From assembly GCF_018882445.1 (NCBI RefSeq), contig NZ_JACVOM010000003.1, positions 62,001-126,000 on the forward strand: a stretch of 64,000 nt of DNA, in the 5' to 3' direction. The notes below the pieces were generated by a model. It had not been told where the DNA came from. It did not search any database and saw only the letters and a program-made list of their open reading frames with translations. The DNA comes from Polynucleobacter sp. 15G-AUS-farblos. GTDB taxonomy: Bacteria > Pseudomonadota > Gammaproteobacteria > Burkholderiales > Burkholderiaceae. Positions 1-64,000 of this stretch are shown piece after piece; the stretch's first letter is position 1, and each line of letters starts with the position of its first letter. A program made the position numbers and the translations under genes.

Positions 1-705
1 AAACGATTGTGTGAAGAAATACGTATGCGAGGAAATATCCCCATCGTGGTCGGTGGAACCATGTTGTATTGGCGTGCTTGGGCACACGGCCTCTCTTCTT
101 TGCCACCCGCAAACCCAGAGATTCGGGTTCGACTTGAAGAGCGAGCAAAGGAAATAGGATGGCCCGCGATGCACGAACGACTAGCTCAAGTAGATTCAGT
201 GACGGCGAGTCGATTAAAACCAAATGATTCACAACGCGTGCAACGCGCCCTAGAAGTTTATGAAATCACTGGTAAACCTATGTCTAGCTTATTAGCTGAG
301 TCACCCAGTGAAGACGGTCGTGAGGGATCAGCGATACCACCATGGATTCATTTAGTTTCTCTTGAGCCCAGTGATCGCGCTCGACTCCATCTCAATCTAG
401 AAAAACGTTTTGATGTTATGTTATCTGGTGGCTTGATTGAAGAGGTAGAGCTACTCAAAAAAAATATTGGCCTGCATGCCGACCTTCCAGCGATTCGCTC
501 AGTTGGGTATCGACAGGTTTGGGAATATCTTGACGGACAAATAGATCGAGAACAAATGCGCTATAAGGCTTTAGCTGCTACTCGTCAACTAGGGAAACGC
601 CAACTCACTTGGCTCAGGGCAATCGCTGGTAGAAATACCTTTGACCCCTTCAATCCAGATGAATTGAAGGCGGCTTTAGACTATTGCAAACAGAACTTAA
701 AGTAA
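1..705 (+). CDS. miaA: tRNA dimethylallyltransferase MiaA (5' end outside window)
   Basis: Transfers a dimethylallyl group from DMAPP to N6 of A37 in tRNAs that read codons starting with U. The frame is open from base 1, so the gene enters from the left; about 85 N-terminal residues, including the P-loop, are missing. Visible are the VVGGTMLY segment, the LSSLPPANPEIR stretch and the C-terminal ATRQLGKRQLTWLR signature, all typical of MiaA. A TTG at base 7 could be taken for a start but lies mid-domain. The gene is followed within a few bases by the convergent purM. The family assignment is firm; only the start is unknown. Confidence 0.95.
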   Translation, partial: KRLCEEIRMRGNIPIVVGGTMLYWRAWAHGLSSLPPANPEIRVRLEERAKEIGWPAMHERLAQVDSVTASRLKPNDSQRVQRALEVYEITGKPMSSLLAESPSEDGREGSAIPPWIHLVSLEPSDRARLHLNLEKRFDVMLSGGLIEEVELLKKNIGLHADLPAIRSVGYRQVWEYLDGQIDREQMRYKALAATRQLGKRQLTWLRAIAGRNTFDPFNPDELKAALDYCKQNLK

Positions 706-711
706 GCGCAC

Positions 712-1764
712 TTAAATAACGATCGTTTGAGGAGCATCTTTAGGACGCTCTACGACTTCGCCAACAGTCCAGGATGTTAAACCCTGGGCAGCCAACGATT
801 TTATCGCCGCATCCGCATTGGCCGGTGACACAATCACAACCATGCCAATACCGCAGTTAAATACACGGACCATTTCAGCATCTGCTACGCCGCCCTTCAT
901 TTGCAACCAACGGAAAAGTTCTGGCATTTGCCAGCTATCACGATGCAATACCGCTTGGGTGTTTTCTGGAAGAACGCGTGGTACGTTATCTACCAATCCA
1001 CCACCCGTAATGTGCGCCATACCTTTGACATCAATCTCAGAGATCAGCTTGAGGAGTGGCTTGACATAAATCTGTGTCGGCGCCATCACCACATCACCTA
1101 GTGGGCGACCACCTAAATCGTCGCTTGGTTTTGCGCCTGCACGTTCGATAATTTTTCTAACCAATGAGTAACCATTGGAATGCGCACCACTAGATCCAAT
1201 TGCCAAAATAGTGTCACCCGGAACAATAGTTGCACCGGTAATAATTTTGGATTTCTCTACTGCGCCAACAGCAAAACCTGCCAAGTCATATTCTCCAGGA
1301 GGGTACATCCCAGGCATTTCTGCAGTTTCACCACCGATCAGAGCGCAACCAGATATTTCACAACCTTTAGCAATACCACCAACCACTGTCGCTGCTGTGT
1401 CGACAGTGAGTTTGCCGCAAGCAAAATAATCCAAGAAAAAGAGCGGCTCAGCACCTTGAACCAAAATATCATTCACGCTCATTGCGACCAGATCCTGGCC
1501 AATCGTGTCATGACGATTCCACTCGAAGGCTAAACGTAATTTAGTGCCCACACCATCGGTACCCGACACCAAAACAGGCTCTTTATAGCGCTTTGGAACC
1601 TCAAAAAGAGCCCCAAAACCGCCAATACCAGCTAAAACACCCTCTCGCATGGTCTTCTTGGCCAAGGGCTTAATGCGGTCAACTAGATCATCCCCCGCAT
1701 CAATATCGACGCCAGCGTCACGGTAGGAAAGGCCTTTTGATGGGGAATTGCTAGAAGATGTCAT
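712..1764 (-). CDS. purM: Phosphoribosylformylglycinamidine cyclo-ligase (AIR synthase) PurM
   Basis: Fifth step of de novo purine synthesis: ATP-dependent closure of FGAM to AIR in the cytosol. The 350-residue length is normal for the family. The N-terminal motif [12 protein letters not shown] (residues 13-24), the nucleotide-binding GTDGVGTK (68-75) and the [20 protein letters not shown] region (about 96-115) are diagnostic. It is divergent from the permease gene that follows, with a gap of about 70 bases, and convergent with miaA. ATG start at 1764. Confidence 0.97.
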
Positions 1765-1836
1765 ATCTGAGTCGGAATATTAGTAAAAATTGCTACTGGG
1801 TCAGTAGAATCATTGAATTCTAGAGGATTACACGCA

Positions 1837-2826
1837 ATGTCTGAAATTTTTACCCCTTTTTTGGCCGCATTCATTCTGGCTTACGCCCTACGCCCTATAT
1901 GTCTATGGCTTGAGACACATCGCATCCCGCGAGCCCTGGCGGCCCTTTTTTCGATGCTCTTTGGACTAGCGCTTATTGTTTTCATTCTTGGCCTACTTAT
2001 AAGCCTACTCAAATATGAAATCCCGCTGATCAAAACTCAGCTTCCAGAATGGATAGCTAACACCCAGTCTTGGCTGAGTCCAAAATTAGATGAATTACGG
2101 ATCAACATTGATTGGAGCAATCTCAAAACAACGGTCACCAAAAAAGTCACGGAGCATATCAGCGATAACGCAGATGCCTTAGTCAATTCGACAATTGATA
2201 CGGTATTAGTTTCAGGGGGCTCTGTCATTTCTGCATTTGTAAATAGCGTACTCATCATTTTTGTCATGTTTTATTTACTGATTGATTGGGAACAATTTTT
2301 TACGCTCATCAAAAAGGCGGTGCCGCAACGCGCGCAGGAAACTGTGCATCATCTAGCAATGCATACCGATGGCCTGCTCTCTCAATATCTACGAGGCATG
2401 TTGATCGTGATTTCGATCATGTCTATTTTTTATAGCGTTGGCCTGAGTTTTGTTGGCATTAAAGGTGCAGTAGCACTGGGTGTATTTACTGCCCTCATGA
2501 TTGCCATTCCTTATATTGGAATTGCATTAGGACTAACTCTTGCTACGTTATCTGCATTACTTCAGTTCGGCCCAGGCCCTGAAATCATTGGGGTTCTGGC
2601 CATATTTGGCGCTGGTCAATTTTTAGAGGGCTTTTTCTTAACACCTCGGTTAGTGGGCGAACGTATTGGCCTGCATCCCGTTGGCGTCTTATTTGCCTTA
2701 TTGTTTTTTGGAAAATTATTTGGCTTCTTTGGCGTATTACTAGCACTCCCCATCAGTGCCGTCACGATGGTCTTGATTCAGTATGCATGGTCTCGATATA
2801 CCCAAAGCTCTTGGTATCAAAAGTAG
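1837..2826 (+). CDS. AI-2E family (PerM/TqsA-like) membrane transporter, short N terminus
   Basis: Polytopic inner-membrane protein of the AI-2E exporter-like family; the substrate cannot be told from sequence. Family features are the N-terminal TPFLAAFILAYALRP segment, a long amphipathic stretch with SWLSPKLDEL around residues 75-90, and several C-terminal membrane helices including LVGERIGLHPV. The frame runs open upstream to a TTG at 1813, but I chose ATG 1837 because AGAGGA sits 9 bases before it. With this start the first membrane helix usual in the family is missing. The neighbours purM and hda match the order seen in other Betaproteobacteria. Confidence 0.85.
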   Translation: MSEIFTPFLAAFILAYALRPICLWLETHRIPRALAALFSMLFGLALIVFILGLLISLLKYEIPLIKTQLPEWIANTQSWLSPKLDELRINIDWSNLKTTVTKKVTEHISDNADALVNSTIDTVLVSGGSVISAFVNSVLIIFVMFYLLIDWEQFFTLIKKAVPQRAQETVHHLAMHTDGLLSQYLRGMLIVISIMSIFYSVGLSFVGIKGAVALGVFTALMIAIPYIGIALGLTLATLSALLQFGPGPEIIGVLAIFGAGQFLEGFFLTPRLVGERIGLHPVGVLFALLFFGKLFGFFGVLLALPISAVTMVLIQYAWSRYTQSSWYQK

Positions 2827-2838
2827 ATTTGCGTTTGA

Positions 2839-3594
2839 ATGAATAGAACTTCGCTGCCAAAACAATTTGCTTTAGACCTAAGTCATACACCCAAAGCAAG
2901 CCTAGAAAATTACTTGCCAGGTAAAGACCTGGCCTTAATTTCAACTCTCAGAGTATTGAGCCATGATTGGAATTCACAGGTTGAGAGTGCTAGCAACAAT
3001 CCTTTAAACCAGCGCTGGATTTATTGGTGGGGGCCCGAAGGCTCTGGTCGCACTCACTTGTTAGAAGCGATGATCAATTCGGCGGCAGATGCGGGTTTAG
3101 CCCATTTCTTTTTAACACCCAATGAGCCAAGTGCATGGGTCCGCCTTGAAGAAAAAATGAGCTCGCTTGCACAAAGCGATACGCCCGCAGTCATTGCAGT
3201 AGATGACGTTGATCGCCTTGATGAACGCTTAGTAGGCGCTTTATTTCGAATTCTGAATGGGGTCCAAGCCAGTAAGGCGATTTACATTTTGATGGCGGGC
3301 AAAGCTGCCCCCGCTACTCTTGAGCTCAGAGAAGACCTACGAACCCGCTTGGGCTGGGGTTTGGTGTTTCAGACTGAACTTTTGGATGATGATGCGAAAA
3401 TACAAGCCTTAGAGCAAGCTGCGCAAGCGCGTGGCCTAGTTTTATCGCCGGACGTGTTGCCATGGCTGCTGAGCCGTTTTTATCGCGACATGCCTAATTT
3501 AATGGCTCTGATTGATGCGCTGGATGCTTATTCATTAGAAACAAAACGTGCAGTAACCTTACCCCTTGTGCGTGAGCTCTTGCAGCCAAAATAA
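2839..3594 (+). CDS. hda: DnaA regulatory inactivator Hda
   Basis: DnaA-paralogous AAA+ protein that, with the DNA-loaded sliding clamp, stimulates ATP hydrolysis by DnaA and so limits re-initiation. At 251 residues it lacks the DNA-binding domain IV of DnaA. QFALDL at residues 9-14 fits the N-terminal clamp-binding motif of Hda. The P-loop is GPEGSGRTH (65-73), with R in place of the usual K, as is common in Hda proteins. It starts 12 bases after the permease stop and precedes a HAD phosphatase and pcnB, the usual betaproteobacterial arrangement. Confidence 0.93.
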   Translation: MNRTSLPKQFALDLSHTPKASLENYLPGKDLALISTLRVLSHDWNSQVESASNNPLNQRWIYWWGPEGSGRTHLLEAMINSAADAGLAHFFLTPNEPSAWVRLEEKMSSLAQSDTPAVIAVDDVDRLDERLVGALFRILNGVQASKAIYILMAGKAAPATLELREDLRTRLGWGLVFQTELLDDDAKIQALEQAAQARGLVLSPDVLPWLLSRFYRDMPNLMALIDALDAYSLETKRAVTLPLVRELLQPK

Positions 3595-3612
3595 TTTACT
3601 CAATATCAACTC

Positions 3613-4293
3613 GTGACCCAATTAGCCCTCTTCGATCTAGATCACACTCTTTTGCCCTGCGATAGCGATTACGAATGGGGACAATTTCTGGCCCGCATTG
3701 GCGTTGTTGATAGCGAGTATTACGCCAAACAAAATGAACGTTTCTATCAAGATTACAAAGATGGCAAACTCGATATTCACGAATTTTTGCGCTTTGCTTT
3801 AAAGCCTTTGTCTGAACATTCACGTGAGCAATTAAAAGAGTGGCACGATGCTTTTATGAAAGAAGTAATCACCGGACAATTACGTCAGCAAGCAATTGAT
3901 CTAGTGAAACGCCATCAAGATGCTGGAGATTTATGCTGCGTAATCACCGCTACTAATAGCTTCGTGACACGCCCTATTGTGGAGAGCTTTGGGATTGAGC
4001 ATCTGATTGCTACCGAACCTGCCAAAAGCTCTGATCACCCTATGGCCCCCTTCACAGGCAATGTACAAGGCATACCCAATTTCCGTGAAGGTAAGATCCA
4101 GAATCTACATGACTGGCTCTCCAGAAGAAATCTGTCACTAGACACTTTGCCTCGGAGCTATTTTTACTCCGACTCTATGAATGACTTACCCTTACTAGAA
4201 AAAGTGAGTCATCCTGTCGCCACTAATCCCGATGATCGTCTGCGTAATGAAGCCCAGAAACGTAACTGGCCTATTCTTGAGTTATTCGCATGA
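3613..4293 (+). CDS. HAD-IB family phosphatase
   Basis: Haloacid dehalogenase-type hydrolase of subfamily IB (SerB/CicA-like), probably a phosphomonoesterase; the substrate is not predictable. Motif I is FDLDHTLL with nucleophile D8 and acid/base D10, motif II lies in CVITATN, and motif III is YSDSMNDLPLL. The 226-residue length is normal. The start is GTG at 3613, immediately before the conserved TQLALFDLDHT. The stop overlaps the pcnB start (ATGA), implying translational coupling. This gene is a regular neighbour of hda and pcnB in Burkholderiales. Confidence 0.88.
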   Translation: MTQLALFDLDHTLLPCDSDYEWGQFLARIGVVDSEYYAKQNERFYQDYKDGKLDIHEFLRFALKPLSEHSREQLKEWHDAFMKEVITGQLRQQAIDLVKRHQDAGDLCCVITATNSFVTRPIVESFGIEHLIATEPAKSSDHPMAPFTGNVQGIPNFREGKIQNLHDWLSRRNLSLDTLPRSYFYSDSMNDLPLLEKVSHPVATNPDDRLRNEAQKRNWPILELFA

Positions 4294-5696
4294 TCACTAA
4301 GTTCATTAAACGGATCTTGCGTCGTGACCCCATGGTCAAGCACACGCAAGCAAATAATACGGGCGCTCCAAAACGGATCCCAAAAAAAACCCATCGCATT
4401 GATCCCCATTTGCTTTCTAAAAATGCAGTCAAGGTAACGGACACCTTGCAACAAGCAGGTTACGAGGCGTTTATTGTGGGTGGCGCAGTGCGTGATTTAG
4501 TGCTGGGTATTGGCCCCAAAGACTTCGATGTGGCAACCAATGCCACCCCAGATCAAGTACAGAAATTATTCCGCAAGGCCCGCTTGATTGGTCGTCGCTT
4601 CCAAATCGTACATGTCACTTTTTTTGGTAAAGGTCACCCTGAAATTATTGAGGTTTCAACCTTTAGGGCCTTACTAGATAACGCTGGTGACCACGTTGCA
4701 GAAAGTGGACGTATTTTGCGCGACAACGTTTGGGGCTCACAAGGTGAAGATGCAGCACGGCGTGATTTCAGCATCAATGCAATGTATTACGACCCTTCCT
4801 CTGAAACCGTACTCGACTATCACGGCGGTATGGCAGATATTCAGAAGAAAACCTTACGCATGATTGGTGATCCCGCTAAACGCTATCGCGAAGATCCCAT
4901 CCGAATGCTTAGAGCGATTCGTTTTGCAGCTAAAACAGAATTTACTTTGGAGGCTGCGACACGTGCTCCCATCGCTAAATTAGGCACCTTATTAAAAGAT
5001 GTTCCTTCGGCTCGCTTGTTTGATGAAATCCTGAAGCTACTGATGTCCGGCTACTCCTGGGCAGCAATCCAAGGTTTACGTGATGCCGGTTTGCATCATG
5101 GACTCTTGCCTTTGTTAGATCACATTTTGGATACGAGCGAAGACTCTAAAGAAGCCAATCAATTTGTTAAGCTTGCATTAGCTAACACTGACCAGCGTAT
5201 TCAAGCAGGAAAAAGTGTTTCTGCAGGATTTTTATTTGCGACGCTACTTTGGCCTGACCTACTTAAAAACTGGAATGCCAATTTAGCTAAGGGCATGGCT
5301 AACATTCCCGCTTTGCAGGATGCCATGGACGATACGATTGCGACTCAAAGCAGTGGCATGACAATTCAACGTCGCTTTGAGAGTGATATGCGAGAAATCT
5401 GGTCCATGCAACCCCGGTTTGAAAAACGGGTTGGACGCTACCCCTTCCGCTTAATTGAATCACCCCGTTTTAGAGCAGGTTATGACTTTCTTCTGCTGCG
5501 CTGTGCAACCGGTGAAAAAGAGGCCTCCCTTGGCCAATGGTGGACAGACTTTATTGCTGCCGACCCTAGCGGGCAAGACGCATTAATGGCTAGCGCCAAG
5601 AATGAGACGGGCAATAGCGCATCCCCAGCCAAAAGACGCCGTCGCAGAAAACCTAAATCTGCCACCCCCACTTCCGTCGAAAGCGATCCGAGCTAA
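4290..5696 (+). CDS. pcnB: Poly(A) polymerase I PcnB
   Basis: Adds 3' poly(A) tails to RNAs to promote decay; nucleotidyltransferase superfamily, class II, related to CCA-adding enzymes. The catalytic signature GGAVRD (64-69) followed by DFDVATNATP (78-87) and RRFQIVHV (102-109) is clear; a later RRDFSINAMYYD matches the family. The C terminus is strongly basic (KRRRRRKPKS), as in other PcnB proteins. The start at 4290 overlaps the upstream stop by four bases; ATG 4335 is a possible internal alternative. The 468-residue length, basic tail and gene context favour PcnB over a CCA-adding enzyme. Confidence 0.93.
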   Translation: MITKFIKRILRRDPMVKHTQANNTGAPKRIPKKTHRIDPHLLSKNAVKVTDTLQQAGYEAFIVGGAVRDLVLGIGPKDFDVATNATPDQVQKLFRKARLIGRRFQIVHVTFFGKGHPEIIEVSTFRALLDNAGDHVAESGRILRDNVWGSQGEDAARRDFSINAMYYDPSSETVLDYHGGMADIQKKTLRMIGDPAKRYREDPIRMLRAIRFAAKTEFTLEAATRAPIAKLGTLLKDVPSARLFDEILKLLMSGYSWAAIQGLRDAGLHHGLLPLLDHILDTSEDSKEANQFVKLALANTDQRIQAGKSVSAGFLFATLLWPDLLKNWNANLAKGMANIPALQDAMDDTIATQSSGMTIQRRFESDMREIWSMQPRFEKRVGRYPFRLIESPRFRAGYDFLLLRCATGEKEASLGQWWTDFIAADPSGQDALMASAKNETGNSASPAKRRRRRKPKSATPTSVESDPS

Positions 5697-5748
5697 GCAA
5701 ATTTTTAGAAACTTCTGTAAAGTAAGTTCATCTTAGGTTGGGAATCGT

Positions 5749-6276
5749 ATGGCACGGGCATATATTGGATTTGGCGGCAACATTGGCGACACGCGTCAGC
5801 TCATCACTGATGCGATTATTTGCTTAGCCCAACGCTGCGAATTACAGATCATTGCCAAGAGCTGCTTCTACCAAAGCGCACCTGTAGATGCGCTTGGCGG
5901 TGACTATATCAATGCGGTCATTGAAATTGATACTCAACTTTCGCCCTATGGACTTTTGTACGTCTGCCAAGCAGTAGAACAAGAATTTGGACGCGAGCGT
6001 CCTTATGCTAATGCGCCAAGAACACTTGATCTCGACATTCTGTCCTTTGAGGGGGTTACCCAAAACGAGACAGAGCTGATGCTCCCGCATCCCAGGATTA
6101 CCGAGCGTTCTTTTGTTCTTCTACCCTTGCTTGAAATTGCCCCCGACTTCTTTCTGCCTAATTTAGGCGAACTGAAGGCTTATTTACCTAAAGTCGCCCA
6201 TCAGCGCATTGAAAAACTCCCCTGCCGCAACTGCAATTGCGGGGAAAAAGACGTTTATAGCCAATCGGCGCATTAA
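5749..6276 (+). CDS. folK: 2-amino-4-hydroxy-6-hydroxymethyldihydropteridine diphosphokinase (HPPK)
   Basis: Transfers pyrophosphate from ATP to 6-hydroxymethyl-7,8-dihydropterin, a folate biosynthesis step. The N-terminal GFGGNIGD (7-14), the RERPYANAPRTLDLDIL block (82-98) with its metal-binding DLD, and LPHPRITERSFVLLPL further on are the family hallmarks. 175 residues. The C-terminal tail carries four cysteines in a short span (CRNCNCGEK plus a preceding C), which is not part of the usual core. It is followed by panB after 17 bases; folK-panB pairing is common. Confidence 0.95.
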   Translation: MARAYIGFGGNIGDTRQLITDAIICLAQRCELQIIAKSCFYQSAPVDALGGDYINAVIEIDTQLSPYGLLYVCQAVEQEFGRERPYANAPRTLDLDILSFEGVTQNETELMLPHPRITERSFVLLPLLEIAPDFFLPNLGELKAYLPKVAHQRIEKLPCRNCNCGEKDVYSQSAH

Positions 6277-6293
6277 TTCATTAAACTCTCGCC

Positions 6294-7112
6294 ATGGGTT
6301 ATTTACAGGGCGAAAAGCCAATTTCGATTACTAAGCTCCTCGCGATGCACGCTGAGGGTGAAAAAATTTCTATGCTCACCGCATATGACTCAACTATGTC
6401 TGCCTTGCTGAATCGCTGCGGTGTCGAAGTCATTCTGATCGGCGACTCTTTAGGCAATGTCATTCAAGGACAAACCAGCACAACTCCTGTCACGATTGAG
6501 CAGATGGCGTATCACACCACCTGCGTAGCACGTGCCAACTCACATGCTTTTTTGATTGGGGATTTGCCTTTTGCTAGCTACGGCGATCCTGTGCAAGCTC
6601 TAGAGTCTGCTGCAGAGCTCATGCGTGCTGGTGCAGATATGGTGAAACTTGAAGGTGGCGGCCCTTGGCAAGTAGAAATTATTCAATACTTAGTTGAACG
6701 TAGTGTTCCAGTTTGCGCGCACCTTGGCTTACTTCCACAATCAGTTCATCTTTTGGGCGGCTATAAAGTACAAGGTAAGTCAAAGGACTCGGCAAGCATC
6801 ATGCTTGAGCAAGCACTTGCTTGCCAAGATGCTGGAGCTCAAATGGTTGTTCTCGAGGCAATTCCTTCAACGCTAGGCGAAAGAATTACTGCTGAGCTGC
6901 ATATCCCCACAATTGGTATTGGCGCTGGATCAGCTTGCTCTGGTCAAGTGCTGGTTTTACAAGATATGTTAGGTATTAGCCCTGGTAAACCGCCCAAGTT
7001 CGTGAAGAACTTCATGGAAGGTCGCCACTCTATCGAGGCCGCTATCAAAGCCTACGTGAGAGAGGTTAAGGCCGGGAAATTTCCCGGACCTGAATACGGC
7101 TTTGCTGGCTAA
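6294..7112 (+). CDS. panB: 3-methyl-2-oxobutanoate hydroxymethyltransferase PanB
   Basis: First committed step of pantothenate and CoA synthesis: transfers a hydroxymethyl group from 5,10-methylene-THF to 2-oxoisovalerate, giving ketopantoate. LTAYD (28-32), GDSLGN (50-55), DLPF (90-93) and KLEGG (118-122) include the Mg-binding aspartates D51 and D90. 272 residues, full length. panC is not in this window. The 3' end contains a 16-base perfect palindrome (7072-7087). Convergent with dnaJ, 6 bases apart. Confidence 0.96.
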
Positions 7113-7118
7113 GAATCC

Positions 7119-8258
7119 TTAACTAAAAAAGCTTTTCACCCCATCAAACCAGCCCTTTTGTTGAGGGCTGTGCTTATCGCCTCCAGACTTGAGACTGTCA
7201 TCAAATTTTTGCAGCAATTTTCTTTGCTCGTCAGTCAATTTAATTGGTGTCTCGACTACTACGTGAACAAAAAGATCGCCCACCAAGGAAGAACGTAAAC
7301 CTTTAATTCCTTTATTGCGTAAGCGGAATGTTTTTCCAGTCTGAGTACCCTCTGGAATCGGAAACTCCACACGACCTGATAGCGTTGGCACTTCAATCTC
7401 GCCACCAATCGTAGCGGTAGCAAACGAGATTGGCATTTGCACATGAAGATCACTACCGTCACGCTCAAATACTGAATGGGGCCTTACTCGTACCTCTACA
7501 TATAAATCACCTGATGGACCGCCATTAATTCCGGGCTCACCATTGCCAACTGAACGGACGCGCATGCCATCATCGATACCTGCTGGTATTTTGATCTCAA
7601 GTGTTTTTTGTTCTTTATGCTTACCGCTACCATGACAAGTTTTGCACGGCTTCGGAATGTACTCACCCGTGCCGCGGCACTTAGGGCAAGTTTGCTGCAT
7701 TGAGAAGAAACCCTGTTGGACACGCACCTGACCATGACCATCGCAGGTAGAGCATTTCTCTGCCTTGGTGCCGGGCTCAGCGCCAGTACCGTGACAAGGC
7801 TTACAGTTACTCCAGCTAGGCACGCGAATCTGAGTGGTATACCCCTCAGCGGCTTGCTCTAAGGTGATATCCATGTTGTAACGAAGATCGGCGCCTTTAT
7901 AAACCTGTGGTCCAGAGTGACGGCCGCCACCTTGACCAAAAATATCGCCGAAGATATCGCCAAAGGCATCGGCAAATCCACCGCCACCAAAGCCACCACC
8001 GCCAAATCCGCCCATTGAAGGATCCACTCCCGCATGACCATATTGATCATAAGCAGCGCGCCTATTGGGATCGGTCAGTGTTTCGTAGGCCTCTTTCACC
8101 TCTTTAAATTGGGCTTCAGCCGTTTTGCTATCGGGGTTGCGATCAGGGTGATACTTCATCGCCATTTTACGATAAGCCTTTTTTAGGTCCTCATCGCTGG
8201 CACCTTTTGCCACACCAAGCACTTCGTAATAATCGCGTTTACTTTTAGGCACAGCCAA
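7119..8258 (-). CDS. dnaJ: Chaperone DnaJ (Hsp40)
   Basis: Co-chaperone that delivers unfolded clients to DnaK and stimulates its ATPase. The domain order is complete: J domain with HPD at 37-39, a Gly/Phe-rich linker (about 76-115), a zinc-finger domain with four repeats ([32 protein letters not shown]), and the C-terminal substrate-binding domains. 379 residues, canonical type I DnaJ. It lies downstream of dnaK on the same strand, separated by 94 bases that hold a strong hairpin but no obvious promoter. Confidence 0.97.
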
Positions 8259-8281
8259 TTCCTCTCAACTACCTGAATGAC

Positions 8282-8306
8282 ACAAGTCGGCACACGGCCG
8301 ACTTGT
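8282..8306 (-). other. Intercistronic hairpin between dnaK and dnaJ
   Basis: Perfect 10-base inverted repeat (ACAAGTCGGC / GCCGACTTGT) around a 5-base loop, in the 94-base gap between dnaK and dnaJ. Neither strand has a T-run directly after the stem, so it is not a textbook intrinsic terminator. A role as a partial terminator, RNA-processing site or 3' stabiliser of the dnaK message is inferred. Confidence 0.6.
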
Positions 8307-8352
8307 TATTTAAGTACATCAAAACTACGTTAATAAATGTCTGATTTAAGAA

Positions 8353-10287
8353 TTACTTCTTGTCGTTAACCTCTTTAAAATCAGCATCGACAACATCAGC
8401 ATCGGGAGCAGCACCTGGTGCAGCACCTGGAGCCGCACCTGGGGCAGCACCACCAGCCTTGGCCTGTTCAGCAGCCATGACTTTTTCGCCTAGCTTCTGA
8501 CTTGCTTTACCCAAAGCCTCAGTCTTCGCTTCAATGATCGCCTTATCGCTACCTTTGATGGCTTCGTCCAACTCTTTGAGAGCAGCTTCGATTGCTTCTT
8601 TCTCAGCAGCCTCTAAGCTAGCGCCATGCTCTTCCAAGGCTTTCTTGGTTGAGTGCGCCAAAGCATCAGCAGTATTGCGAGCAGTTACCAACTCTAAAGC
8701 TTTTTTATCTTCAGCAGCATTGGCTTCTGCATCTTTGACCATGCGCTGAATTTCTTCTTCAGTTAAACCAGAGTTTGCCTTGATGGTGATCTTGTTCTCT
8801 TTACCAGTAGTTTTGTCTTTTGCGGTGACATGCAAAATACCATTGGCATCAATATCAAAAGTCACTTCAATTTGTGGCATACCGCGTTGTGCTGGCGCAA
8901 TACCTTCGAGGTTAAATTCACCTAGCAACTTATTAGCTGCTGCCATCTCACGCTCACCTTGGAAGCACTTGATGGTCACTGCAGGCTGGTTATCTTCAGC
9001 GGTTGAGTAAACCTGTGAATGCTTAGTCGGAATCGTGGTGTTCTTAGGAATCATCTTGGTCATCACGCCACCCAGAGTTTCAATACCCAATGACAATGGA
9101 GTTACATCCAAGAGCAATACGTCTTTGCGATCGCCAGACAATACGGAACCTTGAATCGCAGCGCCAACGGCAACTGCCTCATCTGGGTTTACGTCTTTAC
9201 GTGGCTCTTTACCAAAGATTTCTTTTACTTTGTCCTGAACAGCGGGCATACGGGTTTGACCACCAACCAAAATCACGTCATCGATGTCAGCTACGTTCAC
9301 ACCAGCATCTTTAATCGCTGTTAAGCAAGGACCAGCTGTACGGTTGATCAATTCTTCAACCAAAGATTCCAACTTAGCACGGGTCAACTTCAAGTTCAAA
9401 TGCTTAGGACCGCTAGCATCAGCCGTCACATACGGCAAGTTAATTTCGGTTTGTTGTGCTGAAGACAATTCGATCTTCGCCTTTTCAGCTGCATCCTTTA
9501 AGCGCTGCAATGCCAATACGTCTTTGCTCAAATCAACGCCTTGCTCTTTCTTGAACTCAGCAATGATCCAATCAATGATGCGTTGGTCAAAGTCTTCACC
9601 ACCCAAGAAGGTGTCGCCGTTGGTTGAGAGCACTTCAAACTGCTTCTCACCATCCACGTTAGCAATCTCGATGATAGAAACGTCGAATGTACCGCCGCCC
9701 AGGTCATAAACCGCAATTTTGCGATCCACTTTATCTTGCTTGTCCAAACCAAAAGCCAATGCAGCAGCTGTAGGCTCATTGATGATGCGCTTTACATCCA
9801 AACCAGCGATACGGCCAGCATCTTTAGTTGCTTGACGTTGGCTGTCATTGAAATAAGCGGGTACAGTAATTACAGCCTCGGTTACTTCTTCACCAAGGTA
9901 ATCTTCTGCTGTCTTTTTCATCTTACGCAAGATCTCAGCGGACACTTGTTGTGGCGCCATTTTCTTGTCGCGTGCCTCAACCCAAGCATCACCGTTGTCT
10001 GCTTGAATAATGGCGTATGGCATTAAGCCAATATCTTTTTGCACTTCAGGATCAGTAAATTTGCGACCCATCAAACGCTTCACTGCGTAGATTGTATTTT
10101 TCGGGTTTGTTACTGACTGACGTTTTGCTGGCGCACCAACCAAAACCTCACCATCTTCAACATAAGCGATGATGGATGGTGTTGTACGAGCGCCTTCTGC
10201 GTTCTCGACAACTTTAGGTGCATTGTTTTCAACGACTGAAACACACGAATTAGTGGTTCCCAAGTCGATTCCGATAATCTTTCCCAT
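8353..10287 (-). CDS. dnaK: Chaperone DnaK (Hsp70)
   Basis: ATP-dependent chaperone acting with DnaJ and GrpE on nascent and stress-denatured proteins; it also sequesters sigma-32 in proteobacteria. 644 residues. The start [15 protein letters not shown], the [11 protein letters not shown] phosphate-binding loop and [11 protein letters not shown] are canonical. The C-terminal disordered tail has a short PGAA repeat encoded by imperfect 12-base repeats near 8401-8450 and ends in [11 protein letters not shown]. It is transcribed from a near-consensus sigma-32 promoter at 10365-10392, downstream of the grpE terminator. Confidence 0.98.
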
Positions 10288-10364
10288 AATGGCTCCAAAA
10301 AATGAAATTACTGCGTTGTTTTATATAAATTCGAACTACTGCTCTGAATAAATCGATACCCTGT

Positions 10365-10392
10365 AAATGGGGTTCAAAAAAGAGATTTCAAG
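10365..10392 (-). promoter_or_regulatory. Sigma-32 (heat-shock) promoter of dnaK
   Basis: On the minus strand: CTTGAAA (10392-10386), a 13-base spacer, then CCCCATTT (10372-10365). This equals the established sigma-32 consensus CTTGAAA / CCCCATNT at every defined position. It lies about 80 bases upstream of the dnaK start. There is no CIRCE operator nearby. Confidence 0.85.
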
Positions 10393-10404
10393 GGCTGAAA
10401 TAGT

Positions 10405-10430
10405 AAAAAAGGCAGAAATCTGCCCTTTTT
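10405..10430 (-). terminator. Intrinsic terminator after grpE (bidirectional form)
   Basis: GGCAG (10411-10415), loop AAAT, CTGCC (10420-10424), flanked by six A on the left and C plus five T on the right. Read on the minus strand this ends grpE transcripts just upstream of the dnaK promoter. Confidence 0.7.
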
Positions 10431-10475
10431 ATGCATTTTTGGGTCTTTTCTGGGGATTTACCCCCCTAAAAAGCC

Positions 10476-11021
10476 TTATTTCGGGGCGCTTACGGTCACC
10501 AAAGCGGGTCTAAGGACCCTATCGGCCACGGTATAACCTCGCTGAAGTACAGAAACTACAGTATTCGGATCCTGCTCTGATGGCACTGAGGCAATGGCTT
10601 GATGGTGATGAGGATCGAATTTATCCCCTACTGCAGGATTAATTTCGGTCATACGGCCTTTTTCAAAGGCAGATAAAAGCTGCTTGAGGGTGATTTCTAA
10701 ACCCTCTTTAAACGCCTTTGCATCTCCAGCATCAGTACTCAAGGCTGCATATAGGCTGTCGGTGACAGGTACTAGATGCTCAGCAAAACTTTCAATTGCA
10801 AACTTGTGTGCCTTAGCAATGTCTTCAACAGCACGTCGGCGAATATTTTCACCTTCCGCCTTAGCGCGCAAGAAGTTATCTTGCATGTCGGTCAGCTTTT
10901 GATTGAGTTCAGCAATCTCCTGCTCTGGCGTCAAAGGTACAGCGGCTTCTGCAGCAGCCTCTGCCGCATCAGGAGTGGTATTTTCTGGCTCAGAATTGGG
11001 GTTTTGATTTTCTTGTGTCAT
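10476..11021 (-). CDS. grpE: Nucleotide exchange factor GrpE
   Basis: Releases ADP from DnaK to reset the chaperone cycle. 181 residues with the expected layout: an acidic, disordered N terminus rich in E, A and P; a long coiled coil (about 35-85, [22 protein letters not shown]); and a C-terminal beta domain with [10 protein letters not shown] and [14 protein letters not shown]. It has its own sigma-32 promoter, which overlaps the 3' end of hemH, and its own terminator, so it is a transcription unit separate from dnaK. Confidence 0.95.
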
Positions 11022-11062
11022 GGATGCTATTTCGCTTTAATGAAGAATGGCTATTAAATGCA

Positions 11063-11090
11063 ATATGGGGTTAAAAGATTGGAATTCAAG
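11063..11090 (-). promoter_or_regulatory. Sigma-32 (heat-shock) promoter of grpE, overlapping hemH stop
   Basis: On the minus strand: CTTGAAT (11090-11084), a 13-base spacer, then CCCCATAT (11070-11063). One mismatch to the -35 consensus and none to the -10. The -35 element overlaps the last codons of hemH (stop at 11086-11088). The grpE start is about 42 bases downstream. Confidence 0.8.
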
Positions 11091-12180
11091 TCTTGGCTCG
11101 TTCTGCTAATTCTGCTCTCTCATTGCGCAAGGCAAGCTCAGCTTCAGACTCAGTGCCTAGCGACCAACCTAATAAATGCTGGTGGGCAATATCACTCAGA
11201 GCCTCAATCCATTTGGGGTTGCTATTCAGACAGGGAATATAGCGATAATCCTTGCCGCCATGCTCCAAGAAGATTTCTCTAGCTTCCATGGCAATTTCTT
11301 CGAGAGTCTCTAGACAATCCGCTGGAAATCCGGGGCAAAAAATATCAATCCGCTGACATCCTTCTTTTGCCAACTTTTCAATTGTTGGGGCGGTATAAGG
11401 CTTGAGCCATTCCGCCTTACCAAAGCGTGATTGAAAAGTCACAATGTATTCACCCTTTTCCAATCCCAATGCTTCACCAAGTAAGCGCCCTGTTTTTAAA
11501 CATTCGCAGTGATAGGGGTCGCCCTTCATCAAATTACGCTTAGGCAAACCATGAAAGGACATGACAAAGCGATCGCCGGCCGCAAAATTGGGACGCCCAT
11601 CTTTATCCCAAGCACTCAATACTTGATCACGCAATGCATGGATATAGGCAGCATTATCGTGATAGTGCTTCACTAAACGTAACTCCGGTTGATCGCGCCA
11701 AGTGCTTAGCACTCGAAAGACTTGATCAAAACTTGAGGCTGTCGTAGTAGCGGAATACTGGGGATACAAAGGCAAGAGTAATAAACGCTCCATACCTTGA
11801 GCCTTAAGGCTATCCAAGGCTTCTTGAGTTGAGGGTTGGCCATAGCGCATAGCCAAATCGACTAAGACAGTATGACCTTGGTGGGCAAACTTTTCACCTA
11901 ATTCTTTCGCTTGCAAACGTGAGTAATGCATTAATGGTGAACCTAGTTTTGGTAACCAAATCGATGCATATTTTTTAGCAGATGCACTACTGCGAATCGG
12001 CAAAATAATGCCATTCAGGATGAACCACCAAATGAAGCGAGGAATTTCTACCACTCTAGGGTCGGATAGAAATTCTTTCAGATAAGCTCTCACCGCTTTT
12101 GGGGTTGGCGCAGATGGCGTTCCCAAATTCAGTAACAACACTGCCGTCTTGGAAGCTCTTAAGTGAGGATTTTGATTCAA
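11086..12180 (-). CDS. hemH: Ferrochelatase HemH
   Basis: Inserts Fe2+ into protoporphyrin IX, the last step of protoheme synthesis. 364 residues. LLNLGTPSAPTPKAVRAYL near the N terminus, the metal-binding SFHGLPKRNL motif in the middle, and FCPGFPADCLETLEEIA in the C-terminal half are all characteristic. It sits between hrcA and grpE on the same strand, as in many Burkholderiales, although it has no chaperone role; its 3' end carries the grpE promoter. Confidence 0.96.
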   Translation of the reverse strand: MNQNPHLRASKTAVLLLNLGTPSAPTPKAVRAYLKEFLSDPRVVEIPRFIWWFILNGIILPIRSSASAKKYASIWLPKLGSPLMHYSRLQAKELGEKFAHQGHTVLVDLAMRYGQPSTQEALDSLKAQGMERLLLLPLYPQYSATTTASSFDQVFRVLSTWRDQPELRLVKHYHDNAAYIHALRDQVLSAWDKDGRPNFAAGDRFVMSFHGLPKRNLMKGDPYHCECLKTGRLLGEALGLEKGEYIVTFQSRFGKAEWLKPYTAPTIEKLAKEGCQRIDIFCPGFPADCLETLEEIAMEAREIFLEHGGKDYRYIPCLNSNPKWIEALSDIAHQHLLGWSLGTESEAELALRNERAELAERAKT

Positions 12181-12206
12181 AGTAATTTCTCTATTAATAA
12201 TATTTT

Positions 12207-13217
12207 TTAAGAGCTCAGAGCACCTGATAATAATTTAGACGTAATATCGACAATCGGAATGACTCGATCGTAAGCCATACGCGTAGGGCCAATCACTCCT
12301 AAAGTACCTACAATCTGACCATCCACACTATAAGGTGCGCTGATGACAGCTAAGTCCTCATATGGCAAGAGATCGCTCTCACCACCAATGAAAATTTGAA
12401 TGCCATCGGCATGACTAGAGACATCTAATAATTGCATTAAGACTGACTTTTGCTCCAACATATCAAACATCTTACGCAACTTATCAAGATTCGAGCTGAG
12501 GTCGCCCACATTAAGAAGACGGCGCTCACCCGATAAGACAACTTCACCCTGGCTCAAGTCATAATCTGCTACTCCAGTATGCAAGGCCAATGCCATCAGA
12601 CCAGAAATGTCAGTGCGTAGATTATCTAAGTCTGCTTTGAGATGGGCTCTCACTTGCTCAAAACTTTTTCCAGCAAACTGAGCATTGATGTAATTACCTG
12701 CCTCAATTAATTGGCTTGGTGTGTAATCTTGCGTTGTTGGCAAGATGCGGTTTTGTACATCACCCTCAGGAGTGACCATGATCAATAAAATCTTGCCCTC
12801 ACCTAAGCGTAGAAATTCAATATGCTTAAAAACCTGAGCGCGCTTAGGAGTCATGACCACACCAGCAAAATGGGTGAGATTCGACAATATTTGAGCGGCA
12901 GAATTTAATACCCTTTGCGGTGAATCCGGCAAAAGTCCTTTTTCCATCTCTCGGGCAGCCATTTCCTCCAAAGGACGAATGGTCACCATCGTGTCCACAA
13001 ATAGACGATAACCCCTGGGGGTAGGAATACGTCCAGCAGAGGTGTGAGGGCTGGTTACCAAGCCCATCTCCTCCAGATCCGCCATCACATTGCGAATGGT
13101 GGCGGCCGAAAGATCTAATCCTGAGTATCTCGAGAGCGTGCGCGAGCCAATAGGCTGACCCTCCTCGATATAACGCTCGATGAGGGTTTTGAGTAAAGCG
13201 CGGGAACGTTCATCCAT
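12207..13217 (-). CDS. hrcA: Heat-inducible transcription repressor HrcA
   Basis: Repressor that binds CIRCE operators and depends on GroEL for active folding. The N-terminal winged helix (residues 1-80) contains [20 protein letters not shown] and a conserved [21 protein letters not shown] wing; the rest is the GAF-like and dimerisation region with IFIGGES. 336 residues. A matching CIRCE site is present upstream of groES (57677-57703), which is the likely target. Divergent from nadK, with the two starts 38 bases apart. Confidence 0.96.
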
Positions 13218-13254
13218 GGTGGAAGGGATTTTATGCCTATGGTTTAATCGTCAT

Positions 13255-14160
13255 ATGTTAAGCCCATCCCCAAATTCCACCAACAAGCCATTTAAGCGGA
13301 TTGCCCTTGTTGGCAAATTCCAGGCTGACGGAGTGGAGGAACGCCTACGGGATCTAGCCAAACTGGTGTCTGGCCTAGGGTGTGAAGTCTTTTTGGAGGC
13401 GGCAACCGCCCAACATCTGGGCGTTAGCGACTTTCCTACCAAAACGGCCGATGATTTTGCTGGGGCCATTGATTTAGTGGTGGTTTTAGGAGGTGACGGC
13501 ACCATGCTCGGCATTGGTCGCCAATTAGCAGGCAAAAATGTTCCCTTGGTGGGCATCAACATGGGTCGCCTCGGATATATGACGGATATTCCGATTCAAT
13601 CCGTACAAACTATTCTTCCGAAAATTATTGCCGGGGAATATGAAGCAGATACACGCACACTATTAGATGCAGTGGTTTTGCGTCAGGGCAAAGAGATTGC
13701 CCGCGCACTTGCCCTCAATGATGTGGTTGTGAATCGCTCAGGTATTTCTGGAATGGTAGAGCTCGCTGTCAACGTCAATGGTTCATTTATGTATAACCAG
13801 CGTTCAGATGGATTGATTGTGTCAACCCCAACTGGCTCAACTGCATACGCTCTATCTGCTGGTGGCCCCATTCTTCATCCACGGGTTGCCGGCATCTTGC
13901 TCGCACCAATTGCACCGCATTCACTCTCGAACCGACCTATTGTTTTGCCAGAAGATAGCGTGACTGTCATTGAGGTAGTAGATGGTCGAGAAGTGATTGT
14001 CAATTTTGATATGCAATCACAAACCGATTTACAAAGTGGCGACAAGGTTGAAGTGCGCCAATCCAATAAAACTATTACCCTCTTGCATCCTCGCAGTCAC
14101 AGTGATTACAAAACCTTACGCGAGAAGCTTCACTGGAATGAGTACCCATCGACATTCTGA
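13255..14160 (+). CDS. nadK: NAD kinase
   Basis: ATP-dependent phosphorylation of NAD+ to NADP+. GGDGTM at 79-84 holds the catalytic aspartate; INMGRLGYMTDI (101-112) and TPTGSTAYALSAGGPI are the other family motifs. I start at ATG 13255 (301 residues) because the reading frame upstream overlaps hrcA and adds a non-conserved stretch; the family normally begins just before the KRIALVGK strand. The leader is very short. nadK-recN opposite hrcA is a conserved betaproteobacterial order. Confidence 0.94.
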   Translation: MLSPSPNSTNKPFKRIALVGKFQADGVEERLRDLAKLVSGLGCEVFLEAATAQHLGVSDFPTKTADDFAGAIDLVVVLGGDGTMLGIGRQLAGKNVPLVGINMGRLGYMTDIPIQSVQTILPKIIAGEYEADTRTLLDAVVLRQGKEIARALALNDVVVNRSGISGMVELAVNVNGSFMYNQRSDGLIVSTPTGSTAYALSAGGPILHPRVAGILLAPIAPHSLSNRPIVLPEDSVTVIEVVDGREVIVNFDMQSQTDLQSGDKVEVRQSNKTITLLHPRSHSDYKTLREKLHWNEYPSTF

Positions 14161-14186
14161 TGTCGATTTCTTTGCTACGCTAATAC

Positions 14187-15857
14187 ATGCTTCAAACCAT
14201 CTCACTTCGTGACTTTGTCATTGTTGATCAGCTTGAGCTTGATTTCGCTAGTGGCTTTACCGTCCTGACTGGCGAGACAGGGGCAGGTAAATCCATTTTG
14301 CTAGATGCGCTTAGCCTGGTATTAGGTGAGCGGGCGGATAGCAGTCAAATTCGGGAAGGTGCTACTCGCGCAGAGATATCAGCCCTTTTCAGAATTGACC
14401 CCGAACAAGTCCAACACTTTAAACAGTGGCTTGATGAACAAGGCTTCCCATTAGAAGATGATGGTCAAAGTCTTCTTCTCAAAAGAACAGTGGAGAGCAA
14501 CGGCCGTAGCCGCGCTTTCATTAACGGCAGTGTCGCTACCGTAACGCAACTGCGTGAAGCCGGTGATCAGCTAGTAGATATACATGGTCAACACGCTCAT
14601 CAACTATTACTCAAAGGTGGCGCCCAACGCGAATTACTTGATCGTCATGCAGGATTACTGCCTCTAGCATCTGATGTTGCTCAGACTTTCAAAACTTTAT
14701 CCGACTCTCGCCGCAAATTAGAGCAGGCAGAAAATGCAGGGCAAGATATTGAGCGTGAGCGTGAGCGCCTAGAGTGGCAATTAGAAGAACTCACTGAACT
14801 TTCTCCCATCGAAGGAGAATGGAGCAACATTCAAAGCGAACATGCCCGATTGGCCAATGGCGCCAAAATTATTGGAGGCTGTCAGGAAGTCGTCGAATCA
14901 TTAAGTGATGCAGAAAACTCGGTAGATTCCATTTTGTCTAAAGCCTGCGGCAATATCAGCGCATTGGCTGAACATGATCCAGCGCTGAGCACCATCAGCG
15001 AAGCTTTGGATTCGGCACAAATTCAATTAGATGAAGCGATTCATGGACTGAATCGTTATTTACAAAAACTAGATCTGGATCCTGCAAGACTAGAGCAAGT
15101 CGAAGAGCGGATGCAAGCGCTCTATGGCGCCGCACGTAAATACCGCACTGAAGTAGACGAGTTACCAAAGTTATTACTGGAAACCGGTGAGCGCTTAGAA
15201 GCATTAACAGCCTCGCAGAATATTGAAGCACTACGCGAGAGAGTGAAGAGCGAAGAAGCCTCTTATCTCAAGCTTGCTAAGCAACTGTCCCAAAAACGGA
15301 GTAAAGCCGCTACTGAGTTAAGTAAGCTGGTTACCGATGCCATGCAAGATCTCTCTATGGCTGGTGGTCAATTAGAAATTGCTTTAAGCCCTCTCGGTGA
15401 AGGCGGGTCTAGCGGCCTTGAGCAAATTGAATTTTTAGTTGCAGGCCACGCCGGCAGCACCCCACGCTCGTTAGCCAAAGTTGCCTCTGGTGGCGAATTG
15501 GCTCGCATCAGCTTAGCCATTAGCGTGATTACGAGCAAAGCTTCATTTACACCTACACTCATTTTTGATGAGGTCGATGCTGGTATTGGCGGAGCAGTTG
15601 CAGAAACCGTTGGCAAACTTTTGCATCAACTAGGCCAGTCACATCAAATTTTATGTGTGACCCACTTGCCTCAAGTAGCCGCCCAAGGGAATCACCATCT
15701 CAAGGTCAGCAAATCTCAAAGTGCTGATAAAACCGTGTCTCAAGTACTTCCACTGGGTAGATCAGAACGCGTCGAAGAAGTTGCGCGGATGCTTGGCGGA
15801 GCAACGATCACCGACACCACTCGCAGACATGCGCGAGAGTTGCTAGGGCAAAACTAA
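14187..15857 (+). CDS. recN: DNA repair protein RecN
   Basis: SMC-like ATPase acting early in double-strand break repair. Walker A GETGAGKS at 29-36, a long central coiled-coil region (about 160-370), the ABC signature ASGGELARISLAI and Walker B LIFDEVDAGIGG toward the C terminus. 556 residues, full length. It begins 26 bases after nadK. No LexA box was recognised by eye upstream. Convergent with glnE. Confidence 0.96.
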   Translation: MLQTISLRDFVIVDQLELDFASGFTVLTGETGAGKSILLDALSLVLGERADSSQIREGATRAEISALFRIDPEQVQHFKQWLDEQGFPLEDDGQSLLLKRTVESNGRSRAFINGSVATVTQLREAGDQLVDIHGQHAHQLLLKGGAQRELLDRHAGLLPLASDVAQTFKTLSDSRRKLEQAENAGQDIERERERLEWQLEELTELSPIEGEWSNIQSEHARLANGAKIIGGCQEVVESLSDAENSVDSILSKACGNISALAEHDPALSTISEALDSAQIQLDEAIHGLNRYLQKLDLDPARLEQVEERMQALYGAARKYRTEVDELPKLLLETGERLEALTASQNIEALRERVKSEEASYLKLAKQLSQKRSKAATELSKLVTDAMQDLSMAGGQLEIALSPLGEGGSSGLEQIEFLVAGHAGSTPRSLAKVASGGELARISLAISVITSKASFTPTLIFDEVDAGIGGAVAETVGKLLHQLGQSHQILCVTHLPQVAAQGNHHLKVSKSQSADKTVSQVLPLGRSERVEEVARMLGGATITDTTRRHARELLGQN

Positions 15858-15871
15858 ATTTGCTGCAAACC

Positions 15872-18691
15872 TTATTCAGGGTTGGATGGCGCCAGGAATA
15901 TTTTCAGCCAGAGCGCTAAGACAGCATCACGGGCTACCATCATTTCAGGATGCTCACCAATAGCAATACGGGTTTTTTCAGCGCCATCTAGACGCAGTCG
16001 ATGTTGCAGTGCTCTCAACAGTCGATAGGCATCCCCAACGAGTTGCGCCTCGCTAGATTGAATCAAACCCAACTCTCCAGCAATTCGGAGCAAAGCAATA
16101 TTGCCTAGGTTGCCGATGAATTGAGGATGCTGATGGGAATAGGCTAGTACCAAAAATTGGACTATAAATTCAATATCTACCATGCCACCAGCATCGTGTT
16201 TTAAATCAAACTCTCCGCTAGCATTGGGATGGCCTGCATGAACCTTGCGACGCATTTCTAGAATCTCATTACGCAAATAATCGATCTGACGCCGCTGACT
16301 TAAGACCTCAGCACGAACACCATCAAAAATGAGACCTACTTCGATATTTCCAGCTGAATAGCGGGCTCTTGTGAGGGCCTGATGCTCCCATACCCAAGCT
16401 GCGTTATCCCCTTCGCGCAGCTGATACCTTCTAAATGCCTCGCTATTGGTCACTAAGAAACCAGCAGAACCATTGGGGCGCAAGCGCGTATCAATCTCAA
16501 ACAAGCTACCTGTAGAAGTAAAGGCAGTAAGCCAATTGATCATGCGTTTAGCTAAGAGTCCATACACCTCACCAGCAGCTTGGTCGGCATCATCAGCTTG
16601 ATACAAAAATACCAAATCCAAATCCGATGCATAACCCAATTCCTTACCGCCGAGCTTGCCATACGAAATAATGGCAAAGGGTGGAACTACTTCTTTAGAT
16701 AAATTGAATTTTTCAGCAACGCCAGGCCAAACTCGCTCAAACGTAGTTTGCAAAATCAGATCGGCCAACGCAGAAAGATGATCACTCACTTTTTCCACTG
16801 AAAGTGCTTGCTGAACACCAATACCCAAATCAGCTAATAAGGTAATAAAGGTTTCAGTGTGATGTGTTACCCGCAAAATATCCATGGCCTGCTCTGAACC
16901 ATCCCCATCAGCCATGACATCATCTAGCTGCATATCCAGATTGGTCTTGACCTCTCGCCAGTAGGCTGCTGGATTTTCAATTAAAAATTCTTCAGATCTA
17001 GAGTTGAGCAGATGATCCAATAGATGCGGATGTTGCGTGAGGTATTGAGCACCCCACTGAGAAGATTTCAACAAAGCCAACACATTAGATAGAGCTTTAG
17101 GGTACTCAGACAAAATAGAGAGGTAAGCACTACGACGCGCAATCGCTTCTAGCAAGTCAAAGAATCGCAATAAAGTCAGGTCGGCATGGACGCGTGAAGA
17201 CTCATTCCCTTCGATATTCTGAGCAGCCTGACGCATTAAATTATTAAAAATTAGTCGGCTCTTTTCAGGTAACTGTCTTTGTTTTAGGCTCTCTGACCAT
17301 ATGCGCCACCTAGCTAAGGTATTCGGGAAAAGCTGTTCACTCGGCTCCCATTCCAGCGCCATCGGGGCAAGATCTAAGCGCGTACTGTCGTCCAGGGAGA
17401 ATGCTTTTTCAAAAAGTCTTGCAACATTATTTTGATGGCGGTCTAACTCCGCCATGAACGAGTCAAGATCAGGATCGTTTCCTGGCTCTGCCATAGACAA
17501 GGCGATACGCGCTCTAGTGATGTCATCATCAGACAGGTAATGGGTTTGCTGATCATCCCAAACCTGAAGTCGATGCTCTAAACGCCTCAGAAAAATATAG
17601 GCAGAGTGCAAGTCCTCAACCTCATTCGCCGGAAGAATGCCGCGCTGCCGAATTAAATCCAGCACCTCTAAAGTAGGTCTAATTCTAAAACGAGGATCAG
17701 TACCGCCGCGCATGAGCTGAAACATCTGCGCAAGGAATTCGATTTCACGAATGCCCCCGCGCCCTAATTTGATATCTCGAGATTTACCATGGCGACTCGA
17801 TGAGCGCTTTTCTGCCTCTAACTGAATCTGCGCATGAAGATCCCTGATCGAAGCAATCACTCCGTAGTCTAGGTGACGGCGATAGACAAAGGGACGAATG
17901 AGTTGCTCCAACTCCTTTTCACAATGGGCATGAGCCTCGGTGCCTGGTAGTGGAGCAATAAGCCTACCTTTAATCCAAGCGTAACGCTCCCATTCCCGGC
18001 CTTGAACGAGAAGGTATTCTTCCAACATATCCAGGCTACAGACCAGCGGACCAGAATCTCCGTTTGGACGCAAACGCATGTCGACCCTAAAAACAAAACC
18101 ATTTTCATCATGTTCGGACAGCAAGGTAATTAAGCGCTTACCCATCCGCGTAAACCACTCATGATTGGATAAACTTTTTTCTGCGCCTACTGTCTCACCT
18201 TCATGCTCGTACAAAAAGATCAAATCAATGTCGGACGAAAGATTGAGCTCCAATCCACCTAACTTACCCATGCCAATAACCATTAAAGGCATTTCAGAAT
18301 CGGTCACTTGGCTCCATGGCAATCCAAACCGATGCTGTAGATCTTCACGAATAAAGGCAATGGCTTCTGCAACAGCTAATTGAGCAAAAAAGCTCAAGCT
18401 ATGGGTTACCTCTTGCAGGCTTGCCATTCCATTGAGATCTCTAAAGGCTACCGACAACATTAATCGCTGGCGGGCCAACCGTAGATCTGCCATAAATTGT
18501 GCATCATCGGCTCCGCCAGCATTCTGGAGCACCCGAGAGGCTAGGAGCAAGTCCTTGATCTCTTGAGGCTCAATCTTTTTCTGGCCGTAAGTGCGTAACC
18601 ACTCGACCCACTCAGGCCGCGCACTAAGCCAGCGGCGTGCATAAGTAGAGTGCTGCTCTAGAAAAGCAATTTGCCTAGAAAAGTCATCCAT
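15872..18691 (-). CDS. glnE: Bifunctional glutamine synthetase adenylyltransferase/adenylyl-removing enzyme
   Basis: Adds and removes AMP on glutamine synthetase in response to PII state and glutamine, setting nitrogen assimilation. 939 residues, close to the 946 of E. coli. Two nucleotidyltransferase domains are visible: the N-terminal (deadenylylating) one with GMGKLGGLELN and SSDIDLIFLYE (D154, D156), and the C-terminal (adenylylating) one with SYGKLGGKELG and SDLDLVFLY around residue 680. It stands alone, divergent from yhdP and convergent with recN. Confidence 0.97.
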   Translation of the reverse strand: MDDFSRQIAFLEQHSTYARRWLSARPEWVEWLRTYGQKKIEPQEIKDLLLASRVLQNAGGADDAQFMADLRLARQRLMLSVAFRDLNGMASLQEVTHSLSFFAQLAVAEAIAFIREDLQHRFGLPWSQVTDSEMPLMVIGMGKLGGLELNLSSDIDLIFLYEHEGETVGAEKSLSNHEWFTRMGKRLITLLSEHDENGFVFRVDMRLRPNGDSGPLVCSLDMLEEYLLVQGREWERYAWIKGRLIAPLPGTEAHAHCEKELEQLIRPFVYRRHLDYGVIASIRDLHAQIQLEAEKRSSSRHGKSRDIKLGRGGIREIEFLAQMFQLMRGGTDPRFRIRPTLEVLDLIRQRGILPANEVEDLHSAYIFLRRLEHRLQVWDDQQTHYLSDDDITRARIALSMAEPGNDPDLDSFMAELDRHQNNVARLFEKAFSLDDSTRLDLAPMALEWEPSEQLFPNTLARWRIWSESLKQRQLPEKSRLIFNNLMRQAAQNIEGNESSRVHADLTLLRFFDLLEAIARRSAYLSILSEYPKALSNVLALLKSSQWGAQYLTQHPHLLDHLLNSRSEEFLIENPAAYWREVKTNLDMQLDDVMADGDGSEQAMDILRVTHHTETFITLLADLGIGVQQALSVEKVSDHLSALADLILQTTFERVWPGVAEKFNLSKEVVPPFAIISYGKLGGKELGYASDLDLVFLYQADDADQAAGEVYGLLAKRMINWLTAFTSTGSLFEIDTRLRPNGSAGFLVTNSEAFRRYQLREGDNAAWVWEHQALTRARYSAGNIEVGLIFDGVRAEVLSQRRQIDYLRNEILEMRRKVHAGHPNASGEFDLKHDAGGMVDIEFIVQFLVLAYSHQHPQFIGNLGNIALLRIAGELGLIQSSEAQLVGDAYRLLRALQHRLRLDGAEKTRIAIGEHPEMMVARDAVLALWLKIFLAPSNPE

Positions 18692-18770
18692 TCCACCATC
18701 TTAATCCGTGACTGGAACTTGATAGGCAGAAGCTTGGCGGTCATCCTTGGGCTGACGGATAATAGAGCCC

Positions 18771-21700
18771 ATGCTGGAAAAAAACATTCCATCTCGCCTC
18801 CGGGAGATATTTGCTAAACGCCCACCAGTTTCGGGTAAAGATTGGCGTAAACGCGCCTTAATTTTGCTGGGCTTAGTAGCCGCTTTATTTGTGATTGGGC
18901 ACCTAGCAGTTCGTTTTGTACTTTGGCCTCAAATTGAAAAATCCAAAGCTTCTATTGAAAGACTCATCAGCGCTCGAATTGGGGCTGATGTCACGATGGA
19001 TAAGCTTGATGTTGCCTGGACCGGTATTCGACCTAGTTTTGAAATTGAGGGCCTTCGCTTTAATGGGCCTGACCAGACTAAACCCCTACTTTTTATTGAG
19101 GAAATTAAGGGCGAGCTGAGCTGGAATTCTTTTTACCACTTTGCACCTTATTTTCATGAGTTGAATTTTAGAAGTGCGCAAATTTATGTTCGACGAGACA
19201 GCAAAGGACTTCTCACGGTTGCCGGGCTTCCAGTTCACAGCAAAACAGATGATTACTCAGCTGAAAATTGGCTCTTCGCGCAAAATGATATTCAAGTGAA
19301 TGATCTCCAGCTCATTTGGGATGATCAAAAAAGTCAAAAAAAATTAAGTACGATCGATATTCAAAATCTGAATTTGTCTAATGGCATTCGTAGACATCGA
19401 GGCTCCCTAGTAGCTACAACACCCTGGACTACCGGACTCGTTGAACTTAAAGTCAATTTTGCAAACCGGCTCACTGGGCAAGCGGGTAATTGGCGCAACT
19501 GGATTGGCAGCATCGAGTGGAACCTAAATGATTTCAATCTCACTCAAATTGCCAAAGAATTCAAATTACGTCCCAATACCTTAGAGGGCTTAATCAGCTC
19601 AAAAGGGAAAATCAATATTGATAACGGCCAGCCAGATGGCAGCGTTGTCTATCTTGAAGCCGACAATTTGGTAGTGCAGTTATCTAAAGATGAGGATGCC
19701 ATTGCGCTTGGAAGAGTAGAAACCAATCTGATCCAAGAAAATATTGATGGCATGATTTCGATTACCACCAAAACCTTTGCGTGGCGAGATACTGGCAGTA
19801 AGAAAACCGCGCCCTTGGAAAACTTAAGTCCAATGACATTTCGCTGGCGCCCACCAGGTGCTGATGGTGAAATTAAAGAATTTGGATTTTCCTCACCGAA
19901 AATATTGGTTGAAGACGTTGCCTTATTTGCACTCAACCTCCCACTCTCTAAAAAGGTTCATCGCTGGATTAAAGACTCCCGTGCTGATGGCGAATTACAA
20001 AACCTCGATATCAATTGGTCAGAGAGTAAATCTGCGCTTTCTTCATTCAATATTCCAGGCAACTGGTTTAAATCCAATAAATTAGATTTCACTATCAGTG
20101 CCAAACTGATTAATCTCAGCTTTGCAAGTGTGAGTAAATCGATACCGTCCGTCACCAATCTCTCTGGCTTTGTTTCAAGCAATCAAAATCAAGGAAGCTT
20201 TACCGTGAACTCTAGCAAGCTAGAGTTAGAGGTCAACAAGCTATTGGTAGACCCTAAAATTAAATTGGATCTTGCTAAGGGACAAATTACTTGGGCCAAA
20301 ACGAAGGGAAATTGGGTGCTTAATGCCAAAGATCTTGCCCTAAGCAACCCTGAGATCACGACAACTTTAGATCTTAGCTATGTCATTGGAGCAACTGGTC
20401 AACCGGATCTCATGAGCTTAGACATGGATTTTCCAACGGCTAAACTCGCAACTGCTTATCGCTATCTCCCAGTCGATATGGATAAAGATACACACCACTA
20501 TCTAAGCAAGGCATTTAGTGCTGGCAGTATTCAGAAGGGTAAATTACATATCAAGGGAGACCCAGCCAAGATCCCTTTCCCCAAAACGACGGATGGTGAA
20601 TTTTCCTTAAATCTACCGGTGACTGGCGTTACTTACAGTCCGGTACCAACGCTTTCTCCCAATCAAGGCGTTTGGACTGCGTTCACCAATGTCGATGGCG
20701 TCATTGCTATGCAAAATTCTCTATTCACCGTAGATATCAGTCAGGGCAATTTCAAGCAAGTAGCGCTAAGTCAATTTCATGGCGAGATTCCAAACGTGAG
20801 TGCTAAACAATCAGAACTCTCAGTCAATGGAAAAGCGCAGGGCGAAGTAGCTCAAATGCTCGAATATGTATTTGCATCGCCTGTAGGAAAAAATCAAGCT
20901 GCACTTGAAAAGAATTTACGCGCTACCGGCAATACCAGCCTTGATCTAGGTTTGAAAATTCCGCTCTCAGGCAATGCAGATACTAAAGTGGATATCAAAC
21001 TCGATTTACCTGGCAATAAACTGCAATGGGCAGATCTGCCGCCCCTTGAAAATCTAAAAGGCAAGGTTCGTTTTACCGAGAGCAATCCTGAATTTGATAA
21101 TGTGAGCGCAAACTTTTTAGGTGGCAACTTAAAGATTGCTACTGCTCCATCTTCAGCAGGCAATCAAAATTACACCGTGGCTGGCGATATTTCAGCAAAC
21201 TTTATTAAGAACTATTTTGTAAATACCTTAAAGAATGATTCCCTGGCAGCCTTAGAGGCGATCAGTGGTACCGCCAAATATGACGGCTTAATGAGTTTTA
21301 GTAAGTCCGGTAGCGAAACCAATCTTAAGTTTGACTTGCGTGATTTCGCGAGCACTGCACCAGCTCCAGCGCAAAAAATTAAAGGCATGCCACTCTTGGG
21401 GCAAATTACTATTAAAACCCTTCCCAAACCTAAGGGTGGTAACGCCAGCGTGAGTTGGTCTGGCAAGTTTGGTGATCTCTATGCGTCTCAAGGTGAGCTC
21501 AATAGTGAAGGAGAAATGCGCTATGGACTTGGAGTAGGAGCACCCGCCACACTTCCGCAACAAGGCTTTAGTTTGAATCTTGTAAGTAATGAGCTGAACG
21601 TAGATTCCTGGATTGATTTCTTGGGACATCCTGACAAAAAACAAACTACAACGAAAGATGAGGGCAGTACTACTAATGCTCAAGTCACAGTGCAGGCAAA

Positions 21701-22886
21701 AAAATTCATTCTGATGGATCGCGAGTGGCAGGATATGAATATCACTGCCAACCAAAAGAGCGGCATCCTGCAGATGCGAATGAGCTCTCCACAAGTGAAC
21801 GGGCAGATCCAGTACTCAGGCGCCAGCCAAATAAACCCCAATGGAAGCCTCACCGGCACATTCAGTCGTTTACGGGCGCCTGATCTCCCCCCTGAAATAG
21901 CTCAGGCCAGTAGCAGTAGCTCTTCAAATAAAAAGATTATTGGCCCAGACTCCATCCCGAGCCTTAACATTTCTATAGATGATTTTGTGTGGTCCAAAGC
22001 GCAACTTGGTCAGGTCAAAATTAAAGCAACTTCAAGTAATAATGTATTGAAGATTGATTCGCTTCAAACTGATAACCCACAAGGTGCATCAACACTCACG
22101 GGGCAGTGGGTAGGAGCCAATGCAAATCAAGCTGAGCACACACAACTCAAACTCGATATGGATGTCAAAAATGTCGGTCAAATCATTGCTCATTGGAGTA
22201 CGCACAAATCAATTGAGGGCGGTCAAGGCAAATTTAATGCTGACATTGAATGGGATGGCTCTCCTTTTGATCCTCAATACAACTCTCTTAAAGGTAAGAC
22301 AGACTTTAATTTGACCAAAGGGCGACTGCTAGAGGTGGATACTAGTGGTGCTCAGATTTTGGATGTCTTGAGTTTACAAAGCTTATTTAAATTTGCCACC
22401 TTAGATCTACAGGGTAGCGTAGGGAATATTGTGATGAAAGGAACTCCCTTTAACTCCATTATTGGGGCATTTGATATTCAAAATGGTATTGCAAAAACTT
22501 CGCGATTCTCCATGGAGCTTGATCAAGCTCGTGTAGCCATGAATGGCCAAATTAATATTCCAAAACAAACGCAGGATTTACGCATCACCATCTTCCCTAC
22601 AATCGACGCCACAGCAGGCTCATTGGCTGCTTTTGCAATTAATCCTATTGTTGGCTTGAGTGCTTTGGTGGGGCAATATTTAATTACCAGCCAGATTAAC
22701 CGTAATCTCCAGTCCGACTATTTAGTTCAAGGCACTTGGGCAGACCCTCATGTGATTCCTTTGGATCAACAAGGTCAGCCGATCGACTCAAAAACGATGG
22801 ATACCATTCGTAGCAAGGATCTTTTGAAAGAACAAAGCAAACCAGCCCCTCATAATCCATCTAACACGCCCGCCCCACCAATGTGA
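18771..22886 (+). CDS. yhdP: YhdP-family AsmA-like envelope protein
   Basis: Very large envelope protein (1371 residues) of the TIGR02099/YhdP group. In E. coli, YhdP and the related TamB and YdbH are established as bridge-like proteins for phospholipid transport to the outer membrane. One N-terminal membrane helix (about 27-48, ALILLGLVAALFVIGHLAV) anchors a long beta-rich periplasmic region; an AsmA-like C-terminal part includes LLEVDTSGAQILDVLSLQSL and AAFAINPIVGLSALVGQYL. It overlaps the nitrilase gene by four bases; yhdP-nit-tldD is a widely conserved order in beta- and gammaproteobacteria. Confidence 0.93.
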   Translation: MLEKNIPSRLREIFAKRPPVSGKDWRKRALILLGLVAALFVIGHLAVRFVLWPQIEKSKASIERLISARIGADVTMDKLDVAWTGIRPSFEIEGLRFNGPDQTKPLLFIEEIKGELSWNSFYHFAPYFHELNFRSAQIYVRRDSKGLLTVAGLPVHSKTDDYSAENWLFAQNDIQVNDLQLIWDDQKSQKKLSTIDIQNLNLSNGIRRHRGSLVATTPWTTGLVELKVNFANRLTGQAGNWRNWIGSIEWNLNDFNLTQIAKEFKLRPNTLEGLISSKGKINIDNGQPDGSVVYLEADNLVVQLSKDEDAIALGRVETNLIQENIDGMISITTKTFAWRDTGSKKTAPLENLSPMTFRWRPPGADGEIKEFGFSSPKILVEDVALFALNLPLSKKVHRWIKDSRADGELQNLDINWSESKSALSSFNIPGNWFKSNKLDFTISAKLINLSFASVSKSIPSVTNLSGFVSSNQNQGSFTVNSSKLELEVNKLLVDPKIKLDLAKGQITWAKTKGNWVLNAKDLALSNPEITTTLDLSYVIGATGQPDLMSLDMDFPTAKLATAYRYLPVDMDKDTHHYLSKAFSAGSIQKGKLHIKGDPAKIPFPKTTDGEFSLNLPVTGVTYSPVPTLSPNQGVWTAFTNVDGVIAMQNSLFTVDISQGNFKQVALSQFHGEIPNVSAKQSELSVNGKAQGEVAQMLEYVFASPVGKNQAALEKNLRATGNTSLDLGLKIPLSGNADTKVDIKLDLPGNKLQWADLPPLENLKGKVRFTESNPEFDNVSANFLGGNLKIATAPSSAGNQNYTVAGDISANFIKNYFVNTLKNDSLAALEAISGTAKYDGLMSFSKSGSETNLKFDLRDFASTAPAPAQKIKGMPLLGQITIKTLPKPKGGNASVSWSGKFGDLYASQGELNSEGEMRYGLGVGAPATLPQQGFSLNLVSNELNVDSWIDFLGHPDKKQTTTKDEGSTTNAQVTVQAKKFILMDREWQDMNITANQKSGILQMRMSSPQVNGQIQYSGASQINPNGSLTGTFSRLRAPDLPPEIAQASSSSSSNKKIIGPDSIPSLNISIDDFVWSKAQLGQVKIKATSSNNVLKIDSLQTDNPQGASTLTGQWVGANANQAEHTQLKLDMDVKNVGQIIAHWSTHKSIEGGQGKFNADIEWDGSPFDPQYNSLKGKTDFNLTKGRLLEVDTSGAQILDVLSLQSLFKFATLDLQGSVGNIVMKGTPFNSIIGAFDIQNGIAKTSRFSMELDQARVAMNGQINIPKQTQDLRITIFPTIDATAGSLAAFAINPIVGLSALVGQYLITSQINRNLQSDYLVQGTWADPHVIPLDQQGQPIDSKTMDTIRSKDLLKEQSKPAPHNPSNTPAPPM

Positions 22887-23716
22887 GTCAGAATATGAAC
22901 CCAACAGAACTCAAGATCGCTTCCATTCAAATGGTTTCTACGCCAGTGGTTCAGGAGAATCTGACGACTGCTAGCAGACTAATCAAGGCTGCCGCTAGTG
23001 ATGGCGCTCAACTCATTGTCTTGCCTGAATACTTTTGCCTAATGGGTTTAAAAGACACTGATAAAGTCAGCGCTCGCGAGCCCTATGGAAAAGGTCCAAT
23101 CCAAGAACAGCTCGCTTCTTTTGCAAAAGAAAATGGGGTGTATTTAGTTGCTGGAACAATTCCTCTTGAGGTCAGCAATCCAGAGAAGGTTTTGAATACC
23201 ACTTTAGTCTATAACCCCCTCGGTGAAGGTATTGGGCGTTACGACAAAATTCATTTATTTGGCTTTCAAACTAAAACTGAGCGCTACCAAGAATCAGAAA
23301 CCATTGAAGCGGGTGATGAGCCAAGCTTATTAAAAATAATGATTGGTGGTCAAGAGTGGATTTTGGGCTTAAGTATTTGTTATGACTTACGCTTTCCAGA
23401 GCTGTATAGAGCTCTGGGCCAGGTAGATTGCCACATTATTCCTGCTGCCTTTACCTACACGACCGGCAAAGATCACTGGGAAATCTTATTGCGCGCACGT
23501 GCCATTGAAAATCAATGCTATGTAATAGCCTCAGCGCAAGGAGGCATCCACCTCAATCAACGGCGAACATGGGGCCACAGCATGTTTATTGACCCCTGGG
23601 GTGACGTTCTGGTAGACCTCCCAGAAGGAGAGGGCTTTATTTCCGGGGTATTGTGCAAAGATAAATTAAACAAGGTACGCTCTGAGTTACCTGCACTTGC
23701 CCATCGCAGGCTTTAA
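22883..23716 (+). CDS. Nitrilase-superfamily carbon-nitrogen hydrolase (deaminated glutathione amidase-like)
   Basis: Cytosolic amidase of the Nit1/Nit2-like branch; members of this branch clean up deaminated glutathione. The catalytic triad is visible: E49 in VLPEY, K122 in YDKIHLF, and C166 in SICYDLRFPELYR. 277 residues from GTG 22883, whose GTGA overlaps the yhdP stop; ATG 22895 is an equally plausible start four codons in. The exact substrate is inferred from the motif context only. Confidence 0.88.
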   Translation: MSQNMNPTELKIASIQMVSTPVVQENLTTASRLIKAAASDGAQLIVLPEYFCLMGLKDTDKVSAREPYGKGPIQEQLASFAKENGVYLVAGTIPLEVSNPEKVLNTTLVYNPLGEGIGRYDKIHLFGFQTKTERYQESETIEAGDEPSLLKIMIGGQEWILGLSICYDLRFPELYRALGQVDCHIIPAAFTYTTGKDHWEILLRARAIENQCYVIASAQGGIHLNQRRTWGHSMFIDPWGDVLVDLPEGEGFISGVLCKDKLNKVRSELPALAHRRL

Positions 23717-23740
23717 ACCATCGAAAGATTGCCAGAATCA

Positions 23741-25231
23741 ATGAATGCACCAGAAGCACTGTTTCCCAGTAATTGGACTAAAGCTAAAAAACAAGCAGAT
23801 CTACTGAAAGTCGCAAAATCGATTTTGCTTGAACCCACTGGCCTCACCGAGCAAGATCTCCATCGCACTTTTGGCGACATGTTCACACATCGGCTTGATG
23901 ATGCTGATCTTTACTTCCAGCACACTCGTAGTGAAAGCTGGAGCCTCGAAGAAGGGATTGTCAAATCCGGAAGCTTCAATATTGATCAAGGTGTTGGAGT
24001 CCGCGCCATCTATGGCGATAAAACAGCGTTCGCCTATTCTGATGAAATTAATTTAGAAGCACTCAATAAGGCAGCCAAAGCAACACGAGTAATCGGCCCA
24101 CAAGGCGGCAAACAAGCTGTTGCTAGCAAGCTCTTCAATCCCATCTCTAACAAACTCTATTCCGATATCAACCCGCTTGACTCCTTGCAGCCCAAAGAGA
24201 AAATTGCTTTGCTTGAAAGTATTGAACGACGTGCTAAGGCGCGTGATCCTCGCATTATTCAAGTGATGGCTAGCCTGGCTGGCGAATTTGATGTTGTGCT
24301 CGTGGTGCGCGCCGATGGCTTATTGGCCGCGGATATACGTCCACTAGTCCGTGTTTCCGTCCACGTGATTGCGGAACAAAATGGTCGCCGCGAATCTGGC
24401 TCATCAGGAGGTGGTGCCCGTCATGACTACCAATATTTCGATGCGACATTGATCAATCGATATGTTGACGAAGCCGTTGATGGGGCTTTAGTAAACCTGG
24501 AGTCACGACCCGCTCCTGCAGGACCAATGACGGTGGTAATGGGCCCCGGTTGGCCAGGTGTTTTGTTACACGAAGCAGTCGGCCATGGACTTGAGGGTGA
24601 CTTCAATCGCAAAGGATCATCCGCTTTTGCTGGTCGCATTGGTCAGCGCGTGGCAGCGAAGGGCGTGACTGTAGTTGATGATGGCACGCTATCAGGTCGC
24701 AGGGGATCACTCAATATTGATGATGAAGGTACGCCAACCCAATGCACCACCTTAATTGAAGATGGTATTTTGAAGGGCTATATTCAAGATAGTCTGAATG
24801 CACGCCTCATGAAAATGCCACTCACTGGCAATGGACGTCGCGAGAGTTTTGCTTCACTACCAATGCCGCGCATGACCAATACTTACATGCTTGCAGGTAA
24901 AGATGATCCACAAGAAATTGTGGCGAGTATTAAACGCGGCCTTTACGCAGTCAATTTTGGTGGCGGGCAGGTAGATATTACCAGCGGAAAATTTGTATTT
25001 TCAGCTTCTGAAGCCTATTGGGTAGAGAACGGAAAAATTCAATATCCCGTCAAAGGAGCCACCATTATTGGCAGCGGTCCAGAGTCTCTGAAACAGGTCT
25101 CCATGATCGGTAACGACCTCAAATTAGATAGCGGCGTTGGGGTTTGTGGCAAGGAAGGTCAAAGCGTTCCGGTGGGGGTTGGGCAGCCTACTCTGAGGAT
25201 TGACAGCCTTACAGTGGGCGGAACTGCCTGA
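23741..25231 (+). CDS. tldD: Metalloprotease TldD
   Basis: Zinc-dependent peptidase subunit that, with TldE/PmbA, processes modified peptides and degrades unfolded polypeptides. The metal-binding [11 protein letters not shown] lies at about residue 277, followed by [14 protein letters not shown]. About 496 residues from ATG 23741; an upstream TTG at 23729 would add four residues. tldE/pmbA is not in this window. The position behind yhdP and the amidase is the usual one. Confidence 0.95.
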
Positions 25232-25261
25232 GATTACCCAATTACGGCTTAAAATAGCAAT

Positions 25262-26386
25262 ATGAGCCAACAAAATACTAATCCCGCTAATTGGTACTCC
25301 GCCGTTGATAAAACGTCGGACACCGACGATCAACGTATTCACAATATTTCTGTTCTGCCTCCGCCAGAACATCTGGTTCGCTTCTTTCCTATTTCAGGAA
25401 CTCCAACAGAAGTGCTGATCAGCAAAACTCGCAAAAGGATTCGTGACATTATTCACGGGAAAGATGACCGCTTATTGGTCATTATTGGCCCCTGCTCGAT
25501 TCATGATCCAAGAGCAGCGTTGGAATACTGTCAGCGCCTCTTGGCAGAGCGCAAACGCTTTGCTGGTGAGTTAGAAATTGTGATGCGCGTATATTTTGAA
25601 AAGCCACGCACTACAGTAGGTTGGAAAGGTTTAATTAACGATCCGTACCTAGATGAAAGCTATCGCATCGAAGAGGGTCTGCGTCTTGCGCGTCAAGTCT
25701 TGATGGAAATTAACCGACTTGGAATGCCGGCTGGCAGCGAATTCTTGGATGTAATTTCTCCACAGTACATTGCCGATCTGATTTCTTGGGGTGCTATTGG
25801 TGCTCGTACAACTGAGAGTCAAGTTCATCGCGAACTCGCCTCAGGTTTATCAGCACCTATTGGATTTAAGAATGGAACCGATGGCAATATCAAGATTGCA
25901 ACGGATGCAATTCAAGCGGCTGCTCGCCCACATCATTTCCTCTCAGTTCATAAGAATGGTCAAGTGTCCGTTGTAGAAACTAAAGGCAATAAAGATTGCC
26001 ATGTGATTTTGCGTGGCGGTAAAGAGCCTAACTATGAAGCACAGTTTGTCCAGGCTGCTTGTGCAGAACTAGAGGCTGCCAAGCTCTCAGCGGGCCTCAT
26101 GGTGGACTTATCTCATGCAAACTCAAGCAAAAAACATGAGCGTCAAATCGTGGTTGCCGACAATATTGCCGAGCAAATTGAAACCGGATCAAATCAAATT
26201 TTTGGTGTGATGGTGGAAAGTCATCTCAATGATGGCGCTCAAAAATTCACGCCTGGTAAGGATGATCCAGCCAAGCTTGAATACGGTAAGAGCATTACCG
26301 ATGCCTGCATTAACTGGGATGACTCAGTGAAAGTGCTTGAACGTCTCGCTATTGCTGTGAAGAAACGCAGAAGCAAGAAAAAGTAA
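25262..26386 (+). CDS. aroG: 3-deoxy-7-phosphoheptulonate (DAHP) synthase, AroG type
   Basis: Condenses PEP and erythrose 4-phosphate to DAHP, opening the shikimate pathway. Class I alpha: VIIGPCSIHDPRAALEYC, MRVYFEKPRTTVGWKG and GARTTESQVHRE are diagnostic, and the 374-residue length fits. Which aromatic amino acid inhibits it cannot be read safely here. It ends in a strong intrinsic terminator that overlaps the end of the convergent adenosyltransferase gene. Confidence 0.95.
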   Translation: MSQQNTNPANWYSAVDKTSDTDDQRIHNISVLPPPEHLVRFFPISGTPTEVLISKTRKRIRDIIHGKDDRLLVIIGPCSIHDPRAALEYCQRLLAERKRFAGELEIVMRVYFEKPRTTVGWKGLINDPYLDESYRIEEGLRLARQVLMEINRLGMPAGSEFLDVISPQYIADLISWGAIGARTTESQVHRELASGLSAPIGFKNGTDGNIKIATDAIQAAARPHHFLSVHKNGQVSVVETKGNKDCHVILRGGKEPNYEAQFVQAACAELEAAKLSAGLMVDLSHANSSKKHERQIVVADNIAEQIETGSNQIFGVMVESHLNDGAQKFTPGKDDPAKLEYGKSITDACINWDDSVKVLERLAIAVKKRRSKKK

Positions 26387-26416
26387 ACTTAATCAGGTAA
26401 CCCTGATGAAACGAGA

Positions 26417-26446
26417 AGAGGCTAAATTATTTAGTCTCTTTTTTTT
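26417..26446 (+). terminator. Intrinsic terminator of aroG, inside the convergent gene's 3' end
   Basis: Ten-base stem (26417-26426 with 26430-26439, one G-T pair), loop TTA (26427-26429), then a T-run to 26446. The loop is exactly the stop codon of the minus-strand adenosyltransferase, and the T-run encodes its lysine-rich tail. Confidence 0.85.
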
Positions 26447-26996
26447 CGTGCTTCCACAACACGTCGCTACCGCCAGCAGCACGATTCAGAATACGAGCGA
26501 GCACAAAGAGTAAATCGGAAAGACGATTAACGTACTGACGGGGAGAGTCATACAAAGGCTCAGCCCATCCCAAGCGCACAATGGAACGCTCAGCTCGTCT
26601 GCAAACAGTTCGGCAAACATGGGCTTGAGCTGCTGCACGAGTGCCACCTGGCAATATAAATTCTGTCAGTGGGGGCAACTGTTTGTTGTACTTTTCTAGC
26701 CAGACATCCAACTGTGCGACATGCTCTGGTTTCAGCAGCTTGTAATTAGGAATACAAAGCTCACCGCCTAAATCAAATAAATCATGCTGTACCTGCAGAA
26801 ACAGCTCTTTAATCTCTGGTGCAATGCCTTCTGGGATCACTTCGGTCATCAAGACGCCAATTTCGGAATTCAACTCATCCACGTCACCCATGGCGCAAAT
26901 CCGCAAATGGTCCTTCTCTACGCGACTTCCGTCACCCAGACCAGTCATGCCCGCATCACCAGTTCTGGTGGCTATTTTCGATAGTCGATTTCCCAT
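26427..26996 (-). CDS. Cob(I)alamin adenosyltransferase, PduO type
   Basis: Makes adenosylcobalamin from cob(I)alamin and ATP. The N-terminal TRTGDAGMTGLGDGSRVEKD with GDVDELNSEIG, and CRTVCRRAERSIVRL in the C-terminal half, are typical of the PduO/MMAB trimeric class and not of CobA/BtuR. 189 residues. The last codons (KHEKKETK) are encoded by the opposite strand of the aroG terminator. No other cobalamin genes are nearby, so salvage rather than synthesis is likely. Confidence 0.92.
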   Translation of the reverse strand: MGNRLSKIATRTGDAGMTGLGDGSRVEKDHLRICAMGDVDELNSEIGVLMTEVIPEGIAPEIKELFLQVQHDLFDLGGELCIPNYKLLKPEHVAQLDVWLEKYNKQLPPLTEFILPGGTRAAAQAHVCRTVCRRAERSIVRLGWAEPLYDSPRQYVNRLSDLLFVLARILNRAAGGSDVLWKHEKKETK

Positions 26997-27031
26997 GAGC
27001 TTAATTATAGGTAAATGGCTAAAATGTTTGG

Positions 27032-28528
27032 ATGAATATGGTGACCCCGCCCCCCGATATAGCCGCTATTAGCGCACTCCAGTCAAAACTCGTCTCGGCC
27101 CTGCGCCCTATCCTCCCAGAGCATGCCCTACTGTGGGAGCCTGAGGACACCATTCCCTATGAATGTGATGGATTGGCAGCCTATCGCCGCATGCCTCTAG
27201 CTGTTGCTCTGCCTGAGACAGAAGAGCAAGTTGCACAGATTTTGAAAATTTGCTTTGAAATGCAAATTCCGGTGGTGCCACGCGGATCTGGAACAGGGCT
27301 CTCTGGTGGCGCTATGCCAATTTCTCAGGGCTTAGTACTCTCCTTAGCGAAGCTGAAGAAAATTCTCAGCATTGATCCATTTACTCGGACAGCAGTTGTG
27401 CAACCAGGGGTACGTAATCTTGCAATCTCAGAAGCAGTAGCGCATCTCGGTCTGTATTACGCTCCAGACCCTTCTTCACAAATTGCCTGCTCTATTGGCG
27501 GCAATGTAAATGAAAACTCTGGTGGCGTTCACTGCCTCAAATATGGTCTGACCTTACACAATGTTCTGCGCGTGCGCGGCGTTTTGATGAGCGGCGAGAT
27601 TATTGAATTCGGTAGCATGGCTCCAGATTCTCCAGGATTGGATTTACTTGCCATCATGATGGGTAGTGAAGGCATGTTGGCAGTAGTTACTGAGGTCACT
27701 GTGAAATTAGTTGCTAAGCCAAAATTAGCTCGCGTGATCATGGCCAGTTTCGATGACATTGAAAAGGGTGGCAATGCTGTTGCTGCCATCATCGCCGCCG
27801 GAATTATTCCTGCTGGATTAGAGATGATGGATAAGGCCACTACCCGCGCAGTAGAAGAGTTTGTCCATGCTGGGTATGACTTAGAAGCCGAAGCTATTTT
27901 GCTATGCGAATCTGATGGCACTCCAGAAGAAGTGGCCGAAGAGATTGCACGCATGACTAAGGTACTAGAAGAGTCCGGTGCTAGTGGCATTCAAATTTCC
28001 AAAGATGAATCTGAACGCCTGAAATTTTGGAGCGGTCGCAAAAACGCCTTCCCCGCTGCTGGACGTCTAGCGGCTGATTACTACTGCATGGATGGCACCA
28101 TTCCACGCAGACATATCGCTACCTTGCTCAAGCGCATTCAAGTTATGGAAAAGAAGTATGGCTTAGGCTGCCTCAATGTGTTCCATGCTGGTGATGGCAA
28201 TATGCATCCCCTGATTTTATTTAACGGCGCCGATCAAGATGAATGGCATCGTGCAGAAGAATTTGGTACTGAAATCTTGGAGGCTTGTGTTGAGCTTGGT
28301 GGCACGATCACTGGTGAGCATGGCGTCGGCATTGAAAAAATTAATTCAATGTGCATACAGTTCGGCGAAAACGAACGAGAAGCTTTCTGGGGTGTGAAGA
28401 GTGCTTTTGATCCAGAAAAATTACTCAATCCGGATAAAGCCATTCCCACCTTAAATCGTTGCGCGGAATATGGTCGTATGCGCATCAGTGGCGGCAAGCT
28501 CCCACATCCTGAATTGGAGCGCTTCTAA
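27032..28528 (+). CDS. glcD: Glycolate oxidase FAD-linked subunit GlcD
   Basis: FAD-binding catalytic subunit of glycolate dehydrogenase (GlcDEF), feeding electrons to the respiratory chain. VVPRGSGTGLSGGAMP binds the FAD pyrophosphate; SSQIACSIGGNVNENSGGVHCLKYG follows, and the C-terminal GEHGVGIEK is the conserved FAD-oxidase C motif. 498 residues. The stop overlaps the glcE start (TAATG). D-lactate dehydrogenase is a related possibility, but the adjacent glcE and glcF argue for glycolate. Confidence 0.93.
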   Translation: MNMVTPPPDIAAISALQSKLVSALRPILPEHALLWEPEDTIPYECDGLAAYRRMPLAVALPETEEQVAQILKICFEMQIPVVPRGSGTGLSGGAMPISQGLVLSLAKLKKILSIDPFTRTAVVQPGVRNLAISEAVAHLGLYYAPDPSSQIACSIGGNVNENSGGVHCLKYGLTLHNVLRVRGVLMSGEIIEFGSMAPDSPGLDLLAIMMGSEGMLAVVTEVTVKLVAKPKLARVIMASFDDIEKGGNAVAAIIAAGIIPAGLEMMDKATTRAVEEFVHAGYDLEAEAILLCESDGTPEEVAEEIARMTKVLEESGASGIQISKDESERLKFWSGRKNAFPAAGRLAADYYCMDGTIPRRHIATLLKRIQVMEKKYGLGCLNVFHAGDGNMHPLILFNGADQDEWHRAEEFGTEILEACVELGGTITGEHGVGIEKINSMCIQFGENEREAFWGVKSAFDPEKLLNPDKAIPTLNRCAEYGRMRISGGKLPHPELERF

Positions 28529-29679
28529 TGTCGAACTCCAATATGAGTCCTGCTATTCAGGACTTTCAGGCGCAGATTCTGAACGCCGCCAATCATAAGA
28601 CCGCCCTTTCCATTGAAGGTGGTACCAGTAAGTCTTGGTATGGCAATCCCAATAACTATGCCAAGTTAAATACCCGTACTTATTCAGGCATTCTGGAATA
28701 TCAACCAGAGGAATTGGTAATCACAGCCTGTGCAGGCACACCCTTAAAAGAAATTGAAGCGGCTCTTGAAGAAAAGAATCAAGTGCTCGCGTTTGAGCCA
28801 CCTCACTTTGGTGAACAGACTACTTTTGGTGGCGCTATTGCAGCAGGACTTGCTGGACCTGGTCGAATCAGTGTAGGTAATTTTCGAGATTTTGTATTAG
28901 GCGCCCGCGTAATGGATGGAAAAGGTCAAGACCTCTCCTTTGGCGGAAAAGTAATGAAGAACGTAGCGGGCTATGATGTCTCTCGCTTGATTCCAGGATC
29001 CATGGGTACTCTTGCCCTACTCCTAGAGGCGTCCGTCAAAGTATTACCAAAGCCAGCAGCGACAGCCACATTACGCTGCGAGATTTCTCAAGCTCAAGCA
29101 CTTAAAGTGCTAAATGAATGGGCAGGTCAACCATTACCTCTGTCAGCAAGCTGCTGGATTGGTAACGCATCCGGTGGCGATGGTGTACTAATGATTCGCC
29201 TAGCTGGCGCTGCTGCTGCTGTCAAAGCAGCGATTCCCTTAATGAGCTCTTTAGTTCTGGCAAGCGAGGTGGACCCACAAACTGCTAACGCTTTCTGGAG
29301 AGATCTACGCGAGCAACAATTGCCGGCCTTTAATCAACTTGGTGCTGATCAAACGCTTTATCGCCTGGCACTCCCTGCTGCATGCGGGCCATTGAGTATT
29401 CCAAATGCAGCCAATGAAGTTGTGTTGGAATGGCATGGACAACAGCGTTGGATTAAAGCGCCTGGTGATGAAGCTACTTTTGCCAGCATCAAACAGTTGG
29501 CCAACGCTCATGGTGGTCACGCAAGCCGCTTTAAGCAGGGCGCTGGGGTTGATCCTGCTCTACAACGCTTTACCTTACTTAGCGAACAAGCGCACTCTAA
29601 GGCACTTGAAGTTGTCCAGACCCGTCTGAGAGCGGCCTTTGATCCTGCTGGCGTATTTGCCACTTCACGCCTTCCTTAA
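28528..29679 (+). CDS. glcE: Glycolate oxidase FAD-binding subunit GlcE
   Basis: Second FAD-domain subunit of glycolate dehydrogenase. It has the PCMH-type FAD fold: EGGTSKSWYG near residue 30, EPPHFGEQTTFGGAIAAGLAGPG at about 90-112, and KVMKNVAGYDVSRL. 383 residues, shorter than GlcD and without its C-terminal domain, as expected. Coupled to glcD by a one-base overlap and followed by glcF after 8 bases. Confidence 0.92.
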   Translation: MSNSNMSPAIQDFQAQILNAANHKTALSIEGGTSKSWYGNPNNYAKLNTRTYSGILEYQPEELVITACAGTPLKEIEAALEEKNQVLAFEPPHFGEQTTFGGAIAAGLAGPGRISVGNFRDFVLGARVMDGKGQDLSFGGKVMKNVAGYDVSRLIPGSMGTLALLLEASVKVLPKPAATATLRCEISQAQALKVLNEWAGQPLPLSASCWIGNASGGDGVLMIRLAGAAAAVKAAIPLMSSLVLASEVDPQTANAFWRDLREQQLPAFNQLGADQTLYRLALPAACGPLSIPNAANEVVLEWHGQQRWIKAPGDEATFASIKQLANAHGGHASRFKQGAGVDPALQRFTLLSEQAHSKALEVVQTRLRAAFDPAGVFATSRLP

Positions 29680-29687
29680 GCACATCC

Positions 29688-30962
29688 ATGCAAACACAAC
29701 TCGCCCCACAATTTATTAATACGCCTGAAGGTGTTGAGGCAGCGCGCATTCTTGGTAAATGTGTTCACTGCGGTTTTTGCACTGCGACCTGCCCTACTTA
29801 TCAACTACTAGGCGATGAGTTAGACGGACCTCGTGGTCGTATTTACCTCATTAAACAAATGGCAGAAGGTCAAAAGCCAACTGAAAAAACCCGCTTGCAT
29901 TTAGACCGCTGCCTCACTTGTCGAAATTGTGAAAGCACTTGTCCAAGCGGTGTGCAATATGGGAAATTGATTGATATTGGTCGTCAATGGGCAGAAGAAA
30001 ATACGCCTGAGCGCCCCCTAGGACAAAGACTTACGCGCTGGGCGCTTAAGGAGGGCCTGACTAAACCAGCCTTGTTTAATTCTGCAATGGCTTTAGGTCG
30101 TTTAGTTCGCCCATTAATGCCAAGTGGTATTCAACGCAAAATTCCAAAACATAAAAATAAAGCGCATGCGCCATCCACCAACCCGCATGCAAGACCTAGT
30201 AATGCCCATGCACGCAAGATGTTGATATTAGAAGGCTGCGTTCAGCCAGGCATGTTGCCTAATATCAATTCAGCAACTGCGCGTGTTTTGGATGCACTAA
30301 AGGTTCAACTTGTATCCGCACCGAATGCAACATGCTGTGGCGCTTTGCGCTTTCATCTAAATCATCAAGCGGGCGGCTTGGATAATGCCAAACAAAATAT
30401 TGATGCTTGGTGGCCTCTTGTAGAGCAAGGGGTAGAAGCCATTGTGATGACCGCCTCAGGTTGCGGTGTCATGGTCAAAGATTACGGCCACCTGCTCGCA
30501 GGTGATCCACAATACGCAAGTAAAGCCAAAAAAATTTCTGAGTTAACTAAAGATATTGCGGAGATATTGCCTGACTTGCAAACTGAATTGCTAGAGCTCA
30601 TTGGCAGCGATCCAAAGCCAGGCGTGGTGTATCACCCACCTTGCACTTTGCAACATGGTCAACAAATTCGTGGCAAGGTAGAGGGCTTACTCACCAGCAT
30701 TGGCATTGGCGTTCGCCTCTGTACAGACAGTCACCTTTGCTGTGGATCGGCAGGCACCTACTCTGTTACTCAACCAGAACTCTCTGAGCAGTTGCGTAAA
30801 AATAAATTAGCGCATCTTCATACTGCCTGCGAAGAATTTGATGCCGATGTGATTGTTTCCGGAAATATTGGTTGCATTACCCACTTACAGAGTGATGACA
30901 AGCCCGTCATGCACTGGATTGAAATCGTAGATCAGCTCATTAGTCAGCCAAAAGCGAGATGA
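29688..30962 (+). CDS. glcF: Glycolate oxidase iron-sulfur subunit GlcF
   Basis: Electron-transfer subunit of glycolate dehydrogenase. Two 4Fe-4S clusters are predicted from CVHCGFCTATCP (about 26-37) and CLTCRNCESTCP (about 75-86). Two CCG domains follow, with CCGALRFH and CCGSAGTY. The stretch after the first cluster, TYQLLGDELDGPRGRIYLIK, closely matches the E. coli GlcF I remember. 424 residues. The stop overlaps yggS (ATGA). Confidence 0.95.
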   Translation: MQTQLAPQFINTPEGVEAARILGKCVHCGFCTATCPTYQLLGDELDGPRGRIYLIKQMAEGQKPTEKTRLHLDRCLTCRNCESTCPSGVQYGKLIDIGRQWAEENTPERPLGQRLTRWALKEGLTKPALFNSAMALGRLVRPLMPSGIQRKIPKHKNKAHAPSTNPHARPSNAHARKMLILEGCVQPGMLPNINSATARVLDALKVQLVSAPNATCCGALRFHLNHQAGGLDNAKQNIDAWWPLVEQGVEAIVMTASGCGVMVKDYGHLLAGDPQYASKAKKISELTKDIAEILPDLQTELLELIGSDPKPGVVYHPPCTLQHGQQIRGKVEGLLTSIGIGVRLCTDSHLCCGSAGTYSVTQPELSEQLRKNKLAHLHTACEEFDADVIVSGNIGCITHLQSDDKPVMHWIEIVDQLISQPKAR

Positions 30963-31684
30963 ACTCTATTGCTGCCAAGCTAATGCAGGTGCGAGAGCGC
31001 ATTGAGCTTGCTGCCATTGCTGCTAAGCGAGCCCCTGAAGATGTTGCCCTGCTCGCGGTGAGCAAAACTTTTCCAGCAAGCGCTGTCGAAGATGCAATGC
31101 ATGCTGGTCAGTCTGCTTTTGGCGAGAATTACGTTCAGGAAGCCGTTGAAAAAATCCAAATACTTGCAAAATTTCGCTCACAGCTCGAGTGGCACTTCAT
31201 AGGCCCACTTCAAAGCAATAAAACAAGAGAAGTAGCAGAGCATCTTGATTGGGTTCACAGCGTAGATCGTCTAAAGATCGCCGAACGCTTATCAGTTCAA
31301 CGTGGGGAGTTTCCTAACCTAAGAGCTCTCCAACTTTGTGTACAAGTGAATGTAAGCGAAGAAGATAGTAAGAGTGGCGTGCCTTTAATTGAGGCTGAAG
31401 CCTTGTGTACTGCAATCTCTACATTACCAAATGTAGTACTTCGGGGTTTGATGGCCATCCCCGCGCCCAATGATGATCCAGCCTTACAAGGTAAAGCCTT
31501 TGCTGCAGTACGTGAGTGCTTTGCTAATATTCTTGCAGCACATGCTAACGAGCCTGGATATCAATTTTTTGACACCCTTTCTATGGGAATGTCTGATGAC
31601 TTAGAAGCCGCCATTCTGGAAGGCAGCACAATGGTACGAGTAGGAAGTGCTATTTTTGGGAAGCGGGATAAAATCCGGCTATGA
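30959..31684 (+). CDS. yggS: YggS-family pyridoxal phosphate homeostasis protein
   Basis: PLP-binding, single-barrel protein with no known enzymatic activity; it buffers PLP and influences amino- and keto-acid pools. The PLP lysine lies in LLAVSKTFP (about 28-36), followed by GENYVQEAVEK; WHFIGPLQSNK and LSMGMSDDLEAAI are typical. 241 residues. It overlaps glcF at its start and proC at its end by four bases each; yggS-proC pairing is widespread. Confidence 0.94.
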   Translation: MNSIAAKLMQVRERIELAAIAAKRAPEDVALLAVSKTFPASAVEDAMHAGQSAFGENYVQEAVEKIQILAKFRSQLEWHFIGPLQSNKTREVAEHLDWVHSVDRLKIAERLSVQRGEFPNLRALQLCVQVNVSEEDSKSGVPLIEAEALCTAISTLPNVVLRGLMAIPAPNDDPALQGKAFAAVRECFANILAAHANEPGYQFFDTLSMGMSDDLEAAILEGSTMVRVGSAIFGKRDKIRL

Positions 31685-32538
31685 GTTCAAAGATCAACCC
31701 TAATACCCACATTACTTTTGTTGGCGGCGGCAATATGGGCCGCGCCTTAATCAGTGGTCTGATTGCTAACGGCTTTAAAGCAGATCAAATTTCAGTTATA
31801 GAAGCAAACGCGACTACTGCACAACAACTGCAAGATGACCTTAAGGTGCAAATCATTCCTGCTTTAGAAAATATTACTTTTGATTTTGCAAAAAATAATG
31901 TCTTGGTCATGGCGATCAAGCCTCAAGATTTCAATATCGCAGCTAAGGAATTAGCTCCTAAGCTAAAACATGCTTCCGCTTCAGGGTCATTAGTGCTCAG
32001 TATTGCCGCAGGTATTCGCTTAGCAGATATGAGTCGCTGGCTCGATCACACACGCTGCGTACGTGCTATGCCAAATACCCCAGCCTTGATTGGCAAAGGA
32101 ATTACTGGGTTATTTGCAAACCTGAATATCACCCAAGATGACCGCGCCTTAGCCGAAACGATTTGTAATGCCGTTGGACAAGCAGTTTGGGTATCAGAAG
32201 AAAAATTAATGGATGCTGTCACAGCAGTTTCTGGCAGTGGGCCCGCCTATGTATTTGCTTTTCTGGAAGCAATGCAATCTGCTGGTGAAAAATTAGGCTT
32301 AGATGCTCAAGCCGCCAGAAAACTTGCCTACGCTACGCTTGAGGGCGCTACACAACTTGCTCAAAACTCCAATGAGTCAGCAAGCGTATTGCGCGAGAGA
32401 GTCACCTCTAAAGGTGGCACTACGGCAGCTGCCTTGGAAGTCTTAAATCAAGATGGCTGGCATGCCATCCTAGAAAAAGCCATTGCCGCAGCCGATCAGC
32501 GCGGCAAAGTGATGGGTGATGAACTAGGTAAGAGCTAA
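31681..32538 (+). CDS. proC: Pyrroline-5-carboxylate reductase ProC
   Basis: NAD(P)H-dependent last step of proline synthesis. Rossmann motif FVGGGNMGRALISGL at about 13-27; RAMPNTPALIGKGITGL; and the C-terminal VTAVSGSGPAYVFAFLEA plus VTSKGGTTAAALEVL. 285 residues. Last gene of the overlapping glcDEF-yggS-proC run. Convergent with ubiA. Confidence 0.96.
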   Translation: MSSKINPNTHITFVGGGNMGRALISGLIANGFKADQISVIEANATTAQQLQDDLKVQIIPALENITFDFAKNNVLVMAIKPQDFNIAAKELAPKLKHASASGSLVLSIAAGIRLADMSRWLDHTRCVRAMPNTPALIGKGITGLFANLNITQDDRALAETICNAVGQAVWVSEEKLMDAVTAVSGSGPAYVFAFLEAMQSAGEKLGLDAQAARKLAYATLEGATQLAQNSNESASVLRERVTSKGGTTAAALEVLNQDGWHAILEKAIAAADQRGKVMGDELGKS

Positions 32539-32555
32539 GCGCAACTCAGCTCAAT

Positions 32556-33419
32556 CTAGTTCAGACTCAAACCAAGCACAATTCCTAGAAATAAAAATCC
32601 GCCTAACCAATTGTTGTGGCGAAACGCTAAGAAGCAATCTTCTCTTTTACGGGTAGAAACTAATTTCATGTGATAGATGGCGCAAGCTAGAGCGGCAAAC
32701 CAACCAATTAAAAAGTAATTACTGAGGTTTGCTATGTTTGCAACCCAGAATTGGCTGATAAATAGCACTCCATAACTTAGTCCAATTGCAATCACATCGT
32801 AGCGACCAAAGGTGATTGCTGAAGTACGCAAACCTAGACGAATGTCATCATCTCGATCGACCATCGCATAGGCAGTGTCGTAAGCGATAGCCCAAAAAAT
32901 ATTGCCAACGAATAAAACCCATGCTTCAAAAGGAATGAAATCTAAGATTGCTGCGTAAGCCATCGGAATACCAAATCCGAAGGCAATTCCTAAAACTGCC
33001 TGGGGCATAGCAAAAAATCGCTTGGTAAAGGGGTAGATAAATGCCACCAGCAAAGCCAGAACCGATAATTGTTTTGTAAAGGCATTTAGAGGTTGAATCA
33101 ATAAGAAGGCCAATAACGCTAGGACCGCTGCAACACCTACCGCCTCCTTGCCCGAGATCTTGCCACTCGTGACTGGACGACCTTGAGTTCTTAATACATG
33201 TCGATCAAAGTCGCGATCTGCGTAATCATTGATGGCACAGCCTGCGCTGCGCATCAAAAAGGTACCCACAATAAAAATCAGTAGGATCGAAAAATCAGGA
33301 ACGCCACTACTAGCTAACCAGAGCGCCCATAAGGTCGGCCATAAAAGCAACAGCGTACCAATCGGTTTGTCCAACCGGATCAGATATGCATAGGAAGTGA
33401 GACGATCCATTAAAGCCAT
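32556..33419 (-). CDS. ubiA: 4-hydroxybenzoate polyprenyltransferase UbiA
   Basis: Integral membrane prenyltransferase attaching the polyprenyl tail to 4-hydroxybenzoate in ubiquinone synthesis. Both aspartate-rich Mg-diphosphate motifs are visible: [12 protein letters not shown] and [13 protein letters not shown]. Many hydrophobic helices; 287 residues. It lies 10 bases after recG on the same strand. Confidence 0.95.
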
Positions 33420-33429
33420 GTGCTTATTA

Positions 33430-35499
33430 TCATGCCTTTAAAAACTCTGCCCGAGCTCCAAGCCAGCGCTCCAAATGACGCTCCACGATATCAGCATGGT
33501 TGGCTAAGAGGCGATCAGCAGCCTGCTGCGCCAATTCAATTAACCAAGCGTCTCTTTGTAAATCGACAAAACGCAACATCGCATCGCCGGATTGCTTGGC
33601 GCCTAATAATTCTCCTGGGCCACGGAGTGATAAGTCTCGCTCTGCAATCACAAAGCCATCTGAAACTTCCCGCAAAGTTTGTAAACGCTCCTTAGCTGCC
33701 ATGGATAGCGGCTCCGCATACATCAAGATACAAACTGAATCGGCTGAGCCTCGGCCTACACGCCCACGTAATTGATGAATCTGGGCATAACCAAAACGCT
33801 CTGCGTGCTCAATTACCATCAGCGCAGCATTGGGGACATCTACACCTACTTCGATCACTGTTGTGGCAACTAGTAGCTGAATCTCATTTGCCTTAAAGGC
33901 GGCCATCACGGCTGCTTTTTCATCTGCCTTTAATCGACCATGCACTAAGCCCACCTTAAAGTCTGGGAGTGCTTGCGTGAGCTGTTCAAAGCTTTCTATC
34001 GCCGTTTGTAATTGGAGCACCTCAGATTCTTCAATCAATGGGCATACCCAATACGCTTGCAAGCCCTTTTCTAACCAGCTATGCAGTCCGCTAATGACTT
34101 CATCACGGCGACTCGCCTTCACCACTTTGGTTGCAATGGGTTTACGACCAGGCGGCAATTCATCAATGACCGACACATCCAAGTCAGCGTAATACGTCAT
34201 CGCCAATGTACGAGGGATAGGCGTTGCTGACATCATCAATTGATGGCAATAAAACAATTCGGAGCCAACACGTTGCTGTATTTCTAAGCGCTGTCTTACT
34301 CCAAAGCGATGCTGCTCATCGATGACCGCTAAACCTAACTTAGCAAAGCGAACGTTTTCCTGAATCAAAGCATGCGTGCCAATAATCAACTGCGCTTGCC
34401 CACTCTCAATCATTTCTTGAGCAAGTCTTTTTTCTTTAGCCTTAAGGCTGCCCGATAGCCAGGCAATCTTGACTCCAAGTGGCTCAAACCATTCTTTCAT
34501 CTTGAGGTAATGTTGCTCAGCCAAAATTTCAGTAGGAGCCATGACCGCCGCCTGATAGCCGTGATCCATCACACGGGCTGCCGCTAAAGCAGCGACTACT
34601 GTCTTGCCGCTACCCACGTCACCCTGCAAAAGACGATTCATCGGGAAAGAGGTGGATAGGTCATTGCCAATTTCAGCCCAAACACGCTCTTGTGCTTTGG
34701 TCAGCGCAAAAGGCAAGATCTCCAGCAATCCCGCTTCAATGCTCGAACTCTTTTTTTCTAATGGAGTAAAGCTAGGGGCATGACGCTCTCGGCGTATGGC
34801 ATGCGCTCTTTTCAAAGAAATTTGTTGGGCTAGCAATTCTTCAAACTGCACTCGCCTCCAAGCGGGATGGGTTCGCTCTAAAAGTGCTTGTGTATTTGCA
34901 TCTGCTGGCGGCTGATGAAGATATGTAATGGCTGCCTGTAAGTTTGGCCAATCGTGACTTGGTAAGAGCTGAGCCATTAATTGCTTTGGCAAGAATTCAG
35001 CCAAACTCTCTTGCAGACTAGGATCACGAAGTGCCTGTGTCACTGCCTTACGGATAATGGTTTGTGAAATTCCAGCACTCGCTGGATAGACAGGTGTCAA
35101 ACTGCTTGGCAATGGCGCATCAGGAGATACGGCTCGCACGGTGGGGTGCACCATCTCAGAGCCCTGAAACCCATCACGAATGTCTCCGCGAACTCGAATA
35201 TGGGTTCCCACTGCCATTTGCTTTTGCTGGCTGGGATAAAAATTCAGGAAACGTAACTGAAGGGTTTCCGTTTCATCCTCAATCGTGACTAGCATCTGTC
35301 TTCTTGGCCTAAAGAGGACTTGATTCCGAATAACAATGCCCTGAGTTTGAACGGCATTGAAACGGCCATGATGGATAGCCTCTTCAATACTCAGCAACTC
35401 TGTTTCATCTTCATAGCGAGATGGCAGATGCAAAGCAAGGGCCATGGGGCTGTTTAAACCCATTTTTTGGAGTGAAGTTGGCGCTTGTTTAGTAGTCAT
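33430..35499 (-). CDS. recG: ATP-dependent DNA helicase RecG
   Basis: Branch-migrating helicase acting on stalled forks and recombination intermediates. An N-terminal wedge/OB domain with [11 protein letters not shown], Walker [11 protein letters not shown], the DEQH box ([10 protein letters not shown]), [12 protein letters not shown], and a C-terminal QLRGRVGRG helicase motif. 689 residues from ATG 35499, close to E. coli RecG (693). A longer frame to 35535 exists but would overlap the divergent queA start. ubiA follows closely. Confidence 0.95.
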
Positions 35500-35529
35500 C
35501 GTTAAAATCTCATACCTGATGGTAATGCT

Positions 35530-37730
<2,201 letters not shown>

Positions 37731-37862
37731 TAGCCCTACAAAGGACTAAGCCTAGCCAAATCACCTCCAAAGCCCCACACAGTTTAGAATTGCGGGTTTA
37801 CGGCTTTGCTTTAAAGCCTAAAACTAATGCAGTTTCCAAATAGTCTTTAACGGAGGTTTTAT

Positions 37863-38189
37863 ATGTGGATTAGTAACGCTTTTGCCCAGGCTCCTGCCGC
37901 GGGCGCAGATTCCGGTGGCTTGATGAGCTTCCTCCCCCTCATTTTGATGTTTGCAGTTTTGTACTTCATCATGATTCGCCCACAAATGAAGCGTCAAAAA
38001 GAAACCAAAGCCATGCTTGAAGCATTGGGAGTTGGCGATGAAGTAGTCACCGTAGGCGGCATCATGGGCAAAGTAACCGCCCTTAAAGATCAAGTTGTCA
38101 CTGTTGAAATTGCCTCAGGTACAGAAGTACAAATGCAAAAGGGTGCCATTACAACGGTCTTGCCAAAAGGCACTTTGAAGTCTGCTTAA
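37863..38189 (+). CDS. yajC: Sec translocon accessory subunit YajC
   Basis: Small single-pass inner-membrane protein that associates with SecDF. 108 residues: WISNAFAQ at the N terminus, a membrane helix at about 22-38 (SFLPLILMFAVLYFIMI), then RPQMKRQKE and the conserved LGVGDEVVTVGGIMGKV. A clear GGAGG lies 8 bases before the ATG. It leads the yajC-secD-secF set. The 130-base gap before it holds an imperfect hairpin near 37802-37818 without a T-run. Confidence 0.94.
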   Translation: MWISNAFAQAPAAGADSGGLMSFLPLILMFAVLYFIMIRPQMKRQKETKAMLEALGVGDEVVTVGGIMGKVTALKDQVVTVEIASGTEVQMQKGAITTVLPKGTLKSA

Positions 38190-38214
38190 TTAGTTTGTTG
38201 AAAAATTTCTCAAT

Positions 38215-40074
38215 ATGAATCGCTACCCTCTCTGGAAATATTTAGTCATTGCCGTTGCCTTAATCATCGGTGGACTGTATTCAATACCCAATTTCTACGG
38301 AGAGGCGCCTGCGGTTCAGGTCTCGTCCGCTAAACCAACCATCAAGGTTGATTTAGCGACGCAATCTCGTGTTGAGAAAATTCTGGCGGATGCAAATATC
38401 GCAAACACCGGAATCTTTTTTGAGGCTGCCGCCAATGTAGGCTCAATTAAGATTCGCTTTAATAACACTGATATTCAATTGCGCGCTCGTGATCTATTAC
38501 AGCAAAAGCTCAATCTTGATCCAAACGAACCCAATTACACCGTTGCATTAAATCTACTCTCCAATACTCCAGACTGGTTAAGTGCAATTAACGCCCTACC
38601 AATGCCTTTAGGTCTTGACCTGCGTGGTGGCGTGTACTTCCTCTTGCAAGTGGATATGAAGGGCGCAGTACAAAAGAAGGTGACTTCTTTGGCAACCGAT
38701 ATCCGCTCTCAATTGCGCGATAAGAACATTCGGCATCAAGGTATTGAGCGCGGCACGGACTCCATCACGATTACTTTCGGAAGCACAGCCGAAGCAGATG
38801 CTGCCCGTACCGTCTTAATGACTAGCCAACCTGACTTAATCTGGCAGGTTAAACCAACTGGTCTTTCACCAAAACTCGTTGGCGAATTTAAACCAACCGC
38901 CTTAAAAGAAGTTCAAGATAACGCTGTTAAGCAAAACATCGTCACCCTCAATAAACGCGTAAATGAGTTAGCAGTTAAAGAACCAGTAATTCAACAACAG
39001 GGTGCAGAACGTATCGTGGTGCAGTTGCCAGGCGTACAAGACACAGCCCGCGCCAAGGACATCATTGGCCGTACCGCTACCTTGGAGTCACGTTTAGCTG
39101 ATCCTGTTATTTCCACGATCGCCATTGGCGAAACACCGCCTCCTGGAATGGATGTGTTTCGCTTTGGTGAATCGCGTCAAGGCGTATTTAAGAAATCCGT
39201 TATTTTTAGCGGAGATCGTATTACCGATGCAAGCGCAGGCTTCGATCAAAACCAAAGACCAGCGGTCAATATTTCATTAGATGCGGCTGGTGGCCGTGTG
39301 ATGCAAGAAATTACCCGTGAAAATATTGGTAAACCGATGGGCATGATCTTGTTTGAAAAAGGTAAAGGTGAGGTTCTCACAATTGCCACTATTCAAAGTG
39401 AGTTTGGGTCTAAGTTTCAGATCACTGGTCAGCCTACTACTGCAAGCGCCAATGACTTAGCGCTCTTGCTGCGCGCGGGATCACTTGCTGCTCCTATGGA
39501 AATTATTGAGGAGCGCACCATCGGACCAAGTCTTGGTGCAGAAAATATTGAAAAAGGCTTTAAATCCTTGTTGATTGGATTTACTGCCATTGCAATCTTC
39601 ATGATGGGGTATTACCTGCTCTTTGGTTTTTTCTCAGTCATTGCTTTGGCGGTGAACCTCGTTTTACTCATCTCAATTTTATCGATGCTACAGGCCACAT
39701 TAACCCTGCCCGGTATTGCTGCTATGGCATTGGCACTCGGTATGGCAATTGACTCCAACGTGTTAATTAATGAACGTATTCGTGAAGAGTTACGTAATGG
39801 TGCCGCGCCCCAGACTGCCATTGCAGTCGGCTTTGACAAGGCATGGGCAACGATTCTGGATTCGAACGTCACAACCTTGATTGCCGGCTTAGCCTTGCTT
39901 GCATTTGGCTCGGGCCCAATTAAAGGCTTTGCAGTAGTACATTGTCTGGGCATCTTGACTTCAATGTTCTCAGCGGTCTTCTTCTCTCGTGGGCTTGTCA
40001 ACCTTTGGTATGGCAGACACAAGAAGATTCAGAAGCTTGCTATTGGCCAAGTTTGGCGCCCACAGGAGAAATAA
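38215..40074 (+). CDS. secD: Protein translocase subunit SecD
   Basis: Proton-motive-force-driven partner of SecYEG that pulls secreted proteins on the periplasmic side. 619 residues: TM1 at about 9-26, a large periplasmic domain starting with LGLDLRGGVYFLLQVD, then five C-terminal helices with GMAIDSNVLINERIREEL. Followed by secF after three bases. Confidence 0.96.
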   Translation: MNRYPLWKYLVIAVALIIGGLYSIPNFYGEAPAVQVSSAKPTIKVDLATQSRVEKILADANIANTGIFFEAAANVGSIKIRFNNTDIQLRARDLLQQKLNLDPNEPNYTVALNLLSNTPDWLSAINALPMPLGLDLRGGVYFLLQVDMKGAVQKKVTSLATDIRSQLRDKNIRHQGIERGTDSITITFGSTAEADAARTVLMTSQPDLIWQVKPTGLSPKLVGEFKPTALKEVQDNAVKQNIVTLNKRVNELAVKEPVIQQQGAERIVVQLPGVQDTARAKDIIGRTATLESRLADPVISTIAIGETPPPGMDVFRFGESRQGVFKKSVIFSGDRITDASAGFDQNQRPAVNISLDAAGGRVMQEITRENIGKPMGMILFEKGKGEVLTIATIQSEFGSKFQITGQPTTASANDLALLLRAGSLAAPMEIIEERTIGPSLGAENIEKGFKSLLIGFTAIAIFMMGYYLLFGFFSVIALAVNLVLLISILSMLQATLTLPGIAAMALALGMAIDSNVLINERIREELRNGAAPQTAIAVGFDKAWATILDSNVTTLIAGLALLAFGSGPIKGFAVVHCLGILTSMFSAVFFSRGLVNLWYGRHKKIQKLAIGQVWRPQEK

Positions 40075-40077
40075 GTC

Positions 40078-41048
40078 ATGGAATTTTTTCGCATCAAAAA
40101 AGATATTCCGTTTATGCGCCATGCTTTGGTGCTCAATGCGATTTCTCTCATTACCTTCTTAGCGGCAGTATTTTTCCTCTGGCAAAACGGACTGCACCTC
40201 TCGATTGAATTCACTGGCGGCACCGTGATGGAAGTTACCTACCCACAAACTGCGCCTCTGGACTCCATTCGATCCAAGGTTGAAAAGTTAGGCTATGCAG
40301 ATACGCAGATCCAAAACTTTGGTAGCTCGCGGGATGTCATGATTCGCCTGCCCTTACAAAAGGACGCTGAAGGGAAATTAATTTCTTCTGCTGACCAAAG
40401 TAGTGCAGTGATGCAAGCGCTTGATCCGGCTGCCACTGGTGTCAAATTACAGCGCGTCGAATTTGTAGGTCCGCAAGTTGGTCAAGAATTGGCCATTGAT
40501 GGTTTGATGGCGCTGCTCTTTGTGATCATCGGCATTGTGGTGTATCTCTCGTTCCGGTTTGAGTGGAAGTTTGCTCTCGCCGGCATCATTGCGAACTTGC
40601 ATGACATCGTCATCATTCTTGGATTCTTTGCCTTCTTCCAGTGGGAGTTTTCACTCTCAGTGCTAGCTGCGGTATTAGCGGTTTTGGGTTACTCCGTAAA
40701 CGAGTCTGTGGTGATCTTTGACCGTATTCGTGAAAATTTCCGCAAATACCGCAAGATGAATACCCGCGAGATTATTGACAACGCAATTACCAGCACCATC
40801 AGCCGTACCGTGATTACCCACGGTAGTACCGAGATGATGGTTCTAGCGATGTTGATCTTCGGTGGACCTACCCTGTTCTACTTTGCCTTGGCTCTCACCA
40901 TTGGTATTTTGTTTGGTATTTACTCTTCAGTCTTCGTTGCAGCAGCCTTAGCAATGTGGCTTGGCGTTACTCGTGAAGATCTTGTCAAAGGCGATAAGAA
41001 GCCCGATGACAATGCCAGAAACGATGACCCGAACTTTGGTGCTCGAGT

Positions 41049-41052
<4 letters not shown>
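40078..41052 (+). CDS. secF: Protein translocase subunit SecF
   Basis: Forms the SecDF complex. 324 residues: TM1 at about 18-38, SIEFTGGTVMEV, a short periplasmic domain, and a C-terminal membrane block with NESVVIFDRIREN and TISRTVITHGSTEMMVL. The stop overlaps that of the convergent waaA by 4 bases. Confidence 0.96.
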
Positions 41053-44488
<3,436 letters not shown>

Positions 44489-44526
44489 TCTGCTGACAAG
44501 ATATCTCAAGTCATGACTGGGCAAAT

Positions 44527-45645
44527 TTAGGCGGAAATAATTCCGCCGCCCAGGCAAATATCACCGTCATATAAAACGGCTGACTGCCCAGGAGTGACAG
44601 CCCATTGCGCATCTGGAAAGCGCAACTCAAAAGTCAGTGGACCTTCTTTGCCTGGAACAATTTCACAAGCGGAATCAGTTTGACGATAACGTGTCTTCGC
44701 AGAGTAATTGCCTGCTGTAGGCGCACTACCAGCAACCCAACTGGCATCCATTGCTTCAAGCTGATTAGCCAATAACCACGGGTGTTCATGGCCTTGAGCA
44801 ACATACAAAGTATTGTTGGCAACATCTTTACGCGCTACGTACCAAGCGTCCCCATTACCATCTTGACTGCCGCCCAAACCAATTCCTTTGCGCTGACCTA
44901 GAGTGAAGAAAGCTAAGCCCATATGCTCACCCACGATCTTGCCCTCGGGCGTTTTAATGGGTCCTGGCGTAGTGGGTAGATAGCGATTTAAAAATTCACG
45001 GAAAGGGCGCTCTCCAATAAAACAAATTCCGGTGCTATCTTTTTTGCGCGCATTGGGTAAACCAATTTTCTCTGCAATTTGACGCACTTCTGTTTTTGGA
45101 ATTTCTCCAAGCGGAAATAACACATTGGCTAATTGCGCTTGTGTAAGGCGATGTAAAAAATAGCTTTGATCTTTACTCGCATCTACTGCTTTGAGTAATT
45201 GCACTTTGCCGGCTTCATGCCGCACTCTGGCGTAATGGCCAGTAGCAATAGCATCAGCGCCCAAACTCATCGCATGATCTAGAAAGGCTTTAAATTTAAT
45301 TTCAGCATTACAAAGCACATCAGGGTTAGGTGTTCTCCCTGCAGCGTATTCACGTAAAAAGTCAGCAAAGACCCTTTCGCGGTACTCGGCAGCAAAATTG
45401 ACTGCCTCAACGTCAATTCCAATTAAATCGGCTACTGAGACTACATCCAGCCAATCCTGACGGGCTGAGCAGTATTCATCGTTATCGTCATCTTCCCAAT
45501 TCTTCATAAAAAGGCCGACGACCTCATAGCCCTGCTCTTTGAGCATCCAGGCTGCAACAGACGAATCAACCCCTCCAGACATGCCAATAACGACTTTATT
45601 GGGTCTCTGAGGCGGAATTGAGGAGGAATTGGGTGAAATCATCAA
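44527..45645 (-). CDS. mnmA: tRNA-specific 2-thiouridylase MnmA
   Basis: Adds sulfur to U34 of tRNAs for Glu, Gln and Lys using a persulfide relay. P-loop GMSGGVDSS (21-29), FMKNWEDDD (46-54), first catalytic cysteine C112 in [12 protein letters not shown], second C208 in [14 protein letters not shown]. 372 residues; two consecutive ATG codons at the start leave a one-residue uncertainty. A hairpin ends exactly at the stop codon (44530-44547). Confidence 0.96.
44530..44547 (-). terminator. Hairpin at the mnmA stop codon, possible terminator
   Basis: Perfect 7-base stem (GGCGGAA / TTCCGCC) with loop ATAA, lying within the last codons of mnmA. On the minus strand the stem is followed by TAAATTTG, a weak T-rich tail, so efficient termination is uncertain. 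Confidence 0.35.
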
Positions 45646-45823
45646 AAAAATGCGAAAATACTTTATAGATTGGTAGCCCCCATTGTAGAAGTCTCAACCC
45701 GATTTCGCAGCATTATAGGTAAAAAACCAAACCGGCAAACCTAGGGGCTAAGTAAGTAGGTAAAGCCTACCCTGTTTATCTATAAAATAGACTTTTTAAA
45801 AATTTTGCTTTTGGAGACATGCC

Positions 45824-46954
45824 ATGCGCATAGGAGTGCCACTGGAAACAAGGCCTGGGGAAACTCGAGTAGCCGCCACACCAGAAACCGTTAAAAAACT
45901 GATTAGTCAGGGTCATAGCGTCCTCATTCAAAAGGGTGCTGGTGTTCAAGCTAGTCAACCAGATTCGGCATATGAAGCAGTAGGCGCAACCATTGGTTCC
46001 GCCGCTGATGCGTTTGGCGCAGAACTCGTTCTGAAAGTGCGCGCGCCTGAGGCTGCAGAACTCAAACAAATTAAAGCTGGAAGCGTGCTCATGGGCATGC
46101 TCGATCCATTTGACAATGACAACATTGCTGCAATGGCTGCGCAAGGTGTTACAGCATTTTCACTAGAGGCTGCTCCTCGTACAACACGTGCTCAAAGCAT
46201 GGACGTCCTGTCTTCTCAAGCCAATATTGCTGGATACAAAGCAGTGATGGTTGCTGCAAATGAATACCAACGCTTTATGCCAATGTTGATGACTGCTGCT
46301 GGTACTGTCAAAGCGGCACGCGTTTTAATTTTGGGCGCAGGTGTTGCTGGCTTACAAGCAATTGCTACTGCTAAGCGTCTTGGTGCGGTGATTGAAGCAT
46401 CGGATGTACGTCCTGCTGCAAAAGAACAAATTGAATCATTGGGTGCAAAGTTTGTTGATGTCCCTTATGAAACAGATGAAGAGCGTGAAATTGCTCAAGG
46501 TGTTGGTGGCTATGCCCGTCCGATGCCTGAGGCTTGGATGAAACGTCAAGCTGCCCTCGTTGCTGAGCGCGCTCAGCAAGCCGACATCGTCATTACTACT
46601 GCATTAATTCCTGGTCGTAAGCCACCAGTCTTATTGCATAGCGATACCGTTGCCAATATGAAGCCTGGTTCTGTGGTGATCGATTTGGCTGCTGGTAAGG
46701 GTGACAATGGATCTGGTAACTGTCCACTCACGCAAGCAGACAAAATTGTGGATGCTAATGGCGTCAAGATTGTTGGTTACACCAACTTGCCTAGCATGGT
46801 TGCTGCAGATTCATCTGCTCTCTATGCTCGCAACTTGATCGACTTCCTCAAATTAATTGTCGACAAAGAAGCGAAGTTAGTGATCCCAAGTGATGACGAC
46901 ATCGTTACCGCCTGCTTAATGTGTCGTGATGGTCAAGCCATCCGCAAAAACTAA
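45824..46954 (+). CDS. pntA: Proton-translocating NAD(P) transhydrogenase subunit alpha part 1 (NAD-binding)
   Basis: Soluble dI component that binds NAD(H). RIGVPLETRPGETRVAATP at the N terminus and the Rossmann loop LILGAGVAGLQAIATAKRLG are typical. 376 residues: this is the split form in which the alpha subunit ends before its membrane helices, which are encoded by the next gene. A GGAG ribosome site precedes the ATG. The 178-base upstream gap is AT-rich, with a small GTAGG/CCTAC hairpin and a TATAAA-like -10. Confidence 0.94.
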   Translation: MRIGVPLETRPGETRVAATPETVKKLISQGHSVLIQKGAGVQASQPDSAYEAVGATIGSAADAFGAELVLKVRAPEAAELKQIKAGSVLMGMLDPFDNDNIAAMAAQGVTAFSLEAAPRTTRAQSMDVLSSQANIAGYKAVMVAANEYQRFMPMLMTAAGTVKAARVLILGAGVAGLQAIATAKRLGAVIEASDVRPAAKEQIESLGAKFVDVPYETDEEREIAQGVGGYARPMPEAWMKRQAALVAERAQQADIVITTALIPGRKPPVLLHSDTVANMKPGSVVIDLAAGKGDNGSGNCPLTQADKIVDANGVKIVGYTNLPSMVAADSSALYARNLIDFLKLIVDKEAKLVIPSDDDIVTACLMCRDGQAIRKN

Positions 46955-46978
46955 TAGTAAAAATACTAAGGAAATATC

Positions 46979-47317
46979 ATGGATCTCGCTGCCTTTCAAA
47001 GCATCCTCACAGTCCAAAACATCACTGTTTTCGTGCTGGCCATTTTTGTTGGTTACCACGTAGTTTGGAACGTCACCCCAGCACTTCACACTCCTTTAAT
47101 GGCTGTTACTAACGCCATCTCAGGAATTATTATTGTTGGCGCCTTGTTACAAACAGAGGTAATCGGTGGAGATGAAATCACGCTCACCAGCATTATTGGT
47201 GCAGTCGCCGTGTTTCTCGCTTCTATCAATATTTTTGGTGGCTTTATGGTCACCCGTCGCATGCTAGAAATGTTCAAGAAAAAAGCTCCAAAGGCTGATA
47301 CAGCCGGAACTAAATAA
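46979..47317 (+). CDS. pntAb: Transhydrogenase subunit alpha part 2 (membrane segment)
   Basis: 112-residue protein with three to four membrane helices (for example [48 protein letters not shown]), corresponding to the C-terminal membrane part of E. coli PntA. Together with PntB it forms the proton channel domain. It sits 24 bases after pntA and 43 before pntB. Confidence 0.93.
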
Positions 47318-47360
47318 CACTAGAACAAGACCTGTATAGAGACTAATAGAGACCAAAATA

Positions 47361-48728
47361 ATGTCAAACATCACCGCAATTTCTTACCTTATCTCCTCAG
47401 TGCTATTTATCTTGGCACTGCGCGGCCTATCTTCGCCGACCACTTCACGCCAAGGCAACACCTTTGGCATGATCGGTATGCTCTTAGCCGTTATTACTAC
47501 TTTCTTCATCCCTGATTTCAAGCCCGTCATTTCTCTGATTGGCGTTGCAATTGTGGGTGGTGCCATCATCGGTACGATCGCTGCTAAACGTGTGCAGATG
47601 ACGAAGATGCCAGAGCTTGTCGCTTTGATGCACTCCTTTGTGGGTTTATCTGCTGTCTTGATCGCTATTGCAGCGGTTATTAACCCAGCACAAGACCATA
47701 CTGGCGCACAAAAGATTGAACTCTTTATTGGCGCCTTCATTGGTGCTATTACCTTTACAGCATCTGTGATTGCCTTTGGCAAATTGTCTGGCAAAGTGAG
47801 TGGTAAGCCAGTTACTTTTGCTGGCCAACATTTACTCAATTTGGTTCTTGCTATTGCCATGGTAGGTGCTGGTATTGCCTATTACCTAGGTGATAGTCAT
47901 GCTGCCTTCTTGGCAATGTGTGCAGTTGCATTGGTATTGGGTGTGACCTTGATCATTCCAATCGGTGGCGCTGATATGCCAGTGGTTGTATCGATGCTAA
48001 ACAGCTACTCTGGTTGGGCAGCTGCAGGTATTGGCTTTACTCTAAATAATCCCGTGTTGATTATTGCTGGTGCTTGCGTTGGCTCATCAGGCGCAATTCT
48101 GTCCTACATTATGTGTAAGGCAATGAACCGCTCTATCCTCGCCGTATTGCTTGGTGGCTTTGGAGCTGAAGCTGCTGCCGGTGGTGGCGATGATGGCGGT
48201 CCTAAGAACTACAAGACTGGCTCACCAGAAGATGCTGCTTTCTTAATGGAGAATGCTGACACAGTCATCATCGTTCCTGGTTACGGTCTAGCAGTTGCTC
48301 GTGCACAGCACGCCCTAAAAGAATTGACCGAGAAACTCACTCACCATGGTGTGACCGTAAAGTATGCGATTCATCCAGTAGCTGGTCGTATGCCTGGTCA
48401 TATGAACGTTCTTTTAGCCGAAGCTGAAGTTCCATACGATCAAGTGTTTGAGATGGAAGACATCAACAGTGATTTTGGTCAAGCCGACGTAGTATTAGTA
48501 CTTGGTGCAAATGACGTTGTGAACCCTGCAGCTCGTACTCCTGGCAGCCCAATCTTCGGTATGCCGATCTTGGAGGCCTTTAAAGCTAAAACCATCATCG
48601 TGAACAAGCGTTCAATGGCTGCTGGTTATGCTGGTCTTGATAACGAACTCTTCTACATGGATAAAACCATGATGGTCTTCGGTGATGCAAAGAAAGTCGT
48701 TGAAGATATGGTTAAGTCAGTTTCGTAA
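47361..48728 (+). CDS. pntB: Transhydrogenase subunit beta PntB
   Basis: Membrane helices (residues 1 to about 260) plus the NADP(H)-binding dIII domain at the C terminus. Motifs: VVSMLNSYSGWAAAGIGF, VPGYGLAVARAQHALKEL, HPVAGRMPGHMNVLLAEA and GANDVVNPAART. 455 residues. Ends the three-gene pnt operon, which is closed by an intrinsic terminator. Confidence 0.96.
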   Translation: MSNITAISYLISSVLFILALRGLSSPTTSRQGNTFGMIGMLLAVITTFFIPDFKPVISLIGVAIVGGAIIGTIAAKRVQMTKMPELVALMHSFVGLSAVLIAIAAVINPAQDHTGAQKIELFIGAFIGAITFTASVIAFGKLSGKVSGKPVTFAGQHLLNLVLAIAMVGAGIAYYLGDSHAAFLAMCAVALVLGVTLIIPIGGADMPVVVSMLNSYSGWAAAGIGFTLNNPVLIIAGACVGSSGAILSYIMCKAMNRSILAVLLGGFGAEAAAGGGDDGGPKNYKTGSPEDAAFLMENADTVIIVPGYGLAVARAQHALKELTEKLTHHGVTVKYAIHPVAGRMPGHMNVLLAEAEVPYDQVFEMEDINSDFGQADVVLVLGANDVVNPAARTPGSPIFGMPILEAFKAKTIIVNKRSMAAGYAGLDNELFYMDKTMMVFGDAKKVVEDMVKSVS

Positions 48729-48745
48729 AACCAAACTGCTTCATC

Positions 48746-48777
48746 AAAATCCCGCCCAGTACAGGCGGGATTTTTTT
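48746..48777 (+). terminator. Intrinsic terminator after pntB
   Basis: Stem ATCCCGCC (48749-48756) with GGCGGGAT (48764-48771), 7-base loop, preceded by A4 and followed by a T-run to 48777. It probably works in both directions, since the convergent TPR glycosyltransferase gene ends within the T-run. Confidence 0.85.
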
Positions 48778-50758
48778 ATTCCAGGGTTATGGATACCGGC
48801 GCTAAATCCGCCTGATACCGTTCATACATCTGCACATACGCTCGCTCTAGATCTTTTGTAAATTGAGGGGTATCAAATAGTGGTGTATTGAGTTTGTTCT
48901 TGGCTAGCTTATCTTTTATCGCAGCGAGTTTTTCTGGATGCTTAGCCAAGTCAATCGCTAGGGCCTCATAAGCTTCTGGAGTGGTCGTAATCAGCTCAGG
49001 TAAGCCAATGGCATGCAGCAAACTGGCTGCCACTCTGCTAGCGAAAGATTGCCCCATCCGAGTGAGGACCGGTAGTCCAGTCCATAAGGCATCACTGCTG
49101 GTGGTATGGGCGTTGTAAGGAAATGTATCGAGAAATAAGTCTGCCTGACGATGACGCGCTAAGTGGTCGGCTAGCGGCATTTTCTCGGCAAAGATGAGTC
49201 TGCTTGCATCAACCCCATGATTTAGGGCTTCTCTTTTGAGATTCTCGACTGCCCAAGGGTTATCTTGGAATAGCCATAAAACACTTCCCTCAACTGCTTT
49301 TAATATTCGCATCCAAGCAGCAAATGTTGCAGGCAGTATTTTGAAATTATTATTAAAGCAACAAAATACAAATCCACTTTCAGGAAGGCCGAGCTCCTGT
49401 CTTGTGATTTGTCTATCCGAGATCAAACGCTTTCGATCATTCACCTGATAGCTATTCGGCAGTTGGACGACCTTCTCGGTATAGCCTGATTGCGTATCCA
49501 GAGGAATTAAGGTTTTGTCAGCAATGATGTAATCGATGTAATCAGCACCCATAGTTCCTGGATAGCCTAAATAGTTCACCTGAATTGGGGCAGCTCTATA
49601 GGCAAAAATACCGGTTCTTAGGTCTTGCGTGAACCCCTTCAAATCAACAGCAATGTCGATGTTGAGATCCCTGCTTAACTGGGCGACTTCCATATCGGAT
49701 TGATTACCAACCTCAATAAACTGGTCAAACGACTTTTCTAGCCGCTGGCGCATCTCATCATTTGTGATGGGGCCAAATGAAAAACCAATTAATTCAAATC
49801 GACTTTTATCATGCAGCTCAAAAAGTTCAGCCATCAAATATCCGGTTGCATGATTATGAAAATCTGCTGAATAGTAAGCAACTCGGATTTTTTGATTCTC
49901 CGAACGCTTTGTGATGGGCCCTAAGCTAGGATTAGCAGGATATGTCGATTGCAGAAAAATCTCGGAAGACTTTTTATGCAAAATTGGATTGTCAGTTAAA
50001 GAAAGCAAGGGCAATGGGGTAATTACTTCTTTGTTTGCTAAAACGTGCTGGCTAATATTTTCCAAATAGTCATCAAATCCAGACCAATCACACACCCTCA
50101 TCTTTGTATACAGTAAATCACCAAAAATCCAAGAGATGTCAGACTTTAGACTGAGTGCTTTATCGAGATGCCCAATCGACTCGTTATAACGCTTCAGCTC
50201 ATTTAATGTATTGGCTTTATTAGACCAAGCCTCAGCATAATAAGGATTTAGGCTAAGCGCTTTATCGTGACAATCAATTGCCTCGTCATAACGCTTGAGT
50301 TCATACAAAACATTGCCCTTATTAGACCAAGCCTCAGCATAATTAGGATTCAGGCTAAGCGCTTTATCGTGACAAGTAATCGCCTCGTCATAACGCTTGA
50401 GTTCATATAGAGCATTACCTTTATTGGACCAAGCCTCCTCATGCTTTGGGTCTAATCTCAGTGACTTGTCATAAGCTTCAAGGGCCTTGCTGTAATCTTT
50501 CAATTGAAGATACACATTGCCAAGATTACTTAAAGTGATCGGATTCTTTGGCAGGGCTTTTAGAGAATCATTAAAGTATTTCAGAGCATCTGAATATTGC
50601 AGCCGTTGAGCGCATATAACACCAAGAAGTCTAAGAACATGAGGGTTGTTCGCTTGGAATGCTTTTGCCTGCTTTAAGTACAGCTCTGCTAAGTCAAGAT
50701 TTGAGCTTCTTAGGGCCTCAAGTGACTTATTTAAAAGAAAACCGATTTGTGGATTCAT
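48776..50758 (-). CDS. TPR / O-GlcNAc-transferase-like (GT41) protein, copy A
   Basis: N-terminal TPR array (residues 7 to about 208, six units; units at 107-140, 141-174 and 175-208 are highly alike) fused to a GT41 SPINDLY/OGT catalytic region. YYSADFHNHATGYLMAELF matches the catalytic SSDFGNHP-type loop of eukaryotic OGT, and CCFNNNFKILPATFAAWMRIL matches its UDP-binding CNFNQLYKI region; DTFPYNAHTTSSDALWTGLPVLT follows. 660 residues. Presumably cytosolic, since no signal peptide is seen. Acceptor protein unknown. Tandem paralogue of the next gene and longer by 34 residues, exactly one TPR. Confidence 0.88.
   Translation of the reverse strand: MNPQIGFLLNKSLEALRSSNLDLAELYLKQAKAFQANNPHVLRLLGVICAQRLQYSDALKYFNDSLKALPKNPITLSNLGNVYLQLKDYSKALEAYDKSLRLDPKHEEAWSNKGNALYELKRYDEAITCHDKALSLNPNYAEAWSNKGNVLYELKRYDEAIDCHDKALSLNPYYAEAWSNKANTLNELKRYNESIGHLDKALSLKSDISWIFGDLLYTKMRVCDWSGFDDYLENISQHVLANKEVITPLPLLSLTDNPILHKKSSEIFLQSTYPANPSLGPITKRSENQKIRVAYYSADFHNHATGYLMAELFELHDKSRFELIGFSFGPITNDEMRQRLEKSFDQFIEVGNQSDMEVAQLSRDLNIDIAVDLKGFTQDLRTGIFAYRAAPIQVNYLGYPGTMGADYIDYIIADKTLIPLDTQSGYTEKVVQLPNSYQVNDRKRLISDRQITRQELGLPESGFVFCCFNNNFKILPATFAAWMRILKAVEGSVLWLFQDNPWAVENLKREALNHGVDASRLIFAEKMPLADHLARHRQADLFLDTFPYNAHTTSSDALWTGLPVLTRMGQSFASRVAASLLHAIGLPELITTTPEAYEALAIDLAKHPEKLAAIKDKLAKNKLNTPLFDTPQFTKDLERAYVQMYERYQADLAPVSITLE
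50135..50440 (-). repeat. Three near-identical 102-base TPR-coding repeats
   Basis: Coding repeats for residues 107-208 of copy A, 34 codons each, sharing runs such as EAWSNKGN, LYELKRYDEAI and CHDKALSLNP almost base for base. This is an in-frame tandem duplication, not a CRISPR array, as the units are contiguous. Confidence 0.85.
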
Positions 50759-50811
50759 GCTTGAATATTAACCCAGTGGGCATTGAGAAAAATATGCATC
50801 GTTTCGTATTT

Positions 50812-52692
50812 TTAATGAAGGACGATATTCTCTGGCAATAAATCCGCCTGGTACCGCTCATACATCTGAACGTATGCTCGCTCAAGATCCTTTGTAAATT
50901 GCGGTGTATCAAATAATGGCGTCGTTAGCCTATTACTCAATAGTTTTTGCTTGAGGCTTAGGAGTTTTTCTGGATTGCTAGCCAACTCTATCGCCAAAGT
51001 TTCATAAGCTTGCGCAGTAGTGGTAATAAGTTCAGGCAATCCAATCGCATTCAGCAAACTAGCCGCCACTCGACTTGCAAAAGAATTGCCCATCAAAGTC
51101 AGCACTGGCAAACCAGCCCAAAGTGCATCACTAGCAGTAGTGTGGGCATTACAAGGGAAGGCATCAAGAAATAAATCAGCCAATTGATGACGAGCTAAAT
51201 GCTCAGCAAGCGGCATTCCTTTTGCAAAAACTAATTTGCTTGGGTTAACGCCATGCTTCTCTGCTTCTTGTCGCAAGTGATTGGCTGCAGCAGGATTGTC
51301 CTCATATAGCCACAGCACACTACCTTCTACTGCTCTTAAGATCCTCATCCAACCCTCAAAAGTAGCCGGCAATATTTTGAAGTTGTTATTAAAGGAGCAA
51401 AAAATAAAACCTTGCTCTGGTAAACCGATCTCCGCTTTCGTAAAGACTCTATCTGAGATCACTCTCTTGCGATCATTGGCTTGATAACTATTTGGTAAAT
51501 AGGCGATTTTCTCTGAATAAGCCTGTTGTAACTCCTGGGGAATCAAGGTTTTATCAGCAATCAGATAGTCTATGTAATCCGCGTTCATCGTGCCTGGATA
51601 GCCTAAATAACTTACCTGAATCGGTGCTGCACGATAAGCAAATATTCCGGTTCGGCAATTCTGTGTAAAACCTTTTAAGTCAACAGCAATATCGATCTTG
51701 AGCTTGCGACTCAGTTGCGCAATCTCCATGTCCGACATCGCACTGGCATCAATAAATTGATCAAAGGATTTTTCTAGGCGGGCTCGCATCTCATCGCTTT
51801 GGCTTGAGCCAAATGAAATTCCAATCAACTCAAATTGATTTTTGTCCTGTAGCTCAATGAGTTCTGCCAAGAGATACCCCGTCGCATGATTATGAAAATC
51901 AGCGGAGAAGTATCCAATCTGAATCTTCTCGCCTTTGTAATATTTTGGAATGATTCCTAAGGCGGGATTGGCAGGATATTGGTAGTGCGCAAAGATGGCT
52001 GAGGCCTGGCGATGAAACATCGGATCATCAGTCATCGCTAGAAGCGGGAAAGGATTGCAAACCTTCTCGCCAGCAGCAATCTTTGCTAGCAAAACTTGAA
52101 GATTGCTCTCCAGGTTTTCCCATGAAGAAACTTTTAACTTCAAATGCATCCAGACGCCAGGAGCCCAATCAATGGCTGGGTTGATGGATAAGGCTTTTTC
52201 ATAACAAGTAAGAGCCTCCTCATAGCGCTTGAGCTCATTTAATGCATTGCCTTTATTACATAGTGCTTCTGCATAGTTGGGCTCGATGGCTAAGGCTTTG
52301 TCATAGAACTCAACGGACTCCTCAAAACGCTTGAGCTCAAAAAAGACAATTCCAGCATTGGACCAAGTCTCTGCGTCTTGGGGATCTAAGCTAGCCGCTT
52401 GCTCGAACGCCCCCAAAGCCTGATCAAATTGCCTCAGCCTTGCATAGACATTTCCCAGATTGCTGTAGGCCACTGCAATTTCAGGGGCTACTTGGATAGC
52501 GGCCGAGAAAAGCTCAACGGCCTTTGCATAATCGGCTCTTTGGGCTGCCACTACACCCAAAAGCCTTAAGGTATGCGGGTTATTTGGCTCTAGACTCAAA
52601 GCCTGCTTTAAATAGAGCTCCGCCATCTCTAAACTAGAGTTTCTGAGGGCATCAAGCGCTTGATTTAGAAGGGAAGCTATTTCCGGATTCAT
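50812..52692 (-). CDS. TPR / O-GlcNAc-transferase-like (GT41) protein, copy B
   Basis: Same architecture as its downstream neighbour: about five TPR units (residues 7-174) and a GT41 region with YFSADFHNHATGYLLAEL (261-278), VDLKGFTQNCRTGI, CSFNNNFKILPATFEGWMRIL and DAFPCNAHTTASDALWAGLPVLT. 626 residues. Both end in the same TPQFTKDLERAYVQMYERY stretch. The TPR units here are more diverged from each other than in copy A. The 53-base gap between the two has no recognisable promoter. Target and donor sugar are unproven. Confidence 0.88.
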   Translation of the reverse strand: MNPEIASLLNQALDALRNSSLEMAELYLKQALSLEPNNPHTLRLLGVVAAQRADYAKAVELFSAAIQVAPEIAVAYSNLGNVYARLRQFDQALGAFEQAASLDPQDAETWSNAGIVFFELKRFEESVEFYDKALAIEPNYAEALCNKGNALNELKRYEEALTCYEKALSINPAIDWAPGVWMHLKLKVSSWENLESNLQVLLAKIAAGEKVCNPFPLLAMTDDPMFHRQASAIFAHYQYPANPALGIIPKYYKGEKIQIGYFSADFHNHATGYLLAELIELQDKNQFELIGISFGSSQSDEMRARLEKSFDQFIDASAMSDMEIAQLSRKLKIDIAVDLKGFTQNCRTGIFAYRAAPIQVSYLGYPGTMNADYIDYLIADKTLIPQELQQAYSEKIAYLPNSYQANDRKRVISDRVFTKAEIGLPEQGFIFCSFNNNFKILPATFEGWMRILRAVEGSVLWLYEDNPAAANHLRQEAEKHGVNPSKLVFAKGMPLAEHLARHQLADLFLDAFPCNAHTTASDALWAGLPVLTLMGNSFASRVAASLLNAIGLPELITTTAQAYETLAIELASNPEKLLSLKQKLLSNRLTTPLFDTPQFTKDLERAYVQMYERYQADLLPENIVLH

Positions 52693-52778
52693 GGTTCAAT
52701 GTTACTTTATCAATAATTAAAATAAGCAAAATTCATCATTTGCTCCATAAGACAATTACTCATGCAAAGGTCACTTCT

Positions 52779-53747
52779 ATGAAAAAACTCATTCTTACCG
52801 CTTCTGCAATTACCAGCCTAGCACTCTCACAAATTTCACTTGCTGCGTATCCTGAAAAATCCATTCGCTTGGTAGTCCCATTTGCGACCGGCGGCACCTC
52901 TGAAATCATTGCTAGATCAGTAGCTAATAGTCTTTCTACTAGCCTTGGACAATCAGTCTTTGTGGATAACAAACCTGGTGGCGCTGGAAACATTGCTATG
53001 GAAGAAGTAAAACGTGCCAATCCAGATGGCTACACACTGATACTGGGTCACGTTGGCACTTTGGCAGTAAACCCTGCTTTGTTTGGCAACAAACTTCCCT
53101 ATGATCCAAACAAAGATTTTGTACCGATCACTCTGGTTGCTAAGGTACCAAACGTGATTGCTGTGAGCAGTAAGAGTCCTAATAAGACCCTGGCAGATTT
53201 TGTAGCAGATGCCAAAAAGAATCCGGGGAAAATTAATTATGGTTCTGCAGGCAATGGTAGTGCAGGTCACCTAGCGATGGAGTACTTTTCATCTGTAGCA
53301 GGAATTGATTTAGTACACGTACCCTACAAAGGATCTGGCCCAATGTTGACTGACCTCATTAGCGGCCAAATACAAGCAACCTTCAATGGACTACCTTCAC
53401 TAATGGGTCAAATTAATGGTGGCACATTACGCCCCTTAGCAGTCGGATCAGCCGAAAGATCTAAAGCCCTTCCAAATGTTCCCACGATTGCTGAGTCAGG
53501 TTACAAAGGTTTTGAAACCTCACAATGGTACGGAATCATGGCGCCAGCAGGAACGCCAAAACCGATTATTGATAAGTTACAAAAAGACATCGCAAAAGCA
53601 CTGAAGAACAAGGAAGACTCTAAGCGCATGCTAGATGATGGCGCAGTATTGATTGGAGATTCTCCTGAGCAATTTGCTGCCTTCATTAAAGTAGAGCAAG
53701 GACGCTGGGGTAAGGTAGTCGAGAAAGCCGGCATTCAAGTAGATTAA
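52779..53747 (+). CDS. Bug-family (TctC-like) periplasmic binding protein
   Basis: Extracytoplasmic solute receptor of the tripartite tricarboxylate transporter type. Signal peptide MKKLILTASAITSLALSQIS with likely cleavage after SLAA, then YPEKSIRLVVPFATGGTSE and NKPGGAGNIAMEEV, GSAGNGSAGHLAMEYF and VPYKGSGPMLTDLISGQI. 322 residues from ATG 52779, which has AAAGG 8 bases upstream; the longer open frame from 52740 would bury the signal peptide. Ligand unknown. No TctA/TctB membrane genes are nearby. Confidence 0.9.
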   Translation: MKKLILTASAITSLALSQISLAAYPEKSIRLVVPFATGGTSEIIARSVANSLSTSLGQSVFVDNKPGGAGNIAMEEVKRANPDGYTLILGHVGTLAVNPALFGNKLPYDPNKDFVPITLVAKVPNVIAVSSKSPNKTLADFVADAKKNPGKINYGSAGNGSAGHLAMEYFSSVAGIDLVHVPYKGSGPMLTDLISGQIQATFNGLPSLMGQINGGTLRPLAVGSAERSKALPNVPTIAESGYKGFETSQWYGIMAPAGTPKPIIDKLQKDIAKALKNKEDSKRMLDDGAVLIGDSPEQFAAFIKVEQGRWGKVVEKAGIQVD

Positions 53748-53754
53748 TACCATC

Positions 53755-54741
53755 ATGATCAAATCCAATCTCACTTCGTCAGTCTTACGAATCAGTTTTT
53801 TGCTGGCAGCAAGCTTTAGTCTCACCATTGCTAATGCTCAAAATACCTATCCTAATCGCAGCATCCAAACAATCATGCCGCTACAAGCTGGAAGTGGGGT
53901 TGATCTACTTTTTCGACCCATTGCACAAAAAATGGGTGAGAACTTAGGGCAAGCCATCACGATTGAGAATATTCCTGGGGGCGCTGGCCTAATCGGCACT
54001 ACAAAAGTAGCGCAGAGCCCAGCCGAAGGTTACGTACTGGGCGCATTTAATGACAGCATTTTGACGATGCTGCCAAACCTTTATAAAAAGATCGATTACG
54101 ATCCGGTCCAAAGTTTTGTTCCTATTTCTGAACTGGCTGCAATCACTTTTGTCTTGGTCGCTAATCCATCATTCCCCGGAAATACAGCAGCTGACCTGGT
54201 ACGCATTGCCAAAGAAAATCCCGGAAAGATTGACTATGCTTCTGGTGGCAATGGCTCACCCCAACACATTGGTATGGAAATCTTTCGCCAATCCACTGGT
54301 GCACCAATAGTTCATATTCCTTATCGTGGAGCAGCGGCAGCAGCAACCGATGTCATGGCAGGACAAGTGCCCGTCATGCTGAGTGCTTTGTCAGTAGTGC
54401 TTCCCCATATTCGTGCTGGCAAACTGAAGGTACTAGGCATTGCTAGTAAGACACGCTCGCCGCTTCTGCCAAATGCCCCTACCATTAATGAAAGTGTTAA
54501 GGGTTATGAGTTCTCTACCTGGGGTGCACTGCTTGCGCCTAAGGGCACTCCACCTGCAGTGATCGACAAGCTTAATGAATCCTTAGCAACTGCATTAAAA
54601 GATCCCAAGCTTCGAGAGCAACTCATCTCGCAAGGTTTTGAGTTGGCCCCATTGGGACCAGATCACTTAAAGACTATGATTGCTCAGGGTTTAGTGCGAA
54701 TGAAAAAAGTGATCAAAGATGGTGGCATTCAGCCTGATTGA
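53755..54741 (+). CDS. Bug-family (TctC-like) periplasmic binding protein, second copy
   Basis: 328 residues: signal peptide ending near ANAQ (residues 22-25), then NTYPNRSIQTIMPLQAGSG, ENIPGGAGLIGTTKV, ASGGNGSPQHIGMEIF and VPYRGAAAAATDVMAGQVP-like motifs (IPYRGAAA). Starts 7 bases after the previous gene, so the two are probably co-transcribed, but they are quite diverged and likely bind different carboxylates or similar small ligands. Confidence 0.9.
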   Translation: MIKSNLTSSVLRISFLLAASFSLTIANAQNTYPNRSIQTIMPLQAGSGVDLLFRPIAQKMGENLGQAITIENIPGGAGLIGTTKVAQSPAEGYVLGAFNDSILTMLPNLYKKIDYDPVQSFVPISELAAITFVLVANPSFPGNTAADLVRIAKENPGKIDYASGGNGSPQHIGMEIFRQSTGAPIVHIPYRGAAAAATDVMAGQVPVMLSALSVVLPHIRAGKLKVLGIASKTRSPLLPNAPTINESVKGYEFSTWGALLAPKGTPPAVIDKLNESLATALKDPKLREQLISQGFELAPLGPDHLKTMIAQGLVRMKKVIKDGGIQPD

Positions 54742-54752
54742 GTTGCCTCGTA

Positions 54753-55475
54753 TTACCGTCTTTGATAGCTGTTCGATAAATTGTCTTGCAACACATAGGC
54801 AATACCATTGGCAACCAATGAAAGCTCTTGATCCAGCACTCTAGACTTATACGTCCAACCAGTAGGCAACTTTAATTGTTTGGCGAGATCTGGCAAATCA
54901 CTCATAAGCAGATTGGGATTAACGATTTGTGAATAGGACTGCATGACATAAACATCGCCAGCTGGTGATGTGAGTTCATATACAGGAGTGCCTGCTTTAT
55001 AGTTAAAGGCCGTGGTACGAACAATCTCGTTGGGCGAGAATTGCTTACTACCCATTAGTTGCTTCATTAAACCGAGCTCAATCGTTGCACGCAAGTTCAT
55101 CTCAATACCCGCAAAAGATTCTTTAGTCTGGTTCACGGTAGTGCCTGCTGCCTGAATTTCATCCATCGTCCAATAGCGTGGGCCATTGAGCACTACAAAA
55201 GATGCGCCGTAGGCTTTTTCTACAGCCTCTTTAGTAAGAGTCTTCCACTGATCCTCTGGACAAAGATTTAGCCCTTGAGTATTAAAGACCTTTACCTCTA
55301 ACTTCAAGAAATTTCGCTTGCCATAAAGCACTTCGCAATAACGTTGGTTACGCAAGTTGGAGACGCTTTTCTCATACTTGGACTTTGGCTCTGAAGTTTG
55401 ACTCATCACAGGCATGCTGCAGAGTAATAGAAAAGCCAAAGCAAAAGAGAAGAAGGTAGATTTCTGGAAAGTCAT
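54753..55475 (-). CDS. Exported protein of unknown function
   Basis: I do not recognise a function. 240 residues. The N terminus has a clear signal peptide (FFSFALAFLLLCSMPVMSQ, cleavage probably near residue 25); the C in it is not in a good lipobox. The mature part has two cysteines, C47 in RYCEVLYGKR and C72 in LNLCPEDQW, that could pair, and a conserved-looking VFNTQGLNLCPEDQW segment with WTMDEIQAAGTTVNQTKESF after it. Coding potential is supported by length, signal peptide and a fitting position between terminator and Bug gene. Probably periplasmic. Confidence 0.7.
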   Translation of the reverse strand: MTFQKSTFFSFALAFLLLCSMPVMSQTSEPKSKYEKSVSNLRNQRYCEVLYGKRNFLKLEVKVFNTQGLNLCPEDQWKTLTKEAVEKAYGASFVVLNGPRYWTMDEIQAAGTTVNQTKESFAGIEMNLRATIELGLMKQLMGSKQFSPNEIVRTTAFNYKAGTPVYELTSPAGDVYVMQSYSQIVNPNLLMSDLPDLAKQLKLPTGWTYKSRVLDQELSLVANGIAYVLQDNLSNSYQRR

Positions 55476-55523
55476 AAGTACGCCTATTTGAGGAGATGCA
55501 GTATTTAGCTTACTTTAACAAAT

Positions 55524-55558
55524 AAAAAAACGCCCGGTCTTGTGAACCAGGCGTTTTT
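55524..55558 (-). terminator. Intrinsic terminator of groES-groEL
   Basis: Interrupted stem ACGCC-GGT / ACC-GGCGT with flanking A7 and T5 runs; on the minus strand it follows groEL by about 40 bases and ends in a T-run of seven. Confidence 0.85.
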
Positions 55559-55595
55559 AGTTTCTACAGCAAGATCGCTGTGGAAGGTAGAGCTA

Positions 55596-57263
<1,668 letters not shown>

Positions 57264-57276
57264 TTAAATACTGAAA

Positions 57277-57567
57277 TTACTTCTGTACAACAGCCATGAT
57301 GTCTTCTTCGCGCATTACGAGAAGCTCGTCGCCGTCGACCTTAACTGTTTGACCTGCATATTTGCCAAATAACACGCGATCGCCTACTTTGACGTCAGGT
57401 GCATTCAACTTACCGCTGTCATCACGCTTGCCTGGACCTACTGCCAATACTTCACCTTGGTCAGGCTTTTCAGCGGCAGCGTCCGGAATGATGATTCCAG
57501 AGGCAGTTTTTGATTCTTGATCTAAACGTTTAATGATTACGCGATCATGTAAAGGACGCAGATTCAT
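57277..57567 (-). CDS. groES: Co-chaperonin GroES (Hsp10)
   Basis: Heptameric lid of GroEL. 96 residues: [18 protein letters not shown], the mobile loop [15 protein letters not shown], and [24 protein letters not shown] precedes the ATG. Transcribed from the CIRCE-controlled promoter at 57703-57733. Confidence 0.97.
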
Positions 57568-57676
57568 TCCTTCTCCTATGTTAGTAAGTGTTAACTAATT
57601 AAAAAAACCAATATAAATCAATGCTTTATAATCTCTTCACACGGAAGCTAAGGGAAAATAGTCATAAAACCATCTT

Positions 57677-57703
57677 TTAGCACTCGCGTGTAGGGAGTGC
57701 TGA
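57677..57703 (-). promoter_or_regulatory. CIRCE operator (HrcA-binding site) of groES-groEL
   Basis: TTAGCACTC, nine bases, GAGTGCTGA: one mismatch to the established CIRCE consensus TTAGCACTC-N9-GAGTGCTAA. It abuts and overlaps the -10 element of the groES promoter, so bound HrcA would block initiation. hrcA itself is at 12207-13217. Confidence 0.95.
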
Positions 57704-57733
57704 TTATATAGGTCTATTTCTGGCGATTTCAAG
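57703..57733 (-). promoter_or_regulatory. groES-groEL promoter (sigma-70 overlapping sigma-32-like)
   Basis: On the minus strand: TTGAAA (57732-57727), 18-base spacer, TATAAT (57708-57703). The -35 lies inside CTTGAAA, a perfect sigma-32 -35; with a 13-base spacer the matching -10 would be ACCTATAT, 5 of 7 defined positions. Vegetative and heat-shock polymerase could therefore use overlapping sites. Confidence 0.75.
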
Positions 57734-57742
57734 AGCAGATCA

Positions 57743-57759
57743 CCATAAATAATTTATGG
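57743..57759. promoter_or_regulatory. Inverted repeat CCATAAA-TAA-TTTATGG, candidate operator
   Basis: Perfect 7-base arms around three bases, just upstream of the TATACT -10-like element of the signalling operon. A binding site for its own response regulator is an inference. Confidence 0.4.
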
Positions 57760-57791
57760 ATTTAGGCCCTCTTTATACTGAACACAGGCTG

Positions 57792-57807
57792 GTAGGACGA
57801 TTCCTAC
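57792..57807 (+). promoter_or_regulatory. Inverted repeat GTAGGA-CGAT-TCCTAC in the signalling operon leader
   Basis: Perfect 6-base arms with a 4-base loop, about 76 bases before the first start codon. Could be an operator or an RNA hairpin in the leader; no T-run follows. Confidence 0.4.
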
Positions 57808-57883
57808 AGATAAATCAGCCTTAAGCCCTTACCGCTCCAATCCGTCCTGCCTAGACTGGACAGTCACAGATTGGAGAATGCTG

Positions 57884-58720
57884 ATGAGCCCGAAATCCCG
57901 GCTGTACACGCTTGTAAAGGCATGGAAGAACAAACCCTTCCAAGAAGTACGAGACGCCTGTGGCGAAACCTGGCTTGGCTTAGACAGCCAAGCCCTCGAA
58001 GAACATCAATCCTGGTCCAAACGACAAGCGATTGGCCATGAACCCATTTTTAACTGCAAGGGCACAAAACTGACCGGATCTTTATTTAGACCATTAATGA
58101 GCGCAACCGATACGCAATTACTCCGCCTTTTTATGGAAGGCTTGGATAGCGTGACTTATTGGTATCGCGGTGGCCGCATGATTCCAGGGATACTGCCATT
58201 CCCAGCCCATGCCTTAGCTTCGAGTGAATACATCGATGCGCTCTCAGATCTCATTCTCAATTCTCGCTTACCGGTTGGCCTGGTAACACTGGGCATTCAA
58301 TCCCTACCCGAACCCCATTTAGAGAGCGCATGCAAAGAAGGTCTGTTGCGACTTCGCCGTTTAGGAGTGTTAATACACTTGCTGCAGTTTTCAGGGAGCG
58401 CAAGTCAGTTGCAATGGTTAGAAGAATTACAACTAGAGGGCGTACATATTGATATGGCGCACTTTCGACAATCTCCATTACCGCAAACACTCTTATCTCA
58501 ATTGCGCCAATCCAAATCTGCTAGAACGCAAATCTATGCCAGCAACTTAACTTTAGTAAAAGATTTAAGTAGCGCCTCTGTCATGCAAGTAGATCACTGT
58601 TACGGCGGCTTAATGATGCCAGCGCTTAGCCGCCATCAAATGCTCCAGATCAACAATAGCCAAATTGCTAAAGCCATTTTTTCGCTTCATCCTCATCCAC
58701 AACCAAACGGAGACAAGTAA
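57884..58720 (+). CDS. Degenerate EAL-domain protein (probably not a phosphodiesterase)
   Basis: 278 residues resembling an EAL fold throughout: HEPIFNCKGTKLTG (52-65) matches the usual QPI-x-G start, LRRLGVLIHLLQFSGSASQL (157-176) matches the strand before the DDFGTG loop, GVHIDMAHF (186-194) the KID strand, and DHCYGGLMMP (237-246) the QGY-x-RP end. The catalytic residues are lost: LFRPL replaces EALxR and LQFSGS replaces DDFGTG. Binding or scaffolding is more likely than c-di-GMP hydrolysis. I start at ATG 57884 because GGAG lies 7 bases upstream; ATG 57878 would leave no spacing. Overlaps the regulator gene by one base (TAATG). Confidence 0.72.
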   Translation: MSPKSRLYTLVKAWKNKPFQEVRDACGETWLGLDSQALEEHQSWSKRQAIGHEPIFNCKGTKLTGSLFRPLMSATDTQLLRLFMEGLDSVTYWYRGGRMIPGILPFPAHALASSEYIDALSDLILNSRLPVGLVTLGIQSLPEPHLESACKEGLLRLRRLGVLIHLLQFSGSASQLQWLEELQLEGVHIDMAHFRQSPLPQTLLSQLRQSKSARTQIYASNLTLVKDLSSASVMQVDHCYGGLMMPALSRHQMLQINNSQIAKAIFSLHPHPQPNGDK

Positions 58721-59343
58721 TGAGAAAACGCGTGATGTTGGTAGACGACCATCCGGCAATGCTGATGGCGCTTAAAAGTATGTTGCAAGATCAGCTGCTC
58801 TTTGAGATTGCGGGGCAATCTCAGAATGGCGAAGAGTGTCTCAGGTCCATCAAAGAAGTTAATCCCAATATGATGATTCTGGATCTTGATATGCCCAAGA
58901 CCGATGGATTTGATGTTATCCGTCGTATTGGATTGATGTATCCCGACATTCGGATTCTGGTGCTCTCTAGTCTTGATGAAGCGGTCTACGGTGGCCGCGT
59001 GAGATCCCTGGGCGCCCATGGCTTTGTCAATAAAACAGCGGGTGCCGATGTCATCCTGGCAGCATGCGTCGCCATCTCTCAGGGATATAACTTTTTTACC
59101 CATGGAAAAAATGGCAATAGTTCATTGAGTGATAACGATAAGCTGGGACTCATCTCTGATCGTGAGCTGCAGGTCATGAAATATCTTGGCAAAGGCAATA
59201 CTAATCAACAGATATCAGACATGCTCCATATCAGCAATAAAACTGTAGCTACTTATAAAACGCGTGTCTTTGATAAGTTAGGCATTAACAATATTGCTGA
59301 CCTGATTTTATTTTGCCGCATGAATAACATCATCGAAAGCTAA
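58720..59343 (+). CDS. NarL/LuxR-family response regulator (BvgA/EvgA-like)
   Basis: Receiver domain (1-120) with acidic D9-D10, phosphoacceptor D55 in MILDLDMPKTDG and K105 in GFVNKTAG, then a LuxR-type helix-turn-helix (about 145-203: SDRELQVMKYLGKGNTNQQI, NKTVATYKTRVFDKLG). 207 residues, the size of BvgA and EvgA. It starts inside the stop of the EAL gene and is followed after 5 bases by the hybrid kinase, its expected partner. Target genes unknown; autoregulation via the inverted repeats upstream is possible. Confidence 0.92.
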   Translation: MRKRVMLVDDHPAMLMALKSMLQDQLLFEIAGQSQNGEECLRSIKEVNPNMMILDLDMPKTDGFDVIRRIGLMYPDIRILVLSSLDEAVYGGRVRSLGAHGFVNKTAGADVILAACVAISQGYNFFTHGKNGNSSLSDNDKLGLISDRELQVMKYLGKGNTNQQISDMLHISNKTVATYKTRVFDKLGINNIADLILFCRMNNIIES

Positions 59344-59348
59344 AGTCT

Positions 59349-61778
59349 GTGATGCATCGGTACACCATTCAATTCAGCTTGTTCATATGCTTACTTATAG
59401 CGGGGAGTGTTCAAGCAGAGTCTATGAGCCTATCTGAACAAAGGTGGATCGATGCCCATCCGATTGTGCGTTTTAGCATTCATGAAAAATATGCGCCTTA
59501 CCTTCATCAAGGTAAAGATCAAAATGACATGGGTATTTTTAGGGCGCTACTATCGCTCCTTGAAAAGAGAACGCAGCAGGTATTTGTTCCAGCCTGGAGA
59601 AAGACAGATCAAGAGGGACTACAGCAATTAGCTAATGGCGAAGTAGATTTCATCATTGACCCGCCAGCAGATGAAGCATTTTTACGATTTGGCTCGCTTT
59701 CAGAGGCAATCTTCTGGGGGCATGACGCCGTACTGACAAAAACCTCAGAGTCTGAGCAATTACTACATCCATCCAAAGTCGCTTATTTTGAACGTGGCTT
59801 TGAAAATCCCCCAAGTCAAAATCAACAGAGTGCTCTGACATCCAGTCATACAGACAAATTATTAGCTGACCTATTAAATAACAACATACAGGGGCTTGTT
59901 ATGCCCATCAGGCTTGCACATCATCTGATTGCTCAGATGGGTGATGGCAAGATTCAAGTAGATGGCCTCTATAACAGAGACCCCTTTCCTTATCGCTGGT
60001 TGATTGGACATCAAGATGCACCACTTCATGATGTACTAGGTGGTTTTTTAAACTCTTTAGACCCGATCGAATCACGGCAGTTGTTCTCACTAGACTCGAG
60101 CTCACTGGAGCCTCAAGTCTCTCCCATGAGGACTTCACTTCCATGGAGCATCAGCTTGGCACTACTAATTGCTGGGGCTATATTGATGTGGCACTTTCAT
60201 CGCAAGCAGTCGATTCAAGAACAAGAAACTGCCATGCTGATCTCATCCAAAGAAAATGCGGAGAAAGCCAATGCAGCCAAGTCTGCTTTTCTGGCTACGA
60301 TGAGCCATGAAATTCGGACACCCATGAATGCCATTCTCGGGGTTCAAGAGTTACTCCTGACCAGTCAACAATTTCCTTCAAGTGAAAAGCCCTTATTACG
60401 CAGCGCGCATGCCTCTGCAGAATCGCTCCTGGGCATTCTGAATCAAGTCTTAGATCTTTCAAAAATTGAGGCAGGCAAACTCACACTGCATCTAGAACCA
60501 TATAACCTCAATACCTTGATTGATGAGATTGATTCAGCATTCTCTACAGTAGCAATCAAACATCATCTACAACTACACACCATCAAAGACCCAAAGATTG
60601 CAGAGGTCTTGATGATGGATGCATTGAGGCTACGTCAAATATTGCAAAACCTCATTAGTAATGCGATTAAATTTACCGAAAAAGGGGAGATTTACTTTTC
60701 TATCACCATCCTGGCCGACGATCACGCTGGTCAGTTGATTGAATTTAGAGTGATTGATACCGGGATTGGCATGGGCGCAGAAGAAATTGAGCTCGCCCTG
60801 CAAGCCTTTGAGCAAGTACCCAATAAGGGTGACAGTAATCTCCATGAGCAGCAGCGGGGAACGGGCCTTGGGCTAACGATCACCAATCATCTGGTCAACT
60901 CCATGAACAGCCAGCTTTTCTTTGAGAGTGCGCCTGGCTTTGGAAGTAATGTGCATTTCTCAGTTGCCTTTCCACGCACGACTATTGCAGCTAACCGCAG
61001 CAACTTTAGCTCAGAGCAATTGCCAGTCTCCAGAAAAATGCTTACTAAAAATTCTGCAGAACAAACTATTCATGCTCTCGTTGTAGAAGATCACCCTGCT
61101 AGCCGACAGATCATCTCCTTACAATTACAAGCCCTGGGCATTGAAGTCTCTGTTTGTGAGTGCGCGCATGCTGCGCTTGAGCTGATTGCTCAAAAACATT
61201 TTGACTTAGTGCTAACTGATCAATCTATTCCAGGGATGCAGGGCTCTGAGCTTGCTAAATATCTGCGCTCTTGCGGTCATCGAGATCTCATCATTATTGG
61301 AGTGACCGCCGATATTTATGCGCTGGATTCACGCCATCAATTTTTAGCAGCTGGGATGAATGGCGTTCTGATCAAACCGCTTAGTCTAATGACCTTAGAA
61401 AATGAACTGTCGCGCTATTTCAAATCAGTTACCGCACCGCTTTCCGAATCTTTGGAAGAGTATTCCTTTGAGGCTTTTGCCAATCTCTTACGAAATGATC
61501 CCAAGCAGATCTTGATCCTCTTAGAGGAAATTGAGCGCGTCCATGATGAAGTACTGAGTAAGCTAGTTACCGGCACTCCTAGTGAAGTTGAATTTAAAAG
61601 TATGGTGCATCTCATTAAAGGGGGCGCCCAATTACTTCAGGCCAAGACCTTTATTGAAAAATGCCAAGCATTAGAAAAAGATGGCCCTCTCACCCCCAGA
61701 ATCCAGGCCTTCAGGCAATTGCTTGAAGAGCAAAACGGCATACTACACACCTATCAATCTCGCTATCGCCACTTTTGA
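59349..61778 (+). CDS. Hybrid sensor histidine kinase with phosphorelay (BvgS/EvgS-like)
   Basis: 809 residues, domains in order: signal peptide (1 to about 23); one periplasmic Venus-flytrap domain of SBP_bac_3 type (about 28-255); membrane helix (about 265-283); short linker; HisKA with H320 in MSHEIRTPMNAILG; HATPase with N437 (LISNAIKF), DTGIGM (470-475) and GTGLGL (504-509); receiver with D624 in LTDQSIPGM and K676; HPt with H754 in HLIKGG. This gives a full His-Asp-His-Asp relay to the adjacent regulator. BvgS and EvgS have two flytrap domains and a PAS domain; this one has a single flytrap and no room for PAS. A small periplasmic ligand is the likely signal, identity unknown. Confidence 0.93.
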   Translation: MMHRYTIQFSLFICLLIAGSVQAESMSLSEQRWIDAHPIVRFSIHEKYAPYLHQGKDQNDMGIFRALLSLLEKRTQQVFVPAWRKTDQEGLQQLANGEVDFIIDPPADEAFLRFGSLSEAIFWGHDAVLTKTSESEQLLHPSKVAYFERGFENPPSQNQQSALTSSHTDKLLADLLNNNIQGLVMPIRLAHHLIAQMGDGKIQVDGLYNRDPFPYRWLIGHQDAPLHDVLGGFLNSLDPIESRQLFSLDSSSLEPQVSPMRTSLPWSISLALLIAGAILMWHFHRKQSIQEQETAMLISSKENAEKANAAKSAFLATMSHEIRTPMNAILGVQELLLTSQQFPSSEKPLLRSAHASAESLLGILNQVLDLSKIEAGKLTLHLEPYNLNTLIDEIDSAFSTVAIKHHLQLHTIKDPKIAEVLMMDALRLRQILQNLISNAIKFTEKGEIYFSITILADDHAGQLIEFRVIDTGIGMGAEEIELALQAFEQVPNKGDSNLHEQQRGTGLGLTITNHLVNSMNSQLFFESAPGFGSNVHFSVAFPRTTIAANRSNFSSEQLPVSRKMLTKNSAEQTIHALVVEDHPASRQIISLQLQALGIEVSVCECAHAALELIAQKHFDLVLTDQSIPGMQGSELAKYLRSCGHRDLIIIGVTADIYALDSRHQFLAAGMNGVLIKPLSLMTLENELSRYFKSVTAPLSESLEEYSFEAFANLLRNDPKQILILLEEIERVHDEVLSKLVTGTPSEVEFKSMVHLIKGGAQLLQAKTFIEKCQALEKDGPLTPRIQAFRQLLEEQNGILHTYQSRYRHF

Positions 61779-61819
61779 TAAGTAGCCACTGATATTCCCT
61801 AAGGTTTATCCTATTGGGA

Positions 61820-63364
61820 ATGCGAACTGACTATCGTCGATCTCTCAAATGGCTGATGGCTCTATCTTGGATAGGTGCATGCTTGACCGTCAATGCGGCG
61901 AGCATGAATACCATTCCCCAAGCAGTAGCTAGCAGTCTCGAACGCAATCAAATTCCAAAAGATGCGCTGAGTATTTCAGTGTTGGAGATTGAGCCACAGA
62001 AAACAGGCAAGCAGACCTCTAAAACACTGCTGAACTGGCGCGCCCAAGAGCTCATGAATCCAGCTTCTGCAATGAAGCTACTCACCACGCTCAGCGGCTT
62101 AGATATTTTGGGACCCCAATACCGTTGGCGCACCAATATCTACACCGACGGTATGGTTCGACAAGGCACCCTGAAAGGTAATCTCTATCTGCAAGGCACA
62201 GGGGATCCCAAATTGATTCCTGAAGAGCTCGCCAAGCTTATGAAAGCTTTACAGGCTTTAGGTATTCAAAAGATCGACGGCAATCTATTTTTTGATCGAA
62301 GCGCTTATGCGCCCAACGTGATGGAACACAACACCATTGATGGTGAATCCCTACGAGCCTATAACGTACCGCCAGACCCTTTGCTTTACGCCTTTAGAAC
62401 GCTCTCTTTTCAGATTGGAAAGTCACGTACTGCGGATTTCATTGATATTCGTTATACCCCGGCGATGTCACAACTACAAATTGATAATCAAATGCAATTG
62501 GTTGATGGCTCATGCGACAACTGGAAAAGCAATATCCGTTTTAATTTAGATCCTGAGGGTGTTGGCATCAATAGCAGAGGTAGCAAAACTGACCCACTCC
62601 TCACCGCACAATTTTCAGGAGCGTTTCCAAGTGGATGTAAAGGGGTTAACTACAACGTGGTTGCCTTAGATGCGAACACTTTTTTAACCCAAGGATTTGC
62701 TGCCGCCTGGGAACTGGCTGGGGGTAGTTGGGTTCAGCCACCTACCGGAAAGAGTGCAACAGTTCCATTGGCAGCCAGACTCCTACTTCAATTTGAAGGT
62801 ATTAATTTGGCTGATGATGTGCAAGACATCAATAAGTACTCCAACAATGTCATGGCGCGCCAACTCCTACTCACCCTGGCTTTAGAGAAGATGGGAAAGC
62901 CAGCTACTACTGCTAATGGCGACATGGTGATTCAAAGTTGGTTAAAGCAGCAAGGCTTAGATTTTCCAGGTTTAGTGATTGAAAATGGATCAGGACTCTC
63001 ACGCAATGAAGCAATCTCTGCAGAGCAAATGAATCAACTGTTAGTGGCAGCTCGTAATTTGCCAGCATCAGAAGTTTTTTATAACAGCTTGCCACTTGCT
63101 GGAACAGATGGCACCATGAAAAATCGCTTGATGATTCAATTACGTAAATTTTTACATCTGAAGAAAAAACCAGAAGTCAGAATTAAGACTGGGTCACTGG
63201 CTGATGTTCGTGCGATTTCGGGTTATGTTCTAAGTAAATCCGGAAAGCTCTATGCAGTGTCTTCCTTTATCAACCATCCTAATGCCTGGAGAGGCTTAGA
63301 AGCCCATGATCAACTGCTGGCGTGGCTACTGGAAGATGGTCCCGAACCAAAGCAGGCGCGCTGA
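61820..63364 (+). CDS. dacB: D-alanyl-D-alanine carboxypeptidase/endopeptidase (PBP4, DacB)
   Basis: Class C low-molecular-weight penicillin-binding protein that trims and cleaves peptidoglycan crosslinks in the periplasm. Signal peptide (about 8-27, ending VNAA), active-site SxxK S83-A-M-K86 in NPASAMKLLTT, SNN in KYSNNVMARQLL, and KTG in RIKTGSLADVRAISGYV. 514 residues from ATG 61820; a TTG two codons upstream is less likely. Its last 55 bases overlap the convergent tsaC/sua5 gene. Confidence 0.93.
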   Translation: MRTDYRRSLKWLMALSWIGACLTVNAASMNTIPQAVASSLERNQIPKDALSISVLEIEPQKTGKQTSKTLLNWRAQELMNPASAMKLLTTLSGLDILGPQYRWRTNIYTDGMVRQGTLKGNLYLQGTGDPKLIPEELAKLMKALQALGIQKIDGNLFFDRSAYAPNVMEHNTIDGESLRAYNVPPDPLLYAFRTLSFQIGKSRTADFIDIRYTPAMSQLQIDNQMQLVDGSCDNWKSNIRFNLDPEGVGINSRGSKTDPLLTAQFSGAFPSGCKGVNYNVVALDANTFLTQGFAAAWELAGGSWVQPPTGKSATVPLAARLLLQFEGINLADDVQDINKYSNNVMARQLLLTLALEKMGKPATTANGDMVIQSWLKQQGLDFPGLVIENGSGLSRNEAISAEQMNQLLVAARNLPASEVFYNSLPLAGTDGTMKNRLMIQLRKFLHLKKKPEVRIKTGSLADVRAISGYVLSKSGKLYAVSSFINHPNAWRGLEAHDQLLAWLLEDGPEPKQAR

Positions 63365-64000
63365 AGTCGATCTCTCACGCCATCCCATTCCTCGCCAGCT
63401 GGAGGTTCTGGGAACAAAATCAAATCCCAAGCTTGCTGATCTAAATCTCGTAAAGAACGATAGAGTCGACTCGCAAAAGCAGCGCTATCACTAGAGACAA
63501 TCACCTCTTCAACATCAATTGAAGGGTGATCCTCTAAGACAAGCGAAGATTCTGAATCCCAAACAGCCACCGCAACTCTAGATTTAATATCAGGAAACTC
63601 ACTGAGGGCATCAAGCACACGACCAGGCGCATAGAGACGCAAAGGTGTTGTTGGGGCGTAATGTGCCCGTAAACTACCCGAGACTCTTGGAAGCGCTGCT
63701 TCTTCCTCAGTCTTTTTTATTTCTCCAGGCTGATAAACCTGAATCCCGGTTTTTGCCAGAATCTCGCTTGGTGTGATGGCGCCTGGCCTGAGCAATACAG
63801 GCTTATCACCCGACGATAGATCAATGATGGTGGACTCAATACCCACTTCACAATCCCCACCATCTAAGACCATTAGATCTAACATGCCCTCAAATTCATT
63901 ACGAACATCAGAGGCACTAGTAGGAGATACCTTGCCAAAGCGATTGGCGGAAGGACCTACTATGCCGCCCTTAAATTTACGCAACAAATCTTGTGTCATG
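63310..64000 (-). CDS. tsaC: L-threonylcarbamoyladenylate synthase, Sua5-type (5' end outside window)
   Basis: Makes threonylcarbamoyl-AMP for t6A37 of tRNA. Seen are the end of the YrdC catalytic domain (GPSANRFGKVSPTSASDV, VLDGGDCEVGIESTIIDL, LLRPGAI), a linker with PRVSGSLRAHYAPTTPLRLY, and the C-terminal Sua5 domain (LILFPEPPAGEEWDGVRDRL). The Sua5 domain distinguishes it from short E. coli-type TsaC. The frame is still open at the window end, so roughly the first 100 residues are missing. The 3' end overlaps dacB on the other strand. Confidence 0.92.
   Translation of the reverse strand, partial: MTQDLLRKFKGGIVGPSANRFGKVSPTSASDVRNEFEGMLDLMVLDGGDCEVGIESTIIDLSSGDKPVLLRPGAITPSEILAKTGIQVYQPGEIKKTEEEAALPRVSGSLRAHYAPTTPLRLYAPGRVLDALSEFPDIKSRVAVAVWDSESSLVLEDHPSIDVEEVIVSSDSAAFASRLYRSLRDLDQQAWDLILFPEPPAGEEWDGVRDRLQRACFGSGPSSSSHASS

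Follow-up and report, generated by a model that had tools for sequence, protein, structure and literature searches.

A conserved Polynucleobacter operon encoding a degenerate EAL-like protein, an EvgA/BvgA-type regulator and a reduced BvgS-like kinase, with predicted BvgA-like operators

What kind of regulatory system is encoded by the compact operon that joins an EAL-like protein to a two-component relay in the freshwater bacterium Polynucleobacter, and does its likeness to the Bvg system of Bordetella go beyond gene architecture? The operon lies at 57884-61778 of a 64,000-nt window, by which we mean the whole stretch of DNA analysed (Polynucleobacter sp. 15G-AUS-farblos, GCF_018882445.1, contig NZ_JACVOM010000003.1, positions 62,001-126,000). 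The first-pass annotation had described three overlapping or nearly abutting genes, the first coupled to the second by TAATG, and the ORF check returned exactly this: three plus-strand ORFs for an EAL-like protein, a NarL-type regulator and a hybrid kinase, in that order, flanked by groES and dacB, with one base shared by the EAL and regulator genes (Table 1). The groES, groEL, sucA, pilC, permease, alanine dehydrogenase and LMW phosphatase genes were named by eye, and these names are presumptive. For the EAL gene, the ATG at 57884 was preferred to the other in-frame ATG at 57878, because its Shine-Dalgarno sequence lies 7 nt away and the Met at this start is invariant in the aligned homologues (20/20 and 39/39). 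Rfam returned nothing at gathering threshold across the window, and a Polynucleobacter two-component locus was the subject of no title among the literature matches listed, in which subscription papers were thinly covered.

Table 1. Coordinates of the operon genes, protein domains and predicted promoter elements in the window
Feature	Position	Strand	Remarks
Predicted operator dyad	57792..57807	+	GTAGGACGATTCCTAC; heptads 57793-57806
Predicted weak second dimer site	57815..57828	+	placed from geometry; centre 22 bp downstream of the first; abuts -35
Predicted -35	57829..57834	+	TTACCG
Predicted -10	57852..57857	+	TAGACT; 17-bp spacer
Shine-Dalgarno of EAL gene	57873..57876	+	GGAG
EAL-like gene	57884..58720	+	278 aa from ATG 57884
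TAATG	58718..58722	+	EAL-gene TAA overlaps regulator ATG
Regulator gene	58720..59343	+	207 aa; NarL/FixJ-type; Response_reg + GerE
Hybrid histidine kinase gene	59349..61778	+	809 aa; GTG start; ATG at 59352
Predicted periplasmic Venus flytrap	59415..60104	+	SBP_bac_3-like; closest solved folds BvgS VFT2 (model)
Predicted long helix with transmembrane segment	60144..60227	+	runs straight into HisKA
HisKA + HATPase_c	60276..60968	+	
Kinase receiver domain	61077..61403	+	
HPt-like domain	61596..61727	+	HLIKGG; His in all homologues printed

The arrangement is not peculiar to this genome, a point on which the first-pass reading had depended. The order EAL gene, regulator, kinase recurs in each of the other 35 loci retrieved from the genus, counting G017, which retains only kinase remnants, and L067, where the contig ends within the EAL gene, and therefore is not a matter of chance. 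The EAL-like and regulator proteins were matched in 36 of 37 Polynucleobacter genomes, with four EAL copies broken, and the two genes overlap by 1 base in 60 and by 4 bases in 16 of 92 unique loci. Where the gene is complete on its contig, the EAL gene is disrupted in 5 of 98 loci; the kinase core is broken in 2 of 96, whereas all 98 regulator genes are intact. Not every locus therefore needs all three parts. Conservation of the order across Burkholderiaceae, which had also been raised, was established for the genus and not for the family as a whole; a distant genome (G151, locus L233) shares the order, but its EAL protein is intact.

The kinase comprises HisKA, HATPase_c, Response_reg and a weak Hpt match in Pfam (E 0.028), the last being clear in the homologue of locus L142 (2.6e-7). 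A single flytrap of about 230 residues lies ahead of the membrane helix, and among the matches ranked by Foldseek its model agrees best with BvgS VFT2 (3mpl, Z 19.4, rmsd 3.4, 223 aligned), with further matches to 3mpk (Z 19.1), 4q0c (18.4), RmcA (18.0) and EvgS (9ilw, 17.0). Pfam SBP_bac_3 matches 7 of 25 kinase homologues (best 0.0015) and not the window kinase. No PAS match was found by Pfam up to E 1, HisKA beginning at residue 310, directly after the membrane helix. The kinase core scores are 200, 203 and 187 bits for the BvgS-like L233 and L234 and for EvgS, against 150, 146 and 137 for BarA, TorS and RcsC; the best NCBIfam model is TorS, not EvgS. In the deep Polynucleobacter clade the kinase lacks the large periplasmic sensor domain. 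The modelling supports a BvgS-type fold for the predicted sensor, in keeping with the BvgS/EvgS-type kinase first proposed, and the kinase would be a reduced member of that type, with a single flytrap and no PAS.

The regulator had been assigned to the BvgA/EvgA type. Its best NCBIfam model is EvgA (138.9 bits, under the cut-off of 251), it is 32% identical to E. coli EvgA over 201 aa, and its recognition helix is EvgA-like. In an unrooted tree of 33 rows, built without BvgA and with EvgA on a long branch, it groups with EvgA and FimZ, apart from UvrY, RcsB and NarL, with support of 92/94, just under the tool's star threshold. These comparisons support placing it, as judged from sequence, in the EvgA/FimZ group of BvgA/EvgA-type response regulators. 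Its median omega is 0.004 in one clade.

The EAL-like protein needs the more careful reading. Against the EAL profile PF00563 the window protein stays below threshold (E 0.0013, 18.6 bits, cut-off 31.3), but 29 of its 39 homologues match (best E 2.5e-8), and its model superposes on solved EAL domains (Foldseek; RocR 3sy8, Z 23.5, rmsd 2.3 A, 203 residues); the EAL assignment is therefore firmer at the family level than for the single protein. The Pfam search gave no Response_reg match in it, and the N-terminal motif PKSRLYxLVxxW is conserved. That the domain is degenerate, as first noted, is borne out across the family, which keeps the barrel: in all 39 aligned homologues the Glu of ELTE is replaced by Gly, the Lys of KID by His or Tyr and the Gln of VQG by Tyr or Phe, and the Glu of VEG and the first Asp of DDFG are gone, while the Asn of VNI is retained in 1 of 39 and the QP column holds Gln in 9 of 39, within an uncertain part of the alignment. 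One alignment sets an invariant Glu55 (in EPIF, 39/39) opposite the EAL-motif Glu, across a gap judged misplaced, and on that alignment one key EAL residue would be kept. The protein is thus best described, from its alignments, as a predicted EAL barrel minus most catalytic residues, the status of the EAL-motif Glu being uncertain.

This EAL-like family was met only in Polynucleobacter and in MAGs near the genus, in searches that included one single-peptide-pattern scan, and related loci outside the genus encode intact EAL or REC-EAL proteins. Among ten regions around the nearest non-genus regulators, an EAL-profile ORF lies near the regulator in five (L224-L227, L233) and is absent in five (L228-L232), with a flytrap kinase in L233 only; of seven further regions from one other family, L234 alone has a BvgS-like kinase with an EAL ORF. 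The suggestion of an ancestral or streamlined system holds as far as the reduction of the kinase goes, but this distribution lends no support to "ancestral".

Upstream of the operon, a predicted promoter shares the geometry of BvgA-activated promoters, with an inverted-heptad dyad, a 22-bp step and a weak -35. Of 65 own-operon upstream regions, 54 carry the dyad, and its TTCCTAC stands in all 49 aligned close-clade rows; the distance from the dyad centre to the -10 is 52 in 54/54, and the -35 begins TTAC in 52 of the 54 dyad-bearing loci. The predicted transcription start of the operon is near 57864. From this constant distance it follows that a dimer 22 bp downstream would abut the -35, as in the BvgA geometry, in which dimers occupy inverted heptads at a 22-bp step (PMC7250471). 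The dyad is absent upstream of the operon in 11 deepest-clade loci. The published BvgA 14-mer reaches p <= 0.02 in just 2 of 65 own-operon regions, where the left half-site deviates from it, and because the 14-mer by itself is not significant there, the case for this operator rests on its phylogenetic constancy. In the window genome the perfect dyad has one copy, and with up to two mismatches it gives 30/30 matches against 99/91 for a reversed-pattern control, fewer than that control, so no large regulon is shown; across the window the published Pfha 14-mer finds a single match, itself with 3 mismatches, where 8.8 were expected.

The candidate target with the most constant site is one orthologous HTH_17 gene, upstream of which TAAGAAATTTCCTA, published as the BvgA site of Pfha, is found again: in 12 close-clade genomes, reached through gene orthology and not by motif search, the promoters agree with it at 13/14 positions in 9 and 12/14 in 2, and in 8 deep or intermediate genomes, picked by motif search, at 14/14 in 4, 13/14 in 3 and 12/14 in 1. 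In genome G000 the HTH_17 promoter is at about 34090-34125 of C26. The site reaches p <= 0.02 (100 shuffles) in 11/12 close and 8/8 deep or intermediate genomes; a ninth of the latter (G015) has no site with <=1 mismatch at the gene. None of 620 control stretches in the window reaches 12, and of 4170 from 77 Polynucleobacter loci 6 reach 12 and 1 reaches 13. The most constant target of the relay is therefore likely, on these predicted sites, to be a second regulator, HTH_17.

We consider it probable that the operon encodes an autoregulated phosphorelay of the Bvg/Evg type, with BvgA-like operators, an HTH_17 target and an EAL adaptor. The periplasmic flytrap would drive a His-Asp-His phosphorelay within the hybrid kinase, as its domains suggest, and the kinase would phosphorylate the NarL-type regulator, whose dimers, 22 bp apart, would bind BvgA-like inverted TTTCYTA heptads. 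In the close and intermediate clades the regulator may activate its own operon through the weak -35/-10 promoter, and it would also control the conserved HTH_17 regulator gene. The EAL protein, produced first and coupled to the regulator, would most likely serve as a non-enzymatic adaptor of the pathway, as proposed for BvgR, and this is the least certain step.

Three other readings bear on parts of this scheme. The dyads could serve the HTH_17 protein itself as operators, or serve some unrelated regulator, with the phosphorelay regulator acting on other targets; the most constant site does lie upstream of the HTH_17 gene (19/20 genomes, p <= 0.02), as autoregulation would predict, and the phosphorelay operon of the deepest clade has no dyad. 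However, both the dyad sequence and the 22-bp tandem spacing agree with published BvgA sites, the EvgA-like recognition helix belongs to the phosphorelay regulator, and HTH_17 homologues outside the genus, which are distant and maybe not orthologues, have a site at p <= 0.02 in only 1 of 23, which makes such a reassignment unlikely. It is likewise improbable that the EAL protein still works through c-di-GMP, as a weak phosphodiesterase or c-di-GMP sensor in the manner of Roc1, where RocR, a REC-EAL phosphodiesterase, accompanies a BvgS-like kinase and an HTH regulator (PMC3083521). In favour of it, intact EAL or REC-EAL proteins stand beside such regulators in some related Burkholderiales loci, and the fold, possibly the EAL-motif Glu and, in a minority of homologues, the QP Gln are kept; against it, those metal and catalytic positions that align clearly are substituted family-wide, and the protein has no REC domain. 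A decaying EAL gene, carried along without a part in the relay, would fit the disruptions in some loci and the 24-28% identity of the window protein to deep-clade homologues. Selection on the gene is, however, purifying (median omega 0.099 for the 67 close pairs among 2016), and the gene is matched nearly genus-wide and in most loci overlaps the regulator start with its stop, so that we regard this reading as very unlikely.

Taken with the preferred reading of an autoregulated phosphorelay, the comparison with Bvg is supported by more than architecture, namely by sensor fold, regulator group, operator and promoter geometry. With BvgAS the operon shares a flytrap hybrid kinase and a NarL-type regulator, and with BvgA the inverted TTTCYTA heptads and 22-bp geometry, for Polynucleobacter predicted from sequence. 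EvgS has two flytraps and, at 1197 aa in E. coli, exceeds the Polynucleobacter kinase; EvgA falls in the same tree group as the regulator and EvgS, too, has a flytrap sensor, whereas the annotated features of the E. coli region fetched include no EAL gene, and at the evgA-emrK region the operator 14-mer reaches no more than 10/14. A PAS domain is stated for EvgS (PMC5573083). BvgS, in contrast to the single flytrap without PAS seen here, has two in tandem, and PAS is missing in about 30% of two-flytrap BvgS homologues (PMC5829827).

The EAL-like protein resembles BvgR, which lacks 12 of 13 catalytic residues (PMC11537037), as a stand-alone EAL domain without catalytic residues, the comparison being by fold and residue loss and not by sequence homology. 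The gene is upstream of, co-directional with and overlapping the regulator gene, whereas bvgR is a separate unit immediately downstream of bvgAS (PMC1557856). Pseudomonas aeruginosa RocS1-RocA1-RocR likewise unites a BvgS-homologous kinase, an HTH regulator and an EAL protein in one locus (PMC3083521), although RocR is a receiver-EAL phosphodiesterase and the Polynucleobacter protein has no receiver and has mostly lost its catalytic residues. The BvgSA systems of Cupriavidus and Bordetella petrii have BvgS equivalents without the large periplasmic domain (PMC2864759), as does the deep Polynucleobacter clade, but the available part of that account mentions no linked degenerate EAL protein. Locus L234, tried as a bvgAS-bvgR counterpart, proved to be a BvgS-like locus with REC-EAL beside polysaccharide genes, not recognisably bvgAS-bvgR.

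It is possible, and we hold this tentatively, that Bordetella and freshwater Polynucleobacter have the recognition code of BvgA and its promoter geometry in common, that the relay heads a small HTH_17 cascade and not a virulence regulon, and that the dead EAL protein is an in-operon, BvgR-like, c-di-GMP-independent adaptor. If so, Polynucleobacter could be a model for the unsolved mechanism of BvgR, whose action without catalytic residues has been called poorly understood (PMC12805831), and the genus-wide operon of a dead EAL protein with a BvgA-like regulator would open that question to tests in bacteria that are not known to be harmful, and so outside a pathogen. The four genomes that match all 14 bases of the Pfha site give a direct, falsifiable prediction of regulator targets, and a near-frozen regulator beside a faster-changing sensor, whose domain is missing in another clade, would suit changing input with fixed output.

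Several leads were set aside. An RNA hairpin (CTCCAATC/GATTGGAG) predicted across the ribosome-binding site of the EAL gene gives a good fold (z -2.6), but its pairing is unsupported: 87.5% of cells are paired against 87.1% in shuffled controls, the pairing partner is missing in the L134-L142 group, and the stretch overlaps the predicted promoter. A whole-genome dyad regulon was rejected, matches in the window genome not exceeding the reversed-pattern control; the extended dyad pattern, searched in 12 genomes, stays close to the control in most of them and exceeds it in G027 and G005. The CorC-pilB promoter has the site in 2 deep genomes and at p <= 0.02 in 0/11 close genomes. At dprA the site reaches p <= 0.02 in 4/15, and dprA stays a candidate only, because the longest ORF of the adjacent gene also covers the site in L253, L254 and L256. 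The sites in L261 and L263-L267 lie inside ORFs and were therefore dismissed as chance. Single-genome sites precede a 379-aa ORF by 86 bp in L260 and a 552-aa ORF by 77 bp in L262.

The operon belongs to the Bvg/Evg/Roc kind, that of BvgAS with BvgR in Bordetella, EvgAS in Escherichia coli and Roc1 with RocR in Pseudomonas aeruginosa, and its parts are ordinary; what is unusual is a dead EAL protein encoded by the first gene, a predicted BvgA-type site that recurs exactly in another genus, and a near-frozen regulator beneath a variable sensor. An EAL-like gene, a NarL-type response regulator gene and a hybrid kinase gene form a co-directional trio in the window, flanked by divergent groES and dacB. 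The stop/start overlap of the EAL and regulator genes (TAATG) claimed by the first-pass annotation is present, such an overlap being of one base in 60/92 loci and of four in 16/92, and the EAL start at 57884 is better than that at 57878 because a GGAG lies 7 nt away and the Met is invariant in alignments.

Coordinates of the features discussed (window positions unless a contig or locus is named)
Feature	Position	Strand	Remark
EAL-like gene	57884-58720	+	first gene
NarL-type regulator gene	58720-59343	+
Hybrid kinase gene	59349-61778	+
GGAG	57873-57876
N-terminal motif PKSRLYxLVxxWxxKP	57884-57940		39 homologues, alignment A2
TTTTAGCACTC-N9-GAGTGCTGA	57675-57703		between groES and EAL gene
HTH_17 gene of window genome (L278)	G000:C26:33320-34015
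EAL, NarL regulator and BvgS-like kinase of G151	L233 6454-11931		another family

The EAL protein and the regulator were each matched in 36 of 37 genus genomes, the exception for both being the 83% complete G022, and of the 36 EAL copies, four (G001, G017, G023, G035) are broken and a fifth is truncated at the end of its contig. The three-gene order likewise extends beyond this genome to 35 of 35 fetched genus loci, G017 having no more than remnants of the kinase; groES was seen to adjoin the trio in 29 of these loci, and dacB to follow it in 35. Of 113 pooled loci, 100 remained once those with identical regulator DNA were merged. Wherever the regulator is complete it is intact, in 98/98 (leaving out L141, with no regulator on its contig, and the cut L150); the EAL gene is intact in 93/98 and broken in 5/98 (two more cut). 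With 480 aa as the minimum length, the kinase core is intact in 94/96 and missing or broken in 2/96 (L066, L052; four more cut). Some of these breaks may be assembly errors. In L066, from the 1.55 Mb genome G017, the EAL gene is broken and the kinase core deleted into dacB, with the regulator intact and the upstream operator retained; in L129 (P. necessarius PPGSP2) disruption affects dacB and the sensor part of the kinase, the EAL and regulator genes being intact. The sequence TTTTAGCACTC-N9-GAGTGCTGA between groES and the EAL gene resembles a CIRCE element.

The EAL assignment holds at the family level, as 29 of 39 homologues match PF00563 (best 2.5e-8), the match of the window protein itself falling under the cut-off. 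The family profile matches nine solved sequences at E <= 0.01, including RocR, MorA and the Thiobacillus protein 2r6o, and the AlphaFold model (pLDDT 80.3) aligns to RocR with Z 23.5 and rmsd 2.3 over 203 residues. The protein is indeed degenerate, with catalytic positions gone across the well-aligned part of the 39-homologue alignment: the ELTE Glu is replaced by Gly, the KID Lys by His or Tyr and the VQG Gln by Tyr or Phe, and the VEG Glu and first DDFG Asp are lost, each in 39/39, while the second DDFG Asp is retained in 6/39 and the VNI Asn in 1/39. The QP and EAL motifs are the uncertain part, where the alignment puts an invariant EPIF Glu (residue 55) against the EAL-motif Glu in 39/39 across a 7-residue gap; the model strands suggest that EPIF corresponds to QPIV and not to the EAL motif. 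The N-terminal motif is strongly conserved, lies outside the barrel and is of low confidence in the model; it is a possible docking or membrane-binding segment. Scanning the collection with one peptide pattern gave 77 family loci, from Polynucleobacter or MAGs titled Burkholderiaceae, Betaproteobacteria or uncultured beta proteobacterium, and a search with the family profile through 300 genomes of the order picked up EAL domains outside the genus in 12, almost always within large proteins.

The top NCBIfam model for the regulator is EvgA, whose score of 138.9 bits is below the equivalog cut-off of 251. In an unrooted tree of 33 rows the Polynucleobacter clade (100/99) falls inside an EvgA/FimZ/Burkholderiales group (92/94, not starred), apart from UvrY, RcsB and NarL, in agreement with the first-pass annotation, and two Burkholderiales regulators of this group (L233, L234) adjoin BvgS-like kinases. 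The nearest regulators outside the genus are 38-43% identical; four of these (L224-L227) have a divergent 408-423-aa EAL ORF adjoining, with REC and an intact-looking EAL in both of two ORFs checked, and five other regions around nearest outside regulators lack an EAL ORF. The trio of G151 has the order and strand of the window operon, with an intact EAL (full profile match, E 1e-50) and a kinase with two flytraps and PAS, and in L234 a BvgS-like kinase and its regulator are paired with a REC-EAL protein whose DDFG Asp residues are gone. Linkage of EAL proteins to relays of this type is therefore a recurring but not a general feature of the order.

The kinase sensor model (pLDDT 84.2) best matches BvgS VFT2 (3mpl, Z 19.4; 3mpk, 19.1; 4q0c, 18.4), followed by RmcA (18.0), engineered glutamine-binding proteins and EvgS (9ilw, 17.0); rows within 1 of each other count as tied, so 4q0c and RmcA are tied. 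The window kinase has one flytrap and no PAS, a membrane helix being followed by HisKA. In the deep-clade kinases L152, L149 and L147 HisKA begins at residue 47-50, leaving no room for a periplasmic domain, which L073 and L076 likewise lack; BvgS equivalents without the periplasmic part are described for Cupriavidus and B. petrii in the accessible part of one report (PMC2864759). Median dN/dS in the close clade, from the 67 of 2016 pairs with all dS at 0.05-1.2, was as follows: regulator 0.004, EAL 0.099, sensor 0.149, cytoplasmic part of the kinase 0.097. The protein sequence of the regulator has hardly changed in this clade, its identity to the window (91-99%) being close to that of GroEL (95-99%). 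Within the deep clade the regulator has a median identity of 74%, GroEL one of 96.8%. The window regulator is only 53-60% identical to those of the deep and intermediate clades that lack the flytrap sensor.

The dyad GTAGG-N4-TTCCTAC, a predicted operator, lies upstream of the EAL gene in 54 of 65 upstream regions, with one-base variants in its left half, and is missing in 11/65, all deep clade; G003, G015 and G025 also carry it, ~84-102 bp upstream of their own EAL genes. Its centre is 52 bases before TA[GA]ACT in 54/54 dyad-bearing regions, and TTAC.., the predicted -35, is placed 17 bp before TA[GA]ACT in 52/54. In the available text on BvgA, head-to-head dimers bind at 22-bp intervals, the final dimer lying directly against a poor -35, and the Pfha primary site is TAAGAAATTTCCTA (PMC7250471), inverted TTTCCTA heptads being typical sites in an excerpt of another report (PMC4314077). 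A second dimer 22 bp downstream of the dyad would end exactly at the predicted -35.

Searching 41 genomes of the genus for the dyad, at most one mismatch being allowed, led to the promoter of an HTH_17 gene in eight deep/intermediate genomes. Its product is an excisionase-like protein of ~230 aa with a weak receiver-like C-terminus (PhoB-like, weakly, in the window genome), and orthologues were found by protein search in 12/12 close genomes. We scored TAAGAAATTTCCTA over ~200 bp upstream of genes, with p from 100 shuffles. The 12 close promoters, chosen independently of the motif, score 13/14 in nine (window genome included), 12 in two and 11 in one; the eight deep/intermediate promoters, chosen by a related pattern, score 14/14 in four, 13 in three and 12 in one, and p <= 0.02 holds in 11/12 and 8/8, respectively. 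The deep group has partly matching second sites 22 bp further on. Control stretches score 12 or more in 0/620 (window) and 6/4170 (77 Polynucleobacter loci), the CorC promoter control is significant in 0/11 close genomes, and HTH_17 homologues outside the genus are significant in 1/23. The gene divergent from HTH_17 resembles sucA where seen (L242, L244, L248-L252, L255, L268).

The analysis establishes how the genes are ordered, which domains they encode, the fold models, that the EAL protein has lost catalytic residues, the selection on the genes and that the motif is constant. Beyond this, we propose that phosphotransfer through the relay could reach the regulator, which may bind the dyads, autoactivate its own operon and drive a cascade to the HTH_17 gene, with the EAL protein possibly acting as an adaptor. 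BvgR, in the accessible portions of two reports, is described as likely inactive and as working via protein contacts by a poorly understood mechanism (PMC12805831; PMC11537037); the argument from BvgR to the EAL protein here is one of analogy, not of homology.

Further deep-clade sites precede a TonB-receptor/CorC-pilB pair (significant in 2/2), a small unknown gene (1/3, at 14/14) and a permease operon (BvgA-like sites in L257, L258 and L259; 2/3), and dprA is a weak candidate target (4/15). The genes behind the L257, L258 and L259 sites resemble an amino acid permease and alanine dehydrogenase.
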